Assembly: GCA_902526175.1 (NCBI GenBank) | Contig: CABZJY010000003.1 | Location: 62,001-126,000 of the forward strand | Direction: 5' to 3' | DNA: 64,000 nucleotides | DNA from: an uncultured Alphaproteobacteria bacterium | Lineage (GTDB): Bacteria; Pseudomonadota; Alphaproteobacteria; Methylaequorales; Methylaequoraceae | Shown: piece after piece, positions 1 to 64,000 of the stretch | Layout: every line of letters starts with the position of its first letter | Position numbering within the stretch: position 1 is the first letter of the stretch | The notes under the pieces: model-generated | Told to the model about the DNA's origin: nothing | Database searches by the model: none | The model's input: the letters and a program-made list of their open reading frames with translations, nothing else | Program-made: the position numbers and the translations under genes

Positions 1-657
1 GCAAAAAAAAAAATTTCTGAAATTAAAATTATGTTGGATAATAAAGCAGGTTTTGAATCGATTGCAGCTAAATTTTCAGATTCTCCATCAAGCCTACAAA
101 ATGGAAATTTAGGGTGGGTGTTTGCTGATCAAATAAATAAAGAAACTAAAGAAATACTTGATAATATTAGAATTAATGAAGTCTCTAAAATAATAAAATT
201 TGATAATGGGTTCAAAATTATTAAAAAACACAGTAAGAGGAAGTACGGAAAAAATTACGCTAAAAAGTTAGATATAATAAATTTTTCCTCGCAATTCTTA
301 AATGATGAATTTAATTTATTTAAAGATAATATTAATAACTGTAATGAAAATTTTGAGAATTATTCAAACATCGAGTCCTTACAATTTTCAAAAATTGAAC
401 AAGTAAGTCTAGAAGATCTTTCTAGTGAAATTCAGGAAGAAATAGCTGATAAGAAAGTTGGTGAAAAAACTAAAATTTTTGAAAAAGATAATAATTTCTT
501 TTTCTTTATAGTTTGCAATGTATCTGGCGATGAATTTCAAGAAATTGATGAAAAAATGATTGACAACAAATTGTATTATGAGAAAGTGCAACAATTATCA
601 AAGACTTATCTGAAGCGTTTAAATAGAAATTCAAATATTAAAATACTCATTAATTAG
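1..657 (+). CDS. surA: SurA-type periplasmic chaperone / peptidyl-prolyl isomerase, 3' part
   Basis: The reading frame is open from the first base of the window, so the 5' part lies outside; the first internal ATG is at 31. The visible part starts within a parvulin rotamase domain (FESIAAKFSDSPSS...GNLGWV, the usual signature near the domain end) and continues into the C-terminal SurA segment. The family folds outer-membrane proteins in the periplasm. It lies 3 bp before pdxA, followed by rsmA, the classic surA-pdxA-rsmA order, which supports the call more than the diverged C-terminus does. Confidence 0.8.
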   Translation, partial: AKKKISEIKIMLDNKAGFESIAAKFSDSPSSLQNGNLGWVFADQINKETKEILDNIRINEVSKIIKFDNGFKIIKKHSKRKYGKNYAKKLDIINFSSQFLNDEFNLFKDNINNCNENFENYSNIESLQFSKIEQVSLEDLSSEIQEEIADKKVGEKTKIFEKDNNFFFFIVCNVSGDEFQEIDEKMIDNKLYYEKVQQLSKTYLKRLNRNSNIKILIN

Positions 658-660
658 ATC

Positions 661-1677
661 ATGCAAAAAAAAAAACCAATTTGTATTACAATGGGTGAAC
701 CGTCGGGTATTTCAGCTGAAATAATTATAAAAGTCTGGTATATGAGGGAAAAACTAAACATTTTTCCTTTTTTTGTATTTGATGATCCAGAAAGACTTGA
801 AAAAATGTCAAATTTTCTAGGAATAAAAGTTCCAATAAAAATAATCAATAATGAATCTGAATCACTTGATATATTTAATAAGTATTTGCCAGTTAAACCC
901 TTAAGTTCAAAAATTGAATTTCAGTTAGGTGATCCAAATTATAAAAATTCAAAATATGTTTTGGAATCAATTGCCAGTGCAGTTCAATCAGCACTTAGAA
1001 ATAGGGTAAAAGGAGTGATTACTTCTCCAGTTTGCAAAAAAATGTTAATCAAATATGGTTTTAGATATGCTGGACAAACTGAATACATATCTGAAATAGT
1101 TTCAAGAAAAAAAAAAAAAAAATTTAATGAAGTTATGATTTTATCTACAACAAAACCTGTAGATGGATCCTCAAATTTACGTGTTGGGTTAGTTACAACT
1201 CACATACCAATAAAAAATGTCTCAAAAATTGTTACTCAAAACTTACTTGCAAATAAAACAATTAGTTTTGAAAAGACTCTCAGGAGAATTTGGAAAATTA
1301 GGTCTCCCAAAATTGGAATTTGTTCGTTTAATCCTCATGCTGGTGAGTCTGGACTGGTTGGACATGAAGAAATGGATATTATTATTCCAACAATTGAAAA
1401 ACTTAAAAAAAAAATTGATTTATCAGGACCATTAAGTCCTGATTCTTGTTTTTCCAAATTTGCTAGAACAAAATTTGACGGATATATGTGTATTTATCAT
1501 GATCAAGCACTGATACCAGTAAAAACACTTGATTTTCTTCATTCTGTAAATGTAACGGGAGGATTACCAATTATAAGATTATCGCCTGATCATGGACCGG
1601 CATTTGATATCGCTAAACTTAAAAAGGCTAATCCAGGAAGCATGATTGCTTCAATTAATTTGTTAAAAAATATTTAA
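661..1677 (+). CDS. pdxA: 4-hydroxythreonine-4-phosphate dehydrogenase PdxA
   Basis: This NAD-dependent enzyme oxidises 4-phosphohydroxy-threonine in the DXP-dependent pyridoxal phosphate pathway. At 338 aa it is full length. Family landmarks visible are GEPSGIS near the N-terminus and the three metal-binding histidine contexts TTHIP, FNPHAGE and YHDQA, followed by RLSPDHG. Two oddities: the usual GHTE substrate motif reads GQTE here, and a run of 16 A (1107-1122) encodes the lysine stretch just after it. It is sandwiched between surA (3-bp gap) and rsmA (2-bp gap), so it is probably co-transcribed with them. Confidence 0.93.
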   Translation: MQKKKPICITMGEPSGISAEIIIKVWYMREKLNIFPFFVFDDPERLEKMSNFLGIKVPIKIINNESESLDIFNKYLPVKPLSSKIEFQLGDPNYKNSKYVLESIASAVQSALRNRVKGVITSPVCKKMLIKYGFRYAGQTEYISEIVSRKKKKKFNEVMILSTTKPVDGSSNLRVGLVTTHIPIKNVSKIVTQNLLANKTISFEKTLRRIWKIRSPKIGICSFNPHAGESGLVGHEEMDIIIPTIEKLKKKIDLSGPLSPDSCFSKFARTKFDGYMCIYHDQALIPVKTLDFLHSVNVTGGLPIIRLSPDHGPAFDIAKLKKANPGSMIASINLLKNI

Positions 1678-1679
1678 TC

Positions 1680-2468
1680 ATGAATAATCATAAATTTATT
1701 ATTAAAAAAAGATTTGGTCAAAACTTTCTTAATAACGAAAATATTTTAAAAAAAATTGTTTCCATATCTAATCTCAAAAACAAAAATATAATTGAGATTG
1801 GCCCAGGAAAAGGAGCTTTAACAAAGCATATAATAGCACAAGAGCCTAAGTCACTTTTTCTTATTGAAAAAGATAAATCACTTAAATCCTATCTAGAAAA
1901 TTTAAATCACAAAAAAGAATTACAATTAAAAATTATTTTTGATGACGTATTAAAAGTTAATCTATCAGAAATCACACCAAACAAAAAATCAATTATTATT
2001 GGAAATTTACCATATAACATATCTACAACACTCATAGTCAATTTGCTTACAATTATGAGCGATTTTGAACTGATGATTTTTATGGTTCAAAGTGAAGTTG
2101 CAGACAGATTATGCGCAAAAGTTTCTTCGAAAGAATATGGTAGAATCTCTGTACTTAGTCAACTTTTTTGCAAAATTGAAAAAATATTTGATGTAAGTCC
2201 TGAAAATTTTTTTCCGAAACCAAAAGTTAATTCAACTTTAATAAGGATTTACCCGATAAAAAAAGATTCATTTAAATATGAAGATATTGATTATTTACTA
2301 AAAAAAGCTTTTTGTTTTAGAAGAAAAAAAATTAGAAATAATCTGCTGAGGTATTTACCCAAAATAGAGTGTTTTGAACTAGAAAAAAAATTTGATTTAG
2401 ATAAAAGACCACAAGATTTTTCTCCTCAGGAATACCTTAAAATATATAGAAATTTGTTTCTAAACTAG
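1680..2468 (+). CDS. rsmA: 16S rRNA (adenine1518/1519-N6)-dimethyltransferase RsmA (KsgA)
   Basis: The protein dimethylates two adjacent adenines in helix 45 of 16S rRNA late in 30S assembly. The SAM-binding loop EIGPGKG (residues 39-45) and the catalytic NLPYN motif (109-113) are intact, and the N-terminal RFGQNFL signature is present. Length (262 aa) is normal. It closes the surA-pdxA-rsmA operon, and its 3' end overlaps the convergent gmk gene by 9 bp. Confidence 0.95.
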
Positions 2469-3080
2469 ACTTTTTATAAAATTTTCTAGCCAATTTTGTC
2501 TAAATCTTTTTTTTCTCTCAACCTTGATGATTTCAAGAATTTCTCTAACGCAACTATTCAAATTATCATTAATAATTACATAATCATATTCATTCCAATG
2601 ACTCATTTCTGATTTTGCTTTGTTCATTCTAGAATTAACGATTTTTTCTGTATCTTCATTTCTTGTTTTTAGTCTTTTTAAAAGTTCGTTCTTATTTGGA
2701 GGTAATACAAAAAAAGAAATTAATTCTTCTTTGACTTTTTTGGATAATTGTTTTGCTCCTTGCCAATCAATATCAAAAACAACATCATATCCAGATTTTA
2801 AGGTTTTTTTAACAAAATCTTTCGGAGTTCCGTAAAAATTGTCAAAGACTAAAGCGTGCTCTAAGAATTCTCCGTTTTTTAATTTGTCATCAAAATATTT
2901 CTTGGAATAGAAAAAATAGTCAACCCCATCTTTCTCACTAGGTCTTTTTGGTCGTGTTGTAGCAGAAACTGACATTTGTAATTTTTTATCAAATTTCAAA
3001 AGTTCTCTGCAAATTGTAGTTTTTCCTGCACCAGATGGAGATGAAAGAACAATCATTAAGTTACTATTTTCAATTTGCAT
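2460..3080 (-). CDS. gmk: Guanylate kinase
   Basis: Gmk phosphorylates GMP to GDP with ATP in the cytoplasm. The P-loop [10 protein letters not shown] lies at residues 13-22 and the GMP-binding segment ([17 protein letters not shown]) follows, as in the family; length 206 aa is typical. The start at 3080 overlaps the mltG stop by 11 bp; an alternative Met at residue 9 (MIVLSSP) would remove the overlap. It is the last gene of a minus-strand run fabD-fabG-acpP-fabF-mltG-gmk. Confidence 0.95.
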
Positions 3081-3954
3081 TTTTTTTAATCATTTTAATT
3101 TTTTTACGATGGGTTGCATAATCTTTAGAAAAAAGATGACCACCCTTTCGATCAGCAACAAAGTAATAGTAATTACTTTTTTTTGGATTAGCCGCAGCAT
3201 ATAAAGACGATAAACTTGGAAAACATATTGGAGATGGAGGAAGTCCTCTGACATAATATGTATTATAATCTGATTTAAATTTTGTATCTTTTCTAGTTAA
3301 GGCTCTGGTGAATTCTTTACCCTGTGATATTGAATATATAACTGTTGGGTCTGATTGAAGTTTCATATTACTTTGAATTCTATTATAAAATACTCCAGCA
3401 ATTATTTGTTTTTCAGAATTCTTTGATGTCTCTTTTTCAATGATTGATGCAATTATGAAAAGTTCATTAACTGTTTTTAAGGGTATATCTTTATTTCTAC
3501 TATTCCAAATGTTCATTGATTTTCTTTTACTGTAGGAATCTATGTTGCTTATAATTTCTTCAATATCATCATTATAATTATATCCATACGTATCAGCTAT
3601 TAAATTTTTAGGTATGTCAATTTTTTCCTTTTTCGATTTAAAAAGTTGAATTAAATCATTTCTTAATTTGTAATGTGTTGATCCTTCAAGTATTTGAAAA
3701 TATCTTATTATTGATGTACCTTTTTTGAGTTGAGTTATAACATCTAAGATAGAAGAGTTTTTCTTTATCTTATATTCTCCGGCTTTTAAATTTTTACTTA
3801 TAAAATTTATTTTTACCCATGATGAAAATAATAGTTTATTTGTAATTATTTTATTATTATAAAGTTCATCGGTGATCTCAGAAAAAACCATACCCGGTTT
3901 AATTAAAATAGTTGTATCCTCTGTTGGTAATTTTTTTGTATTTAAATTAACCAA
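3070..3954 (-). CDS. mltG: Endolytic murein transglycosylase MltG (YceG-like)
   Basis: MltG cleaves nascent peptidoglycan glycan strands at the inner membrane. The C-terminal YceG domain is clear: ASIIEKET holds the catalytic Glu, followed by [17 protein letters not shown] and the GLPPSPI segment. In this frame the first usable start is a TTG at 3954, which leaves out most of the expected membrane anchor. Upstream in-frame codons (about 3955-3989) encode a Phe/Leu/Ile-rich membrane segment. An ATG at 4007, 1 bp after the fabF stop, is out of frame by one base because of an 11-T run (see the repeat entry). The true start is therefore probably 4007 with a slip in the homopolymer. Confidence 0.88.
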
Positions 3955-3976
3955 ATAAAAATTAAAACCTAATATT

Positions 3977-3998
3977 AAAAAAAAAACAAAAAAAAAAA
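3977..3998 (-). repeat. Paired homopolymer runs at the mltG 5' end (apparent -1 frameshift)
   Basis: On the + strand there are 10 A (3977-3986), one C, then 11 A (3988-3998). Read on the minus strand from the ATG at 4007, one extra T in the 11-T run would join MIR directly to the Phe/Leu-rich membrane segment and on into MltG. As written, that frame stops within 11 codons. This is either a sequencing or assembly length error or a real slippage site. Confidence 0.7.
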
Positions 3999-4008
3999 TC
4001 TTATCATT

Positions 4009-5262
4009 TTAAATACTTTTAAAAATAAGAGAAGCGTTTGTACCACCAAATCCAAAAGAATTTGTTAATACACAATCAATATTTTCATTCAAACTTGAAT
4101 TAGGAACAAGGTTTATTTTTTTTGATTGTATTGATGGATTTTCTAAATTAAGTGTTGGTGGAATAATATTATTTTTTATCGCTAAAATTGAAAAAATTGA
4201 TTCTACTGCTCCAGATGCTCCAAGTAAATGTCCTGTAGAAGATTTAGTTGAAGACATAAATAGTTTCTCTTTACTCTTTCCAAAAATTTCGCAAACTGAA
4301 TTAAATTCTATTTCATCTCCCAAAGGTGTTGAAGTGCCATGAGCATTGATATAATTAATATCATCAATATTAAGTTTTGAATCTTTAATTGCCATTTTCA
4401 TTGCTCTTGTTCCACCTGCGCCATTAGGATCGGGTGCTGTTGGATGATAACCATCACCTGAAAGCCCATACCCGAGAACTTCTGCATAAATATTCGCAGA
4501 TCTTAACTTTGCATGTTCAAGCTCCTCAAGAACTAAAATCCCTGAACCTTCTGACATTACAAAGCCATCTCTGTCTTTATCCCATGGTCTCGAAGCACGT
4601 TCAGGGTCATTATTAAAATTTGTTGATAATGCACGCATTGCACTAAAACCCGCTATACCAAATCTTGTACATGCTGCTTCTGAGCCTCCAGCTATCATCA
4701 CGTCTGCTTGGTCTAGCATTATCATTCTTGCTGAATCTCCAATTGCATGTGCACCAGATGCGCAAGCAGTAACTACGGAGTGGTTTGGTCCTGTGTACCC
4801 GTATTTAATTGAAACATGTCCACTGGCAAGATTTATTAGGCATGACGGAATAAAAAAGGGTGAAACTTTTCTTGGACTTCTTTCAAGACTTTCAGAATTT
4901 TTTTTAATTCCATCCAAACCTCCTATACCAGAACCTATCATTACTCCAGTCCTTTCAGACTCTTTTTCATTTTTTGGAATCCAATTTGAATCTTCAATTG
5001 CTTCTTTAGATGCAGACAAAGCATATTGAATAAAAGTTTCTATTTTTCTCTTATCTTTTGCCTCAATACAGTTATCAATAAAAAGGTCCTCTCTACCTAT
5101 TAAACTTAGCTGACCACCAACTTTGGATGGTAAATCATCAATATCAAAACCTTCAAGTTTATTTATACCCGATTTGGCATTTATTAATCCTTCCCACGAT
5201 ATGTTACACCCAAAACCTAAAGGTGAGCACATGCCAATGCCTGTAACAACGACTCTTCTCAT
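4009..5262 (-). CDS. fabF: Beta-ketoacyl-ACP synthase II (FabF)
   Basis: FabF condenses malonyl-ACP with acyl-ACP in type II fatty acid elongation. The Cys-His-His triad is complete: Cys167 (TACASGA), His308 (NAHGTST) and His345 (STGHLLGASG). Length is 417 aa. It lies directly downstream of acpP (17-bp gap) in the conserved fabD-fabG-acpP-fabF order and is followed at once by mltG. Confidence 0.97.
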   Translation of the reverse strand: MRRVVVTGIGMCSPLGFGCNISWEGLINAKSGINKLEGFDIDDLPSKVGGQLSLIGREDLFIDNCIEAKDKRKIETFIQYALSASKEAIEDSNWIPKNEKESERTGVMIGSGIGGLDGIKKNSESLERSPRKVSPFFIPSCLINLASGHVSIKYGYTGPNHSVVTACASGAHAIGDSARMIMLDQADVMIAGGSEAACTRFGIAGFSAMRALSTNFNNDPERASRPWDKDRDGFVMSEGSGILVLEELEHAKLRSANIYAEVLGYGLSGDGYHPTAPDPNGAGGTRAMKMAIKDSKLNIDDINYINAHGTSTPLGDEIEFNSVCEIFGKSKEKLFMSSTKSSTGHLLGASGAVESIFSILAIKNNIIPPTLNLENPSIQSKKINLVPNSSLNENIDCVLTNSFGFGGTNASLIFKSI

Positions 5263-5279
5263 AGACGATAAAATAATAT

Positions 5280-5516
5280 TTAATTCTTATTCTTTTCTAT
5301 ATATTCGATTGCATCTTTAATTGTAAGGATTTTTTCAGCTACATCATCTGGAATCTCACATTCAAACTCTTCTTCAAAAGCCATTACCAGCTCAACTGTA
5401 TCTAAACTATCTGCACCAAGATCATCTATAAAACTTGATGACTCTGTAACTTTATCTTTTTCTACACCAAGATGTTCTACAACAATACTTTTAACTTTTT
5501 CTGCTATATCACTCAT
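5280..5516 (-). CDS. acpP: Acyl carrier protein
   Basis: This 78-aa acidic helical protein carries acyl chains on a 4'-phosphopantetheine arm. The attachment site is Ser37 in the invariant DSLDTVEL motif. An AGGAT Shine-Dalgarno lies upstream of the ATG. The 74-bp gap before it and two TATAAT-like hexamers suggest its own promoter, as expected for an abundant protein, in addition to read-through from fabDG. Confidence 0.98.
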
Positions 5517-5531
5517 ACTTTATCCTTTTCA

Positions 5532-5549
5532 ATTATATTAACTATTATA
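5532..5549 (-). promoter_or_regulatory. Possible sigma-70 promoter region of acpP
   Basis: Two TATAAT hexamers (minus strand, 5549-5544 and 5537-5532) lie 16-33 bp upstream of the acpP ATG in the only sizeable gap of the fab run. No convincing -35 at standard spacing was found, and the surrounding DNA is almost pure A/T, so the call is weak. Confidence 0.3.
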
Positions 5550-5590
5550 TTAATAAATTAATTTAGTTTTAAATCAAATTAATTTATTAA

Positions 5591-6313
5591 TTAAATCATA
5601 GTTAAACCTCCATTAACATGAAATGTTTGTCCGGTTATATAATTTGAATTCTCAGATGCTATAAACAGTGCACAATTAGAGACATCCTCTGGTTCACCAA
5701 TTTTTCCGAGTGGTATTTTATCAAGAATTAGTTTCCTTGTGTTGTCATCTAAACCCTGTGTCATTTTTGTATCTATAAATCCTGGCGATATACAATTAAT
5801 TGTTATTCCTCTCTTAGCTACCTCTAAAGCTAGAGATTTTGACATCCCAATTATACCCATTTTAGATGCACAATAATTTGCTTGACCTACATTTCCAGTA
5901 TGTCCTACGACTGAAGTTATATTAATTACTCTACCCCATCTATTTTTTACCATTTGTTTTAGGAAAAAATTTGTTATTTGAAAAGTTGTATTTAAATTAA
6001 CATCAATAACATTTTGCCATTTCTGTAAATCCATTCTCAGAAAAAGACTGTCTTCAGTTACACCAGCATTATTTATTAAAATTTCTATTAGTGGGTGTTT
6101 TTTTATAATTTTCTCGAGACAAGCAGATAATTGATCTTTTATTGATAAGTCACATCTGAAAAAATCCGTTTTTTCTGGATTTTGAAAATCAATTTCATCA
6201 AATCTTTCCTTATTTCTTCCCATTATTATAGTATAGTATCCATTGGCGTTAAAATCTTTTGCAATAGATTTACCAATGCCTCCAGTCCCACCTGTTAATA
6301 AAATTTTTTTCAT
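5591..6313 (-). CDS. fabG: 3-oxoacyl-ACP reductase FabG
   Basis: FabG is the NADPH-dependent short-chain dehydrogenase of fatty acid elongation. The nucleotide-binding TGGTGGIG (7-14), NNAG (81-84), catalytic Ser134 and the YCASK motif (Tyr147, Lys151) are all intact. Length 240 aa. The start shares one base with the fabD stop (TAATG), showing translational coupling within the fab operon. Confidence 0.96.
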   Translation of the reverse strand: MKKILLTGGTGGIGKSIAKDFNANGYYTIIMGRNKERFDEIDFQNPEKTDFFRCDLSIKDQLSACLEKIIKKHPLIEILINNAGVTEDSLFLRMDLQKWQNVIDVNLNTTFQITNFFLKQMVKNRWGRVINITSVVGHTGNVGQANYCASKMGIIGMSKSLALEVAKRGITINCISPGFIDTKMTQGLDDNTRKLILDKIPLGKIGEPEDVSNCALFIASENSNYITGQTFHVNGGLTMI

Positions 6314-7263
6314 TAAAAAAAGTTCTTTAGAAAATGATCTACATCTGACATTACTTCTATGTTACCAGTATTTATAGGCAAATTCATCCTTTTATTAAGA
6401 CCACTTAAAACTTTACCTGAACCAATTTCATAAATATTGTCTACGTTTAGATTTTTTATTGTATTAATAGACTCTCTCCATCTTACCTTGCTACAAATTT
6501 GTCTAACTAACAATTCTTTTATTTTTTCAAGTTTTTCATAAATCTTTGCATCATAGTTGCTTACGAACTTAATGTTAACATCACTAAACTCAATATTCTT
6601 AAGAGCTTGTTCCATAACATCGGCAGCTGATTTCATTAATTTACAATGAAATGGCGCACTAACATTTAATTGTATTGATTTTTTCGCTCCTTTTTTTAGA
6701 CATTGTTCAGTAATTAGGTCAACTTGCTCAGAATGTCCAGATAAAACGACTTGACCTGGACAATTATCGTTTGCTACTTCGCAAACTAAATTATTTAAGT
6801 TTTTAGCAATTATTTCTTCAACATTTTCTACATCCATTCCCAGAATTGCAACCATTTTTGTTGATAAATCGGAAACTGCATTTTGCATAGCTAAACCCCT
6901 GATTTTTAACAACTTTGAAGCATTTTTAATTGATATAATATTCGATGCACAAAGTGCGCTATACTCTCCAAGAGAATGTCCACAAATAACATATGCAATT
7001 TTATTAAATTTTTCCTTTGATTCGTATTCTATTACTCTTGAAAGAGCGACGCTTAAAGCCATTAGTGCAGGTTGAGTATTTTCTGTTTTTTTTAAATCAG
7101 ATTCTGGGCCATCAAAAATAACTTTAGACAAATTGAAATTTAATTCGTTGTCTATTTCATCAAATACATCTTTTGCAACTTTATGTTGATTATATAATTC
7201 TTTTCCCATTCCCACTTTTTGAGAACCTTGACCAGGAAATATGAAAGCAATCTTATTACCCAT
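6313..7263 (-). CDS. fabD: Malonyl-CoA:ACP transacylase FabD
   Basis: FabD loads malonyl groups onto ACP. It shows FPGQGSQ near the N-terminus, the nucleophile elbow GHSLGE (Ser97) and the catalytic His206 in APFHCKLM. Length 316 aa. It is the first gene of the minus-strand fab operon and is divergent from rpsF across a 108-bp promoter region. Confidence 0.96.
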   Translation of the reverse strand: MGNKIAFIFPGQGSQKVGMGKELYNQHKVAKDVFDEIDNELNFNLSKVIFDGPESDLKKTENTQPALMALSVALSRVIEYESKEKFNKIAYVICGHSLGEYSALCASNIISIKNASKLLKIRGLAMQNAVSDLSTKMVAILGMDVENVEEIIAKNLNNLVCEVANDNCPGQVVLSGHSEQVDLITEQCLKKGAKKSIQLNVSAPFHCKLMKSAADVMEQALKNIEFSDVNIKFVSNYDAKIYEKLEKIKELLVRQICSKVRWRESINTIKNLNVDNIYEIGSGKVLSGLNKRMNLPINTGNIEVMSDVDHFLKNFF

Positions 7264-7287
7264 AATTACTGTTTAGTTTGTATTTCA

Positions 7288-7317
7288 TTGAAAAGATACT
7301 TTTTTTTTGTTGATAAT
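7288..7317 (+). promoter_or_regulatory. Possible promoter of the rpsF ribosomal protein operon
   Basis: Within the 108-bp divergent region between fabD and rpsF, TTGAAA (7288-7293) and GATAAT (7312-7317) are separated by 18 bp. They would give a leader of about 50 nt ending in an AGGAT Shine-Dalgarno. No clear S6:S18-binding leader fold could be recognised by eye. Confidence 0.35.
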
Positions 7318-7371
7318 GATGTTATAAACATTTCCTATAAAATAATTATATAGTAAAAATAGGATATCATA

Positions 7372-7695
7372 ATGGCAATGTATGAAAACGTTTTTTTATT
7401 TAGTGGTAACTTAACTGAAAAAAAGGCTAATGAAAAGATTGATTCTGTAGAAGAACTGATAAAAAAGAATAAGGGGAACGTACTTAAAAAAGAATATTGG
7501 GGACTTAGGTCACTTGCATATAAAATAAAAAAAAATTCAAAAGCTCATTATTTCATGTTAAATACTGAAAACAACTATGAAACAATAATAGAAATAAAAA
7601 AAAAATTAAGTATTGATGATGATTACCTAAGGCTACTTAACTTGAAAATTACAGAATTTGATAAAAACCCTTCAATAATTTCAAAATCAAAATAG
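7372..7695 (+). CDS. rpsF: 30S ribosomal protein S6
   Basis: This is a component of the central 30S domain that binds 16S rRNA together with S18. The YENVFLF opening and the WGLRSLAYKIKKNSKAHYF core are characteristic; 107 aa. The start at 7372 is preceded by AGGAT; a second ATG two codons later is possible. It is followed after 9 bp by rpsR, the conserved pair. Confidence 0.95.
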   Translation: MAMYENVFLFSGNLTEKKANEKIDSVEELIKKNKGNVLKKEYWGLRSLAYKIKKNSKAHYFMLNTENNYETIIEIKKKLSIDDDYLRLLNLKITEFDKNPSIISKSK

Positions 7696-7704
7696 AGAAG
7701 AAAT

Positions 7705-7953
7705 ATGTCAGTTAAAAATAAACTTTTTGATAATAATAGAAATGGAGCAATATCGTCTTGTCCTTTATCCAAAAAAGATGCTCCAGAGATTGATTATAAA
7801 AATGTTGAATTGCTAAGAAGATATACAACAGAAAAGGGAAAAATTCTGCCTAGCCGGGTAACACATGTATCCACAAAAAAACAAAAAGAATTGTCTCTTG
7901 CCATAAAAAGAGCTAGATTCATTGCACTTTTGCCTTATGTGTCAACCCAGTAG
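7705..7953 (+). CDS. rpsR: 30S ribosomal protein S18
   Basis: The 82-aa basic protein partners S6 on the 30S platform. The conserved core runs from [23 protein letters not shown] to [11 protein letters not shown]. The N-terminus has only one cysteine, so it looks like the zinc-free form. An AGAAGA precedes the ATG. It is co-directional with rpsF, a DUF2232 membrane protein and rplI. Confidence 0.95.
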
Positions 7954-7961
7954 GGTTTTGT

Positions 7962-8888
7962 ATGAAAACTCAAAATAAATTACCCAAACAAGTCATTGCT
8001 ATTGGGTATTCGGTAATTTTTATTACTGTATCGTATTTTCTATTGCTTAAAACCTCACCTATTTTATTTAATTTATTGAATTTTCTGCCTCTTCTTCTTA
8101 TTGGATCTTTGTTAAAAACAAGGGCTTCATTAATAAGTTTTTTTATTTCAGCATTATTTATTTTTTTGATTTTTTCCTCAATATTAGAGTCAAAGAAATT
8201 TGACTTTTCTTATATAATTTCAAATATATTTTTGACATTTTGTTTAGCCTTTCTTTTCATCTTATTAGTCAAAAATAAAAAATTTTCCTGGGGTCAGGTT
8301 CTTAATATCTACACAATCATTTCCGCTTCCATTCTAATATTTATTTTTTTATCTATATTTTCCAATCAAATGAATGTTATTTTTGAGGAGATAAAAAATC
8401 AATATAGTCTCCTTTTTTTAAATAAAGAAGGTTTCAACGAATTACAAATTGATTCATTATTTAATTCAGTAAAAAGAATTTTTCCATCAATAAACTTTAT
8501 ATTTCATTTATTTACAATTTTAATAAATTTTTATTTATCTAACTCAATAATTAAAAAATTTAATTTTAAGTCTGAAATTAAAGTTGATTACAAAGATTTT
8601 GAGATTGATAATTGGGTTTTTTTTCTTCTATTAGCAACAATAATTCTAAGTTTTTTTACAGTCGGAAATTTTAATGTATTTTTAATTAATATATCAATAT
8701 CAGTGTCTTTTATATTTTTTTTGAAAGGTTACAATATTGTTTTTGTTCTTTTTGACAAATTTAACCTAACAAAATTCGTAAAGTATCTTCTAATTTTCTT
8801 ATTTTTTGCTTTTTTTGGATATTTTTTGATTTTTAGTTTGTTTTTTGTTGGGGTTATAGATAAATTAAGAAAAATTTTAAATAGGTAA
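7962..8888 (+). CDS. DUF2232-type integral membrane protein
   Basis: This 308-aa, strongly hydrophobic protein has about eight predicted membrane spans and no catalytic motif that can be seen. Its place between rpsR and rplI, 8 bp and 6 bp from each, is that of the DUF2232 (YybS-like) membrane protein found at this spot in many alphaproteobacteria. The family's function is not known. The call rests more on context and topology than on recognisable residues. Confidence 0.65.
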   Translation: MKTQNKLPKQVIAIGYSVIFITVSYFLLLKTSPILFNLLNFLPLLLIGSLLKTRASLISFFISALFIFLIFSSILESKKFDFSYIISNIFLTFCLAFLFILLVKNKKFSWGQVLNIYTIISASILIFIFLSIFSNQMNVIFEEIKNQYSLLFLNKEGFNELQIDSLFNSVKRIFPSINFIFHLFTILINFYLSNSIIKKFNFKSEIKVDYKDFEIDNWVFFLLLATIILSFFTVGNFNVFLINISISVSFIFFLKGYNIVFVLFDKFNLTKFVKYLLIFLFFAFFGYFLIFSLFFVGVIDKLRKILNR

Positions 8889-8894
8889 TTCAAA

Positions 8895-9650
8895 ATGGAA
8901 ATAATATTATTAGAAAGTTTAGATAAGCTTGGGAAAATTGGTGATGTTGTTAAAGTTAAAGACGGGTTTGCTAGAAACTATTTATTACCACAAAAGAAAG
9001 CATTGAGGGCAAATGAAGAAAATAAAAAATATTATGAAAGTATAAAGGCAGACATTAAGAAAAAAAACCAAACACTTGTTGAAAATGCTAAAACTATTTC
9101 AAATAATTTGTCAAAAAAAGAGATTGTTTTTATCAGACAAGCTAGTGATACTGGACAACTTTATGGTTCTGTTAGCCCAAAAGATATATCTAGTAAATTA
9201 GCCGAGGATAATTATGATATACCGCCGTCCAAAATAAACTTATCATCTGCAATTAAAAATATTGGTATTTTTGAAATTATTATTAAATTACATGCTGAGG
9301 TTTCTTTTAATATTACTTTAAATGTTGCTACATCAGATGAGAATGCAAAGCTACAAAAAGATGATTTGTTAAAAGAAAAAGCTATTTCTAAAGATCCTAA
9401 AAGTCCAGAGATTAAAAAAGAATTAGAGATCAACTCAGAGGTTGAAAAAAAAGAATCTGAATTATCGCTTACCGATAAAAAAGATAAAATAAATAGTGAA
9501 GCAAAAATAAAAAAAGCTAAAAAAACTAAGAACAGTGAAAATAAGTCAGAAACAAAAAAAATTACTTCCTCAAATAAAAAATCTGATGAAAAGCAAGGTG
9601 AAGAAAGTGAAATTACTTCAACTAAAGTTGAAGATGAAAAAAATAAATAA
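8895..9650 (+). CDS. rplI: 50S ribosomal protein L9 with a long charged C-terminal tail
   Basis: The N-terminal domain (MEIILLESLDKLGKIGDVVKVKDGFARNYLLP) binds 23S rRNA, and the connecting helix and C-terminal domain end at about residue 150. L9 is usually near 150 aa; here another 100 residues of Lys/Glu/Ser-rich, low-complexity sequence follow in frame to residue 251. Such tails are known in some alphaproteobacterial L9 proteins. It ends the rpsF operon. Confidence 0.93.
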   Translation: MEIILLESLDKLGKIGDVVKVKDGFARNYLLPQKKALRANEENKKYYESIKADIKKKNQTLVENAKTISNNLSKKEIVFIRQASDTGQLYGSVSPKDISSKLAEDNYDIPPSKINLSSAIKNIGIFEIIIKLHAEVSFNITLNVATSDENAKLQKDDLLKEKAISKDPKSPEIKKELEINSEVEKKESELSLTDKKDKINSEAKIKKAKKTKNSENKSETKKITSSNKKSDEKQGEESEITSTKVEDEKNK

Positions 9651-9678
9651 AATTTTACCAATATTTAAAAAAATATAA

Positions 9679-10635
9679 ATGCTTTTAGTTGAGCTCTTTT
9701 TTGGACTAATTATTCTCATTTTAGGAGCTGAATACTTAATTTCAGGAGCAATTATACTTGGTAGAAAATTTAATTTATCAGAGATATTTATCGGTATCAT
9801 TATTATTGGTTTTGGAACGTCATTATGTGAGTTATTTGTTTCAATAGATGCTGTCTTAAGGAATGCAAGTGAGTTATCTTTAGGAAATATAGTTGGATCC
9901 AATATAGCAAATATCCTCCTTGTAATAGGATCAGCTGCATTAGTTAAGAGTTTCCAAATTCCAAAATTATCTAATCTAGACCTTTTAACTCATATTTTTG
10001 CAACACTTTTATTTACTTTTGTTTGTTTTTTTAGCTACATAAATATTTATTGGGGTATTTTGTTTGTCATATGTTTTTTTATATATCTTTTCAAAATTAT
10101 TTATAATTCAAAAACCCTTTTAAATAATAATGAAGATAACCAAATGGATTTGAATATAATTGAGAAATCAGTTTGGAAGAGTCCATTTTTTTTTGGTCCA
10201 ATTGTTATATTTTCTTCAATTTTTTTAATTTTTAGTGGTGCAGACTTAACCGTTGACTCAGCAATAGAAATATCAAAAATACTTGGGATTTCAGAATCAA
10301 TTATTGGATTATCACTGATTGCCATAGGAACATCTTTGCCTGAAATAGCATCAGGAATTGTTGCAGTTAGAAAGGGAAAATTTTTAATGGTGGTTGGAAA
10401 TGTAGTAGGATCAAATCTTTATAACATACTGTTGATAATTGGAGCATCTACATTTTTTAATAAGTATGACTATAATTTGAAAAATATTTCTAATGACCTA
10501 ATTTTTCTAAATTGTTGTCTTATTTTTTTTACATTTTTAACTTTAAGAAAAGTAGTTTTATCAAAAATGATGTCTATTGTAATGCTTTTAATCTACGTTT
10601 GTTATTTAGGATACATATTCTCAAAAACAATTTAA
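9679..10635 (+). CDS. YrbG-like Ca2+/Na+ antiporter (CaCA family)
   Basis: The 318-aa inner-membrane carrier has two homologous halves. Each carries an alpha-repeat: GFGTSLCELFVS...GNIVGSNIANILLVIG in the first half and AIGTSLPEIASG...GNVVGSNLYNILLIIG in the second. These are the ion-binding repeats of the cation/Ca2+ exchanger superfamily, with about ten spans. The physiological ion cannot be read from the sequence. It stands alone between rplI and dnaB. Confidence 0.88.
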   Translation: MLLVELFFGLIILILGAEYLISGAIILGRKFNLSEIFIGIIIIGFGTSLCELFVSIDAVLRNASELSLGNIVGSNIANILLVIGSAALVKSFQIPKLSNLDLLTHIFATLLFTFVCFFSYINIYWGILFVICFFIYLFKIIYNSKTLLNNNEDNQMDLNIIEKSVWKSPFFFGPIVIFSSIFLIFSGADLTVDSAIEISKILGISESIIGLSLIAIGTSLPEIASGIVAVRKGKFLMVVGNVVGSNLYNILLIIGASTFFNKYDYNLKNISNDLIFLNCCLIFFTFLTLRKVVLSKMMSIVMLLIYVCYLGYIFSKTI

Positions 10636-10648
10636 AAAGTTTTTACCA

Positions 10649-10657
10649 TTATCCACA
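10649..10657 (+). promoter_or_regulatory. Consensus DnaA box upstream of dnaB
   Basis: The 9-mer TTATCCACA matches the strict DnaA-box consensus and lies in the short gap before dnaB, about 60 bp upstream of the ATG. Only a single copy was seen here, so this is a possible regulatory site rather than an origin. Roughly one such 9-mer is expected by chance somewhere in 64 kb of this composition. Confidence 0.35.
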
Positions 10658-10717
10658 TAACTAACAACCAGATTTTTGGTGCTACATTTTAATTTTTCAT
10701 ATATTGTTTTATTTTTT

Positions 10718-12181
10718 ATGAAAAACTTAAATAATAAGTCGTCTTCAAATTTAAAATTGTTAGATGAAGAGAGAAATACACCATTAAACTATGAAGCTGA
10801 AAGAGCCTTACTTGGAGCAATACTCTCAAATAACAAGGCTTTTGAAAGTGTTGAAGACATATTAACTTCAAACGATTTTGCTGATCCGTTACATCAAAAA
10901 ATTTTTTCATATATAAAAAAAATTATGGAGAAGGGACAAGTCGCAGATATAAATGTAATAAAACTTTTTCTTGAAAATGATGAAACACTTATAGAAAACG
11001 GAGGTATTGAATATCTTCTTAAAATAACTGAAAATTCATTAAGTATAATCAATGCACATCACTATGGTAAGATAATCAGAGAACTTTCTCAAAGACGTCA
11101 ACTAATTGATTTTGGTACTGATATAGTTAATAAATCTTTTTCACCCAAGATTGAAATTTCTGCAGATACCCTTATAGAAAATGCTGAACAAAGTTTATAT
11201 GATCTTACTACTAATGGCCAAATTAGATCCGGTCCTAAAAGCTTTGATAATATTTTGTCAGATACACTTTCAATTGCGGAAAAAGCTTATAAAAAAGACA
11301 GTGAGACTGTTGGGATGAAAACTGGTTTATCTGATTTTGATAAAAAAATAGGAGGGCTACATAATTCAGATCTTATTATCATTGCAGGTCGTCCTTCCAT
11401 GGGTAAAACAGCATTTGCTACAAATATTGCTTATAATATAACAAAAAGGAAACAAAAGAGTAAAGAAGATGATCCTAAAGGAAATGTTTTATTTTTTTCA
11501 CTAGAAATGTCTTCTGAACAACTTGCAACTAGAATTTTAGCTGAATCATCAAATATTCCCTCAGAAAAAATTAGAACCGGAAATATATCAAAAAATGATT
11601 TTCAAAGCGTTGTGAATTCAAGTGAAGAATTATCAAATCTTTCTTTGTTTATTGATGATACTCCTGCTCTAACCATTTCTTCTATTAGAACAAGGTCTAG
11701 AAGATTAAAAAGGAAAGAAGGATTAGATCTAATAATTATAGATTATTTACAATTGGTGAGTGGAACAAATATCAATCAAAGTGATAATAGAGTCCAAGAG
11801 GTTTCAGAAATTACAAGAGGTCTAAAAGCAATTGCAAAGGACCTGAATATTCCTGTAATAGCGTTATCACAGTTATCAAGAAAAGTTGAGGATCGAGAAG
11901 AAAAAAGACCTCAATTATCTGACCTGAGAGAGTCTGGTACCATTGAACAAGATTCTGATTTAGTTGTTTTTTTATATAGAGAAGAATATTATCTAGCTCG
12001 TTCAGAGCCTACTGAAGGCACTGATAAACATAATGAATGGGTTCAAAAAATGTCATCTATACATAATGTAGCTGAAGCTATTATAGCAAAACACAGACAT
12101 GGACCCATTTCAAAAGTTAAATTACACTTTAATGCATCATCAACGAAATTTTCAGATTTTGTTGATACTAGTGATTTTTAG
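10718..12181 (+). CDS. dnaB: Replicative DNA helicase DnaB
   Basis: This hexameric RecA-fold helicase unwinds the fork and recruits primase. The N-terminal DnaB domain begins with NYEAERALLGAIL; the Walker A loop GRPSMGKT is at 224-231, Walker B is in LIIIDYLQLV, and the RESGTIEQDSD segment is present. The frame opens earlier from a TTG at 10676, but the first 14 residues do not resemble the family, so the ATG at 10718 (487 aa) is preferred. Confidence 0.95.
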   Translation: MKNLNNKSSSNLKLLDEERNTPLNYEAERALLGAILSNNKAFESVEDILTSNDFADPLHQKIFSYIKKIMEKGQVADINVIKLFLENDETLIENGGIEYLLKITENSLSIINAHHYGKIIRELSQRRQLIDFGTDIVNKSFSPKIEISADTLIENAEQSLYDLTTNGQIRSGPKSFDNILSDTLSIAEKAYKKDSETVGMKTGLSDFDKKIGGLHNSDLIIIAGRPSMGKTAFATNIAYNITKRKQKSKEDDPKGNVLFFSLEMSSEQLATRILAESSNIPSEKIRTGNISKNDFQSVVNSSEELSNLSLFIDDTPALTISSIRTRSRRLKRKEGLDLIIIDYLQLVSGTNINQSDNRVQEVSEITRGLKAIAKDLNIPVIALSQLSRKVEDREEKRPQLSDLRESGTIEQDSDLVVFLYREEYYLARSEPTEGTDKHNEWVQKMSSIHNVAEAIIAKHRHGPISKVKLHFNASSTKFSDFVDTSDF

Positions 12182-12236
12182 ATTTTAAAATTTAAATTTA
12201 TCTTCATAAAAATTTCAATTTGGTTATATTAAAAAA

Positions 12237-13034
12237 ATGCAGAATTTTTTTACTAACCTATTATATCTGCCAAAGAATATTGGAAGGCTAACCTATTTTT
12301 TTTTTGACTCAATAGGTTTCAAGTTTATTTTTTTTTTAAAATGTATTAAAAGTTGTTTCACACCGGATTATTATCCTGATCTAGTTCTAAAACAAATTAT
12401 TAAAATTGGTTATAATTCTTTGCCAGTTGTTGGAATGACGGCAATTTTTACAGGAATGGTTTTAGCGCTACAATCTTATACTGGATTTTCAAGATTCTCT
12501 GCTGAAAGCGCGATCCCCAATGTAGTAGTTCTTTCAATAACAAGGGAATTATCGCCTGTTTTAGCTGGTTTAATGGTTGCTGGAAGAGCGGGTGCAGCTA
12601 TCGCTGCTGAAATTGGTACAATGAAAGTTACAGAGCAAATAGATGCATTAAAAACTTTATCAACTAATCCACTAAATTATTTAGTGGCGCCAAGAATAAT
12701 TGCTGGATTGATTTCCCTTCCTTTTTTAGTATTCGTCGGGGATATAGTTGGTGTCTTTGGTGGTTATCTTATTTGTGTTTACGTATTAAACTTTAATCCT
12801 GAAGTTTTTTTGGTGAACATTTTCAACTTTGTAGAATTTATAGATGTTTTTTCTGGTCTTGTTAAAGCATCAGTATTTGGTTTAATTATAACTTTTATGG
12901 GCTGTTACCACGGTTTTCACGCAAGCGGTGGAGCTCAAGGTGTGGGACTAGCAACAACTTATTCTGTAGTTTCATCATCAATTATGATTTTATTATTTAA
13001 TTACATTCTTACATCAATTTTTTTTCAAATATGA
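12237..13034 (+). CDS. mlaE: MlaE-type ABC transporter permease
   Basis: The 265-aa membrane permease belongs to the retrograde phospholipid (Mla) family. It shows the family core GMTAIFTGMVLALQ, the ELSPVLAGLMVAGRAGAAIAAE segment and the MKVTEQIDAL motif. About five spans are predicted. The stop overlaps the start of the mlaF-like ATPase by 4 bp (ATGA). No MlaD, MlaC or MlaB gene follows, so the substrate-binding partner must be encoded elsewhere. Confidence 0.88.
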   Translation: MQNFFTNLLYLPKNIGRLTYFFFDSIGFKFIFFLKCIKSCFTPDYYPDLVLKQIIKIGYNSLPVVGMTAIFTGMVLALQSYTGFSRFSAESAIPNVVVLSITRELSPVLAGLMVAGRAGAAIAAEIGTMKVTEQIDALKTLSTNPLNYLVAPRIIAGLISLPFLVFVGDIVGVFGGYLICVYVLNFNPEVFLVNIFNFVEFIDVFSGLVKASVFGLIITFMGCYHGFHASGGAQGVGLATTYSVVSSSIMILLFNYILTSIFFQI

Positions 13035-13741
13035 ACGCCAAAATAAAAATTAGAAATTTACAAAAAAAATTTGGAAGTAAAACAGTTCTCGACAATCTAA
13101 GTCTTGAAATTTTTGAAAATGAATCTTTGGCTATAATTGGTGAGTCTGGCAGTGGAAAGTCTGTGCTTACAAAATGTATTAACGGTCTAACAGAGTATAA
13201 CGAAGGAAAAATTATTTATGAAAATAGTTACGATGTGAAAAATCTTAAAACAGAAGAAAAAAGGTTACATATATCTAAGTTTGGAGTACTTTTTCAAAAT
13301 TCGGCTCTTTTTGACAGTTTAAATGTAGAAAAAAATATTTTCTTTTCATGTTCTGAAAAAAAAGATTTTAGTATTTTAAGAGATGTAGGTTTAGACAAGT
13401 CAATTCTATCCAAAATGCCAGCTGAAATTTCTGTTGGAGTTCAGAAAAGAGTTGGTCTTGCAAGAGCTATTATGTCGAAACCAAAAATTTTGATATTTGA
13501 TGAACCAACTACAGGATTAGATCCAGTGATTGCAGATCAGATTAATAAGCTTATAAGAGGTCTAGTAATTAAAAAAAAATTAACGACAATAACGATTACT
13601 CATGATATGAAGAGTGTTTATGAATATGCTGATAAGGTTGCTTTTATAAAAAACGGAAAAATAGAGTGGTACGGTCAAGTTAAACAACTAAAAAATTGTA
13701 AAAATATTTATATGAAAAATTTTATTAGTGGAAAAATTTAA
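13031..13741 (+). CDS. mlaF: MlaF-type ABC transporter ATPase with a degenerate signature motif
   Basis: The 236-aa ATPase pairs with the upstream MlaE-like permease (ATGA overlap). Walker A (GESGSGKS), the Q-loop (FQNSALFDSLNV, typical of MlaF), Walker B (ILIFDEPTTGLDP) and the H-loop (ITHDM) are present. The ABC signature, normally LSGGMQKR, reads ISVGVQKR here, losing the first glycine. A second MlaF-like ATPase with an intact signature is encoded at 60136-60873. Confidence 0.85.
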   Translation: MNAKIKIRNLQKKFGSKTVLDNLSLEIFENESLAIIGESGSGKSVLTKCINGLTEYNEGKIIYENSYDVKNLKTEEKRLHISKFGVLFQNSALFDSLNVEKNIFFSCSEKKDFSILRDVGLDKSILSKMPAEISVGVQKRVGLARAIMSKPKILIFDEPTTGLDPVIADQINKLIRGLVIKKKLTTITITHDMKSVYEYADKVAFIKNGKIEWYGQVKQLKNCKNIYMKNFISGKI

Positions 13742-13759
13742 TGACTTTAGGACTTTTCT

Positions 13760-14410
13760 TTGGAATATAATGTAATTTTTGATATTTCTATTCTGGCTTT
13801 TATTTTTTTATCTGCAATATTAGCTTTTTCTAGAGGGTTTTTTCAAGAAGTTTTGTCGTTAGTGAGTTGGCTTGGAGCTATTATTCTGTCGTATTACTTC
13901 TCAAAATATTTTGTTGATATTTTAGATGGAATGATTGGAAACTTAATAATTTCTAAAATCGTATCCTACATTTTGGTTTTCATTCTTAGCGTTTTTACAC
14001 TATCGTATTTCACAAGTATTTTTTCCTCAAAAATAAAAAATAGTGCCGTCGGGATGATTGATAGAAGTTTAGGGTTTTTTTTCGGTATAATAAGAGGGTA
14101 CATTTTATTGTGTATGGGATTGTTCGCTTTTTATTTTTTTTTCAATCAAAATCATCCATCATGGTTGGAAAATTCTAAAATGAATGATCTATTGATACAG
14201 AGTTTAATAAAAATTGTTCCAATATTTGATAGTGAAAATGACTCTATAATATTTTTAGAAGAAAAAATTAAAAAAAAATCTAAAGATTTATTTGAAAAGA
14301 GTATAGATTCTCATTTAAGAAGAGAAAAAAATAGATCTAATCTAGAAGGTTATGGTAAAGATGAAAGAAATAATCTAGAAACCTTAATTGAAAATTTTGA
14401 TAATGAATAA
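13760..14410 (+). CDS. cvpA: CvpA family inner-membrane protein
   Basis: The 216-aa protein has four predicted spans and the FSRGFFQEVLSLVSWLGA opening typical of CvpA, followed by a charged C-terminal tail. The family is associated with colicin V production and envelope stability, but its molecular role is unsettled. The only start in frame after a stop at 13742 is TTG (13760). The gene overlaps the purF start by 8 bp, and cvpA-purF is a widespread pair. Confidence 0.85.
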   Translation: MEYNVIFDISILAFIFLSAILAFSRGFFQEVLSLVSWLGAIILSYYFSKYFVDILDGMIGNLIISKIVSYILVFILSVFTLSYFTSIFSSKIKNSAVGMIDRSLGFFFGIIRGYILLCMGLFAFYFFFNQNHPSWLENSKMNDLLIQSLIKIVPIFDSENDSIIFLEEKIKKKSKDLFEKSIDSHLRREKNRSNLEGYGKDERNNLETLIENFDNE

Positions 14411-15863
14411 ATACTTGTTTCCTAAAAAAAAGATTAGAGAAGAGTGCGGAGTATTTGGAGTTTTTAATAACGATGAGGCAGCATCATTAACGGCACTTGG
14501 TTTACACGCTCTTCAGCATAGAGGTCAGGATTCTTCTGGGATTGTAACCTATTTTCAAAATAATTTTTTTGGGCATCGAGGACTAGGACAGGTAAGTGAA
14601 GTTTTTAATGATTCAGCTATTTTATCAAAACTTAAGGGTAAAAACTCTATTGGTCACAATAGATATGGTACTACTGGAGAGACAGCTCTAAAAAATGTTC
14701 AACCACTTTTTTCAGAAATCCTGACTGGAGGAGTTGCCATAGCACATAATGGTAATTTGACAAACACCAATACACTTAAAGAAAAATTAATCAAGTCTGG
14801 TTCAATTTTTCAATCAACCTCTGACACTGAAGTTATTCTACATTTAATATCAACTGCTAGTGGTAATCTGATTGATAGGTTAGTTTATGCTTTGCATAGT
14901 ATTAGTGGGGCTTATTCGTTGTTATTACTTAATAAAAACTCATTGATAGGTGTAAGGGATCCATTTGGAATTAGACCTCTTGTACTTGGAAAATTAAAAG
15001 ACTCATACATTCTTTGTTCAGAGAGTTGTGGCCTTGATATAATTGGAGCAAAATTAGTCAGAGATGTTCAACCAGGAGAAATCATAATTATAAACAATAA
15101 TGGAATTGAATCTATAACTCCTTTCAAAAAAACTTCATTGAGACCTTGTTTATTTGAATACATTTACTTTTCTAGGCCTGACAGTACACTTGATGGAAGA
15201 AATGTATACGATGTTAGAAAAAAAATAGGTGAACAACTTGCTAAAGAATCTGCAGAGGATAAAGATTTGATAGATATTGTAATACCAATTCCTGACTCTG
15301 GAAACGCTTCTGCTTTAGGTTACTCAAATGAAATTAAAAAACCATTCGAATTAGGGATAATTAGAAATCACTATACTGGAAGAACATTCATACAACCAAC
15401 AAGTAGAGTTAGGAATCTTGGTGTAAAGTTAAAGCATAATCCAAACCCGTCTGCACTAAGAAATAAAAAAATTGCCCTAATTGATGACTCAGTAGTAAGA
15501 GGAACAACAGCAACCAAAATAGTTGAAATGCTTAAAAATGCTGGTGCCAAAGAAATTCATATGCGTATTGCAAGTCCTCCAGTAAAATTTCCTTGTTATT
15601 ACGGTATAGATACGCCGTCAGAAAGTGAATTGCTTGCATCTAAATATTCTATTGAAGAAATTGCTAGTTATATAGGAGTTGATTCATTGAAGTTTATTAC
15701 TTTAAACGGGGTATATAATGCACTTGGATTCCCATCAGGTCGTGACCCTAATAATCCACAATTTACTGACCATTATTTTAGTGGTGATTATCCTGTAAGA
15801 CTAGTTGATAAGAATATAGGAAAAAAACCTTCACAACTATCATTGTTAATTGAAACAAAATAA
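14403..15863 (+). CDS. purF: Amidophosphoribosyltransferase PurF
   Basis: PurF makes 5-phosphoribosylamine from PRPP and glutamine, the first step of purine synthesis. The N-terminal nucleophile Cys is residue 15 (EECGVFGVF), so a 14-residue propeptide must be removed. The glutaminase motif ALQHRGQDSSGI and the PRPP loop LIDDSVVRGTT are intact. TTG codons at 14388 and 14397 lie in frame upstream, but the ATG at 14403 (486 aa) fits the family and overlaps cvpA by 8 bp. Confidence 0.95.
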   Translation: MNKYLFPKKKIREECGVFGVFNNDEAASLTALGLHALQHRGQDSSGIVTYFQNNFFGHRGLGQVSEVFNDSAILSKLKGKNSIGHNRYGTTGETALKNVQPLFSEILTGGVAIAHNGNLTNTNTLKEKLIKSGSIFQSTSDTEVILHLISTASGNLIDRLVYALHSISGAYSLLLLNKNSLIGVRDPFGIRPLVLGKLKDSYILCSESCGLDIIGAKLVRDVQPGEIIIINNNGIESITPFKKTSLRPCLFEYIYFSRPDSTLDGRNVYDVRKKIGEQLAKESAEDKDLIDIVIPIPDSGNASALGYSNEIKKPFELGIIRNHYTGRTFIQPTSRVRNLGVKLKHNPNPSALRNKKIALIDDSVVRGTTATKIVEMLKNAGAKEIHMRIASPPVKFPCYYGIDTPSESELLASKYSIEEIASYIGVDSLKFITLNGVYNALGFPSGRDPNNPQFTDHYFSGDYPVRLVDKNIGKKPSQLSLLIETK

Positions 15864-15864
15864 A

Positions 15865-16524
15865 TTGAATACTTTAGAAAATAATGGAATAATTTTTGGT
15901 GTATCTTCTGTTATAGGGTTGGAACTAGCAAAAGAATTAACTAAAAAGGGTGCAAATTTAATTCTTCAGGATGATTCAAAAAGTAATTTAGACAAGATTA
16001 ATTCCCAGTTAAAAAAAATTGGTAAACAACAAATGTATTTGCATTGCAAACACCAAATTCCCGAAAATCTTGATAATTTAAATGTAGCAATACAACAGCA
16101 ATTCAAAAAACTAGATTTTATTATTAGTACAATTGGAAATATTGAAAGTCTCAGACCTTTAACTGATCTAAGTTTAAAAGAATGGAAAAAAAGTATTGAT
16201 GTTAATTTGACTACAAATTGGATTATTCTTAAAAATTCAGAGTTTTTTTTAAGACAATCTAGAAGCCCAAAAATTTATTTTTTTTATAACTCTGAGATTA
16301 GTAAAGGAGCACCATATTACAATAGTTATTCCATATCAAAAGCAGCATTGAAATCAATGGTAGATTTATACCAAAAAGAAAAAAAAAGGTTTAATTTTAC
16401 TGTAAAAATAATCGATATTGAATTAGATAAATTTTGCGAAATATCACATTTGAGGCCAAAATATAAAAAATACAATTACAATAAAGAAGTAAAAATGATA
16501 GTCTCTGAAATTCTAAAAATTTAG
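15865..16524 (+). CDS. Short-chain dehydrogenase/reductase family protein
   Basis: The Rossmann fold is diverged (FGVSSVIG in place of TGxxxGIG). The TIGN segment, the YNSEIS serine region and the catalytic YSISK motif are retained. About 220 aa. The start is a TTG at 15865 or at 15850, the latter overlapping purF. The gene directly follows purF, as often in alphaproteobacteria, but the substrate is unknown. The weak nucleotide loop leaves open whether it is an active enzyme. Confidence 0.75.
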   Translation: MNTLENNGIIFGVSSVIGLELAKELTKKGANLILQDDSKSNLDKINSQLKKIGKQQMYLHCKHQIPENLDNLNVAIQQQFKKLDFIISTIGNIESLRPLTDLSLKEWKKSIDVNLTTNWIILKNSEFFLRQSRSPKIYFFYNSEISKGAPYYNSYSISKAALKSMVDLYQKEKKRFNFTVKIIDIELDKFCEISHLRPKYKKYNYNKEVKMIVSEILKI

Positions 16525-17783
16525 CTATATAGTTCTTGTGTTATACTTGAGTACCAATCATAAGACTCTCTAGCTTCTCTTGCTCTTTCGGCATTAGATG
16601 CATTAGTTGGACTAGATTTACTACCTAAGGATACAATCCTGTTTTTTTCTGAATTTGTTCTGTACCATGAAGAAATAGAAAAACCATAATTTTCTGCAGC
16701 GAGACTGTAACATGTATTTAAAAAAACTGGGGCCTCAATTTTATTTTCAAATATTATATTTTTTAAATTTTCCGCACAAACTTTTGCTTGACTATAAGCA
16801 GAAAAAGCTGACTTCGGCATATCCCATGCATTTATAGAGTCTCCTATAACATGGATATTACTGTGATTTTTTAAAGCAAAGGTCACTGGGTTTATCTGAC
16901 ACCACTCTTGTGATGAAAGTCTTGAACTAAAAATCAAATCAGATGCTTTTTGATCTGGTATCAAATTAAAAAAATCTCCAAAAACTTTTTGCCCTGATTT
17001 TAATACCACATAATTTTCTTTTGAATTAAATTCATTAACAATGCCACCCTTACTTCTTGGTATCCACTCAATTGAATTTGGATAAAGTTTTTTCCATACA
17101 GAGAGAAATAATTCCTTTTTAGTAAAAGAATCTTTTTTATCAAGAATAATAATTTTGAATTTTCTTTTCTTTTTTTTTAAAAAGTGTGCTATCAAGCAAG
17201 CCCTCTCATAGGGTGCAGGGGGACATCTGTATGGGTAATCAGGCGGTACAATTATCAATTTTGAATTATCCTCAAGACTATTAATCTTTTTAAATAACAT
17301 ACTTGAGTCTTGACCCCCCGACCAGGCGATAGGGTATTTAATAGAATCTTTTTTATTAAATCCAATTATTGAGTCCCATTTAAATCCTATACCAGGAGAA
17401 AGAACAAGCCAATCATAACTAATCTTAATATTATTTAATTGGATCTTTTTATTTTCTGAATCAATATATTTTACATTATCAAAAACTACATTTACCCCTC
17501 TTTTAATCATATTGTGATATGAAAATTTATTTTGATTTATATCTCTAAAGCCGCCTATTACATAATTTGAAAATGGACATGTATAAAAGTTTTTCTTTTT
17601 TTCAATTAAAATAAGGTCAAGTTTTTCAATATATTTTTCTAAATATTTTATTACTGTACTTCCCCCAAAACCACCACCTATTACAACTACTTTTGGTTTA
17701 TAATTTGCTCTTATACCTTTTAGTAAAGGGAACCCTATAATTCCACTCAAGATGTATTTTATAAAATTTCTTCTTGAACTCAT
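16521..17783 (-). CDS. fccB: Flavocytochrome c (sulfide dehydrogenase) flavoprotein subunit
   Basis: The N-terminus SRRNFIK plus a hydrophobic stretch is a Tat export signal. The FAD-binding VVVIGGGFGG is at 32-41. Cys69 in FYTCPFSNYVIGG sits where FccB-type proteins attach FAD covalently. RCPPAPYERAC holds the candidate redox cysteines, and the C-terminus (EARESYDWYSSI) matches the flavocytochrome c flavin-binding domain. The likely role is periplasmic oxidation of sulfide with electrons passed to the adjacent cytochrome. It lies 1 bp downstream of that gene. Confidence 0.85.
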   Translation of the reverse strand: MSSRRNFIKYILSGIIGFPLLKGIRANYKPKVVVIGGGFGGSTVIKYLEKYIEKLDLILIEKKKNFYTCPFSNYVIGGFRDINQNKFSYHNMIKRGVNVVFDNVKYIDSENKKIQLNNIKISYDWLVLSPGIGFKWDSIIGFNKKDSIKYPIAWSGGQDSSMLFKKINSLEDNSKLIIVPPDYPYRCPPAPYERACLIAHFLKKKKRKFKIIILDKKDSFTKKELFLSVWKKLYPNSIEWIPRSKGGIVNEFNSKENYVVLKSGQKVFGDFFNLIPDQKASDLIFSSRLSSQEWCQINPVTFALKNHSNIHVIGDSINAWDMPKSAFSAYSQAKVCAENLKNIIFENKIEAPVFLNTCYSLAAENYGFSISSWYRTNSEKNRIVSLGSKSSPTNASNAERAREARESYDWYSSITQELYS

Positions 17784-17784
17784 T

Positions 17785-18090
17785 TTAATTCTTTGGGTAA
17801 TAATAATTTGCTAATCCAATAATATCTTCTTCTGACAAAACTGATACTAATCTATTCATGATGTTACCATTTTTTTTCATTCTATATTCTGTCATTTTGT
17901 TGATAAAATACTCATAATTTTTATTTCTTATTGAAAATGATTTCTTAATTCCAACCCCATCACCATTATATCCGTGGCAACCATTACAATTTTCTGCAAT
18001 TGTTTTTATATTTATTCTGTCATAATCGTCTGAGTAAACAGGGAAAGAATATATAATAACTATTAAAAAAATTTTAATTTTATTTTTCAT
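17785..18090 (-). CDS. fccA: Small c-type cytochrome, likely partner of the flavocytochrome flavoprotein
   Basis: The 101-aa protein has a signal peptide (residues 1-20) and one haem c site, NCNGCHG (CxxCH), with a distal Met candidate (NIMNRL). Class I cytochromes of this size serve as the electron-accepting subunit of flavocytochrome c (FccA/SoxE-like). Its place 1 bp upstream of the flavoprotein gene is the main reason for the name; a generic cytochrome c553 is the alternative. It overlaps the der stop by 11 bp. Confidence 0.75.
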   Translation of the reverse strand: MKNKIKIFLIVIIYSFPVYSDDYDRINIKTIAENCNGCHGYNGDGVGIKKSFSIRNKNYEYFINKMTEYRMKKNGNIMNRLVSVLSEEDIIGLANYYYPKN

Positions 18091-19417
18091 AAGGGTTTTT
18101 AACTTTAGAAAATATTAATTTAACAATAACTCCCTCAAAATCTAATGTTTTTTTTAATTCTCTAATAAGGAATCTTTTATAACTTTCTTTAATAGAATCA
18201 GGATAATTAGAAAAAATTTTAAATTTTGGGGGCCTTGAACTAATTTGGGTAATATATTTTAACTTTACTTCTCTACCATTTTTAAGAGCTGGTGGATTTA
18301 TATTTACAGTTTCGACTAGCCATTTGTTAAGTTTTGCTGTGTTAATTCTTCTCACCCAGATATTTAAAAAATCTAAAATACCATTTTTAAGTTTTTTAAT
18401 TCCTATTTTTTTTTTTGCCGAAATAAAAAAAATTGGCATTTGTTTTGTCTGTGGCAATAATAATGAAATTTGTTCTTTAATATATTGTTCTGAAAATTCT
18501 TTTATTGTATCTATTTTATTTATAACCAATATTGTTGCTCTGGATTCTTTAATTACGGAATTAATTATTTGCCTATTTTTTTTTTCCCAATAATTATTTA
18601 TATCTAACATAATAAGTATTGTTTCAGATAATCTTATTTTTCTCTTTGTTTCATATTCTGACAATTTTTGAATGTGTTCTTTTTTTTTATAATTTGTTGA
18701 TAAGCCTGCTGTATCAAAAATCCTAAAATATAAATCATTAATTTGCAAATTTGATTCAACTGGATCTCTTGTTAAATTTGGTTTCTCACTTGTAATTGCA
18801 ATTTTTTTGTCAACAATACAATTTAAAAGAGTAGATTTCCCTGAATTGGTTTGACCAACTATTGCAATAGAATGTTCAATCTTTTTACTTTCAAAAAGTT
18901 CATTTTTATTATTTTTTTTTGGGATAAATTTATCTATCTCTAATTTCAATTCATGAATACCAATATTGTGTGCTGAAGAAACAAAAAATGGATCTCCCAA
19001 TCCTAATTTAAAACAATCTGTTTTTATATAAGGGTCCAGTCTTCCTTCACTTTTATTTACAACTAGAATTTTTTGATTTTTTAATTTTCTCACCAATTTA
19101 CAAACTAGAAAATCATCATTATCAATTCCCTGTTTACCATCAATAACAAAAAGAATAATAGCAGATTCTGTAATATTATTTATAGTAAATGACCTTATTT
19201 CTTTACTGAAATTATTACTATTATTTGAAATTCCAGCTGAATCAAATATCATGTAATCATTATCAAAAAAATTTATTCTTTTTTTTCTAATATCGACTGT
19301 AACCCCTGGAATATTTTCTACTAAAGCCAATTTTTTTTCGACAAAGGAATTAAACAATGATGATTTACCAACATTAGGTTTACCAATAATAAAGATTTCG
19401 TTTAACATTTTACTCAA
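18080..19417 (-). CDS. der: GTPase Der (EngA)
   Basis: Der is a 50S assembly GTPase with two tandem G domains and a C-terminal KH-like domain; 445 aa is normal. Domain 1 shows GKPNVGKSS near residue 13 and DSAG. Domain 2 shows GQTNSGKST and DTAG, with NKID as its G4. The G4 of domain 1 reads NKSE rather than NKxD, an unusual change in the guanine-specificity motif. It overlaps bamB by 8 bp, the conserved bamB-der pair. Confidence 0.93.
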   Translation of the reverse strand: MSKMLNEIFIIGKPNVGKSSLFNSFVEKKLALVENIPGVTVDIRKKRINFFDNDYMIFDSAGISNNSNNFSKEIRSFTINNITESAIILFVIDGKQGIDNDDFLVCKLVRKLKNQKILVVNKSEGRLDPYIKTDCFKLGLGDPFFVSSAHNIGIHELKLEIDKFIPKKNNKNELFESKKIEHSIAIVGQTNSGKSTLLNCIVDKKIAITSEKPNLTRDPVESNLQINDLYFRIFDTAGLSTNYKKKEHIQKLSEYETKRKIRLSETILIMLDINNYWEKKNRQIINSVIKESRATILVINKIDTIKEFSEQYIKEQISLLLPQTKQMPIFFISAKKKIGIKKLKNGILDFLNIWVRRINTAKLNKWLVETVNINPPALKNGREVKLKYITQISSRPPKFKIFSNYPDSIKESYKRFLIRELKKTLDFEGVIVKLIFSKVKNPYEK

Positions 19418-20684
19418 GTGCTAGTAATGTTCCTTTATTTGTTGTAAGAAAAATCGATTTATCAGATAAGATTGGGTTTGTAATAAATTCATGATCTGTA
19501 TCAATTTGTCCTAATATCTTTCCATTAAATGGTGAGATAGAAAGTATTACTCCTTCAGAACTTGCAATTATAATTTGATTTGAAGTTAATAATGGTCCAG
19601 CCCATCTCAGTGATTTTTTTTTATTCTGAATCTTCAATTGCACAGTCCATAATATAGTACCATCGGTTAAATCTATGCAATGCAATTTATTTTCGGTATC
19701 TAGAAGGTAAATATAGTCTCCTGCAGTAATTATTGGGTTAATTGTAGAAAGTTCAATTTCCCAGATTTTCTCACCATCAGTTAAACTCATGGCTAAAAAT
19801 TTGTTAATATAACTTGATACTAGCAACTTGTCTTTATGTATTACTGGAGAGGACTGAATATCAAAGATAAGATTTCTGGTTGCAATTGTTCCTAATGCTA
19901 TATTTTCAAACCAAAGTATACTTCCACTTTGAGAATTTAATGCAAATATTTCTCCAGATGTATAAGTTACATATAAAACATTGTCTTTCAAAGACGGACT
20001 GACTCCGCCAATTATTGATACATTTTCTAAGCTTCCAGAGTGTGACCATATTTCTTGTCCACTAGATTTCTCTAATGCAATTGTCTGGTTGTCATCAGTT
20101 ACAACAAATACTTTATTAGAAAAAATCAAAGGAGGGGCAGAAACAGGACTAGAAAAATTTTTTTTCCAATTAATTTCTCGTGTACTTAAGTTAATAGAAT
20201 ATAAGTTTCCGATTCCCGATGAAACAAAAAGTGTCTCATCATTAATTCCCACGCCACCAGTAAAGAATATGTCTTCATCACTTTCCTCGCTTAATTTTTT
20301 TTCCCATATTTTTTTACCTGAAATTACATCTCTAACGCTAATTACTGAGTTTGCCAGAACACTATAAATTCTGTTTTTATAAATAATTGGTTTTGCAACA
20401 AAAAAATCACTTTTACTCCCACTGTAAGAAGCTTCTTTTTCCCATTTTATCTTTAATTTTTCATTACTTAAAAAATGAGTTAAGTTGTTTGATACATTAT
20501 GATTATGTAACGGCCAGTTTTTTAAATCTATGGGTTTTGGTAAAAAAACACTTTTCTTTGATTTAATAAGTTTTTGAGATTTTTTTTCAAATACAGCTTC
20601 ACGTTTACCTGGTAGCTTAATTTCTTCTTCATCAAAATAACTACAAGCATTTAAAAAAAATAAAGCTACAAAAAGAAATAACAT
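19410..20684 (-). CDS. bamB: Outer-membrane assembly lipoprotein BamB
   Basis: An N-terminal lipoprotein signal ends in LFFLNAC (lipidated Cys14). The remaining about 400 residues are PQQ-type beta-propeller repeats (for example ALEKSSGQEIW, ALNSQSGSILW, CIDLTDGTILW). BamB is the propeller accessory of the BAM complex that inserts outer-membrane proteins. It sits between a YfgM-like gene (6-bp gap) and der (8-bp overlap), as in many proteobacteria. Confidence 0.9.
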   Translation of the reverse strand: MLFLFVALFFLNACSYFDEEEIKLPGKREAVFEKKSQKLIKSKKSVFLPKPIDLKNWPLHNHNVSNNLTHFLSNEKLKIKWEKEASYSGSKSDFFVAKPIIYKNRIYSVLANSVISVRDVISGKKIWEKKLSEESDEDIFFTGGVGINDETLFVSSGIGNLYSINLSTREINWKKNFSSPVSAPPLIFSNKVFVVTDDNQTIALEKSSGQEIWSHSGSLENVSIIGGVSPSLKDNVLYVTYTSGEIFALNSQSGSILWFENIALGTIATRNLIFDIQSSPVIHKDKLLVSSYINKFLAMSLTDGEKIWEIELSTINPIITAGDYIYLLDTENKLHCIDLTDGTILWTVQLKIQNKKKSLRWAGPLLTSNQIIIASSEGVILSISPFNGKILGQIDTDHEFITNPILSDKSIFLTTNKGTLLALE

Positions 20685-20690
20685 TTCATT

Positions 20691-21338
20691 TTAGTTTTTA
20701 TTTTTTAGAAAGTTTAACATATCATTTGATCTGCCTTTAATATCTCTTGGAACATCTTGTCTAGTTGAAATTTTCTCAAACATTTTTTTTGCATCATTCG
20801 TATTACCATCTTTAAGGAATAAAAATGCTCTTAATTCATTTGCTGTTGCACTCCAAGGGTTATTATCAGAGAACTTATCTAATTTTTTCATTAAGAAGTC
20901 GACTGGCTTATAGTCCATAGCATTTAAAACATAAAAAAGCGTAGAGATATCTCTAAAGGATGAATCAACTGCAGTATTTTCTAGGTCTTCATATAGTTTT
21001 AAACCATCGTCAATTTTCCCATCTGAAATTAATATGGAGGCCTGCTTCATCTTTGCTAATGTTATATACCCATCTGACGAACTACTAGCTACTTTCTCTA
21101 GTGCAATTAAAGCAGCATCAGTATCTTGTTCTTGAATCAGTTCAACAGCAGCCGAAAAATCATCACCAAGCGATTCTTTTTGTTTTTTTGAATATGTTTG
21201 CCAACCAACTATTGAAATTGTTAATAAGATTATTGCGGAAGCTAAAGCAACAAAATACGGAGCTAATCTTTTCCATAGTTGCATTTGCTTTTCTTCTTTA
21301 ATCTCTTCGTCAACTTCTCTTATAAATTCTTCGCTCAT
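20691..21338 (-). CDS. YfgM-like TPR membrane protein
   Basis: The 215-aa protein has a short cytoplasmic N-terminus rich in acidic residues, one span at about residues 26-48 and a periplasmic part made of TPR-like helices. This is the architecture of YfgM, an ancillary factor linked to the Sec translocon and periplasmic chaperones. Its place upstream of bamB-der is conserved, which supports the call. Confidence 0.78.
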   Translation of the reverse strand: MSEEFIREVDEEIKEEKQMQLWKRLAPYFVALASAIILLTISIVGWQTYSKKQKESLGDDFSAAVELIQEQDTDAALIALEKVASSSSDGYITLAKMKQASILISDGKIDDGLKLYEDLENTAVDSSFRDISTLFYVLNAMDYKPVDFLMKKLDKFSDNNPWSATANELRAFLFLKDGNTNDAKKMFEKISTRQDVPRDIKGRSNDMLNFLKNKN

Positions 21339-21413
21339 TTTTTTGTAGATAAAATTAAAATATTAAAATAGACTATTATTTTATAGTTTATTTAAGATAA
21401 ATATCAATTGGTT

Positions 21414-21737
21414 GTGTTAGAAAATTTTAAAAGTAACAAAAATAAATTTAAGTTAGTCAGATTTTCAAAATTAGAGATCAATAAAATTATGGAAATTTAC
21501 AGCAAAAAAATTGCTATTGGTGAATGGAAGGATTATTCAATATTCTTTTCAAAAAATTTTGCAATCTTTAATATTCACAAAGCTTTTTCAAGGAGCCCAG
21601 AATTCAAAATATTAAAATATTATCAAAACACAGAGAAATACACACTGTCTAATAAAAATCAAATTTTGGCAAAATCAACATCATTAAATAAACTCCTAAA
21701 ACTTTTAAAAAAGCCTAATTTAAGATTAATTAAGTAA
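21414..21737 (+). CDS. DUF2794 family protein
   Basis: This is a short alphaproteobacterial family of unknown function. Recognisable features are the ELNxIMxxYxxxIxxGEWKDYSI-like core (here KLEINKIMEIYSKKIAIGEWKDYSIFF), an internal YTLSNKNQIL strand and a C-terminal leucine-rich LNKLLKLLKK. The start is GTG (21414) or TTG (21408). The 3' end overlaps the convergent gene below by 12 bp. Confidence 0.72.
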   Translation: MLENFKSNKNKFKLVRFSKLEINKIMEIYSKKIAIGEWKDYSIFFSKNFAIFNIHKAFSRSPEFKILKYYQNTEKYTLSNKNQILAKSTSLNKLLKLLKKPNLRLIK

Positions 21738-22040
21738 TTTTTTCATACCAGTTGTATATCTTTTACCCTTAAAGTCACTCAATCTCTGAATGCCCATAAC
21801 ACCTGAAAAAATAAAATCTTTTCTTCCAGATTCCCAAATAATTTCTAAATTGCCATCAATAATCTTCCATTTTCCTTTTTCACCGTTTCCATAATTTGAA
21901 ATTGCCATTCCGGTTTCTAATATTTCGATATTAAACTCAGATTTCCATTCATCTAATGCTGTCCAATTACCTGTCCAACTAAGTCGATTTGCAATTAGGC
22001 TTGAGAATACAAAGGTAATTAAAAATAAAAATTTATACAT
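21726..22040 (-). CDS. Small exported protein of unknown function
   Basis: The protein has 104 aa. A signal peptide (residues 1-17, cleavage after SLIA) is followed by a short Trp/Gly-rich beta-type domain with the patterns SWTGNW and GKWKIIDGNLEIIW, which suggest a small lipocalin-like or beta-sandwich fold. No family can be named. It follows the DUF1289 gene by 4 bp in the same direction. Confidence 0.6.
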   Translation of the reverse strand: MYKFLFLITFVFSSLIANRLSWTGNWTALDEWKSEFNIEILETGMAISNYGNGEKGKWKIIDGNLEIIWESGRKDFIFSGVMGIQRLSDFKGKRYTTGMKKLLN

Positions 22041-22044
22041 TTGT

Positions 22045-22200
22045 TTACCTTAATTTTAATTGTTTAATGATTTTTCTTTTTTGTTCGTTAGAGAAAAAGG
22101 GCCAGTTTTCAATTTCTTTTGTAGTTCTCTGGCAAGAAATACAATATTGTTTACTGAAATTTAATTCACACTTATTTTTACAAGGAGATTTTACATTCAT
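22045..22200 (-). CDS. DUF1289 family cysteine-rich small protein
   Basis: This 51-aa gene matches DUF1289 closely. It has SPCKNKC at the start, CISCQRT after eleven residues, then EIENWPFFSNEQ. The four cysteines (7, 11, 20, 23) suggest a metal or Fe-S site. The ATG overlaps the stop of the marC-like gene (ATGA, 22200-22197), which supports real translation. The family's function is not known. Confidence 0.85.
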   Translation of the reverse strand: MNVKSPCKNKCELNFSKQYCISCQRTTKEIENWPFFSNEQKRKIIKQLKLR

Positions 22201-22817
22201 AGTGTTAATTTAAATCCATTTATTATAAATTCAACCGCTAAGGCTCCTAAAATAATACCAAATATCTTTTGCAAAATTAATATTAGAGAGTTTCCAAGTT
22301 TTTTTGCTATCAATCTTGAAGATAAAAAGAATATTGAGGTTATTAGTGTTACCAAAATAAGTGGTAATATCTGATAAAAAAAGTTTGCAATTGAATATAC
22401 AAATTTTTCAGATATTAAAATTGCTAGGGTTATTGCGGAGGGACCAACCACCAGAGGTACAGCAATTGGAAATATAATGTAACTTTGTAAGAATTGGTTA
22501 TTTAATTTATCATTTACAAATTTTTTTTTTCTTTCGTTTCTTTTTTCAAATAACATTTCAAAGGCTATAAAAAATAAAAAAATTCCACCCGCAATCTGAA
22601 AAGAGTAAATTGATACTCCAATAAAATCTAAAAATAGATTCCCAAAAATTGCAAAAAATGTTATCAATGTTGATGTTAAAAAAAATAAGAAAAAAGATAA
22701 AAACATTATTTTTTTTTCATCAATCCTTACTGAAAGAGATGCGAAAATAGGTATAAGCGCAATAGGATCTAATGCTATAAAAGCTTTAAAAAAATTCTGA
22801 AGAAAAATTTCATGCAT
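22197..22817 (-). CDS. MarC family integral membrane protein
   Basis: Six predicted spans and the family core FFKAFIALDPIALIPIF near the N-terminus, with VPLVVGPSAITLAILIS in the middle, place it in the MarC/UPF0056 family. Its transport role is unproven. The frame extends to a GTG at 22841, but the ATG at 22817 leaves the usual short N-terminus. Even so, the coding region overlaps that of the divergent trhO gene by 6 bp. Confidence 0.85.
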   Translation of the reverse strand: MHEIFLQNFFKAFIALDPIALIPIFASLSVRIDEKKIMFLSFFLFFLTSTLITFFAIFGNLFLDFIGVSIYSFQIAGGIFLFFIAFEMLFEKRNERKKKFVNDKLNNQFLQSYIIFPIAVPLVVGPSAITLAILISEKFVYSIANFFYQILPLILVTLITSIFFLSSRLIAKKLGNSLILILQKIFGIILGALAVEFIINGFKLTL

Positions 22818-23732
22818 AAAAACTCTAAAAATTGTCACCAAGTAATCTCCTTTTATAAATTTATTAACATCAAAAATCCATTAATAATTAAAGAATTAAT
22901 AATTAATTTTGATCAAATAAATAATATCAAAGGTACAATAATTATTTCAAAAGAAGGAATTAATGGTTCAGTTTTTGGAAGTAAATCAATCCTGAGTAAA
23001 TTTTTTGTAATAATTAATAAAAATGTATCTAATGACATAATCAAAAATGCAAATTTTGTTCAAAAATCGCCATTCCTAAAATTTAAAGTAAAGATAAAAA
23101 AAGAAATTGTTAAAATTGGTTTTTCATATCAGGGAGTGAAGAAAAAAGGAGGAATTCATGTTAGTGCCTTAAAATGGGACAAATTGTGCACTGAAGAAAA
23201 TGTTGTAATTTTAGATACACGAAATCACTATGAGTCTGATATTGGAAGTTTTAATAACTCACTGCTACCTAATATAAATAGCTTTTCTGAGTTTCCAAGT
23301 TGGGTAAATAAAAACTGGGACAAGATAAAAGATAAGAAAATTTTAACGTATTGCACTGGAGGTATTCGTTGTGAGAAAGCAACATCTTTATTAATATCAA
23401 AAGGTAATTTAAATGTATATCAACTTAAAGGGGGTATTTTAAAATATTTATCTACTAAAGATAACAGTTCTAACTTCAATGGAGAATGTTTTGTTTTTGA
23501 TGATAGAGTTACTGTTGATAAAAATCTTAAAAAAGGTAAATATAGTATGTGTTTTGCCTGTGGTTCCGCCATATCTAAAGTTGATTTTTTATCTAGTGAT
23601 TATAAAAAAGGAATTTCATGCTCCAAATGTATTAATAAAACATCAAAAGAACAAAAACGAAGGTTTTCTGAAAGACAAAAACAAATAAATTTTGCTAAAC
23701 AAAAAGGAATAAAACATTTAGGTCAAACTTAA
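22812..23732 (+). CDS. trhO: tRNA uridine(34) hydroxylase TrhO (rhodanese family)
   Basis: TrhO hydroxylates U34 of certain tRNAs in an oxygen-dependent way. Landmarks are SFYKF near the start, SKEGINGSV, the rhodanese active loop CTGGIRCEK with Cys181, and a cysteine-rich tail (CFACG, CSKC). Length 306 aa. The start codon lies in a CATGCAT shared with the divergent marC-like gene, so its promoter must lie inside that gene. Confidence 0.9.
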   Translation: MHKNSKNCHQVISFYKFINIKNPLIIKELIINFDQINNIKGTIIISKEGINGSVFGSKSILSKFFVIINKNVSNDIIKNANFVQKSPFLKFKVKIKKEIVKIGFSYQGVKKKGGIHVSALKWDKLCTEENVVILDTRNHYESDIGSFNNSLLPNINSFSEFPSWVNKNWDKIKDKKILTYCTGGIRCEKATSLLISKGNLNVYQLKGGILKYLSTKDNSSNFNGECFVFDDRVTVDKNLKKGKYSMCFACGSAISKVDFLSSDYKKGISCSKCINKTSKEQKRRFSERQKQINFAKQKGIKHLGQT

Positions 23733-23740
23733 AATCTATA

Positions 23741-24823
23741 TTATTCATCATTAATTTTTCTTATTGAGAGTTTTTTCATTTTTTCAATTAAAGTGGTTCT
23801 ATTAATCTTTAAACTATCAGCACTTTTTGTAACAGAACCGCTATTTATTTGAAGAGCAGCTTCTATTAAATTAATTTCGATTTCACTAAGATGTCTTCTT
23901 AAATCAATTTTATCCATATAGTCAAACCATTTTCTATAATGTTTTGGGTGAGGTAATTGAGAAAAATCCTCATTTTGTTTAGTTAAATTGTTATTGGATT
24001 CTTTAGTAAGCGGTAAATCTCCAGTCATGTCCCATAATCCCTCTTTCTCTTCAATTCTGTCAGGAAGACTAATTTTTATAAGATTTTCTTTTACATTATT
24101 TGATTTTATAATTGTGTTGGGAAAAATTATAGCAGCTCTCTCAATTACATTTTTTAGTTCTCTTACGTTACCTGGCCAAATATATTCTTGTAATGCCCGC
24201 ATTGCGGAAGTATCAAATTTAGGCACTAACTCTTGATTCAAAGATATTTCATTAATTATATGGTCTACTAGAATTGGTATATCTTCCTTCCTTTCAGATA
24301 ATGTTGGTATTTCAATTGGAAAGACATTTATCCTGAAAAAAAGATCCGCTCTAAATGAACCATCATCTATTTTTTTCTCTATGTTTTGATGGGTTGCGCA
24401 AACCAACCTTAAATCTAACTTAATTTCTTTTTTTCCACCAACTCTTTGAATTGACTTTGTTTCAATTGCTCTTAATAATTTTGCTTGCAAAGACATTGGC
24501 ATATCACCTATTTCATCTAGGAAAAGTGTGCCATTATTTGATAATTCGAACCTGCCCTGTCTAAGAGAGTCAGCTCCTGTAAAAGATCCCTTTTCATGAC
24601 CAAAAAGTTCAGATTCAAGAAGTTCTGATGGTATTGCTGCGCAGTTCACATTAATTAAATCACCCTCTCTTTCTGAAGAATGATGAATTGCTTGCGCAAC
24701 TACATCCTTTCCACATCCAGTCTCACCTCTTAACAAAACAGTAGAATTAGATTTTGAAACTAAGTTAACTAATTTTTTTAATTCTGTAGTTGCTTTACTA
24801 TTGCCTTTAATTATTTCTTCCAT
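23741..24823 (-). CDS. fleQ: Sigma-54 activator with HTH but no sensory domain (FleQ-like)
   Basis: The 360-aa protein starts directly with the AAA+ domain: Walker A GETGCGKD (33-40), the sigma-54 contact loop GSFTGA (79-84, Ser for the usual Ala), Walker B LFLDEIGDM and WPGNVREL. A Fis-type helix-turn-helix follows at about 318-358 (SVTKSADSLKINRTTLIEKMKKL). No receiver or other N-terminal domain exists. It is divergent from a FleT-like activator that lacks the HTH. In Rhodobacter sphaeroides a FleQ/FleT pair of this kind controls flagellar class genes, so the same role is inferred. Confidence 0.8.
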   Translation of the reverse strand: MEEIIKGNSKATTELKKLVNLVSKSNSTVLLRGETGCGKDVVAQAIHHSSEREGDLINVNCAAIPSELLESELFGHEKGSFTGADSLRQGRFELSNNGTLFLDEIGDMPMSLQAKLLRAIETKSIQRVGGKKEIKLDLRLVCATHQNIEKKIDDGSFRADLFFRINVFPIEIPTLSERKEDIPILVDHIINEISLNQELVPKFDTSAMRALQEYIWPGNVRELKNVIERAAIIFPNTIIKSNNVKENLIKISLPDRIEEKEGLWDMTGDLPLTKESNNNLTKQNEDFSQLPHPKHYRKWFDYMDKIDLRRHLSEIEINLIEAALQINSGSVTKSADSLKINRTTLIEKMKKLSIRKINDE

Positions 24824-24864
24824 AAAAAATGTAGGTCAATTTTTTGAATTTTTATATTTAAGCA

Positions 24865-24880
24865 TGTCAGAATCATGACA
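24865..24880. promoter_or_regulatory. Palindrome resembling the FleQ box
   Basis: TGTCAGAATCATGACA is a TGTCA-N6-TGACA inverted repeat with the GTCA-N6-TGAC layout of the Pseudomonas FleQ box. It lies 42 bp upstream of fleQ and about 95 bp upstream of the -24/-12 promoter of fleT. That position suits an upstream activator site and autoregulation. A second perfect copy precedes rpoN. Confidence 0.5.
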
Positions 24881-24974
24881 AAAATAACTTTACAAAAAAA
24901 GAAAAAAAAAAAAAGTATTTTTAAGTTACTGAATATATTGAATTTTTTAAATTTCAATTTAAAATAAATATGCA

Positions 24975-24991
24975 TTGGTAACATTCTTGCT
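24975..24991 (+). promoter_or_regulatory. Sigma-54 promoter of fleT-fliE operon
   Basis: TTGGTAACATTCTTGCT has GG and GC separated by exactly 10 bp, the -24/-12 spacing required by RpoN. The -12 GC is 35 bp upstream of the fleT ATG. The preceding 100 bp hold the FleQ-like palindrome and a poly-A tract (about 24900-24914) but no gene. Confidence 0.85.
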
Positions 24992-25024
24992 TATAGGTTT
25001 TGTATAAAATTTAATGAGGCAAAA

Positions 25025-26191
25025 ATGGAAGAATTATTTTTAATAAACAATGAATTTAAAAAAGAAGATTTAGAACTAATTAGAAAATTTCTAGAATTTA
25101 GAAAAATTTCATCAAATATAAAAAGTTATGATGAGATGAAAGACGAAAACGTCAATAAATCAAAGATTATTACTAACAAATTATTTGAGGAAAAGATTGG
25201 TGGTAGAGAAAAACTTATTAAATTTGGAAGAAATATTGGTTGTTCAAAAATTTTAATTTTAGAACCAAATTCTGATAAATATTCGATTCAATCACATTTA
25301 GGTGAATCTGTTTTAAATATTAGTTTTAAAAAAATAAATGATTTTATTCTTGAATTGTTGATAAATATAATTTCTCAACAAAAGTTCTCATTTGCAGATT
25401 CAAAAACATTGACTTTAATTAAATTAGCAAAAAGAGTTGCTGAAACAGACGTCACTGTTTTTGTTCACGGTCCAACAGGTACTGGAAAAGAGGTCATTTC
25501 AAATTACATACACCAAAATTCAAAAAGAAAAGATAATCCATTTATTGCCGTAAACTGTGCTGCAATACCAGAAAATATGTTAGAGGCTATGTTATTTGGT
25601 CATGAAAAAGGTGCATTTACAGGAGCATCGTCTGCAAATAAAGGAATTTTTAGAGCAGCGGATACTGGAACACTTCTTTTAGATGAGATTTCTGAAATGC
25701 CATTATCTCTTCAAGCTAAGCTTTTACGAGTTTTACAAGAGAAAAAAGTTACGCCTATTGGCGGTCAAAGAGATATAGATGTAGATGTAAGAGTAATTGC
25801 AACTACAAATAGAAACATGATGAGTGAAGTAAAAAATAAGACTTTTAGAGAAGACTTATATTACAGACTTAATGTATTTCCTATTGAAACAACAAATTTA
25901 TCAGAACGACCAGGAGATATTATACCAATAAGCCTTGCATTATTAAAACGCCATGTTGAAAGTTCTTCAAAGATTCCATTCATAAGTGAAAGTGCTCAAA
26001 AAGTGCTTACCAATTATAGCTGGCCAGGTAATGTCAGGGAACTTGAAAATGTTCTTCAAAGAGCGATTGTTTTATCAAAAGACAATATGATTACTGACTT
26101 AGATATCATGATTGATAATGACATTGAGACTCAAATTCAAAATTTAAATCATAGTGTTGAAGAAGCAAATAAAGCTGCTTTAGGTTTATAG
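25025..26191 (+). CDS. fleT: Sigma-54 activator lacking a DNA-binding domain (FleT-like)
   Basis: Residues 1-120 form a non-canonical N-terminal domain without a recognisable phosphoacceptor. The AAA+ domain follows, with Walker A GPTGTGKE (149-156), an intact GAFTGA loop (196-201), Walker B LLLDEISEM and WPGNVREL. The protein ends about 35 residues after the AAA+ part with no Fis helix-turn-helix, and the fliE ribosome-binding site begins in its stop codon, so this is not a recent frameshift. R. sphaeroides FleT has the same architecture and also precedes fliE. Confidence 0.8.
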   Translation: MEELFLINNEFKKEDLELIRKFLEFRKISSNIKSYDEMKDENVNKSKIITNKLFEEKIGGREKLIKFGRNIGCSKILILEPNSDKYSIQSHLGESVLNISFKKINDFILELLINIISQQKFSFADSKTLTLIKLAKRVAETDVTVFVHGPTGTGKEVISNYIHQNSKRKDNPFIAVNCAAIPENMLEAMLFGHEKGAFTGASSANKGIFRAADTGTLLLDEISEMPLSLQAKLLRVLQEKKVTPIGGQRDIDVDVRVIATTNRNMMSEVKNKTFREDLYYRLNVFPIETTNLSERPGDIIPISLALLKRHVESSSKIPFISESAQKVLTNYSWPGNVRELENVLQRAIVLSKDNMITDLDIMIDNDIETQIQNLNHSVEEANKAALGL

Positions 26192-26200
26192 GAGGTAAAA

Positions 26201-26539
26201 ATGAAACCAAGAATGACAACATTGAGACCAGATATCAGTAATACTCAGGAAACTGTAAAAAAATTACAAGAAAATATTATAGATACGACCAGACAATCAG
26301 TTGGTAATGATACTGATTCAGGAAATTTTCTAAGTAATATCGAAAAAGCAATTCAAAATGTATCAGATACTCAAAAACAAAGTGCTGAAATAACTAAAAA
26401 TTTTGAACTTGGATTTGAGAATGATTTAACCAAAGTTATGATTCAACAACAATTATCATCACTAGGATTCCAAATGACATTAAATGTTCGGAATAAAGTT
26501 TTGAGTGCTTACAAAGATATAATGAATATGCCCGTTTAA
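26201..26539 (+). CDS. fliE: Flagellar hook-basal body protein FliE
   Basis: FliE joins the MS ring to the rod. The C-terminal family block is clear: FELGFENDLTKVM, then LNVRNKVLSAYKDIMNMPV. Length 112 aa. A perfect AGGAGG (26190-26195) overlaps the fleT stop, so translation is coupled. First structural gene of fliEFGHIJ. Confidence 0.93.
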   Translation: MKPRMTTLRPDISNTQETVKKLQENIIDTTRQSVGNDTDSGNFLSNIEKAIQNVSDTQKQSAEITKNFELGFENDLTKVMIQQQLSSLGFQMTLNVRNKVLSAYKDIMNMPV

Positions 26540-26561
26540 AAATTATTAATTAGGAAAAAGA

Positions 26562-28277
26562 ATGGCAGAACAAACGCAAAATATTAAATCAGTAAACGAA
26601 CTCTCAAATTCTGGAAGTAACTTAATGAGTAGAGCAACCAGTATGCTAGAAAACTTTCAAAAGTTTTCTAACGAACCCGCTGTTCAGAGATCAATTCCAG
26701 TTATGATAACATTGTTTGTTATTTTTATAGGTATTGTACTTTTTGTAAGCTTCAGAGAACCTTCAAAGACAGCACTTTTTTCTGCTCTTCCAGAAAGTGA
26801 AAAATCACGAATTGTAGATGTACTCAAAGCTAATGGTATTGATGTATCTGTTGATAGAACGACAGGGGAAGTTTTAGTTCCCTCACCTGAATATTATGAA
26901 GCTAGGATGAAACTTGCTGCCGAAGGGTTACCGAGTTCTGTACCGCAGGGCTATGATTTACTTGAAGATATTCCTTTAGGTACAAGTAGATCTGTCGAAT
27001 TCATGAAAATGAAACAAACCCAAGAAATAGAATTGTCTAGATCTATAAATGAAATTTCTCATATTTTAGGAGCAAGAGTTCACTTAGCTATTCCAGAAAA
27101 ATCTGTATTTGTAAGAGAATCAGCACCACCAACTGCTTCAGTATTTGTTAAGCTAGCTGATGGAAGAGTATTGTCAAAAGAGCAAGTTCAATCTATAGTC
27201 CATATTGTTTCATCATCAATTCCCAATATGGCGTCTGATAATGTAACAGTTGTTGATCAGTATGGAACTTTATTATCCAAACCGGAAAATGACCCAAATT
27301 CTGCATTAACAGAAAAGCAATTAGCACACAGGTTAAAAGTAGAAAGACTATATAGAGAGAGGATAATTTCTCTTGTTACCCCAATAGTTGGACCAGGTAA
27401 TTTAACAGCTCAGGTAAATATCTTAATGGACTACACTAGTTCTCAAGTTACAGAAGAAGTTGTAGATCCTGAATCAATTGCAAAGCGAAGTGAGCAAAAC
27501 AGTGCTGAAGAATCCGCTGATAGACCTGCTAGGGGCATACCTGGTGCAGTGGCTAATCAGGCACCTCTCGCTGCTGAGTTAGGAACTGAAGCTCCACAAA
27601 GTGAAGCCGAGGCTGAGTTTAGACAGAGATCAACCAGTAATGTTAGGAATTACGAAGTCAGTAAAAAGCTAAGTACAATGGTCAAGCCTATTGGAGTTAT
27701 AACAAAGGTAAAAACGGCTGTATTGGTAAAAAATAAATTAGTTGAAACACCAGAAGGTATTATATCTCAGCCAATAAGTGATGAAGATAAAGAGAAAATT
27801 TCATCTCTTGTTAAAGAAGCAGTTGGATTTGAAGAGGACAGAGGTGATTCTATTGTTGTTACAAGTGGTGAATTTATTGATGAAATTGATGTTATTGAAA
27901 CTAAATGGTATGAAAAATCTTGGTTTCAAAATATGATAGGTCAGCTATCAACAGTTTTAATATTGGCAATTATAACATTTGGAGCATTAAAACCACTTCT
28001 TAATAGGATTCTAGTACCTGTTTCTGCAGGTGGAACAATGGTTACAGATTCTGATATTGAAGATGAAAAAGAAGAAGAAGTTGAAGTACAAGAAGGCGAG
28101 TCGTTAGAGGATATTAAAGCTAAACTAAAACCTAAAAAATCCGCTATTTCCGCCGAAATGTTAGATACTGCAAATACATATGATGATAAAGTTGCCGTCA
28201 TAAGAATGATTGTAGGAGACGAATCAGGTAAGGTTTCTAATGTATTTAGACAATTACTTCAAAAAGAAACAAATTAA
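26562..28277 (+). CDS. fliF: Flagellar MS-ring protein FliF
   Basis: FliF builds the inner-membrane MS ring. It has 571 aa with two spans (about 46-67 and 463-483) bracketing the periplasmic ring-building domains (KTALFSALPE, SRSVEFMKMKQTQEIELSRSI, GARVHLAIPE). The cytoplasmic C-terminus, which contacts FliG, is acidic. Between fliE and fliG in the conserved order. Confidence 0.96.
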   Translation: MAEQTQNIKSVNELSNSGSNLMSRATSMLENFQKFSNEPAVQRSIPVMITLFVIFIGIVLFVSFREPSKTALFSALPESEKSRIVDVLKANGIDVSVDRTTGEVLVPSPEYYEARMKLAAEGLPSSVPQGYDLLEDIPLGTSRSVEFMKMKQTQEIELSRSINEISHILGARVHLAIPEKSVFVRESAPPTASVFVKLADGRVLSKEQVQSIVHIVSSSIPNMASDNVTVVDQYGTLLSKPENDPNSALTEKQLAHRLKVERLYRERIISLVTPIVGPGNLTAQVNILMDYTSSQVTEEVVDPESIAKRSEQNSAEESADRPARGIPGAVANQAPLAAELGTEAPQSEAEAEFRQRSTSNVRNYEVSKKLSTMVKPIGVITKVKTAVLVKNKLVETPEGIISQPISDEDKEKISSLVKEAVGFEEDRGDSIVVTSGEFIDEIDVIETKWYEKSWFQNMIGQLSTVLILAIITFGALKPLLNRILVPVSAGGTMVTDSDIEDEKEEEVEVQEGESLEDIKAKLKPKKSAISAEMLDTANTYDDKVAVIRMIVGDESGKVSNVFRQLLQKETN

Positions 28278-28291
28278 TGTAAAATAGAACT

Positions 28292-29341
28292 ATGGCTGAA
28301 AAAAAACAAGATAATACTCAAGAGGAAGAAGAAAAAACACCATATGAGAGATTAAACAATACTCAAAAATGTGCTGTTCTAATGATGCTACTTGGAGAAG
28401 ATGAAGCTGCAGAAATTTTAAAGAACCTAGGACCAAAAGAGGTACAACAACTTGGAAAAGAGATGTATTCAGTTGCGGGTTTAGATCAAGATACAGTCAA
28501 TCAAGTATTGGATGAGTTTCTAGCTATAATTAAAACACAGACAGATTTAGGAATGGGATCTTCAAATTATATTAGAAATGTGATGACTAAAGCATTGGGT
28601 GAGAATAAAGCACAATCAGTTCTTGGACGAATCACTCCAACGGAATCTGATAAACCAATTGAAATTCTTGATTGGATGGATGCCAGATCTGTAACAGAAT
28701 TAATTGCTGACGAACATCCACAAATAATGTCTCTTGTTATTTCTTACTTAGAACCAGGAGTTGCAGCTGATGTGTTAGTAATGCTTCCGGAAGATATTCA
28801 GGCAGATATAATACATAGAATTGCTACACTTGAAACAGTTCAACCAGATGCACTTCATGAACTTGAAAGAGTTATGCAACTTAAGTTTAAAACTAATACA
28901 TCTCTGAGAGCTTCCTCAGTTGGTGGAGTAAAAGCTGCAGCACAAATTATGAATTTTACTAAACAAAATATGGAAGGAAGAATAATTAAGTCATTAGGAG
29001 AAAAAGATCGACTTTTAGCAAAAGATATACAAGAAAGTATGTTTACATTCGATACATTGATACTCATGGATGACAGAAGCATGCAAACGTTGTTAAGAAA
29101 CGTTGAACAAGAAGTTTTAATAATTGCGCTCAAAGGCACTGATGACGAATTGAAAGAAAAAATATTTTCATGTATGTCTCAAAGAGCTGCTGCTAACATA
29201 CAAGATGAAATGGAAGTTTTAGGGCCACTAAGATTGACAGAAGTTCAGGAAGCACAGAAAGCAATAATTAATGTTGCAAGAACAATGTCTGATGAAGGGT
29301 CAATTGTACTCGCTGGAAGAGGTGGAGATGATTACGTATGA
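28292..29341 (+). CDS. fliG: Flagellar motor switch protein FliG
   Basis: FliG is the rotor protein that contacts the stator. It has 349 aa, with an N-terminal FliF-binding domain, a middle domain with EHPQ (ADEHPQIMSLVISYL) and a C-terminal domain with the charged torque helix (LMDDRSMQTLLRNVEQEVLIIALKG). The stop overlaps the fliH start by 4 bp. Confidence 0.96.
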   Translation: MAEKKQDNTQEEEEKTPYERLNNTQKCAVLMMLLGEDEAAEILKNLGPKEVQQLGKEMYSVAGLDQDTVNQVLDEFLAIIKTQTDLGMGSSNYIRNVMTKALGENKAQSVLGRITPTESDKPIEILDWMDARSVTELIADEHPQIMSLVISYLEPGVAADVLVMLPEDIQADIIHRIATLETVQPDALHELERVMQLKFKTNTSLRASSVGGVKAAAQIMNFTKQNMEGRIIKSLGEKDRLLAKDIQESMFTFDTLILMDDRSMQTLLRNVEQEVLIIALKGTDDELKEKIFSCMSQRAAANIQDEMEVLGPLRLTEVQEAQKAIINVARTMSDEGSIVLAGRGGDDYV

Positions 29342-30192
29342 TGCAAAATCAAACAAACTTAAAAAAAGAAGAAAATAATTCTTTAAATACGGACGAAATC
29401 CTTGGAATTCTAAGAAAAGCAAATAAGGATTTTACGAAAGAAACTGATATCTCTGGGAAAATATCAAATACTTTTCAAAGAACTGATCTAATTAAAATTG
29501 CTAGGAGAAATAGTGGGACAGAGGAAGATATAACCCCTGAAAATAAAGTCAAAAATCAAACTAAACAAAATAATCAGGCTGATGAAACAAAAAACAAAGA
29601 GTCTGAAAAAAAAATAGAAAAAGAAAATAAGCCAAAATTAATAAAAAAGTATACTGAGCAAGAAGCAGATCTTAAAGCAAAAGAATTAGCAAAAAAATAT
29701 TATTATCATGGATACAATTTAGGTGTTAAAAATATAAAAAAAGAATTACAAAAAGGAGAAAACGAATTAGCAATAACTCTAAAAAATACCATCGATAATC
29801 TTTTTTTTGTTTCAAAAGAATTTACTGAAAAGCTCTCTAAGGAAATTAATGCTTCAATTTTAAAACTTTGTAAGGAAATAATTGGATATGAAATATCATT
29901 AGAACCTGGAAAATTTAACCAGAAAATATCCAAATTAGCTGATCTAATATCTAATTCTACAAACAAAATTAATGTGTTTCTTAATCCTGAAGATTTAAAA
30001 ATTATTGTTAAATACTTAGAAAGTCATAAACCAAATACAGATATCAATCTTGAAGAAGATAGTAAGTTAGAAAGAGGAGATATTAAAATTAGTTCTGGTG
30101 AAATTGAAATTGAAGAAATATTCTCAAAAAAAATAATGTTTAATGATGATTTTGAGATAGCAAATCAATCACACATTCCAAAAAAGAAATAA
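29338..30192 (+). CDS. fliH: Flagellar assembly protein FliH
   Basis: FliH is the stator of the export ATPase FliI. It has 284 aa with a long disordered Lys/Asn-rich N-terminus and the helical HrpE/FliH domain from about residue 125 (AKKYYYHGYNLGVKNIKKEL), including an ALLKLCKEIIG-like helix. Sequence conservation is low, so the call leans on the position between fliG and fliI. Confidence 0.82.
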   Translation: MMQNQTNLKKEENNSLNTDEILGILRKANKDFTKETDISGKISNTFQRTDLIKIARRNSGTEEDITPENKVKNQTKQNNQADETKNKESEKKIEKENKPKLIKKYTEQEADLKAKELAKKYYYHGYNLGVKNIKKELQKGENELAITLKNTIDNLFFVSKEFTEKLSKEINASILKLCKEIIGYEISLEPGKFNQKISKLADLISNSTNKINVFLNPEDLKIIVKYLESHKPNTDINLEEDSKLERGDIKISSGEIEIEEIFSKKIMFNDDFEIANQSHIPKKK

Positions 30193-30193
30193 T

Positions 30194-31513
30194 ATGTCGG
30201 CTATTCTTAAAAGAATTCATGAAAATCTTTCAAAAACTTCGTTAAAGAAAGACAAAATTTACAAAGGTAAAATTTCAAGATTTGACGGTAAAATTGCTGA
30301 ATGCAGTGGATTTCCAAGTCCTATTGGAACAATTTGTAAGATTAATTGTAGTGATGATAAGTTTGTAACTGGAGAAATAATTGGTTTTAAAGATGGCAGA
30401 AATTTATTAGCTATTCATGACTTGAACGCAAATGTTATTTCTGGTGCATCAGTGGAAGTAATTGAAAATGGATTTTACATAAATGTGAGTGATAAATTAC
30501 TCGGACGAGTAATTAATGCTCAAGGTAAAGCTATAGATGGTTCAAAACCAATAGAAATAAGTGAAAATTACTGGCCTATTACAGGTAAATCAGTTAATCC
30601 TATGAACAAAGAACCAATTAATGAACCATTAGATGTTGGTATTAAAGCAATTAACTCTCTTCTAACAGTTGGCAGAGGACAACGACTCGGGATAATAGCA
30701 GGCTCAGGTGTGGGAAAATCCATACTTCTAAGTATGATGACCAAATTTACGTCTGCAGATATAGTAGTTGTCGCTCTTATAGGAGAACGCAGTAGAGAAG
30801 TTGGTAGCTTCGTAAGACAGGTTTTTAATGAAAAAACCAGACAAAAAACAGTTATTGTTGCGGTTCCTGCAGATAAATCTCCTCTGTTGAGAATTAGGGG
30901 TGCCGAAAGGGCCACATCTATTGCAGAGTATTTTAGAGATAAAGGGAAAAATGTTTTGCTTATTATGGACTCTCTTACTCGAATTGCCCATGCCAAAAGA
31001 GAGGTTGGTTTAGCATTAGGTGAACAACCAACATCAAAGGGGTATCCTCCATCGGTTATTTCAATGCTACCTAATTTAATTGAAAGAACTGGTACAGGCA
31101 CCAAAGGTGGGAGTATTACTGCATTTTATACTATCTTAGCGGATTCTGATGATACTAATGATCCTGTAGTTGATACTGCAAGAGCAATATTGGATGGACA
31201 CATTGTACTTTCGAGACAACACGCTCAAATGGGAATATACCCTGCAATAGATATAAATCTATCTTTAAGTAGGGTTATGAATTCAATCGCTGAAGAAAAG
31301 CATATTGAAAAGGCTACTTACATAAAAAAACTTTATTCATTGTATTTAGAAAATAGGGATCTTGTGTTAATGGGTGGGTATAATAAAGGTCAAAATGAAG
31401 AAATTGACAAGGCAATTGAAAACTGGTCTAAGATTTGCAAATTAATCACCCAGGCAGAAGACCAGTCTTCAAATTTTGAAGATAGCCTAAAAGAGTTATA
31501 TTCAATAAATTAA
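30194..31513 (+). CDS. fliI: Flagellum-specific export ATPase FliI
   Basis: FliI is the F1-beta-like hexameric ATPase that unfolds and delivers export substrates. Walker A GSGVGKS, the GERSREVGSF segment and Walker B LLIMDSLTRIAHA are intact; 439 aa. It starts 1 bp after fliH and is followed 1 bp later by fliJ. Confidence 0.96.
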   Translation: MSAILKRIHENLSKTSLKKDKIYKGKISRFDGKIAECSGFPSPIGTICKINCSDDKFVTGEIIGFKDGRNLLAIHDLNANVISGASVEVIENGFYINVSDKLLGRVINAQGKAIDGSKPIEISENYWPITGKSVNPMNKEPINEPLDVGIKAINSLLTVGRGQRLGIIAGSGVGKSILLSMMTKFTSADIVVVALIGERSREVGSFVRQVFNEKTRQKTVIVAVPADKSPLLRIRGAERATSIAEYFRDKGKNVLLIMDSLTRIAHAKREVGLALGEQPTSKGYPPSVISMLPNLIERTGTGTKGGSITAFYTILADSDDTNDPVVDTARAILDGHIVLSRQHAQMGIYPAIDINLSLSRVMNSIAEEKHIEKATYIKKLYSLYLENRDLVLMGGYNKGQNEEIDKAIENWSKICKLITQAEDQSSNFEDSLKELYSIN

Positions 31514-31514
31514 A

Positions 31515-31925
31515 ATGAAGAAAAAAACTTATAATTTACTACTTCTAAAAAAAAAAATAAGTAAAAATCAATCTTTCAAAGAAATTTCCTCTCTTTCAAA
31601 AGAAAAAGATAAAAACAGAAATGCTGTTAAATCTCTCAATAATTTATTAAACAATAGCAAGTCAGATATAGGGGAACTAATGACAAGTGGTGATCTAAAA
31701 AATATGTCATATTTTCAAGAAGAGATTCGAAAAAGAGTAGAAATATCAAAAAGTAGGGAAAATTTCTTACAAGCTGAAATTAAAAGTAAAATGAAAGAAT
31801 TATCAAAAATAAAAAAACAGGAAGACGTTGTTAAGAATAAAATAAAAGATATTGATTATCTTTCAAATGAAGAAAAAGAAAAGAAAACAGAAATCACTCT
31901 TTTTAACAAAGGCTCAGGCTTATAA
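31515..31925 (+). CDS. fliJ: Flagellar export protein FliJ
   Basis: The 136-aa protein is an almost purely coiled-coil, Lys/Glu-rich alpha-helical hairpin, as expected for the FliJ stalk of the export ATPase. There is little sequence signature; position directly after fliI and size decide the call. Confidence 0.78.
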   Translation: MKKKTYNLLLLKKKISKNQSFKEISSLSKEKDKNRNAVKSLNNLLNNSKSDIGELMTSGDLKNMSYFQEEIRKRVEISKSRENFLQAEIKSKMKELSKIKKQEDVVKNKIKDIDYLSNEEKEKKTEITLFNKGSGL

Positions 31926-31934
31926 AAATGTACA

Positions 31935-31950
31935 TGGCATTAGATTTGCA
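31935..31950 (+). promoter_or_regulatory. Sigma-54 promoter of fliK operon
   Basis: TGGCATTAGATTTGCA matches the -24/-12 consensus (TGGCA...TTGCA) with GG-N10-GC spacing. It lies in the 61-bp gap between fliJ and fliK, 38 bp before the fliK ATG. Confidence 0.85.
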
Positions 31951-31986
31951 CAATATTACTGTAAAAATTTAATATAGGTATATTTA

Positions 31987-33279
31987 ATGGATGTTTTGAA
32001 AAAAAAAGGAGAGTTACCAACAATAGGTTCAGATAACAAATTTATTAATATTAAATCTGAAGGATTAGATGGAGTATTTGCTGAATTGTTTTCACTTGTA
32101 AATTTATCTTCTATTGAATCAACAAGTCCAAACAATATTAATCCTAACGCAAATGAAATAAATAACACAATCATAAACACTGGTGGTGAAGAAATTAAAA
32201 GTGATAAAAATTCATTACTAGCAGCCAAATCACTAATATCCGTTTTTCTTAATGATAAAGAGGTTACCAGTAATTCTGATGGAGCTGAAAAAACAAGTTT
32301 TAATCTAAAATCTTTTCAAAATACAAATTTACCTAATACTGAAAATAAAGAAAAGACCCTAAAAGAACAAAATTTAAATTTTGATCAGAAAGACTATCTC
32401 ATTAATTCAATTGGTATTACAAATAAGAAAAAAAAAAAAGGTGATTTGACTGATAGTCTCAGGAATTATAGCAACTTTAAAAATAACGATACTACTGATA
32501 TTCTCGTTAAAGAAAATAAAAAAGATAACCTTAATAATGAGTTACAAAAAAATTCAAATTTAATCAATAAATCAAATCAGTTGTTTTCCAATAATGTAAT
32601 GAAAAATTCAAAAAAGAAAGGATTAAAGGATAAAAATAAATTTTTAAAAATTTCAGTTGAATATCTTTCAAAAGAAAAATCAGATATATCAATTCAAAAA
32701 ATTGCTACGAGTAAAGTTAGTAAACATATGTTAAAGCAAACAACTGAAAATAAAATATTGTTGTCTAATAATGCTGAAAATCTAAATAGAGGGAATTTAA
32801 TTGAAAACTCTGTAACAAAAAATATAAATTACAATAATGTTCATGATAAACAGTTTTTAGACTTACTCGAAAGTGGATGGGGAGAAAAATTTATTAAGTC
32901 TTTAAAACAAAATATTGAAAATGGTAAAAATAAGATTGATTTTACAATCAAACCAAAAAATTTAGGTAAACTAAAGGTTGAGGTTAACGTTGAGGATGGA
33001 AAAACTAACATTAAAATAAATGCCGAGAACAAAACTGTTGCTAATATATTAAATGAAAACCAAGTGAGACTTAATGAGTTACTTAATAGAGATAATTTGA
33101 GATCAGATAGCATGTTTCAAGCAAGTCACCAAAATAATTCAAACCGAGATAGTAATAATAAAAAAAACAAAAAGGATAATTTTGATTCTATGCAAAGAAA
33201 AGTTGAAACTATTAGTAAAGAAAGCCAAGAAATAAATAGAGCTAAAAAAAAATTACATAAAGTTGATATTAATGCATAA
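31987..33279 (+). CDS. fliK: Flagellar hook-length control protein FliK
   Basis: The 430-aa protein has a long low-complexity Asn/Lys/Ser-rich N-terminus, typical of the ruler part, and a conserved C-terminal domain (about residues 290-370) with the FliK pattern LKPKNLGKLKVEV-like (here IKPKNLGKLKVEVNVEDGKTNIKI). It controls hook length and substrate switching. First gene after its own sigma-54 promoter. Confidence 0.85.
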   Translation: MDVLKKKGELPTIGSDNKFINIKSEGLDGVFAELFSLVNLSSIESTSPNNINPNANEINNTIINTGGEEIKSDKNSLLAAKSLISVFLNDKEVTSNSDGAEKTSFNLKSFQNTNLPNTENKEKTLKEQNLNFDQKDYLINSIGITNKKKKKGDLTDSLRNYSNFKNNDTTDILVKENKKDNLNNELQKNSNLINKSNQLFSNNVMKNSKKKGLKDKNKFLKISVEYLSKEKSDISIQKIATSKVSKHMLKQTTENKILLSNNAENLNRGNLIENSVTKNINYNNVHDKQFLDLLESGWGEKFIKSLKQNIENGKNKIDFTIKPKNLGKLKVEVNVEDGKTNIKINAENKTVANILNENQVRLNELLNRDNLRSDSMFQASHQNNSNRDSNNKKNKKDNFDSMQRKVETISKESQEINRAKKKLHKVDINA

Positions 33280-33307
33280 GTTTATAAAATAAAAAAGGAA
33301 CTAGGTT

Positions 33308-33949
33308 ATGGCTGAAAATAAAAATCAGGAAGAAGAAAATAATAATAAAGGTGGAATTTTAAAAATTGCTATAATGGGAGTTGGTGGACTTGTTCTTCTA
33401 GCTTTAGGTGCTTTTGTAGGGGCTTATTTTTTTGGTGGAGAAAGTACTGATCCCTCTAGTGAAATATCCCAAATTATAGAGAAAAAAGAAAATCCTGAAA
33501 AATTAGAAGAAGACGATGAATCAAAAGAGGAAATAGCTGAAAATGAATGTGCTGAAGAAGAAAAAGATGAAGAAGGAAACTGCCCAGTTGGACCAAAGAA
33601 AATTCCTAAACTTGTTCCAGAGGAAGAACTATTTGCAACAACTTATTATGAATTTCCTGGTAATTTTACAACAAACTTAAAAGGTTCTAAAAAATTTCTT
33701 CAGGTTTCCTTAGGTGTGTCGACTCAATATGATGAGCAAGTTATGGCAAATGTAGACAGTCACCAATTGGCTTTAAGATCTGAAATATTAGGTATTATAT
33801 CTGAATTTACTGCAGAAGATGTCTCAAATAGAGAAGGTAAAAAGCAACTTGCAGAAAAATTAAAAGAGGGGATTAATTTAATCCTTGAAGATGTAGAAGG
33901 CTTTGGTGGAGTTGAAAACGTTCACTTTACTTCGTTTGTTTTACAATAG
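33308..33949 (+). CDS. fliL: Flagellar basal-body associated protein FliL
   Basis: FliL surrounds and supports stator units at the basal body. It has one N-terminal span (about 18-42, GGLVLLALGAFVGAYFFGG), a long acidic linker with two cysteines (NECAEEE, GNCPVG) and the periplasmic FliL domain ending ENVHFTSFVLQ. 213 aa, longer than usual because of the acidic linker. AAGGAA precedes the ATG. Confidence 0.92.
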   Translation: MAENKNQEEENNNKGGILKIAIMGVGGLVLLALGAFVGAYFFGGESTDPSSEISQIIEKKENPEKLEEDDESKEEIAENECAEEEKDEEGNCPVGPKKIPKLVPEEELFATTYYEFPGNFTTNLKGSKKFLQVSLGVSTQYDEQVMANVDSHQLALRSEILGIISEFTAEDVSNREGKKQLAEKLKEGINLILEDVEGFGGVENVHFTSFVLQ

Positions 33950-33967
33950 TATATTTTAAGGAAAAAT

Positions 33968-34966
33968 ATGGCAGAACCATCAAGAAAATTATCATCAGAT
34001 GAAGTAACAGCCCTCATGGAGGGATTAAAAACTGGTGATTTAAGTAAATCAACAATTAAATCAGGTAAAGATGTAGAAGTAAAACCTTTTACTTTTGGAT
34101 CTGATGATCTGACCTTACTTGGTGATTATTATGCACTAAGACTAATCAATGAGAGATTCGCAAGAATGGTAAGAACAGTATTTTTACCTCTATTAAGAGT
34201 TCAACCAAGAATAAGTTCATTTCCACCTGAAGTAAAAACCTTTGAAGAGTATAGTTCAGGACTTGATGCTTTTATGAGTTTAACTAACAACAGAATAGAG
34301 GAATTAAGAGGTTCTATGTTAACTGTCCTCCCTCCGAACTTCGTAAGCCTATGTACAAGTAGCAGATATGGCGGAAAATTAGAAATAAGTGATAACTCAA
34401 GAACTGAATTTACTTCTACAGAGGAAAAAATTATTGAAGTAATCAATACTGGTATTTGTAATACTTTAGAACTTTCGTGGAAAGATTTAACCCCTATAAC
34501 ACTTAAATTTCAAAGTAGAGAACAAAATCCTCAATTTGCTGCATTTGTTGAAGCAACTGATCTGGTAATAGTTTGTTCATTTGTAATGCAACTGCCAAAG
34601 ATTGATTCAATATCCTTTGATGTTGTATATCCATTACAAACTTTAAAACCAGTATCGTCTTTACTAAGATCAAGAGTGCAATCTGATGTTATTGATTCAA
34701 ACCTTAATTGGCAGGATAGATTACAAAATGCTGTTTTGGAAATTCCTTTGAAAGCATACAGTAATTTGGCTGAACCAACTGTTTCAATGTCTAAACTACT
34801 AGTATTAAAAAGGGGAGATGTTTTACCTGTAAATGTTGAAGATACTGTTGATTTTTATGTTGAAGATCAAAAATATTTTTTGGCAGAAATGGGACAAGTC
34901 AAAGGGAATATTGCAGTTAATTTAAAAGAAAGATTAAACATTTTAGGAGAAAAAAATGAACGCTGA
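33968..34966 (+). CDS. fliM: Flagellar motor switch protein FliM
   Basis: FliM forms the C ring and, in chemotactic species, binds CheY-P. At 332 aa it shows the middle domain (DYYALRLINERFARMVRTVFLPLLRV; GGKLE) and a C-terminal surface-presentation (SpoA) domain. The N-terminal KLSSDEVTALMEGL is related to, but not a close match for, the CheY-binding LSQDEIDALL peptide. The stop overlaps fliN by 11 bp. Confidence 0.93.
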   Translation: MAEPSRKLSSDEVTALMEGLKTGDLSKSTIKSGKDVEVKPFTFGSDDLTLLGDYYALRLINERFARMVRTVFLPLLRVQPRISSFPPEVKTFEEYSSGLDAFMSLTNNRIEELRGSMLTVLPPNFVSLCTSSRYGGKLEISDNSRTEFTSTEEKIIEVINTGICNTLELSWKDLTPITLKFQSREQNPQFAAFVEATDLVIVCSFVMQLPKIDSISFDVVYPLQTLKPVSSLLRSRVQSDVIDSNLNWQDRLQNAVLEIPLKAYSNLAEPTVSMSKLLVLKRGDVLPVNVEDTVDFYVEDQKYFLAEMGQVKGNIAVNLKERLNILGEKNER

Positions 34967-35342
34967 GACAAATGAAAATATAAACCCAGAAACTAAAAGT
35001 GAGAATGCACAGGTATCAGAGGATCCAAAAAAAACTGATAAGCAAAGTCAGGAAGTTGATTCAAAGATAAAGGATAGTTCAGCTGCAAACAATTTAAGAG
35101 TTTTGGAAAACATTGATGTAAAACTAACTGTAGAAGTTGGTAATACTGAAATTAAGATTAGAGATTTACTGAGATTAAATGAGGGTTCAGTTGTAGAATT
35201 AGACAGATTAGCCGGTGAACCTCTTGATATCCTTGCTAATGGTACCATGATTGCCAAAGGAGAAGTAGTTATGGTAGGAGAAAGATTTGGAATTAGACTC
35301 ACAGAGGTGGTTGATCCTGAAGAAAGAGTTCAAAATCTATAA
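34956..35342 (+). CDS. fliN: Flagellar motor switch protein FliN
   Basis: The 128-aa C-ring protein has a disordered acidic N-terminus and a C-terminal SpoA domain with the signature VELDRLAGEPLDILANG and GEVVMVGERFGIRLTEV. It overlaps fliM and ends the fliKLMN run; a new promoter follows. Confidence 0.94.
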   Translation: MNAETNENINPETKSENAQVSEDPKKTDKQSQEVDSKIKDSSAANNLRVLENIDVKLTVEVGNTEIKIRDLLRLNEGSVVELDRLAGEPLDILANGTMIAKGEVVMVGERFGIRLTEVVDPEERVQNL

Positions 35343-35344
35343 AT

Positions 35345-35360
35345 TGTCAATATTTTGGCA
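35345..35360. promoter_or_regulatory. Near-match to the FleQ-like palindrome, upstream of fliO promoter
   Basis: TGTCAATATTTTGGCA keeps TGTCA-N6-TGRCA with one mismatch to the perfect copies at 24865 and 45476. It lies 3 bp after fliN and about 70 bp upstream of the fliO -24 element, a plausible activator-site position. Confidence 0.35.
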
Positions 35361-35427
35361 TTTCAATATAATAAAATAATTAATATATTCAGTAACTTAT
35401 ATAATAAAATCCCTATAAACTAAGTCA

Positions 35428-35443
35428 TGGCAAGTTTCTTGCT
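35428..35443 (+). promoter_or_regulatory. Sigma-54 promoter of fliOPQR-flhB operon
   Basis: TGGCAAGTTTCTTGCT is the closest match to the -24/-12 consensus in the window, with GG-N10-GC spacing, 37 bp before the fliO ATG. An AAGGAG ribosome-binding site follows at 35463-35468. Confidence 0.88.
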
Positions 35444-35478
35444 TATGGATATAGATAAACCATAAGGAGTTCAAGATT

Positions 35479-35850
35479 ATGACAGAATTTTCAGGCCCAT
35501 CTTTTGATCAATATCTAATTGTGATGGGATTTTTTGTAGCAATTTTTGCAATCTTTTTATTTATTAAAAAGAATAGGTACATTATTTCTAACAAACTACA
35601 AAATCAAAAAAGAATGAAAGTGAGTGATGTTACTCTTTTAGGTCAAGGAGACAGAGCCCTAATTTTAAAGATTGATCAGAAGGATTTCCTTTTTATTTCA
35701 GGAAAAAATTCTGGAGCTATTCTTACTGAGATTAAAAATGAAAATGATTCTAAAGTAAGCAACATAGAACAAGCAAAGTTAGAAACAAAAAATAAAAAAG
35801 CTTTTGAAATAAGAAGTTTGATTGAAAAAAGGTTAAAAAATGAAAAGTAA
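35479..35850 (+). CDS. fliO: Flagellar export apparatus protein FliO
   Basis: A single N-terminal span (about residues 9-28) is followed by a small cytoplasmic domain (DVTLLGQGDRALILKIDQKDFLFI) typical of the FliO family, which assists FliP assembly. 123 aa. The stop overlaps fliP by 11 bp. Weakly conserved family; the position supports it. Confidence 0.83.
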   Translation: MTEFSGPSFDQYLIVMGFFVAIFAIFLFIKKNRYIISNKLQNQKRMKVSDVTLLGQGDRALILKIDQKDFLFISGKNSGAILTEIKNENDSKVSNIEQAKLETKNKKAFEIRSLIEKRLKNEK

Positions 35851-36595
35851 ATTTGTAGTCAATTTTTCATTAGTATTTATTATATTATTGACTAATTCAC
35901 TGAATGCCCAAGAAATCACTTCTGGTTTAGAGGCTCTAACTGTAACCGAATTGCCAAATGGTGGAAAAACGTATTCATTGTCTCTAAAGATTCTAGCTTT
36001 AATGACAGCCCTAACTATTTTACCATCCCTTGTATTAGGAATGACAGCTTTTACAAGAGTAATAATCGTTATGTCAATTCTCAGACAGGCATTAGGAACT
36101 CAACAAACACCACCAAATCAAATTTTAATTGCAATTTCATTATTCCTTACTTTTTTCATAATGGCGCCAACTTTTAACAAAATATATTCTGATGTTTCAG
36201 GTCCTTATCAAAATGGTGAAATAACAATGACCGAGGCAATTCAAAGTGGCGGTAATGAACTAAAAAAATTCATGGTAAGAAATACTAGAAACAATGATCT
36301 AAATATGTTTTCTGCTATGGCGGGTGAAGAAAATTTTGACAATCCAACGGATGTTCCTTTTTACATAGTTCTTCCAGCATATATGACAAGTGAATTAAAA
36401 ACTGCATTTCAAATTGGTTTTTTACTTTTTTTGCCTTTCCTTGTAATTGATATGGTGGTGGCTTCAATTCTTATGTCACTTGGTATGATGATGTTATCTC
36501 CAATGCTGATAGCTCTACCTTTCAAATTACTTTTATTTATACTTGTCGATGGTTGGACAATGACAGTAGGCTCTTTGGTTGGAACTTTTCAATAG
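35840..36595 (+). CDS. fliP: Flagellar export gate protein FliP
   Basis: FliP is the core of the export gate. It has an N-terminal signal sequence, then TAFTRVIIVMSILRQALGTQQTPPNQI and LMMLSPMLIALPFKLLLFILVDGW-type segments unique to the family; 251 aa and four spans after the signal. Followed by fliQ. Confidence 0.96.
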   Translation: MKSKFVVNFSLVFIILLTNSLNAQEITSGLEALTVTELPNGGKTYSLSLKILALMTALTILPSLVLGMTAFTRVIIVMSILRQALGTQQTPPNQILIAISLFLTFFIMAPTFNKIYSDVSGPYQNGEITMTEAIQSGGNELKKFMVRNTRNNDLNMFSAMAGEENFDNPTDVPFYIVLPAYMTSELKTAFQIGFLLFLPFLVIDMVVASILMSLGMMMLSPMLIALPFKLLLFILVDGWTMTVGSLVGTFQ

Positions 36596-36606
36596 TGAGA
36601 TAGATT

Positions 36607-36873
36607 ATGGGTTTTGACGAAAATATTGAAATGGTAAGATTAGCTTTTTATCAAGTTTTAATATCTAGTGGACCTTTTTTGGGGGCGGCATTAGCTATTG
36701 GATTAACAATTGGTATTATTCAAGCCGCAACATCAATCCAAGAAATGACACTCAGCTTTGTACCAAAAGTTGTCCTTGTTATTTTTGCTATGGGTTTTAT
36801 GGCAAACTATTTCATCGTAAGTCTTACTGACTATTTTGCTTTTATATTTGATACTATCAGCGGAATTAAGTAA
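36607..36873 (+). CDS. fliQ: Flagellar export gate protein FliQ
   Basis: The 88-aa two-span protein shows the family patterns GLTIGIIQAATSIQEMTLSFVPK and forms the export gate with FliP and FliR. Its stop shares one base with the fliR start (TAATG). Confidence 0.96.
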   Translation: MGFDENIEMVRLAFYQVLISSGPFLGAALAIGLTIGIIQAATSIQEMTLSFVPKVVLVIFAMGFMANYFIVSLTDYFAFIFDTISGIK

Positions 36874-37694
36874 TGGTTGAAATTCCCCTACCCTTTTATG
36901 AGCCTTTAAATAAACTTCCAGGACTAGAATTAAATCAATTAATTGATTTTTTACTAATTTTTATTTTATCTTCAATCAGGTTATCATCTTTTTTAATTTC
37001 TAGTCCTTTTTTAGGCTCAAGAAACATTCCATTGCATGCAAAAATAGTCTTTTCCATGATTTTATCTTTTTTCTTTTTTGGTCAAATTTCTGATATGGAA
37101 TTAAATCAATATATCATTGATAATTTATTTTTTTTAGTTTTGATTGAAATTATAATTGGTGTGGCAAGTGGTCTGAGTCTTACAGTTTGGTTTAGTGCAG
37201 CTTCGATGGCTGGAGAAAAAATTGCAGCTTCAACTGGACTTGGTTTCTCAGCTTTGGTTGATCCAGAAACTGGCGGTCAAACTCCGGTTCTCAGTGTTTT
37301 ATTAGATTTATTTTTATTAACTGTTTTTGTTTCACTGAATGGTCACCTTCTTGCAATAAACCTGATTGTTGAAAGTTATGAAGTTATAGAAGTAGGATCA
37401 AGGTTTCCAGGTATTGCACTAATAGGTTCTGGAATTGAGGCTGCTGGGGCAATGTTTTATACTGCAGGATTAATAATGCTTCCAATTGTTGGAGGATTAT
37501 TATTAACAAATATGGCTATTGGTGTAATTACTAAGTCTGCTCCAACACTAAATCTATTTTCTTTTGGATTTCCAATAACCATTATGATCGCATTTGTATT
37601 ATTATTTTTTGCAACCCGATCAATAGGTGGGGCCTTCGCAGAATTAGTAAAAAACTCAATAGAAAATCTTGAAGTTGTTTTAGGAGTGATTTAA
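36873..37694 (+). CDS. fliR: Flagellar export gate protein FliR
   Basis: The 273-aa, about six-span membrane protein has the FliR core GEKIAASTGLGFSALVDPETGGQTPVLS. It shares single-base stop/start junctions with both fliQ and flhB, indicating tight coupling. Confidence 0.95.
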   Translation: MVEIPLPFYEPLNKLPGLELNQLIDFLLIFILSSIRLSSFLISSPFLGSRNIPLHAKIVFSMILSFFFFGQISDMELNQYIIDNLFFLVLIEIIIGVASGLSLTVWFSAASMAGEKIAASTGLGFSALVDPETGGQTPVLSVLLDLFLLTVFVSLNGHLLAINLIVESYEVIEVGSRFPGIALIGSGIEAAGAMFYTAGLIMLPIVGGLLLTNMAIGVITKSAPTLNLFSFGFPITIMIAFVLLFFATRSIGGAFAELVKNSIENLEVVLGVI

Positions 37695-38842
37695 TGGCTG
37701 AAGATAAAGATGAAAGTCAAGAAAAAACACAGGACCCCAGTTCCCGGAGACTTGAAAAGGCTAGAGAAGAAGGAAAGGTTGTAAAATCTACTGAGGTTTT
37801 CGTTTTTGTACTACTTGCTGCAGGAATATTATTGATGCAAATAACTCCATTTTTTATAGAAGACTTTTTAAAATTGTGTAAAGGTTTTTTTATATTTGGG
37901 CTTGAGGTAAAGCATGGTCATAGCGCTCTTGGCAGTATTTCAACTGCAATAGATATGGTTGTGAAAACTGTAATAGTTTTTGGAATACCTTTGGCAATTG
38001 TCTGTATAATTACACAATTTATAATTGGTGGAATAAATTTTTCCCTAAAATCAATCTACTGGAAAATGGAAAAAATGAATCCTATTTCTGGAATAAAAAG
38101 AATTTTTTCACTTAATGGTCTTGTTAATCTTGTTAAGGCATTATTAAAAGTATTTTTACTTGGCACAATCTCATTCTTCATAATTAAAAAAAATGTTCCG
38201 GATTTAACATATCTTACAACTACAAATTTAACTTCTGCGTTTGGAAAAACTGTATCTTTTTTTCCTGAATTAGTTTTAGCTCTATTACTTGGCTTAGCAC
38301 TTATAGCAATTCTAGATTTAGCCTGGCAAAAGTATGATTACATAAAACAACTAAGAATGTCGCACCAGGATATCAAAGACGAGTATAAAGAAACAGACGG
38401 ACAGCCTGAAGTAAAACAAAAAATAAGAAAACTTCAAATGCAAGCGGCATCAAAAGCTGCAAAAGAAAATGCTTCAATTGATAATTTATCTGAAGCCACA
38501 GCAATTATAACTAATCCAACTCACTTCGCAGTTGCGTTAAAATATGAAGTTGGTGAATCAAAAGCGCCAATTGTAATAGCAAAAGGGAGAGGAAAAGTGG
38601 CTGAACAAATAATTTCTAAATCTAGTGAATTAGGAATCTCAAAAATGCAAAGTCCGGTTCTTGCAAGGGCGATTTATTACACATGTGAAATCGGAGAAGA
38701 AATTATCAGTAAATTATATAGTGCAGTTGCAATTGCATTAGCTTATATCTATAAAGTAAATAATGGGGAAAATATGGATGAGCCAGAAATTGAAATTCCT
38801 AACGACTTAGTCTTTGATGAATTTGGGAATAAAAATGTTTAG
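37694..38842 (+). CDS. flhB: Flagellar export switch protein FlhB
   Basis: The 382-aa protein has four spans and a cytoplasmic domain with the autocleavage site NPTH (274-277). Cleavage there switches export from hook to filament substrates. The PSSRRLEKAREEGKV N-terminus is typical. It ends the export-gate genes; five unknown genes continue in the same direction with little or no gap. Confidence 0.96.
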   Translation: MAEDKDESQEKTQDPSSRRLEKAREEGKVVKSTEVFVFVLLAAGILLMQITPFFIEDFLKLCKGFFIFGLEVKHGHSALGSISTAIDMVVKTVIVFGIPLAIVCIITQFIIGGINFSLKSIYWKMEKMNPISGIKRIFSLNGLVNLVKALLKVFLLGTISFFIIKKNVPDLTYLTTTNLTSAFGKTVSFFPELVLALLLGLALIAILDLAWQKYDYIKQLRMSHQDIKDEYKETDGQPEVKQKIRKLQMQAASKAAKENASIDNLSEATAIITNPTHFAVALKYEVGESKAPIVIAKGRGKVAEQIISKSSELGISKMQSPVLARAIYYTCEIGEEIISKLYSAVAIALAYIYKVNNGENMDEPEIEIPNDLVFDEFGNKNV

Positions 38843-39044
38843 CAGTAATGTAAGCAAAATTATAGTAACTTTTGCTTTTTTCTACAGCGCAATCATATGT
38901 TATTTCAAAGGTGAGCAACTTTATAATGAGGGACAAATTTTATATGCAATAGTGCTTTGGGTTTGTGCATTTTTGTCCTTTATAGGAGCTTTGAGATTCC
39001 AGGTTGCAAAATTAATATATTTTTTTAGAGACAAAAAATGGTAA
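38835..39044 (+). CDS. Small two-span membrane protein
   Basis: About 69 aa with two hydrophobic segments (VSKIIVTFAFFYSAIICYF and YAIVLWVCAFLSFIGAL) joined by a short charged loop and ending in basic residues. The start at 38835 overlaps the flhB stop by 8 bp; the frame also opens from 38814. No family is recognised. Overlaps with flhB and with the next gene (7 bp) suggest it belongs to the flagellar operon. Confidence 0.6.
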   Translation: MFSSNVSKIIVTFAFFYSAIICYFKGEQLYNEGQILYAIVLWVCAFLSFIGALRFQVAKLIYFFRDKKW

Positions 39045-39253
39045 AAAAAGATAATATTCTTGATTGTAAAAAATGTAAACATTTGTATGTTACATATGAT
39101 AAGTTTTATCCTTGGGGATGTAAAGCATTCGGTTTTAAATCAAAAAAATATCCTTATAATGAAGTTTACTCGATTTCTGGCATGAAATGTGCTCTATTTA
39201 GTATAAATAATAAATTTGGACAAAAAACATATAAAAAGGGAAGATTTGCATGA
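39038..39253 (+). CDS. Small four-cysteine (zinc-ribbon-like) protein
   Basis: The 71-aa protein has CKKC near the start and single cysteines at PWGCKAFGFKSKKYP and MKCALF. This layout resembles a small conserved family of unknown function with the patterns CxxC-HxYVT, GCxAFGFKSK and SGxxCxxF. A structural metal site is likely. It overlaps its neighbours on both sides (ATGA at 39250). Confidence 0.7.
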   Translation: MVKKDNILDCKKCKHLYVTYDKFYPWGCKAFGFKSKKYPYNEVYSISGMKCALFSINNKFGQKTYKKGRFA

Positions 39254-39975
39254 ATACGCAACTTAATACGATGCAAGAAAGTATCAAGATCGCTTTAGAT
39301 GCAGCGGATGCTGCAACGGATGTTACGTCTGAATACAAAAGAATGAAAAACGAATACATAAAAGCGGAGCAAAAAGTGAAAGAAATACACAAATATACGA
39401 CAATAATTTTTTCGGCTTCAATTGCAACGGCAGTTGTATCAGTTATTTTAATCGGCCTGTTATATTTTAAATCATTATCTGAACTTGAAGATATGACTAG
39501 TACTAGTAAAGAGGCACTTGTGGTTTTTGCTGAAAATGTCGAAAATGTAAATAAAGCTGTTGATAACATGAATGAAAGTTTAAACAAACACTCTGATTTA
39601 GTTAATGCAAATATTGAAATCAAAGATAAGTTAAATATGCTGATGAGTGCTATCGAAAAAAATGACAAAAATTTGATGATAAGTCTTTCAAAAGAGGTTT
39701 CAAATCTTTCAAAAGAAATTTCATCCTCTCTAAAAGCAGAGACTGGTAAACTGAATCAAAATATTCAAGAAAGCGACGTAATGACCTCTGCAAAGGTTAA
39801 TAAGGCTGTAGAAAAACTTCTTAACGATACAAATAAAAAACAAAACGCAAAACTGCTTAAAGAGCTTTCTAATAATACATCAAGTTTGACAGCGGCACTT
39901 GAAGCAATTTCTAAACAAAATAAAGTATTGGTTAAAGAAATTGTTGATCAAAAAGAAAGTATAACCTATCCTTAA
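39250..39975 (+). CDS. Membrane-anchored coiled-coil protein of unknown function
   Basis: In 241 aa, a cytoplasmic N-terminal helix of about 47 residues is followed by one span (about 49-71, TTIIFSASIATAVVSVILIGLLYF). A long heptad-rich coiled coil then runs to the C-terminus, with repeated Asn/Lys/Ser-rich helices. It lacks HAMP and chemoreceptor signalling motifs. Start overlaps the previous stop (ATGA). The location suggests a basal-body or polar accessory role, which is inference. Confidence 0.65.
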   Translation: MNTQLNTMQESIKIALDAADAATDVTSEYKRMKNEYIKAEQKVKEIHKYTTIIFSASIATAVVSVILIGLLYFKSLSELEDMTSTSKEALVVFAENVENVNKAVDNMNESLNKHSDLVNANIEIKDKLNMLMSAIEKNDKNLMISLSKEVSNLSKEISSSLKAETGKLNQNIQESDVMTSAKVNKAVEKLLNDTNKKQNAKLLKELSNNTSSLTAALEAISKQNKVLVKEIVDQKESITYP

Positions 39976-39983
39976 TTTTTAAA

Positions 39984-40766
39984 ATGGAGCAAATAAATAA
40001 GACCGAAAGTTTTCTTAAAATTGATAGTTTTGCAAGAAAAACTGTTGCTCAATCCTTATTACTAAAAGATGATGATGTTATTGTTGCTCTCGATAATAAT
40101 CTTTATTTAAAAGGTGAAAATGCACTAATTGAAGATTTAAATTTACTTAAAAAAGAAGAAAAAAAAACAATACTAACAATTTTCAGAGAAGGCAGTTTTT
40201 TTGATGTATTAGTTTCCGGTAGCCTAGGAGCTAAATTTATATCTACCAATAGTGATGAAACAAAATTAATTTCTGAAAAGTTTTCCAAAAAAGAAATTTT
40301 CGATCAAATAGATTTAAAAGAATATATTGCAATGAGGGATTTGACTCATAATTATGAAATAATATGTAAATCTAAGTCTTTGTTTGCTGGATTAATGCCA
40401 CCTATGTGGCTTGCATACCATAGTAAGTGGTGGTTAATATCTCTTTTTGCAGTTTTAAGTTTTTTACTAATTTCTACTAATTTTTGGGTTTTCCTTTTTG
40501 GTTGGGTATGTGTGAGTATTTATTGTTACATCGGTCAATTAGAACTTTTAATAAGTTTTGCACTTCTATCCGGGAAAGCGTACTCAATGATACTATGCGC
40601 AACTGATATGGATCACGCTCAAAAGATTGTGAGAGAACATAATCCCAAGGCCAAATATAAAGTTTCAAGATTAGGAGATCCTATTACATCTGATCACGAA
40701 AGTAATAGTAAAGAAGATAAAAATCTGAAAAATAAGATTTCTGATTCACAAGAAGCTTTGATATAA
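39984..40766 (+). CDS. Two-span membrane protein with possible PDZ-like and DUF2628-like parts
   Basis: Residues 10-85 alternate short strands and helices in a pattern reminiscent of a PDZ-like fold (VAQSLLLKDDDVIVALDNN, then KTILTIFREGSFFDVLV). Two or three spans follow at about 140-195 (PPMWLAYHSKWWLISLFAVL...FWVFLFGWVCVSIYC), loosely like DUF2628 proteins, and then a hydrophilic tail. Neither assignment is secure. It is co-directional with the flhB run, 8 bp after the coiled-coil gene. Confidence 0.5.
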   Translation: MEQINKTESFLKIDSFARKTVAQSLLLKDDDVIVALDNNLYLKGENALIEDLNLLKKEEKKTILTIFREGSFFDVLVSGSLGAKFISTNSDETKLISEKFSKKEIFDQIDLKEYIAMRDLTHNYEIICKSKSLFAGLMPPMWLAYHSKWWLISLFAVLSFLLISTNFWVFLFGWVCVSIYCYIGQLELLISFALLSGKAYSMILCATDMDHAQKIVREHNPKAKYKVSRLGDPITSDHESNSKEDKNLKNKISDSQEALI

Positions 40767-40800
40767 TTATAAAGTACATTATATAAACTAAGAGGTTATT

Positions 40801-41410
40801 GATGGTCGTAGCAAAAAACGAACAATATTCTGTTCAAGCAGAAACATTAATGAAAGCGGCAATTGAAGATTATCTTGAGTTAATAAAAGAAATTCAAGCT
40901 TCAAATGCAAATATGAAATTAATAAAAGCAATTAAAATTACTGTAAACGGTAAACCAAGAAGGTTAGTCGATGTCGGTGACTTAAAATCAGGTGAAAGTG
41001 AAAATCAATTAATTCTTTTAGTTTTCAATACTGATCACGTAGACCTACTCTTAGACCAGATTGCTGAGCTTCAATTTGAAACATCAGTTGATGGACAATT
41101 CATTAAAATTAATGTTCCTGATCCAAGCTATAAACAATTAATGGAAGTAGTAGACGACTTAAATAGAAAAAAAGGGAGTTGTGTTGGAAGACTTACCAAG
41201 GCTAAATCTGAAGCAACTACTAGGGCAAGAACTGCAGTTGAAAACGAGTTCATTGAGCAAGCAGTAGCATCCAGGGCTACAAAAGTTTGTGATGAATTCT
41301 TAAGTCAGTATACAGAAAAAGTCAATGAAATTACCAATGAAAAGATTCTTGAAATTTTAGGTGAAGATTATTTTAATAAATATAAAACTGAAGAATTAGA
41401 CGAATTTTAG
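40801..41410 (+). CDS. Highly divergent ribosome-recycling-factor-like protein
   Basis: The 203-aa protein follows the whole RRF layout by eye. It has an N-terminal helix ending in NANMKLIKAIKITVNG (RRF: RAxPxLLDxIxVEYYG), a strand pair ENQLILLVFNTDHVDLLLDQI (RRF: TLxVxVFDxSxxxAVEKAI), then DGQFIKINVPDPSYKQLMEVVDDL (RRF: GxxIRVPLPPLTEERRxxLIKIV) and two long helices. The invariant arginines of the RRF helix are mostly replaced (CVGRLTKAKSEA). It is therefore unlikely to be the essential Frr. It starts 34 bp after the preceding gene at the end of the flhB run. Confidence 0.55.
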
Positions 41411-41412
41411 TC

Positions 41413-42048
41413 TTAAGCATTAATAGAAATTCTATTTTGAGATACTTCAGTCTTATTATCATAAAACGATGATAAATTTTTGTATTTATTTCTGTTAGTT
41501 GGTTGATAGCTTAACGGTGACCACTTTGGGTAATCGAATTTCATGCCTTTAATTGCTAACTTATCTCGCTCTTCAAACTCTCTTTTTGATTTGTTGATTT
41601 TGTTTTGCTCCTCTGAAAGATTAACGTTTTTTAAGTTTGAATCACTTTTCACAGTTTTTATCTCACTTTTGTTATCTTTCCATAATTTGCTTATTCCTAA
41701 TGTATCAAATGCTAATTCTGTAGGTGTTTTGTCAAATACTTTTTCGAAAATCCAATTACCAAATCCAGCAATTGCACCTATTGGGCCTCCATATATAAAT
41801 CCGCCAGCACTTGATTGGACTAAGTCTCTATCTGAGTCAGGTTTATCAGAATTCATACTTGAGTATATACCACTTATGATAGGTAAATTTTGTAATGGAT
41901 TAACAAGACCTTTTATCCAATCTAAAAACTTTGAGCTGCTACCAAGACTATCATTTTTAATACCAAGATTTTCTTTATTTTTTTTTTCTATATTAGCATT
42001 GTAAGCATTTTTAGAATTAAAGTTATGTAAGTGACTTTTTTCTATCAT
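41413..42048 (-). CDS. Unknown protein encoded downstream of motAB
   Basis: The 211-aa protein has hydrophilic ends and a central Gly-rich amphipathic segment (about 47-105, LVNPLQNLPIISGIYSS...GGFIYGGPIGAIAGFGNWIFEKV). Similar central blocks occur in uncharacterised alphaproteobacterial proteins. There is no signal peptide. It begins 4 bp after motB in the same operon, and its end nearly meets the convergent RRF-like gene. A motor-related role is inferred only from position. Confidence 0.55.
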   Translation of the reverse strand: MIEKSHLHNFNSKNAYNANIEKKNKENLGIKNDSLGSSSKFLDWIKGLVNPLQNLPIISGIYSSMNSDKPDSDRDLVQSSAGGFIYGGPIGAIAGFGNWIFEKVFDKTPTELAFDTLGISKLWKDNKSEIKTVKSDSNLKNVNLSEEQNKINKSKREFEERDKLAIKGMKFDYPKWSPLSYQPTNRNKYKNLSSFYDNKTEVSQNRISINA

Positions 42049-42052
42049 TATT

Positions 42053-43246
42053 CTAATAATTTATCTCTATTTCAATTCTTCTATTTTTTGCTCTCCCTTG
42101 TGATGTATCATTTGATTCAATAGGTCTTGTTTCGCCATAACTAATTGCTTTCATTCTTTTTGGATCAAGCGAATCATTTTTTGATAGTTGTTGTACAACT
42201 GAAGCTGATCTGGCAGCTGCTAAGTCCCAATTATCTCTGTAATTTGAACCAAATGTCAAAGGTACGTTATCTGTATGACCCATTACTAAAATTTCACTTC
42301 TACCTTTTTTATTTTGTTCGGCAATCTTTGCCATTATGTCTCTAGCCTTTCTTGTAAGTTCTGCTGAACCAGATTTAAATGCGCCAGCAGATCCTACCGT
42401 AATAATTACTTTATCATCATCCCTGTCAACGTTCACAAGACCCTCACCTATCTCCTCTCTTAAAGCAACTTTAAGTTTATCTTCTGCTAGTTCAGCTTTT
42501 TTTGCTTCTTCCTGTGCCGATTGACTTTGTTCAGATTGACCAATACTATCACCATCTGTTCCCTCTGCTTGACTTTCACCTTTGCTACTCGCAGCAGTAG
42601 CAAGTTTTGATAAAGCCTTTTCTAATCCCCCAATTAGAACCTCTGTTTCAGACTTGCCACTTGATGACTTCACTGATTCTATTGAATCTAAAGTCTCTTT
42701 TAATAAATTTGGAAGTTCTTTCTCTTTAGCATCTAGTGGGGTAAAGTTTACTACTACTTTATCAGCTAAAACCTCAACCTCAATATCACCTCTGGCTATT
42801 GCGTCTTTAATATTTTTTGCTAACTCTGTTGCTTCTTCATCTTTACCTTCATCCTTTGTTGCATCTTGAGTTTTGGTTTTTAACTCAACATTTGGTTGGT
42901 CTGTCTCAGTAGTTTGCTGAGTCATATTTTCTGTAACCGCAGGTGTTGGATTTGGACTAAAATTTAGAGACAAAATAGTTGTTCCTTTTGGTTGCTCAAC
43001 TACCGGTATCACTCTTTGAATTCCAAAAGCATTTTTCATACTACCACTAATTTGCTTAAACTTAGGTACATTAAACTCAGCAAATGATAGAATTAAAACA
43101 AAAAAGGCCATTAAAAGTGTTGCCATATCAGCAAAGGTCGCCATCCATGCTGGAGCGCCTTTTGGTGGACAAGCAGGGCATTCATGCTCCTCTTCTTCGT
43201 CCTTCTTTTCTTCTTTTTTTTTCTCTTCTACTTGTTCTTCAGCCAT
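42053..43246 (-). CDS. motB: PomB/MotB-type flagellar stator protein
   Basis: The 397-aa protein has the PomB-like entry CPACPPKGAPAWMATFADMATLLM with the ion-binding Asp40 in the single span, followed by FAEFNVPKFKQISGSMKNAFGIQ, very close to Vibrio PomB. The C-terminus is an OmpA-like peptidoglycan-binding domain (MGHTDNVPL, NWDLAAARSASVV). Similarity to PomB argues for a sodium-driven motor. It starts 11 bp after motA. Confidence 0.92.
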   Translation of the reverse strand: MAEEQVEEKKKEEKKDEEEEHECPACPPKGAPAWMATFADMATLLMAFFVLILSFAEFNVPKFKQISGSMKNAFGIQRVIPVVEQPKGTTILSLNFSPNPTPAVTENMTQQTTETDQPNVELKTKTQDATKDEGKDEEATELAKNIKDAIARGDIEVEVLADKVVVNFTPLDAKEKELPNLLKETLDSIESVKSSSGKSETEVLIGGLEKALSKLATAASSKGESQAEGTDGDSIGQSEQSQSAQEEAKKAELAEDKLKVALREEIGEGLVNVDRDDDKVIITVGSAGAFKSGSAELTRKARDIMAKIAEQNKKGRSEILVMGHTDNVPLTFGSNYRDNWDLAAARSASVVQQLSKNDSLDPKRMKAISYGETRPIESNDTSQGRAKNRRIEIEINY

Positions 43247-43257
43247 TTTTTGACCTA

Positions 43258-44025
43258 TTAAGCTGCAGCTTCAATTAACGCCTGTTTCTCTTTTGGAGGA
43301 AGATTAGCAACTAGTTGATCTTGAATATTTCTTCCACTTTCGCCTCTTGAAATTAATTGTAATCCTATAATAATCATGTCTCTATAAATTTGTTCATACA
43401 AAGAATAACCTTTTAATTTGGTAACAATTGGCATAAAAATTGTGTTTGCAATCATCGCTCCATATAGAGTAGTCAATAGAGCAACCGCCATTGCAGGACC
43501 AATTGCTTTCGGATCTGCCATGTTACCAAGCATTGCAACTAACCCTACTAATGTTCCAATCATACCCATCGCAGGAGCAATATCGACCCAAGCTTGGGCA
43601 ACGCCAATCATTTTTTCGTGACGTTGTTGCATGCTTTTTAATTCTTTTTTTAACTGAACAGTTAATTTTTGCTCATCTGCACCATCTACAAGCATTTGAA
43701 GACCTCCGTCAAAAAAGGGATCAGGAGTTTCCTGCCCTTCTAATGCCATCATACCGTCTTTTCTTGCAATTCCAGCTAACTCTACTATTCTTGTAATTAG
43801 TTCATCCATTTTCTTTACTGGTGGTTTGAAAGCTTTACCCATAGCACCAAACGAACCTAAAAAAACAGGTAAAGGAGCTGTGTACATTACAGCAAAAAAA
43901 GAACCCCCAAAAACAATTAAAATCGAGGGTATATCAATATACGATCCAAGCCCACCTGCTGAAATCATTGCGCCGGCAATCATTCCTATGGTACCTAAAA
44001 AACCTATGAGAGATGCTAAATCCAT
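43258..44025 (-). CDS. motA: PomA/MotA-type flagellar stator protein
   Basis: The 255-aa, four-span stator subunit has the core AMGMIGTLVGLVAMLGNM and a cytoplasmic loop with the charged residues that contact FliG. SYIDIPSILIVFGGSFFAVMYT is PomA-like. It is the first gene of motA-motB-orf, driven by a sigma-54 promoter 46 bp upstream. Confidence 0.93.
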   Translation of the reverse strand: MDLASLIGFLGTIGMIAGAMISAGGLGSYIDIPSILIVFGGSFFAVMYTAPLPVFLGSFGAMGKAFKPPVKKMDELITRIVELAGIARKDGMMALEGQETPDPFFDGGLQMLVDGADEQKLTVQLKKELKSMQQRHEKMIGVAQAWVDIAPAMGMIGTLVGLVAMLGNMADPKAIGPAMAVALLTTLYGAMIANTIFMPIVTKLKGYSLYEQIYRDMIIIGLQLISRGESGRNIQDQLVANLPPKEKQALIEAAA

Positions 44026-44069
44026 TAACTAATTCCTATTTTTAATATTATAAAATATTTAATGTAAGT

Positions 44070-44085
44070 TGCAACTTTGATACCA
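44070..44085 (-). promoter_or_regulatory. Sigma-54 promoter of motAB, overlapped by an inverted repeat
   Basis: On the minus strand TGGTATCAAAGTTGCA has GG-N10-GC spacing, 46 bp before the motA ATG. A perfect inverted repeat AACTTTG-ATAC-CAAAGTT (44073-44090) overlaps the -24 element, so an additional operator is possible. Confidence 0.8.
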
Positions 44086-44145
44086 AAGTTATATTTTTAT
44101 ATATATTTAGTTGATAAAGTTATTACAAAGTAAAATTTAAACAAT

Positions 44146-44622
44146 ATGAAAAAAAATTTTAGCCTTACTATAGCCTTATTGAGCATATTTTTTAGCATCA
44201 GTCATTTAAATGCAACAAACCTTATAGACAAAGGTTATTATGTAGTCGATCTCAAACAAAAAGTAGATTGGTTAAAATGTTCTGCTGGACAGCAATGGGA
44301 TGACAAAAATTGTAGTGGTGAGGCTATCAAATTAAATCTTGAAGAAGCAGAAATTGCATTAAATCAACTTAATGAACAACTAGAAGGTGAATGGAGACTT
44401 CCAACTAAAAAAGAATTGAAAAGTTTAGTATGTACCGATTGTACAGGAGCAAAAATAAATAAAAAATATTTTCCCAATACACCTGCAGAACCTTTTTGGA
44501 CGTCACAAAGAAATTGGTGGTCGCCCAAGTTTTATTGGTCAGTAAATTTTTTTACTGGACATGTATATGGTAGATTTGTACCTGAAAAAAGATTATTTTT
44601 GAGGTTTCTTAGAGATCGTTAA
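44146..44622 (+). CDS. Exported Lcl/DUF1566-type protein
   Basis: A signal peptide (1-23) is followed by a domain of the DUF1566 type: DxKxxVDWLKCSAGQQWDDKNCSGEA, then LEGEWRLPTKKELKSLV with paired cysteines (VCTDCTG), then PFWTSQRNW and a Trp/Phe-rich end. Length 158 aa. The family is common in extracellular and periplasmic proteins with unclear roles. It is divergent from motA. Confidence 0.75.
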   Translation: MKKNFSLTIALLSIFFSISHLNATNLIDKGYYVVDLKQKVDWLKCSAGQQWDDKNCSGEAIKLNLEEAEIALNQLNEQLEGEWRLPTKKELKSLVCTDCTGAKINKKYFPNTPAEPFWTSQRNWWSPKFYWSVNFFTGHVYGRFVPEKRLFLRFLRDR

Positions 44623-44840
44623 TCTTTTTTACTATGAAAATATTGTAATAATTTTATTATAAATACAAATAGCCCTGATACTAAAACAAATATTGCAAAA
44701 TTAGTCGGTGTTACAAATTTCAAAAGGTGTAATTGATCTGAAGCTGTGAGGGCAACAATTATTATTAAAAGAACTGAAAATATAAAATATCTAATAGATA
44801 AACATAAAAAGCATCCTTTTTTATCGTCACTTTTTGACAT
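44619..44840 (-). CDS. Small two-span membrane protein
   Basis: 73 aa from the ATG at 44840 (an upstream start at 44930 is less likely). Two hydrophobic segments (FIFSVLLIIIVALTA and FAIFVLVSGLFVFIIKLL) follow a short N-terminus with GCFLC cysteines. No family is recognised. Its start overlaps the SPOR-like gene by 14 bp, and its end overlaps the convergent DUF1566 gene by 4 bp. Confidence 0.5.
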   Translation of the reverse strand: MSKSDDKKGCFLCLSIRYFIFSVLLIIIVALTASDQLHLLKFVTPTNFAIFVLVSGLFVFIIKLLQYFHSKKD

Positions 44841-45366
44841 AACATTCAAATTTTTGAGATTTACTGTATTTACACACGTCGTTAGCAAAAGATATTTTAT
44901 TAGTTGGTAGTACCAGCCTGTATAAACCATTTTTTTTGTCCTGAATTATTAATAAATTGATGTTTTTAAATTTTGATTTCAGCTTATTTTCAATTAATCT
45001 CTCTAATTCAATAAGATTTTTTTTAGTTTTATACACACCATATTGAACAAAATATTGTTGAATGTTGGGCGGTAAACTTTCTATCATGACTTTTCCAAGA
45101 TTTTTATTAAGTTTTTTTTTAACAATTGTTTTTTCTTTTAAAGAATTTTGTTCAGACAATTTTTTTTCAGCTATAGATTTCTTTTCTTGAATAACCATAG
45201 TTAAAATTTTGTCTCTGTCAGTTTTAAATTTTTTGTCAAATACTTCTAGTTGATTATTAATGATATTTTTTGATTTATTTAAGTTTTCCTGCGTCAAAAA
45301 AATAACATTAAAAAAAATCAGGATAAAAATAATGGAAATTACTTTAAAAGGGAGTAAAAAAATCAT
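44827..45366 (-). CDS. Membrane-anchored protein with a SPOR-like C-terminal domain
   Basis: From the ATG at 45366 (179 aa) it has an N-terminal span, a Lys/Glu/Gln-rich helical linker and a C-terminal beta-alpha domain (QYFVQYGVYKTKKNLIELERLIENKL...LYRLVLP...FECYVKK). The C-terminal domain resembles a SPOR fold that binds denuded glycan strands. The match is by pattern, so moderate. It is divergent from rpoN. Confidence 0.6.
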   Translation of the reverse strand: MIFLLPFKVISIIFILIFFNVIFLTQENLNKSKNIINNQLEVFDKKFKTDRDKILTMVIQEKKSIAEKKLSEQNSLKEKTIVKKKLNKNLGKVMIESLPPNIQQYFVQYGVYKTKKNLIELERLIENKLKSKFKNINLLIIQDKKNGLYRLVLPTNKISFANDVCKYSKSQKFECYVKK

Positions 45367-45475
45367 TAGTGTTATCTTAGCATTTATACTTAAAAAATAA
45401 ACAAAAAATACCAAAAAAACAGCGATTTACATATTTTTGAAAAATTAACAATAAGAAATTAATTTTTAAAAAAAT

Positions 45476-45491
45476 AGTCAGGTTTTTGACT
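45476..45491. promoter_or_regulatory. Palindrome resembling the FleQ box, upstream of rpoN
   Basis: AGTCAGGTTTTTGACT is a GTCA-N6-TGAC inverted repeat with an extra matching base on each side. Its right half contains TTGACT, which with TAAAGT 17 bp downstream could form a sigma-70 promoter for rpoN. Binding here would therefore probably compete with RNA polymerase. It lies 74 bp before the rpoN ATG. Confidence 0.5.
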
Positions 45492-45565
45492 GAAAAAATT
45501 CGTCAAATTAAAGTTTTGCTTTTTATTCTTAAAATTGTGAGATTATAATAAAAGGAGATATTATT

Positions 45566-47020
45566 ATGCAAATAACACAAAACCTTAAGTTAAAACAGAG
45601 TCAGTCATTAGTAATGACTCCTCAATTACAACAAGCTATAAAACTTTTACAACTAACAAATTTAGAGCTAAGTGATTTGGTTAATAAAGAATTAGAGGAA
45701 AATCCTTTTCTTGAAGACAGTAAATTTGAGGAAAATAAAGAAGTGACAGATCATGAAAATGAGACAGATAGCCTCGACGAAGAGTTTGTAAGTAAAGATT
45801 CTATGGATTCTGAAATAAAATCAGAAGCATATGACAATTGCTGGGATAAAGAATTAAACTGCAATAATAAATCACAAAATTATGAGACAATTGACCCTGG
45901 TTCAATTGCTGAGCAAACAGTTAGTGAGGAAATAACGCTTAAATCAGTTCTTACAGATCAAGCTAATTTAGAATTTGACAAAGATGAAGAAAAGTTTGTT
46001 TCAAGAGTCTTAATTGATTATATCGATTCATCCGGTTGGATGACAAAAAATTTAAAAGAAATCTCTGAAATTATTGGATGCGAAGAAAATAAGGTCCAAA
46101 CTATACTTGATAGAATGAAAGATTTTGAACCAAGTGGTGTTTTTGCTCAAAATCTCCAAGAATGTCTAACAATTCAATTAAAAGCAAAAGAACTATTTAA
46201 TGAAAAAATTAAGATATTACTTGAAAATTTTGATTTGTTAGCTGCTGGTGAGATTAAGACTATTTGTAAGCAAGGTAAACTTTCAAGAGAAGAAATTGTT
46301 GAAAATTTGGCAGTTATTAGACAAATGAACCCGAAACCAGGAAATATTTATTCAACTACTGAAAATAATATTTTTCACCCAGATGTTATTGTAAAAAGCA
46401 AAAATAATACTTGGGAAGTTGAATTAAATCAAAGTACACTTCCTAAAGTTGTAGTCAATGAAAATTATGTAAATGAATTGAACAATTTAAATTGTAGTCA
46501 GGGAGATAAAAAGTTTATTACAGAATCAATTGGATCTGCCAAATGGCTAGTAAAAGCAATTGAGCAGAGGAATATAACCACACTTAAAATTAGTAGTGAG
46601 ATTGTTCAACAGCAAAAAGAGTTTTTTGAAAAAGGGTTATCATACTTGAAACCAATGATTCTTAAAGACGTCGCAAAAAAGATCGGGATGCATGAAAGTA
46701 CAGTGAGTCGAGTCACAAGTGCAAAACTAATGCTTACACCAAGGGGTATATTTGATATGAAACATTTTTTTAGTGCATCAATTAATAGTACAGAAAAGGG
46801 TGAATCGTATTCAGCAGCCTCAGTAAGGGAAACTCTTAAAAATTTAATTTCAAGTGAACCGCTAAATCAACCTTTTAGTGATGAGGTGATTGTTTCAAAA
46901 CTTCAGAAAGAGGGAATTAACCTTGCAAGAAGAACAGTTGCTAAATACAGAGAACTTATGTGTATTCCTTCATCAGCTGAAAGAAGAAAAATAATGAAAA
47001 TTCAAAATATAAGTATTTAA
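45566..47020 (+). CDS. rpoN: RNA polymerase sigma-54 factor RpoN
   Basis: The 484-aa protein has the Gln/Leu-rich region I (LKQSQSLVMTPQLQQAIKLLQLTNLEL) that meets activators, an acidic region II, the core-binding and HTH parts (HESTVSRVTSAKLMLTPRGIFDMKHFF) and the RpoN box ARRTVAKYRE (454-463). A strong AAAGGAG precedes the ATG. Its place inside the motility island and beside sigma-54 targets suggests it mainly serves motility, though other regulons cannot be excluded. Confidence 0.96.
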   Translation: MQITQNLKLKQSQSLVMTPQLQQAIKLLQLTNLELSDLVNKELEENPFLEDSKFEENKEVTDHENETDSLDEEFVSKDSMDSEIKSEAYDNCWDKELNCNNKSQNYETIDPGSIAEQTVSEEITLKSVLTDQANLEFDKDEEKFVSRVLIDYIDSSGWMTKNLKEISEIIGCEENKVQTILDRMKDFEPSGVFAQNLQECLTIQLKAKELFNEKIKILLENFDLLAAGEIKTICKQGKLSREEIVENLAVIRQMNPKPGNIYSTTENNIFHPDVIVKSKNNTWEVELNQSTLPKVVVNENYVNELNNLNCSQGDKKFITESIGSAKWLVKAIEQRNITTLKISSEIVQQQKEFFEKGLSYLKPMILKDVAKKIGMHESTVSRVTSAKLMLTPRGIFDMKHFFSASINSTEKGESYSAASVRETLKNLISSEPLNQPFSDEVIVSKLQKEGINLARRTVAKYRELMCIPSSAERRKIMKIQNISI

Positions 47021-47038
47021 ATAATAATATAAAAAAAT

Positions 47039-47218
47039 TTAATTTATCACACTTTTTATTGTTTTTAAAGCTTCAATATTTTGGTCCAAAAAATGAGAAA
47101 CAGGATATGTTTCTTTAAAAGATTCTTGTTCTTTATCATTGAAGTATACAATTTCAACAAATGGTGCACTGTTTAGTTTTGTTTTATTTGCAAGTTTAAT
47201 TTCTTTAATATTATTCAT
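47039..47218 (-). CDS. Sigma-54-driven 59-residue orphan protein
   Basis: The ATG at 47218, with AGGAG 8 bp upstream, fits the promoter better than the far start of the open frame at 47269, which would lie upstream of the transcription start. The product is a 59-aa soluble protein with a beta-type core (APFVEIVYFNDKEQESF) and no signal, span or cysteine. No family is recognised. Expression with the flagellar regulon is inferred from its own -24/-12 element. Confidence 0.6.
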   Translation of the reverse strand: MNNIKEIKLANKTKLNSAPFVEIVYFNDKEQESFKETYPVSHFLDQNIEALKTIKSVIN

Positions 47219-47242
47219 AATTCGTCTCCTTTTAAGGAATAC

Positions 47243-47258
47243 TGCAGATTTTATGCCA
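47243..47258 (-). promoter_or_regulatory. Sigma-54 promoter of the 59-residue gene
   Basis: On the minus strand TGGCATAAAATCTGCA has GG-N10-GC spacing, with GC 26 bp before the ATG. A perfect 10-bp inverted repeat (ATTTTATGCC 47248-47257 and GGCATAAAAT 47265-47274, 7-bp loop) includes the -24 element. Confidence 0.75.
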
Positions 47259-47288
47259 TTAATAGGCATAAAATAATTTTGAGCTAAT

Positions 47289-47942
47289 TTAGGAATTTTC
47301 TTCTTGGAGAATTTTTTTGAAGTAAATAATTTTTAGATCTGTTTGACTTTTGACTTTTGATATTTCTTTCTGTTTAAAAATTTTTGTATGTTGTAAAGCT
47401 TGATTGTATTTACCTTCTCTATTTTTTTTCCAATGTTCATGAACTTTTTTTAAATAAACTTTCATTCTTATTGGATTCGAAGAATGGTATCGTGATACTG
47501 CTAGATTCCAGCTTTTATGCTTTAAAAATAATTTTTTGAGAAACTTCCCTGCATAGTAGATATTTTCTTCTGGATCAGTCATATCTTCCAAATTTCTAAA
47601 CATACTACCATGATACCTGTAATTTAATTGCATACACCCAATATCTATATTCTTTTTCTTTTCATAAATAGCTTTATCTAAATAATTTAGCATTTCTCTT
47701 TTAGAGTCAAAAAAAATTGCTTTCCCATTAACGTTCAATGACCAAGGCCAAGGTTGATAAATACCGTTTTTTGTAATTCCTGTTTCTGTGAATGAAATTG
47801 ATGAGAGTAGTTTATTTGGAATCTTAAACTCTTTTTCAACCTTAGAAGCAATATTATAGCAATCATCCAACTTTTGAGCATTAATATCACTTAATACAAT
47901 CAAATTAAATAACAGGGGTATTAGAATTGAATAAAAAATCAT
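47289..47942 (-). CDS. Periplasmic lytic transglycosylase (SLT domain)
   Basis: After a signal peptide (1-22) the SLT fold shows the catalytic Glu in SSISFTETG, the IGCMQLNYRYHG segment and the EENIYYAGKFLKKLFLKHKSWNLAVSRYHSS core. Length 217 aa. Such enzymes open the peptidoglycan for flagellar rods or other envelope machines. It follows the M23 gene by 33 bp. Confidence 0.85.
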   Translation of the reverse strand: MIFYSILIPLLFNLIVLSDINAQKLDDCYNIASKVEKEFKIPNKLLSSISFTETGITKNGIYQPWPWSLNVNGKAIFFDSKREMLNYLDKAIYEKKKNIDIGCMQLNYRYHGSMFRNLEDMTDPEENIYYAGKFLKKLFLKHKSWNLAVSRYHSSNPIRMKVYLKKVHEHWKKNREGKYNQALQHTKIFKQKEISKVKSQTDLKIIYFKKILQEENS

Positions 47943-47975
47943 TCAATATTTTTGCAATTACAATGCCACTAAAAA

Positions 47976-49316
47976 CTAATTTTTAAGAATAGAACTGCTT
48001 AAAAGATTTCTTCCTATGGAAATAAAATTGTAAGGGTTAATATGTTTTTTATTAACTATAATTTCGTAATGTAAATGAGCTCCAACTGCTCTTCCAGTTG
48101 CTCCCATTTTACCAATTATTTCTCCTTCTTTAACCTCAGTACCTTTTTTAACAACAATTTTGTGAAGATGCCCATACAAAGTCTCAATACCATGTTTATG
48201 TTTAATTTTAATTGTTTTTCCAAATGATCCATTCCTTCCAGAAAATATTACAGTGCCATTCGCAGAAGCTCGAACCTCTTCTTGCCATGTACCAGCCATA
48301 TCTATACCCTTGTGCATTTGTCTAATTTTAGTTTTTGGATGAGTTCTTAACCCGTAAGGGCTTGAAACATAATAATATTGCATAGGTGGTTTAAGAGGAA
48401 GAAACACAATCGCGTCTTTTAAATTTTCTAGAAACTGAAATCTTGCTGTAACAGAATTTATTAATTCTGATTCGTTATTATTATCGAGCTCTTTTTTTAA
48501 AATTAAATCTATTTCTTTAAGATTAATATTGTCTGGACTAAGTTTTAAAGTTTTAAAAACATTTAGTAATTCCATAATTTCAAGATCAATTTTCCGAGTA
48601 AATTGTGTAATTTTTGTTTTGTTATTTCGAGGTGCTGAAAATGGAAGTACTGGTAATGTATTATAATTTCTTTTTAAAATTTCTTTTTTAATATCTCTTT
48701 CATTTAAATTTGAGCTTTGTTTTTCGGTAATAATTTTGTTGGACTGTTCAATTGGAACCATTTCAGGACTAGCTAAACTTACAAATTCGTCAAATACAGA
48801 TTCATCACTGAGAGAAACATTTGAATTAATTTCAAAATCAAATTCATTTATGATATCTTTAAAATTTGAATATTTTTCAATTGCGTAATTTTTAATTATT
48901 TCTAGATTTACAAATTCGTCTTTTCTATCTTCAATATCAACAATAACCTTTTCTTTTTTATTAATTGGATCAACTGTACTTTCAGTAACAATAGCCTGCT
49001 CTGCTAGGTTTTTTAAAACCTCAACTTCAGATTTGGTAAACTGGCTTGTTTGATTTATAGAGTTTTTGTAAAGCATTAAATGAGTAAATACATTTATTAC
49101 ACCAAAGAGTGCAAATTGTAATATTTTAAAAGCAACAAATATTGATAATAAAAAACCTGAAATATAATGCTTAATATTAAATACAACTTCAATGGGCCCC
49201 CTTTTTGTAAAAAAGAGAAATCTTCTTTCTTTAAGTATTTCTTGAAGATTTTTTGTGACATTCATTTCACCAAATCTTGGGCTGGATTTTATTTGGTCTA
49301 TAAAATTTCTTAACAT
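47976..49316 (-). CDS. M23 family peptidoglycan endopeptidase, membrane-anchored (LmdC-like)
   Basis: A cytoplasmic N-terminus and one span (about 51-80) lead to a coiled-coil region and a C-terminal peptidase M23 domain. The zinc ligands MHKGIDM and HLHYE and the YGHLHKI strand are present. Length 446 aa. Membrane-anchored M23 enzymes encoded beside bactofilins (LmdC/Csd1 type) shape the cell wall locally. It is the second gene after a sigma-54 promoter. Confidence 0.88.
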   Translation of the reverse strand: MLRNFIDQIKSSPRFGEMNVTKNLQEILKERRFLFFTKRGPIEVVFNIKHYISGFLLSIFVAFKILQFALFGVINVFTHLMLYKNSINQTSQFTKSEVEVLKNLAEQAIVTESTVDPINKKEKVIVDIEDRKDEFVNLEIIKNYAIEKYSNFKDIINEFDFEINSNVSLSDESVFDEFVSLASPEMVPIEQSNKIITEKQSSNLNERDIKKEILKRNYNTLPVLPFSAPRNNKTKITQFTRKIDLEIMELLNVFKTLKLSPDNINLKEIDLILKKELDNNNESELINSVTARFQFLENLKDAIVFLPLKPPMQYYYVSSPYGLRTHPKTKIRQMHKGIDMAGTWQEEVRASANGTVIFSGRNGSFGKTIKIKHKHGIETLYGHLHKIVVKKGTEVKEGEIIGKMGATGRAVGAHLHYEIIVNKKHINPYNFISIGRNLLSSSILKN

Positions 49317-49328
49317 GATTGTTCTCCC

Positions 49329-49877
49329 TTATTTGAGATAGAGAACTACAACTAGCATAATATTAGTTAATAATTGCATTAACATTATTAAAAGCATTAA
49401 TTTCCAGGATATCGGGTTATTTATATTAAGACTAAATTGTGGAAACTTTTCAGTGACCTTATCAAACTCAACTTTTTTATTTTGACTATCAACTGTATTT
49501 TTCAATTGATAATTTTCAAAAGATTTTTTTGATTCAGTTTTTTCTTTTTGATTTATATTAATCGTTGATTCTAAATTTTCTTCATTTTGCTTTTCAGTAT
49601 TCTCATTCAATGACTTAACATTATTAAAATTTTCAGTCTTAACTTTTGATCTATCAATTTCAGTATTTGTATTTTTTAAACCATCAGCTTTTTTTAAAAA
49701 ATTTTCACCAGTATTTTTATTTTGGGGTGTAAGGTCTTTTTGAGATTCTCTGTTGTTTTTTTTCTCAATATTTTTTTCATTTGGTTTAAAATTGTCCTGA
49801 GAAGGAGAAGCACCATCATCAATTTGTGTTCTCATTCTTTCAATTCTTTGTCTAATATCTACTACTTGTTCTGCCAT
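49329..49877 (-). CDS. Tail-anchored hydrophilic protein leading the M23-SLT operon
   Basis: Of its 182 aa, residues 1-155 are polar, Asn/Lys/Glu-rich and probably disordered after a short helical start (VVDIRQRIERMRTQI). A single C-terminal span (about 160-181, WKLMLLIMLMQLLTNIMLVVVLYL) would anchor it in the inner membrane. No family is recognised. It is the first gene after the sigma-54 promoter, 12 bp before the M23 gene, and divergent from the bactofilins. Confidence 0.65.
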   Translation of the reverse strand: MAEQVVDIRQRIERMRTQIDDGASPSQDNFKPNEKNIEKKNNRESQKDLTPQNKNTGENFLKKADGLKNTNTEIDRSKVKTENFNNVKSLNENTEKQNEENLESTININQKEKTESKKSFENYQLKNTVDSQNKKVEFDKVTEKFPQFSLNINNPISWKLMLLIMLMQLLTNIMLVVVLYLK

Positions 49878-49911
49878 AATAATTAATTAAACTTATCAAA
49901 AACGAATTCAA

Positions 49912-49927
49912 TGCATTTGTTGCGCCA
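49912..49927 (-). promoter_or_regulatory. Sigma-54 promoter of the tail-anchored protein-M23-SLT operon
   Basis: On the minus strand TGGCGCAACAAATGCA has GG-N10-GC spacing, 36 bp before the ATG, the same distance as at the fleT, fliK and fliO promoters. Confidence 0.78.
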
Positions 49928-49988
49928 AAACTAAAATTTTGATAAACTTTTTGTTTGTTATAATAACTTATTCTGATAAGGTTACAAA

Positions 49989-50396
49989 ATGTTTTCTAAA
50001 GACGATAAAGAATCTTTTAAATCTTCAGATTCCAGTGTTATTGGTACTGAGATGCAAATTAATGGAAACATAAAGTGTCAAGGTAGTCTTGTAATTAAAG
50101 GAACTGTTAAAGGTAACATCGAATGTGATGAAATTAGACTTTCGTCTGAGGGTGTATTAAAAGGTTCTATTAAATCAAAAGATTCAGAAATTTCTGGCAA
50201 ATTTGAAGGTAATATTTTTTCGGATACAATTGCTATTGGGTCAACAGCAAGTATCAAGGGAGGTATTAACTACAATAGAATGCAAGCAGAACCTGGTGCA
50301 AAACTGGAGGTTGACTTTCTTTTAGGTTTGGAAGAGAAAACAAAGGTTTCAAAAAAAACTAACTTAGCCAAGTCGTTAAAAACTATTAAAGGATAA
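49989..50396 (+). CDS. Bactofilin 1
   Basis: The 135-aa protein has a short disordered N-terminus and a right-handed beta-helix made of repeating short strands (GNIKCQGSLVIKGTVKGNIECDEIRLSSEG), the bactofilin (DUF583/CcmA) fold. Bactofilins polymerise without nucleotides on the inner membrane and position wall enzymes. First of three in tandem; a TATAAT-like hexamer is present in the gap before it. Confidence 0.9.
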   Translation: MFSKDDKESFKSSDSSVIGTEMQINGNIKCQGSLVIKGTVKGNIECDEIRLSSEGVLKGSIKSKDSEISGKFEGNIFSDTIAIGSTASIKGGINYNRMQAEPGAKLEVDFLLGLEEKTKVSKKTNLAKSLKTIKG

Positions 50397-50403
50397 ATAA
50401 ATT

Positions 50404-50790
50404 ATGTCAGAAAATCAGTCAATTATTGGTAAAGATGTACTATTCAAAGGTAAGATTACTAATTCTAAAACAATTGAAATACATGGGCGAGTTGAAGCAG
50501 ATATAAAATCTGAAAAGATTACCCTTGGTAAGACAGCAAATTATGACGGTGGAATCCAAGCTGATTTGGTTGTAATATCTGGTAAATATCAAGGAAAGTT
50601 AAAAGCTGATTCTGTCTGGTTAACAGATTCTTCAGTAATTTCCGGAGAGATAAATTATAAATCCCTTCAAATGGATAGAGGTGCGGCCTTAAATTGCAGA
50701 GTTGTTCATAATTGGGATGAGAAAAAAATCAACAAGAGAAAAGACCAGAATTTTGAAGATGAAGAAGCTGGAGGCTCAGATGAGAATTGA
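50404..50790 (+). CDS. Bactofilin 2
   Basis: This is another beta-helix protein of 128 aa (LFKGKITNSKTIEIHGRVEADIKSEKITLGKTANYDGGIQADLVVISG). It has an acidic C-terminal tail and no N-terminal extension. It lies 7 bp after bactofilin 1. Confidence 0.9.
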   Translation: MSENQSIIGKDVLFKGKITNSKTIEIHGRVEADIKSEKITLGKTANYDGGIQADLVVISGKYQGKLKADSVWLTDSSVISGEINYKSLQMDRGAALNCRVVHNWDEKKINKRKDQNFEDEEAGGSDEN

Positions 50791-50811
50791 CAATTTCAAA
50801 AAAGGTGAATC

Positions 50812-51129
50812 ATGAGTGATTTAACTTACATCAACAAAGAATTAACAATGGAAGGTACTTTGCAAGCGAAAGAAAGCCAAGTAGTGGTTGCCGGTAAGTT
50901 TAAAGGGAATATTACTGCGAAAACGGTAATCTTAGAATCAACGAGTGTTTTTGACGGGATTTTAAACGCTGAACATTTAAAGATCGAGGGTCAGGCTTCT
51001 GGTGAGGTCACTGCTGAGTTTCTTGAAATAACAGGATCTGGAAACTTTGACGGTAAGCTCAAAACCAACTCATTATCCGTTGATATGGGAGCAAAAGTTT
51101 CAGGTAATGTTGGAAGAATTACTGGTTAA
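50812..51129 (+). CDS. Bactofilin 3
   Basis: The shortest of the three (105 aa) is almost only the beta-helix core (LTMEGTLQAKESQVVVAGKFKGNITAKTVILESTSVFDG), ending SGNVGRITG. AAAGGTGA precedes the ATG. It ends the tandem set and overlaps the convergent small gene by 11 bp. Confidence 0.88.
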   Translation: MSDLTYINKELTMEGTLQAKESQVVVAGKFKGNITAKTVILESTSVFDGILNAEHLKIEGQASGEVTAEFLEITGSGNFDGKLKTNSLSVDMGAKVSGNVGRITG

Positions 51130-51385
51130 TTTTCGATATTTCCTGACTTTTAATACAATTCTCAAAAAATTCTAAGCTTTTTTTAGAACCCTCAAGTTGT
51201 TGGAGTTTCATAGAGGAAAATCTTCCAGCAGCTAAAGCAACTGCCCAACTATCTTTGTAATATTGTGAGTATTGATTTAAAACCTTTTCAATATCGTCCC
51301 TTATTAAAGTGTATAATTTTTTTTTATATTCTTCAGAACGCTTTAATTTATTTGGGAAATATATTATGTTAGTATTAATTGACAT
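51119..51385 (-). CDS. Small helical protein of unknown function
   Basis: Translation from the ATG at 51385 gives 88 aa (the frame opens further upstream at 51448, inside the divergent gene). It is predicted mostly helical (SEEYKKKLYTLIRDDIEKVLNQYSQYYKDSWAVALAAGRF), without signal or span. No family is recognised. It shares a 35-bp divergent gap with the NHLP-like gene. Confidence 0.5.
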   Translation of the reverse strand: MSINTNIIYFPNKLKRSEEYKKKLYTLIRDDIEKVLNQYSQYYKDSWAVALAAGRFSSMKLQQLEGSKKSLEFFENCIKSQEISKINQ

Positions 51386-51420
51386 ATATTTTAAACGTCT
51401 TATTTTGAAATTGTTTAAAG

Positions 51421-51813
51421 ATGAAACAGAATAAAAATTCAAAAACACCTCAGTTACCAGTAAAACGACCTGATAACCCTATGGTTAAAGTTTCTAAACA
51501 TAGTAACCCTTTAGATATTTCAGAAAAACTTCAACATTTTAAAAATAGGGATGAAGTAAGGAAGTTCTTGCCTGATATCCTTGGAAGAGTATTAGCAAGA
51601 GTTTGGATAGATTCAAATTTTAGAGAACAATTCTCTACAGATCCACAAAAAACTCTAGAATTTAACGGAGTAGTACTACCAGAAGATATGACTATTGAAT
51701 TCCAAAAACCTAATTCTGACAGGCCAAGAATTGTTGTTTATGAACAAAAACCTAATTCAAAATTTAAACTGAGAGTTCTTTATCTACAGTTAGTTATGAT
51801 GGCTGGAAGGTGA
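51421..51813 (+). CDS. NHLP-leader-like (nitrile hydratase alpha-like) small protein
   Basis: Residues 52-108 match the nitrile-hydratase-type leader peptide pattern of RiPP precursors and NHase alpha subunits: LARVWIDSNFREQFSTDPQK, LEFNGVVLPEDMTIEF, then RPRIVVYEQ. The NHase metal motif (CxxCSC) is absent, and the C-terminal 22 residues contain no Cys or Ser/Thr-rich core. No cyclodehydratase, LanM or radical SAM gene is nearby. It may be a stand-alone NHLP-fold protein rather than a precursor. The stop overlaps the Sel1 gene (GTGA). Confidence 0.6.
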   Translation: MKQNKNSKTPQLPVKRPDNPMVKVSKHSNPLDISEKLQHFKNRDEVRKFLPDILGRVLARVWIDSNFREQFSTDPQKTLEFNGVVLPEDMTIEFQKPNSDRPRIVVYEQKPNSKFKLRVLYLQLVMMAGR

Positions 51814-52439
51814 ATATAAAAAAGATTTGTTTTTTTCTATTTTTAATACTATCACCATCGCTGCACTGCACTGAAATTACTTCTGATGAGGAGTATTATA
51901 ATAAAGGAATAAACCTTTACAAAAACGCTAAATTTGATGAAGCTTTTATAGTTTTCTTTAATTTAGCTCAAAAGGGAGAGAGAGATTCCCAATTTAATAT
52001 TACAAACATGTTCGAAGGAGGTGTAGGAACAACACAAAACTTTGTGGAAGCTCTTAAATGGTGTTGGTTGTGTGCTCTTGGTGGTGAGAAAAAATGTTTT
52101 AAGAAAATCGAAAAATTGATCACTAAAATTGATGAGGAGTCTCTAACAAATGTAAGTAAAGAAGTAGAAGTATTTTTAGAAAAAATGCTTTATAAAAAAT
52201 CAGATATTAATTATTCATTAATGTTAGGATTTTGGTATGAAAAATTTTCTCCAGAGCAAAATATTGAAAAAGCTTACATGTGGTACTCTGTAGCTGTAAC
52301 AGGAGGCTTATACAAAGCAATGAAGAATAGAAATAATGCAGGAGAGTATTTACAACCAGAAACTCTTATTGATCTTCAAAATAAAGCTAGTAAAATCTAT
52401 TCAGAAATAAAATATTTTGGAAACACAAAGGATGAATAA
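51810..52439 (+). CDS. Exported Sel1-repeat protein
   Basis: A signal peptide (1-20, start GTG) is followed by helical Sel1/TPR-like repeats (YNKGINLYKNAKFDEAFIVFFNLAQKGERDSQFNITNMFEGGVG; IEKAYMWYSVAVTGGLYKAM). Length 209 aa. Vibrio MotX, the partner of PomAB, is a periplasmic Sel1 protein, so a stator-linked role is conceivable here, but no specific MotX feature is seen. Operon with its neighbours. Confidence 0.72.
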   Translation: MNIKKICFFLFLILSPSLHCTEITSDEEYYNKGINLYKNAKFDEAFIVFFNLAQKGERDSQFNITNMFEGGVGTTQNFVEALKWCWLCALGGEKKCFKKIEKLITKIDEESLTNVSKEVEVFLEKMLYKKSDINYSLMLGFWYEKFSPEQNIEKAYMWYSVAVTGGLYKAMKNRNNAGEYLQPETLIDLQNKASKIYSEIKYFGNTKDE

Positions 52440-52441
52440 TT

Positions 52442-52696
52442 ATGGATTATAAAGTTCACTGGATTATTGACGGTATAATGAATGTGGATGCAAATTCAAA
52501 AGAAGATGCTGAAAAAATAGTTCAAGAAAAGCTTCAAAATTTTGTTAAAAATTCTGATGATTTGATGAATTTTTTCATTGCAAAATCTATACAAGGCCAA
52601 GCTTATCTTCCTGGTACTGAGGAAAACGAAAATTTTAAAAAGGAAGATGACAATTCTAGTGATTTAAAAAATGAAAGTAATCAAGATGATACCTAA
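52442..52696 (+). CDS. Small acidic protein of unknown function
   Basis: The 84-aa protein has an N-terminal beta-alpha unit (DYKVHWIIDGIMNVDANSKEDAEKIVQEKLQNF) and an acidic, disordered C-terminus. No family is recognised. It starts 2 bp after the Sel1 gene and overlaps the next gene by 26 bp, which indicates an operon. Confidence 0.5.
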   Translation: MDYKVHWIIDGIMNVDANSKEDAEKIVQEKLQNFVKNSDDLMNFFIAKSIQGQAYLPGTEENENFKKEDDNSSDLKNESNQDDT

Positions 52697-52955
52697 AGTA
52701 TTGGTATTGATTTCGTTATTGATTCCAGACATTTCAAAAGGAGTAGGTAGAAAATATGAACCAGAAGAAGGAACCTTTGATAGAAGAAAAAGAATTGTAA
52801 TTCAAAATAAGTGCCGACTAGTCAAACAAACACACGTTCCCGGTGATGTCGTTTGTGAATATCAATCTCAAAAAAGAAGTGACAAAAATAAACAAGTTTT
52901 TCTTGGTGCACCTGGACAAGTTTGCTTAAGAGAAATTATTTGTCCTCTGAAATAA
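52671..52955 (+). CDS. Small exported four-cysteine protein
   Basis: A signal peptide (start at 52671, or at 52686 for a tighter signal) is followed by about 70 basic residues. Four cysteines (NKCRLV, VVCEYQ, QVCLRE, IICPL) could form two periplasmic disulfides. No family is recognised. Last gene of the NHLP-like operon. Confidence 0.5.
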   Translation: MKVIKMIPKVLVLISLLIPDISKGVGRKYEPEEGTFDRRKRIVIQNKCRLVKQTHVPGDVVCEYQSQKRSDKNKQVFLGAPGQVCLREIICPLK

Positions 52956-52967
52956 TACAAATTATAA

Positions 52968-53900
52968 ATGCAACAAGATAAATACCTGAATTTAAGAGCA
53001 AGATGTTGGGAACTTCTTGAACCCGGTTCTGAAAATGATAGCTTAAGTAAAAAAGTAGATATTTTTCTTTTATTATTAATTTCACTAAATGTTTTTTCGG
53101 TAATACTTGAAACAGTAGATCAACTTTATAACAAATATGAAAATTTTTTTTTATACTTTGAGATCTTCTCAGTTTTAATTTTCACTATAGAATATTTTCT
53201 ACGTATTTGGTCATGTGTTACTGAAAAAAAATTTGGTAACAACAATTTAAAAAAAAGAATAAGATTTGTGTTTACTTTTTCAGCAATCATAGATTTGATT
53301 GCTATCTTACCTAGTCTTATTGCACTAATTTATCCTTCTGTTGATTTAAGATTTATAAGAGCACTTAGAATTGTTAGATTACTTAAGTTTTCTAGGTATT
53401 CTAGTTCAATAAATAGCTTATTGTCAGTTTTATGGGATCAGAGAAGATCATTTGGTGCAGCTTTTTTTATATTATTTATAGCTTTGATAATCGCTTCAAG
53501 TGGAATGTATTTAGTAGAAAAAGATGTCCAACCAGACAAATTTGGTAGTATTCCAGACGCAATGTGGTGGGCAGTTGTAACGTTAACCACTGTAGGATAT
53601 GGTGATGTTACTCCTATTACCTCTGTTGGCAGAATTTTTGGTTCAATAATTATTATTTTGGGAATTGGAACTGTTGCACTTCCTTCTGGTATTTTAGCAG
53701 CAGCATTCTCAGATTTTCAAAGACGTAATCAAAAAAAATATGAAGATAAACTTAAAGACATGTTATCTGATAATATAATAGATGATCAGGAAAGAGAAGA
53801 GCTAAAGAAACTTTCAGAGAGCCTTAATCTTTCAGAAGAAGACATAAATTCTATTGAAGGATCAAATAAAATTAATCAACCAACTGATCCTACAAAATGA
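52968..53900 (+). CDS. Voltage-gated potassium channel (Kv type)
   Basis: The 310-aa protein has six spans with an arginine-rich S4 (RFIRALRIVRLLKF) and the K+ selectivity filter TTVGYGD after a pore helix (DAMWWAVVTLT). A short charged coiled-coil tail follows. It would mediate K+ flux across the inner membrane. Its 3' end overlaps the convergent PEP carboxylase gene by 25 bp. Confidence 0.9.
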   Translation: MQQDKYLNLRARCWELLEPGSENDSLSKKVDIFLLLLISLNVFSVILETVDQLYNKYENFFLYFEIFSVLIFTIEYFLRIWSCVTEKKFGNNNLKKRIRFVFTFSAIIDLIAILPSLIALIYPSVDLRFIRALRIVRLLKFSRYSSSINSLLSVLWDQRRSFGAAFFILFIALIIASSGMYLVEKDVQPDKFGSIPDAMWWAVVTLTTVGYGDVTPITSVGRIFGSIIIILGIGTVALPSGILAAAFSDFQRRNQKKYEDKLKDMLSDNIIDDQEREELKKLSESLNLSEEDINSIEGSNKINQPTDPTK

Positions 53901-56900
53901 TTTATGCCACTACTAACTCTTCTAGTACACTCATATAGAGCTTCTAATCTTGCAAAAATGTTGTTTTCTTTGATGTAGTTGATACTTTTTTCATTGATAT
54001 AATTTGATGGTTCTCCAAACCCAACGTAATTATTACCTTTTTTCCCAATTGGAAAAATTTTCTTTAAAATATTTACTGCATTTAAAATATCAAATCTTAT
54101 TAATTTTGCTATTACTTCGTCTCTAGAAACACCTGCTTGATCATTGAATTTTGGAATTTCTACTGACAACAAAAAAATTTCATGAAAAATAGCAACCCTT
54201 ATTCCGTGCATAAGAAGCAATTCATCTCTTATTTCTTTTTCAATTACTCTACCCCTTCCAACTGCAATTCTTCCTTTCGCCTTCCTACCTAGTAACCAAT
54301 TTCTTATTTCCATGTATTCTTGGTGTAATACTCTATAAACTTTATTTAATCTCCAGTGCACGTCAAAAGATTCTAGAAGATTTGCTACTTCTCTCATATT
54401 CTCACTTCTTTTTTGGTCAGCAGTTCTTGTAGACCAATTTAACCACATTCCTGGATCAAAACAATCTACATAAGCCTTCAAGACCTCTATATCACTATAA
54501 GCAAATGAGTATTCTACTATTTTCATAATCCTGTTAAATCTGTCGGATTTATTTACCATCTTATTAAAAGCATTAAAATCTTTTCTTAAAAACTGTCCAA
54601 CACCCCCAAGTGAATTAGCAAACATACCTAATTGTTGTAAAATGCTATTTTGTGGAATAGCTCTAGTTTGACTAGGATGATAAACCAAGGTCTTTACCCC
54701 TGTATCACTTTGTCTTTTTATTGCTCTTGAGCCAGTTGAATGTAAAATGTTACTCCCAAAAACACTCAATAAAGTAGCAAAATTTGGATCATCCATTATT
54801 TTTGTATTGAATTGTTTTATAGTATTTACAAATTCAACTCCAAAGTCAGGTGAGGAATAAAGTGGGTCATCTTCCACTGTATTATTATTAATACAATATT
54901 CAGCAATTCTTGTGATTGCAGAATAGGATAGTTCTTTATTCATGAAATATTGGTATCCATCCCCACCCTGAAAACTTATTTCTCTACAGAAGCCAATTCC
55001 CCAACTTGATATTTTGTTTTTTGTGTAATTACAGTTTACATACTCAAGACGATCTCTAATTGTTAAAGGATGTCCACCTCTTCCAATTGATTCTCCATGT
55101 GTATCAAATATTAGTAGCTGTACATTTTTCATGCCGTTATCATGAAGTACTTTTGCAACTTTTCTTTGAAGATTTTCAATCGAGAGAACTGCGGCTGTCT
55201 GTCCAAGATATCTACCAGCATCTGAAAAACCAGTTTGAATACAAATTTTTCCCCGCTCCAAAATATATTTTTTATAGTGATTATTTTTTATTAATGTTTC
55301 AATTATTGTATGCCCACTGGCAAGCGCTTTTTCTGTTTCAAATAATGGAGAAATATCAATTTTATTCTCAATATTAAATAATTTAGCGTAATAAAGTGCC
55401 GTTAGTGCTGTTAATGCATAATCACATTCTGCTATAAGAAAACGTATTGGTTGGTCTGAATCAATATATTTAAATGCTTGTGCTAAAATCATAAAATACC
55501 TTTTTGCATTCATATTTTCATCAACTAATGTACCAAAATTAATATTTACAGGTTCTACATTCTCAATAAGTTTTGACACAGAATTCAAATAAGTGCTTTT
55601 GTTTGAAGGATCATTAGGATCACCAAGTAAATTAATTTCTTTTGAAATTGCATTGTTAAGCTGACTTGAATTTAACCTTACCTGAGTCCTGGCTAAACCA
55701 AGACCAAAGTTATGAACTTGTGCTTTTAAAATATAAAGATCTTTCAAAATAGATTCTTTTTTCTTAATTTTTTTTTCGAATATGTAGTTTAAAACTTCAT
55801 CTAATGTATTTTTTATAATATCTGTAGAAATTAATAAGTTTTTTTTATTTCTAAAGATAAAGTTTGAAATACTTTTTATTTTTTTACTATTCTTAATTAA
55901 TTGATCTTCTGTTAAATCTTCAAAAATTTTTTTATTTATATTGATTGATATATTTAAAGTATTTTTAATTTTAAAAACTTTTTTAAATAAATTATCGTTC
56001 CTCGAAATTTTTTTTAAAATACGATTCAAATTTTCTTGATAAATAACTAATTGCTCAATTTTGACAAGTAGTCTTTTAGTAAAAGTATCGATCCATGAAA
56101 TATCACCTCTTCCGTCTACATCATACCCAACCCAGGTGTGTAAACTAAAAAAACTAGGTGTTAATTTTAAATAATCTTGAGGAAACTCTTCTTTAGTAAA
56201 CTCAAATAATTGACCGTAAAAAATCGTTAAGGCTTCTTGTAAGTTTTTTAATGCAACTATAGAAATTTTGTGCTCAAAATTTAGTGTGATATTTTTATCA
56301 GGTCGCTGTTCAGTCTGAAATATTTTTTTTATTATTTTCTTCACTTCTGTAATTGAAATTTTTTTTCCTTCGAAATCCGTCATCGTTGCCATGGATGCAA
56401 TATTCTTAAGTGTATCCTCAGTCATTCCGAATGTTGGGTGAGCAGTTAACACAATTCCAAATACATCTTTTTCAATCATTTTTTTAAAATCAGAAAATGA
56501 TTTTTTTGTTTTATTTGGGTTGGAGATAATTTTTTTAAATAAGTTTTTAATAATTTTATTATTTTTATCTAGGTCAACTTCCCCTATATATTTTTTTAGT
56601 TTGTCAACTTTTAATCCTACTGATCCAACAGCCAACCTTTGAATTAATGCTTCAAGCGCGGAATAATTTAACTTACCTTTTTCTAGTCTTCTAGAAATAT
56701 CGAGAGCAAGCATATTTATTGAATTACTAAATGGATCTTTTTCGGCACCAGATCTAATTTTATCCAGATCTTTTTGTAAAATTTTTCTGAGTTGTTGGGT
56801 ATCAATATCTCTATCGACAGGAAAACAACTCCATGTTTCTGGTAGAAGTGGTTTTCTGTAAAGATCCATTTCAGAATGTGCTAATTTTCTAATATTAATG

Positions 56901-56908
56901 CTTGTCAT
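53876..56908 (-). CDS. ppc: Atypical phosphoenolpyruvate carboxylase
   Basis: At 1010 aa it is longer than the usual 880-970. The catalytic His157 sits in VLTAHPTFGMTEDT (usual VLTAHPTEITRRT), and the glycine loop reads FDTHGESIGRGGHP instead of FHGRGGSIGRGGAP. One arginine considered catalytic thus appears replaced, while the second (GRGG) remains. GSRAIKR and a C-terminal Gly are kept. It probably carboxylates PEP to oxaloacetate, but the changes at the active site make activity worth testing. Confidence 0.78.
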   Translation of the reverse strand: MTSINIRKLAHSEMDLYRKPLLPETWSCFPVDRDIDTQQLRKILQKDLDKIRSGAEKDPFSNSINMLALDISRRLEKGKLNYSALEALIQRLAVGSVGLKVDKLKKYIGEVDLDKNNKIIKNLFKKIISNPNKTKKSFSDFKKMIEKDVFGIVLTAHPTFGMTEDTLKNIASMATMTDFEGKKISITEVKKIIKKIFQTEQRPDKNITLNFEHKISIVALKNLQEALTIFYGQLFEFTKEEFPQDYLKLTPSFFSLHTWVGYDVDGRGDISWIDTFTKRLLVKIEQLVIYQENLNRILKKISRNDNLFKKVFKIKNTLNISININKKIFEDLTEDQLIKNSKKIKSISNFIFRNKKNLLISTDIIKNTLDEVLNYIFEKKIKKKESILKDLYILKAQVHNFGLGLARTQVRLNSSQLNNAISKEINLLGDPNDPSNKSTYLNSVSKLIENVEPVNINFGTLVDENMNAKRYFMILAQAFKYIDSDQPIRFLIAECDYALTALTALYYAKLFNIENKIDISPLFETEKALASGHTIIETLIKNNHYKKYILERGKICIQTGFSDAGRYLGQTAAVLSIENLQRKVAKVLHDNGMKNVQLLIFDTHGESIGRGGHPLTIRDRLEYVNCNYTKNKISSWGIGFCREISFQGGDGYQYFMNKELSYSAITRIAEYCINNNTVEDDPLYSSPDFGVEFVNTIKQFNTKIMDDPNFATLLSVFGSNILHSTGSRAIKRQSDTGVKTLVYHPSQTRAIPQNSILQQLGMFANSLGGVGQFLRKDFNAFNKMVNKSDRFNRIMKIVEYSFAYSDIEVLKAYVDCFDPGMWLNWSTRTADQKRSENMREVANLLESFDVHWRLNKVYRVLHQEYMEIRNWLLGRKAKGRIAVGRGRVIEKEIRDELLLMHGIRVAIFHEIFLLSVEIPKFNDQAGVSRDEVIAKLIRFDILNAVNILKKIFPIGKKGNNYVGFGEPSNYINEKSINYIKENNIFARLEALYECTRRVSSGINHFVGSVG

Positions 56909-56990
56909 AAGATTGAAATTTATATATTTTTTATATCATATTTCCAACAGAATTTAATATTTTTATAATTAATTAATTTAAATAAATTTA

Positions 56991-57758
56991 ATGGCTTTAC
57001 TTTCAGAAACAGTTATAGATATCAAACATTGGACAAATAAAACATTCAGTTTTAAAACTACAAGAAATAAGACATTCCGATTTAAAAATGGTGAATTTGC
57101 AATGATTGGTCTTGAAGTTGAAAATAAGCCTCTACTAAGAGCGTATTCTATTGCTAGTCCTAATCATGAAGATCACTTAGAATTTCTCTCTATTAAAGTC
57201 CCAAATGGCCCGCTTACAAGTAAGTTACAGCACATAAAATTAAAAGACGAGATTCTTATAAATTCAAAATCAACAGGTACATTGGTTTGTGACTACCTTT
57301 TACCTGGTAGAAATCTATTTTTACTGTCTACTGGTACTGGCTTAGCACCTTTTATGAGCATAATAAGAGATCCTGAAACATATGAAAAATTTAATAAGGT
57401 GATATTGACTCACACAGTAAGAGAGGTTAAAGAATTGGCGTACAAAGATTTTCTAGAAAATCTTAATAATGATCAATTATATTCTGAAATAACAAAAGGA
57501 AATTTTTTATATTTTAATTCTGTTACAAGAGAAAACTTTGAAAGAACTGGTCGAATAACTACATGGATTAACGAGAATAAACTTACGAACTATCTTAATA
57601 TTGAAAACTTTGATCCAAAACTTGATAGAGTCATGATTTGCGGTTCGGAAGATATGACTTTTGATCTTAAAACACTTTTTGAAAAAAAAGGTTCATCTGA
57701 GGGTTCAACACAAATACAAGGTGGATTCGTAATTGAAAAAGCTTTTGCTGAAAAATAA
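56991..57758 (+). CDS. fpr: Ferredoxin/flavodoxin-NADP+ reductase
   Basis: The 255-aa enzyme has the FAD motif RAYSIASPN, the NADP-binding STGTGLAPFMSIIRD and a C-terminal CGSEDMTFD segment with the FVIEKAFAEK end typical of the bacterial Fpr subclass. It moves electrons between NADPH and ferredoxin or flavodoxin. Its stop shares one base with the GST start. Confidence 0.93.
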   Translation: MALLSETVIDIKHWTNKTFSFKTTRNKTFRFKNGEFAMIGLEVENKPLLRAYSIASPNHEDHLEFLSIKVPNGPLTSKLQHIKLKDEILINSKSTGTLVCDYLLPGRNLFLLSTGTGLAPFMSIIRDPETYEKFNKVILTHTVREVKELAYKDFLENLNNDQLYSEITKGNFLYFNSVTRENFERTGRITTWINENKLTNYLNIENFDPKLDRVMICGSEDMTFDLKTLFEKKGSSEGSTQIQGGFVIEKAFAEK

Positions 57759-58399
57759 TGATAAAACTTGTTTATTTTGACTTCAATTTTTGGAGAGTAG
57801 ATATACTAAGGCTTTGTCTTTCATACTCAAATATCCCTTATACTTATGATAGAGTGCCTAGAGCAGATTGGGCAAAACTAAAACCAAAATTTCCTTTTGG
57901 TCAATTACCTGTAATGATTTTAAATAATAAGCAATTCGGTCACACTCATTCACTAGCAGTATTTTGTGCTAAAAAGGCATCTTTGTATGAAAAAGACGAA
58001 GTAAAAATTTTGACAATTAACCAAGTTTTAGATTGGGCAAACGATATTACCAATAGAATTGCACCCTCAATAAGAGCAGCAATGCGTGATAAAGATTTTG
58101 AAAAATCAAAAAAACTAAGAAAACTTTTCATTAAAAATGATCTCCCAGTCTGGTTTTCATATTTAGAAGAATTATTGAATAATTTCTCTAGTGATAATAA
58201 TTTCTTTACTGATAAATTTAGTATTGCAGATATTACAGCTTGGAGAGTAATATATTGGTTTTATTCGGGTAAACTTGACCAAATTAACTCATCATTTATT
58301 GACGAGTATCCTATTCTAAAAAAATATTTTCTTGATATCAATGCTCATACAAAATTTAGTACTCTTGATGAATTTAAACAAATAACTCAAGGAAATTAA
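57758..58399 (+). CDS. Glutathione S-transferase family protein
   Basis: The protein has 213 aa with a thioredoxin-like N-terminal domain (LVYFDFNFWRVDILRLCLSYSNIPY; FGQLPVMIL with cis-Pro; HTHSLAVFCAKK) and an all-helical C-terminal domain (FSIADITAWRVIYWF). The pattern is closest to sigma-like GSTs; the substrate is unknown. One-base overlap with fpr suggests co-expression. Confidence 0.85.
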   Translation: MIKLVYFDFNFWRVDILRLCLSYSNIPYTYDRVPRADWAKLKPKFPFGQLPVMILNNKQFGHTHSLAVFCAKKASLYEKDEVKILTINQVLDWANDITNRIAPSIRAAMRDKDFEKSKKLRKLFIKNDLPVWFSYLEELLNNFSSDNNFFTDKFSIADITAWRVIYWFYSGKLDQINSSFIDEYPILKKYFLDINAHTKFSTLDEFKQITQGN

Positions 58400-59700
58400 T
58401 TAGCAACCTGTGACTTTAAAGGAAACTTTCTTTTCATCCAAAATAAAATTAATAAACCTGGTAAAGCAAAAAATGTAGAAAAAAGAAAAAAACTTGACCA
58501 TCCCATTATCTCTACAAAAAAACCTGATGGAGAAGCAACGAATGTTCTGGCAATACCCATGAAAGATGATAATAATGCGTACTGCGTTGCAGTATAATTT
58601 AAATTGCATAATCGAGACAAATAGGCTACGAAAGCAGCTGAACCCAGTCCCCCTGATATATTCTCACCTAAAACGGTTATCAATAGAAAATTATAATTTG
58701 GACCAATTTCAGATAAAAAGAAAAATAGAAGATTTGAAAGCATTTGAAGAAATCCAGAGATAAGAAGTGCATTTAAAATACCATAATATTTGACGAATAT
58801 GCCTCCAATAAAAACTCCAATTATAGTTGCAAAAATACCTAAAATTTTACTAGCGTTTGCAATCTCAATATTTGTAAAACCAATTTTCACATAAAAAGGA
58901 TTTGCCATAACCCCTGCGACTGCATCACAAAGTTTAAATGAAAAAATAAATAAAAGTAATAGTAATACCCTTCTAAAGTTTACACGAAAGATAAATTCTT
59001 TAAGCGGGTTGAAATAATCTCTTGCTCCAGCATCTCTAGTTTTCTCTTTTACAGTATCAGGTAGAAAAATTGTTATTAAGAAAAATAATAAGATTATTAG
59101 GCCTAATGAAATAAATACCAATTCCCAGCTAATATATTCTCTCAGATATAAAGCTCCAGCACCTGAAATAATCCCACCAATTCTATATCCAGCTTGGGTC
59201 ATAGCAGCCCCAGCTCCTTGCTCAGACTCTTTAAGAATTTCAATCCTATAAGCATCTATAACAATGTCCTGACTTGCTGAAAAAAATGATACGAACAAAG
59301 CAAATAGCGCTGTAAGGTATATTTGATTAATTATAAGGTCAGTTTCTAAAAAGTTTACCAAAATGGTTCCAGCAGGATTATTAATACCTAGTAGTATTAC
59401 TGAAATTGATAAAAAAAACTGAATAACCATTAACCATGATTTTCTTCTCCCAAAATTATTAGTAAGATATGGAATTTTATAATTATCTAATATTGGTGCC
59501 CACAAAAATTTAACAGTCCAAGGTATTTGGGTAAGGCTAAATAAACCTATTGTTGATAAGTCTATATTTTCTCTTGTGAGCCATATTGCGAGTGTTGATA
59601 ATATTAAGTACAAGGGTAAACCACTTACAATACCCATTAAAAAAACAATTAAAAGATTTTTTGAAAAGTATAGTTTTATTATTTCTTTTAAATCTGACAT
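58396..59700 (-). CDS. AmpG-type MFS transporter
   Basis: The 434-aa carrier has about twelve spans. GLPLYLILSTLAIWLTRENIDLSTIGLFSLTQIPWTVKFLWAPILD and GRRKSWL are characteristic of AmpG-like permeases, and ASQDIVIDAYRIEIL is the strongest block. AmpG imports anhydro-muropeptides; other substrates are possible in this family. It ends convergently with the GST gene, overlapping by 4 bp. Confidence 0.85.
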   Translation of the reverse strand: MSDLKEIIKLYFSKNLLIVFLMGIVSGLPLYLILSTLAIWLTRENIDLSTIGLFSLTQIPWTVKFLWAPILDNYKIPYLTNNFGRRKSWLMVIQFFLSISVILLGINNPAGTILVNFLETDLIINQIYLTALFALFVSFFSASQDIVIDAYRIEILKESEQGAGAAMTQAGYRIGGIISGAGALYLREYISWELVFISLGLIILLFFLITIFLPDTVKEKTRDAGARDYFNPLKEFIFRVNFRRVLLLLLFIFSFKLCDAVAGVMANPFYVKIGFTNIEIANASKILGIFATIIGVFIGGIFVKYYGILNALLISGFLQMLSNLLFFFLSEIGPNYNFLLITVLGENISGGLGSAAFVAYLSRLCNLNYTATQYALLSSFMGIARTFVASPSGFFVEIMGWSSFFLFSTFFALPGLLILFWMKRKFPLKSQVAN

Positions 59701-59771
59701 TTGAAAATTGATTATAAAACAAATTTGAAATAGAATGTTGAAATTGAGAAAAAAAAAACTAATTTAAACCT

Positions 59772-60149
59772 ATGAGATATTTTTTTACTTTTATAATTAC
59801 TTGTATGCCTCTTCTCGGTTTTGCTGACCAAAATATCCCTAATTTAAAAGGAGAATGGTTAGGAATTAACAAAACGATATCTGAATCAAAAGGACTAAAA
59901 ACTTGGGAAAAAAAGGTTATCATTACTGAACAAACTGATAGAAGATTTAAAGGTAGTTTTACATATACAGACGGTTCTAAGACTTTTTATGGAATTATCC
60001 ATCCAGATAATGAGACTTTCACATGGGTAGCTCCAAATAGCAGAGGTTACAATTTTGGAAAAATTATGAGTCCAAATGTAATTAGTGCTTGTTATGTCGA
60101 ACCTGGTATTGATTCAACAGCAGGCTGCGCTACTCTTAAAAAAGATTAG
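59772..60149 (+). CDS. Small exported beta-rich protein
   Basis: A signal peptide (1-18) precedes about 105 residues with the pattern LKGEWLGINKT, FKGSFTYTDGSKTFYGII and two cysteines near the end (SACYVEPGIDSTAGC). This suggests a lipocalin-like barrel closed by a disulfide. No family is recognised. It overlaps the convergent ABC ATPase gene by 14 bp. Confidence 0.6.
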   Translation: MRYFFTFIITCMPLLGFADQNIPNLKGEWLGINKTISESKGLKTWEKKVIITEQTDRRFKGSFTYTDGSKTFYGIIHPDNETFTWVAPNSRGYNFGKIMSPNVISACYVEPGIDSTAGCATLKKD

Positions 60150-60873
60150 AATTTTTTATAAAATTAGATAAAGGTTTATCAGTAGCCTCTTTTAATTTGG
60201 TACTCTTTCCTTTCCAGTGAATTTTTTTATTTGCAAGAAAAATTATTTCGCTAAAGTTTTCCACAGCTCCTTTTATGTCAGAAGAGATAGCAAAAACTGT
60301 CATTTCCCTTTTTTTTGATAAGCCTTTTATAATTTTAAATATTTTATTTGACTTTATAGGGTCTAAACCAGCTGTTGGTTCATCCAAAAATAGGAAATTG
60401 GGTTTAAATGCAATTGCTCTTGCAATAGCAACCCTTTTTTTCATTCCACCAGAAAGTTCATTAGGATATAAACTTGCAACATCGTGATCTAAATCAACCA
60501 TTTTTAAGAGAGAAAGTGATTCATTGTAGTTTTGTTTTTTGCTTTTCTTGTAGAGATCTTTAAACATAATATTTTCCCATACAGATAAACTGTCAAAAAG
60601 TGCATCTTTTTGGAAAACAACACCTAAATTTTTTAAACCAAATTCATTCTTATTGACCAAATATTTATTGATGTGTGTATCATCATAATATATATCACCT
60701 CTGAAAGGTTTTATTAGTCCAATAATACATTTTAAAAGAGTTGTTTTTCCTGATGAACCCTGACCAATAACACAAATTGAATTTTTTGAAGAAATATTAA
60801 AAGAAATATTTTTCAATACAATTTGATTACCAAACTTAATTGATAGATTTTCAACTTTGACATTATTTTCCAT
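60136..60873 (-). CDS. Orphan MlaF-like ABC transporter ATPase
   Basis: In 245 aa it shows Walker A GQGSSGKTT, the MlaF-type Q-loop FQKDALFDSLSVWENI, an intact signature LSGGMKKR and Walker B FLFLDEPTAGLDP. The H-loop His is not obvious: the usual THD reads ISSD. No permease gene is adjacent. It may serve a second Mla-like permease, or provide the ATPase for the complex at 12.2 kb, whose own MlaF has a degraded signature. Confidence 0.82.
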   Translation of the reverse strand: MENNVKVENLSIKFGNQIVLKNISFNISSKNSICVIGQGSSGKTTLLKCIIGLIKPFRGDIYYDDTHINKYLVNKNEFGLKNLGVVFQKDALFDSLSVWENIMFKDLYKKSKKQNYNESLSLLKMVDLDHDVASLYPNELSGGMKKRVAIARAIAFKPNFLFLDEPTAGLDPIKSNKIFKIIKGLSKKREMTVFAISSDIKGAVENFSEIIFLANKKIHWKGKSTKLKEATDKPLSNFIKNSNLF

Positions 60874-60906
60874 ATATTGTGTAAATATTAGTATATAATT
60901 TGAATA

Positions 60907-61641
60907 ATGTTAAATAATTTAAAGCCTAATTCGAGTTTCTTTAAAAAAGGTAGTGTAATTATAGCTGGAGCTGGTCCAGGGGACATAAATAAAATCACTC
61001 TTCAAGTTTACTATGCAATAAAATTCTCAGATGTGATAATTTATGATGGTCTAGTAAATGAGAAACTTTTAAAAATAAAAAAAAAAAATGCAAAATTAAT
61101 TTTTGCTGGTAAAACATTTGGCAATAAGTCCTGTACTCAAGCTGAAATTATTTCATGGATAGAAAATTACGTTAAAAATAATAAGAGGGTTTTAAGGCTT
61201 AAAAGCGGAGATCCATCAATTTTTGGGCGTGGTTCAGAAGAAATAAGTGAACTTAAACGATTGAAAATTCCTTTTAAGGTTTTTTCTGGTATTACTGCAG
61301 TTCAAGAAGCTATGAAAAATTTAAATTTAAATTATTTTCAGAATTCTGGTTCTTTTTCATTAGTGACAGGTCACAAACCCGTAAAAGAAACCAGTCATGA
61401 AATAGATTTTCAAGCTATGGGAAAATACAATGGAATCATAGTCATCTACATGGGATTAAGCCAAATAGGTAAAATCTCACGGAGTTTAATAAAGGGAGGG
61501 AAAAAAAAGGAAACATCTGTGAGTATAATTTCAAGAATATCAATGAAGAATGAAAAGGTTTACAAGTCAAATCTTTTTGAATGTTCAAAAGACAAACATA
61601 GTTTTGGTTTGAAATCTCCAGCCATTATAATTATTCATTAA
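60907..61641 (+). CDS. cobA: Uroporphyrinogen-III C-methyltransferase (SUMT)
   Basis: The 244-aa SAM-dependent methylase makes precorrin-2 for sirohaem or cobalamin. The signatures VIIAGAGPGDINKITLQ and LKSGDPSIFGRG are intact, as is YDGLVN. It stands 33 bp from the divergent ATPase gene and just before the cobalamin riboswitch. No other corrin-ring gene is present in the window, so sirohaem synthesis is as likely as B12 use. Confidence 0.9.
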   Translation: MLNNLKPNSSFFKKGSVIIAGAGPGDINKITLQVYYAIKFSDVIIYDGLVNEKLLKIKKKNAKLIFAGKTFGNKSCTQAEIISWIENYVKNNKRVLRLKSGDPSIFGRGSEEISELKRLKIPFKVFSGITAVQEAMKNLNLNYFQNSGSFSLVTGHKPVKETSHEIDFQAMGKYNGIIVIYMGLSQIGKISRSLIKGGKKKETSVSIISRISMKNEKVYKSNLFECSKDKHSFGLKSPAIIIIH

Positions 61642-61681
61642 AAAGTTGATCTGAAAATTAATAATCTTATAATCAAGATAT

Positions 61682-61827
61682 GATTGGTGCTCTATTGAGA
61701 TAATAGGGAAACCAGTGGAAATCTGGTACAGTCCCCGCTACTGTGTAGAGATATGTCCTTTTAGTAAGCCACTGAGAAATTGGGAAGGCAAAAGGAATAA
61801 AGTCTTAAGTCAGGAAACCTGCCAATC
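61682..61827 (+). ncRNA. Cobalamin (AdoCbl-type) riboswitch
   Basis: In the 336-bp gap before the btuB-like gene, GATTGG (61682-61687) pairs with CCAATC (61822-61827) to close the element. Inside are GGGAAACCAGTGGAAATCTGG, the core ACAGTCCCCGCTACTGTG, AGTAAGCCACTG, and the B12 box AGTCAGGAAACCTGCC (61808-61823). All main conserved blocks of the cobalamin riboswitch are present in order. It would lower receptor expression when cobalamin is abundant. Confidence 0.95.
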
Positions 61828-61873
61828 TAGCGTCATTCGAACAATATACGGGTAGATATTTTGTTGTGGATTT

Positions 61874-61913
61874 CCATTGAGGTGGCGTGTGAAACCTCAG
61901 TGGGTAATTTTTT
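61874..61913 (+). terminator. Intrinsic terminator of the riboswitch expression platform
   Basis: CCATTGAGGT (61874-61883) pairs with ACCTCAGTGG (61894-61903) over ten positions with one G-U, a 10-nt loop lies between, and a TAATTTTTT tract (61905-61913) follows. It lies 46 nt after the riboswitch aptamer and 65 bp before the start codon, so control is probably by premature termination. Confidence 0.7.
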
Positions 61914-61977
61914 CCCGCTTGATTATAACTTTTAGAAGAAATTGTATTCTTAAATACATGCTCTATGTGGAGAAAAA

Positions 61978-63993
61978 ATGCAAAAATATTTTCTATTATT
62001 TTTTTTGACCCTTTTTTTAAATTTCAATTTATTTTCTCAAGATCAAAAAGACGAAATAATTATTTCATCAACAAAATTACCTCAGGAAAAAATTGTAGGA
62101 TCTTCAGTTTATATAATTTCAAAAGAGGATATAAAAAATTATCCTTCAGACACAATTCCTGAATTATTGACAAGGTTTCCAGGTGTTAAATTAAAAGATT
62201 TATATGGAACTGGTTTTGGTGTCAAACAATCAGTTGATATAAGAGGTTTCGGTGATACAGCACAAAGTAACACCGTAATTTTATTAAATGGTCAAAGATT
62301 GACTAATATAGATCTAAATTTAGTAGATTTCAGTGCAATCCCAAAAGAAAGTATTGATAGAATAGAAATAATTGTTGGAAATAGTTCGGTTTTGTATGGA
62401 AATAATGCTTCTGCTGGGTCAATTAATATTATAACAAACCAATCAATTAAGAGGAATGATGGTATAAATACTAAATTTTCCTTTGGTTCTTTAGGTAAGT
62501 TTGAAAATTATATTTCAGGAACTAAAAGTTTTAAGAATTTTTCTGTGAAAGGAAATCAAAATCAAATTTACTCAAACGGATACAGAAGAAATAACGAATA
62601 TAGTCAAACTAATGGAGGGTTAGAAATAGCAGCAAAATTAAGGGAGACAAGTTATTATCTTAATTTTCAGTCTATTAATCAACGAATTGACCTTCCAGGA
62701 GATGTTGGTGTGAACACTGGCAATTATTCAAATTCAAATGGTTTTCATATTGATCCAAGATCATCAGATACACCTCAAGATTTTAGCCAAAAAAATGGTT
62801 TAAAGTTGTTTTATGGATTTAATTATATTTTTGATAGTTCTTCAAAACTAATTCTTGATGGTGCCGTTGATTACTTAAAAAATGAAGGCATGTTCATCAG
62901 TTCAAACTCGTTTACAGATGCTAGAATTGCTAATTATCAACTTTCGCCAAGATTAATTTCAAATCAAAAAATATTCGGTCTTAATTCTGATATTATTTTC
63001 GGATTTGACTTAAATTACACCTACTATTATCAAGACAAAATGAGAGAAGGTGAAACTTATTACAGAAAATATAAAGCCCAAGATAAAAGTTTAGGATTAT
63101 ATTTTAATAACAATGTTTCTTTAACACCAAAAGATAAAATATCTATTGGAGCAAGGTTTCAAGGAAATTGGATAAGGATTGGAGATGCTATAAATAATAA
63201 CGCAATCGGATGGACAATTGCGGATAACGAAACTCAGATTTTTGAAGATCCACAATTTGCATACCATTTAGGTTATGAGCGAATTGTTGATGATAAAAAT
63301 ATTTTAACAGCAAAAATAGGTAAAAGTTTTAGGTATCCTAATGTAGATGAAAGGATAGGTTTTGGTTTTACAACTTCATCACATAATTTCGGCTTGAACT
63401 CACAAAACTCATACGATTTTGATTTTGGCCACAAATTCATTGCAGAAAAAGTTAGCATACAGACTTCTTTGTATTATATGAGATTGAGAAATGAAGTCTC
63501 CTACGATAATTCAACTTTTACAAATAGAAATTTAGCAAAAACGGTTAGATACGGCATTGAACAAAGAGTTACTGTAAATTTATTCGATGGTATAAAACTT
63601 ACAAATAATTTTACTCTTACTCAGTCTAAATATAGAGCTGGCCATAGAAGAAATCTAGATTTAACAGGAATTCCTGCTTATAGAAATAATTTCGAAGTTG
63701 AATTTCGATATAATGAATTTTTAAGTCTTTTCAGTAATATTTACTATCAATCATCTCACAGAATGATCAATGATGTTGAAAACTATCAAGTCATTGGGAT
63801 GCCTTACCATTTGGTAAATGCAGGACTAAAGGGTAATTTTAAAGGTTTTAATTATTCACTTGAATTCAACAATATTCTTAACAAAAGTTACTATAATTAT
63901 GCAGTAGCATCTACTTCAAGCTATAATGTCTACAACACCTACCCTAAAGAGGGATTCAATTCATTCTTAACATTATCTAAGTCTTTTAATTAA
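61978..63993 (+). CDS. btuB: TonB-dependent vitamin B12 receptor (BtuB-like)
   Basis: A signal peptide (1-21) is followed by the plug domain (EIIISSTKLPQEKI as TonB-box region, then IPELLTRFPGVKLKDLYG, VDIRGFGDTAQSNTVILLNGQRL, VLYGNNASAGSINIIT). A 22-strand-type barrel ends in a C-terminal aromatic region (FLTLSKSFN). Length 671 aa, complete in the window. The upstream cobalamin riboswitch identifies the ligand as B12 or a related corrinoid. An AGG-type site (GTGGAG) precedes the ATG. Confidence 0.93.
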   Translation: MQKYFLLFFLTLFLNFNLFSQDQKDEIIISSTKLPQEKIVGSSVYIISKEDIKNYPSDTIPELLTRFPGVKLKDLYGTGFGVKQSVDIRGFGDTAQSNTVILLNGQRLTNIDLNLVDFSAIPKESIDRIEIIVGNSSVLYGNNASAGSINIITNQSIKRNDGINTKFSFGSLGKFENYISGTKSFKNFSVKGNQNQIYSNGYRRNNEYSQTNGGLEIAAKLRETSYYLNFQSINQRIDLPGDVGVNTGNYSNSNGFHIDPRSSDTPQDFSQKNGLKLFYGFNYIFDSSSKLILDGAVDYLKNEGMFISSNSFTDARIANYQLSPRLISNQKIFGLNSDIIFGFDLNYTYYYQDKMREGETYYRKYKAQDKSLGLYFNNNVSLTPKDKISIGARFQGNWIRIGDAINNNAIGWTIADNETQIFEDPQFAYHLGYERIVDDKNILTAKIGKSFRYPNVDERIGFGFTTSSHNFGLNSQNSYDFDFGHKFIAEKVSIQTSLYYMRLRNEVSYDNSTFTNRNLAKTVRYGIEQRVTVNLFDGIKLTNNFTLTQSKYRAGHRRNLDLTGIPAYRNNFEVEFRYNEFLSLFSNIYYQSSHRMINDVENYQVIGMPYHLVNAGLKGNFKGFNYSLEFNNILNKSYYNYAVASTSSYNVYNTYPKEGFNSFLTLSKSFN

Positions 63994-64000
63994 TAAAAAT

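Follow-up and report, generated by a model that had tools for sequence, protein, structure and literature searches.

A tail-anchored protein (TA), an M23 (LytM) endopeptidase and a lytic transglycosylase (SLT) are encoded co-directionally, with intergenic gaps of 12-33 bp, on the minus strand of the 64-kb window analysed here. They are divergent from a set of three bactofilin genes spanning 49989-51129 (Table 1). This layout had been proposed by a sequence-only reading of the same DNA and was confirmed by our analysis, in which all three bactofilins proved real by Pfam (PF04519, 69-77 bits against a cut-off of 27.9, E 1e-19 to 1e-21). The same reading had placed the genes inside a motility island, which is borne out by rpoN, motAB, fliFGIKLMR, flhB and two sigma-54 activators found in the window by profile search. 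Genes for FlhF and FlhG, read from sequence, lie beside flhA. Since the FlhF/FlhG families point to a polar flagellum, the flagellum of this organism is probably polar.

The window lies on a 135-kb contig from a 1.33-Mb genome (83% complete) of the marine alphaproteobacterial HIMB59 (AEGEAN-169) clade of small-genome ocean bacteria. Motility is not mentioned in the main genome paper on this clade (PMC10308909).

Table 1. Features of the locus and its surroundings, with positions in the window.
Feature	Position	Strand	Remarks
Sigma-54 activator, FlbD-like, without receiver domain	23741..24823	-	Pfam Sigma54_activat, E 9e-67
Sigma-54 activator, FlgR/FleQ-like	25025..26191	+	Pfam Sigma54_activat, E 7e-70; own sigma-54 site at 24976-24991
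motA	43258-44025	-	
Control sigma-54 site of motA	44070..44085	-	15/15 relatives
rpoN (sigma-54)	45566..47020	+	Pfam Sigma54_AID/CBD/DBD, E 1e-18 to 1e-60; convergent with SLT; synteny kept
SLT lytic transglycosylase, 217 aa	47289..47942	-	Pfam SLT, E 2e-5; candidate flagellar rod-gate enzyme
-24/-12 element of SLT, TGGCATTGTAATTGCA	47953..47968	-	In the M23-SLT gap; score 10/11
M23 (LytM) endopeptidase, LmdC-like	47976..49316	-	PF01551, E 1e-30
TA, tail-anchored protein, 182 aa	49329..49877	-	Invariant N-terminal and transmembrane ends, variable middle
-24/-12 element of TA, TGGCGCAACAAATGCA	49912..49927	-	Predicted start about 49901; kept in 20/20 relatives
Bactofilin 1	49989..50396	+	Pfam E 1e-21; BacA-like membrane-targeting N-terminus MFSKDDKES
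Bactofilin 2	50404..50790	+	Without membrane-targeting motif
Bactofilin 3	50812..51129	+	Without membrane-targeting motif

Gene order across the HIMB59 clade

We compared the locus with that of relatives in the HIMB59 clade, whose genomes are marine and come from single cells and metagenomes. The order flhB, motBA, rpoN, SLT-M23-TA, bactofilins 1-3, kch, pepC was identical in every relative whose contig spans the locus. The block as a whole is syntenic with rpoN-motAB-flhB. Synteny is equally strong for pepC and kch, two neighbours that are not flagellar, so that proximity alone does not establish a functional link and co-conservation was ruled out as proof of function.

Seven genomes in which the module appeared to be absent were checked, and flagellar rod genes were present in all seven. 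True losses were ruled out: two contigs end at breaks (G008, G020), pepC is missing as well in G004, G005, G008, G014 and G023, and in G014 (contig C6, locus L078) 10 kb of N mask the bactofilins, TA and a portion of M23. In the search results, this masked stretch also appears as a spurious open frame of 21569 aa. No convincingly aflagellate HIMB59 member was found among the relatives. Since the absences coincide with contig ends, the masked stretch or a missing pepC, and the rod genes remain, the family offers no informative negative.

Just downstream of the bactofilins (51421-51813, plus strand) lies a gene for a 130-aa protein with 67-76% identity across the HIMB59 family outside the genus. 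With a score below the cut-off (E 1e-7), it resembles the nitrile-hydratase/NHLP leader family TIGR03793, and no maturation enzymes were recognised nearby.

Sigma-54 promoter elements

A -24/-12 promoter had been read upstream of TA. Its position and its GG-N10-GC spacing proved exact, with two departures from TGGCAC-N5-TTGCW. As a lone match this site is weak and near chance, because several score-9 sites are expected by chance in 64 kb (3.8 expected, 11 found). Its conservation in the relatives shows that it is real: a GG-N10-GC element lies 26-44 bp upstream of TA in 16/16 of them (shuffles expect about none), and a hold-out check recovered it in 4/4 further single-cell genomes. The intergenic region drifts elsewhere, with TTGGC...(A/G)TGCAT retained in 16/16 relatives, and for 20 other genes of this block the relatives showed no sigma-54 site. 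Departures in the TTGC box also occur at other flagellar-locus promoters, namely ATGC at a lipoprotein gene beside flhA and GTGC at 39250. The ATGCAT variant of the TA promoter recurs in a sigma-54-like site of locus L199 (positions 19437-19496), at a gene for a predicted lipoprotein that is divergent from flhA.

One promoter had been proposed to drive TA, M23 and SLT together. This holds in part, as the TA site is conserved, but SLT is preceded by a site of its own that scores better and was found in 17/18 relatives and 4/4 hold-out genomes, often as the full consensus. Therefore, SLT probably has its own promoter and need not depend on that of TA. In the window genome itself, no sigma-54 site precedes the bactofilins. 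A near-perfect one lies 11-35 bp before bactofilin 1 in 10/20 relatives, and its carriers form two separate subclades in a tree of the 16 main relatives. A scan for sigma-70 promoters ahead of the bactofilin genes gave no credible site. By site conservation across the relatives, sigma-54 control of the module is supported.

Other sites in the island are conserved to differing degrees. The site ahead of the activator gene at 25025 is kept in 5/5 relatives, and weaker or partial sites precede o44146 (9/14) and flhB (4/8). Additionally, a three-gene run encoding unknown proteins (39250-41410, plus strand) follows a site at 39178-39193 that was found in 13/13 relatives. These are probably uncharacterised flagellar genes; the third gives a weak ribosome-recycling-factor match.

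We further scanned 1,325,946 of the 1,330,477 bases of the genome (about 99.7%) for sites with a score of at least 9 within 130 bp of a gene. Such sites precede 11/63 flagellar-locus genes and 11/1303 genes elsewhere (OR 25, p 4e-10). The flagellar genes with sites include flhA-flhF-flhG-fliA, flgB, a rod gene on contig C12, fliK, motA, the activator at 25025, TA and SLT; names follow Pfam where matched, and flgB, flhF, flhG and fliA were read from sequence. A sigma-54-like site also precedes an ammonium transporter gene, and contig C4 encodes two further NtrC-family activators, by which the promoters of the module could also be driven. Inspection by eye revealed no enhancer site common to the flagellar activators. 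Since sigma-54 serves these activators as well, it does not by itself prove a flagellar role. Nevertheless, site conservation supports the predicted membership of the module in the flagellar regulon.

Proteins of the module

The M23 protein has a short cytoplasmic N-terminus, one transmembrane segment (about 50-75), a linker and the catalytic domain, and its zinc-ligand motifs (H335, D339, H414-x-H416) are invariant in the alignment. A conserved cytoplasmic segment, KERRFL(F/Y)FTK-GPIE(I/V)VFN, stands directly before the transmembrane segment; LmdC-like proteins of other alphaproteobacteria carry FPERQI(F/Y)xRSxGxV at the equivalent place. The resemblance to LmdC is thus one of position and pattern (ER(R/Q)-x-(F/Y)..G..V), with a statistically weak profile match in the hairpin region (hhalign P 0.017). 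AlphaFold predicted a hairpin (31-37/40-46) followed by a transmembrane helix (48-86), at low local confidence (pLDDT about 45). In R. rubrum, the cytoplasmic hairpin of LmdC binds BacA and recruits LmdC to the bactofilin (PMC10945521). Wherever the contig of a relative spans the locus, one gene (TA) and the divergent promoter separate M23 from the bactofilins. This conserved adjacency, the M23 domain and the zinc-ligand motifs support the earlier assignment of a bactofilin and M23 pair of the LmdC type.

The module resembles BacA-LmdC of Hyphomonas neptunium and Rhodospirillum rubrum (PMC10945521) in pairing a bactofilin with a neighbouring bitopic M23 DD-endopeptidase that has a cytoplasmic N-terminal hairpin (a low-confidence model here), a transmembrane segment, a linker and a C-terminal LytM domain. 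The N-terminus of bactofilin 1 is of the MFSK type, as is the membrane-targeting peptide of BacA, MFSKQAKS (PMC12448750). It differs in that the genes are divergent instead of in one operon, that there are three bactofilins, that TA and SLT are added, and that the module lies in a flagellar island with conserved sigma-54 promoters. The kind of module and its enzymes are known, and the regulation and the company of TA and SLT are new.

Outside the family, bactofilin and LmdC-like genes adjoin in other alphaproteobacteria, including the apparently aflagellate G026 and G038, in which FliG was not detected at 93-97% completeness. Among gammaproteobacteria, the pair also occurs in Colwellia and Pseudoalteromonas, where flagellar genes are absent within about 10 kb. 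As it is found without detectable flagellar genes, the bactofilin-LmdC pair is not intrinsically flagellar, and the flagellar link lies only in its HIMB59 wiring.

The SLT protein has an N-terminal hydrophobic, signal-like segment and a conserved catalytic Glu. Structure comparison revealed a lysozyme-like lytic transglycosylase fold (MltF/Slt/MltC, Z 11-12.5), and the top Foldseek match was EtgA. Among solved structures there was no sequence match and, by fold, only generic lytic transglycosylases were recovered; NCBIfam gave no match. The genome has only two SLT-domain genes, this one and one of the Slt70 type. In the HIMB59 clade, FlgJ is 100-110 aa long and consists of the rod-binding domain only. 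With FlgJ devoid of a muramidase domain, the flagellum requires a lytic transglycosylase, for which SLT is the sole small candidate.

A precedent is R. sphaeroides, where FlgJ is also single-domain and SltF supplies the lytic transglycosylase (PMC7277832). SltF is a small Sec-type enzyme of the flagellar regulon in an alphaproteobacterium, and the features expected of its counterpart are present here: SLT fold, signal-like N-terminus, sigma-54 co-regulation signal and a FlgJ without muramidase. We consider it likely that SLT is the rod-gate enzyme and does the job of SltF. Unlike SltF, SLT is not in a rod operon, and its subfamily homologues are mostly outside flagellar clusters: in 20 loci inspected in other alphaproteobacteria, the neighbours were not flagellar except for rpoN in one. 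The subfamily occurs in 69/144 alphaproteobacteria and is associated with FliG (OR 7.5, p 3e-7, uncorrected for phylogeny), and 10 genomes without FliG retain it.

TA is conserved at both ends. The N-terminal motif MxE(Q/P)V(I/V)(D/N)IxxRIE(K/R)MR and the C-terminal transmembrane tail FPQFxLNxxNPISWKLMLLIMLMQLLTN.. are invariant, and mean identity across the family is 78% for residues 1-20, 88% for the C-terminal 42 residues including the transmembrane segment and 23% in between. TA gave no Pfam match above cut-off, no NCBIfam match, and no homologue at E<=0.01 in the sampled other alphaproteobacteria. By these searches, TA is specific to the HIMB59 family.

Proposed role in flagellum assembly

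Flagellum-timed wall remodelling is the likely function of the module, which would most likely act at the time and place of polar flagellum assembly. The earlier suggestion that it opens or shapes the wall at the flagellar pole is supported in part: timing with the flagellum is likely, and polar action and wall opening are proposed here. We propose, with confidence evenly balanced, that an ancestral bactofilin-LmdC wall-remodelling module was recruited by the HIMB59 family into the sigma-54 flagellar programme, where it would open the wall for the rod. The flagellar sigma-54 activators would fire the expression of TA and the LmdC-like M23 from one promoter and of SLT from its own. Bactofilin 1 would bind the inner membrane via its MFS(K/R) peptide, co-assemble with bactofilins 2 and 3, and recruit M23 through the conserved cytoplasmic beta-hairpin of the peptidase. 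TA is probably the link between this patch and a further component of the pole or basal body, via its N-terminal helix and transmembrane tail. Within the same small patch, M23 would cut cross-links and SLT glycan strands, and the patch would open or thin the wall for rod and hook, with FlgJ bringing no muramidase of its own. Somewhat more tentatively, the module may be a dedicated part of the polar flagellum, a cytoskeletal patch with TA as adaptor that positions endopeptidase and lytic transglycosylase where the rod will form; sigma-54 control would have spread to the bactofilin operon in two subclades.

The main rival is a shape module (curvature or pole geometry) that is timed by motility and takes no part in flagellum building, being expressed together with the flagellar genes to give swimming cells the shape they need. 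Bactofilin-LmdC pairs studied in alphaproteobacteria (Rhodospirillum, Hyphomonas) act in shape (PMC10945521), MreB is present in the genome, so that an elongasome to modulate exists, and the pair persists in alphaproteobacteria without detectable FliG. Against this, we found no sigma-54-controlled bactofilin shape module in the literature, the wiring extends to SLT and TA, and the muramidase-free FlgJ calls for a flagellar wall enzyme. We regard a pure shape role as possible but rather unlikely. The CcmA-Csd systems of Helicobacter and Campylobacter likewise combine a bactofilin with M23 peptidases and small membrane adaptors, to which TA can be likened by published descriptions; their role, unlike the one proposed here, is in shape.

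It is improbable that SLT alone is flagellar, as an SltF-type enzyme with its own sigma-54 promoter. TA-M23 and the bactofilins would in that case form an envelope module next to it, held in place by synteny and sharing sigma-54 for other reasons. The independent and stronger SLT site, the parallel with R. sphaeroides and the equal synteny of pepC and kch would fit; retention of the TA site in every genome examined and the bactofilin sites of the two subclades would not. Least probable are promoters that answer to NtrC/NtrX-type activators, by which the module would adjust the envelope in response to nitrogen or redox status: the activators on C4 and the ammonium transporter site agree with this, but the sites cluster in flagellar loci, and the module lies between rpoN-motAB and the bactofilins, in one island with flagellar genes and two activators.

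It is poorly understood how the rod crosses the wall in bacteria with a muramidase-free FlgJ, and also how bactofilins come to affect motility. With endopeptidase and lytic transglycosylase joined to a bactofilin scaffold in one predicted sigma-54 flagellar regulon, both questions become directly testable, and TA is predicted to be a new family-specific adaptor in a widespread ocean clade. In the Firmicute Bacillus subtilis, the bactofilins BacE and BacF are linked to flagellar hook and filament assembly, with a strain-dependent motility effect (PMC4627819, PMC9103452); the abstracts of these two reports describe no M23, SLT or TA partner and no sigma-54 control.

Transglycosylase partners may recur at LmdC loci, since in four loci of other alphaproteobacteria (L092, L095, L130, L133) the LmdC gene is close to an Slt70-like gene, with a bactofilin also there in L092 and L095.
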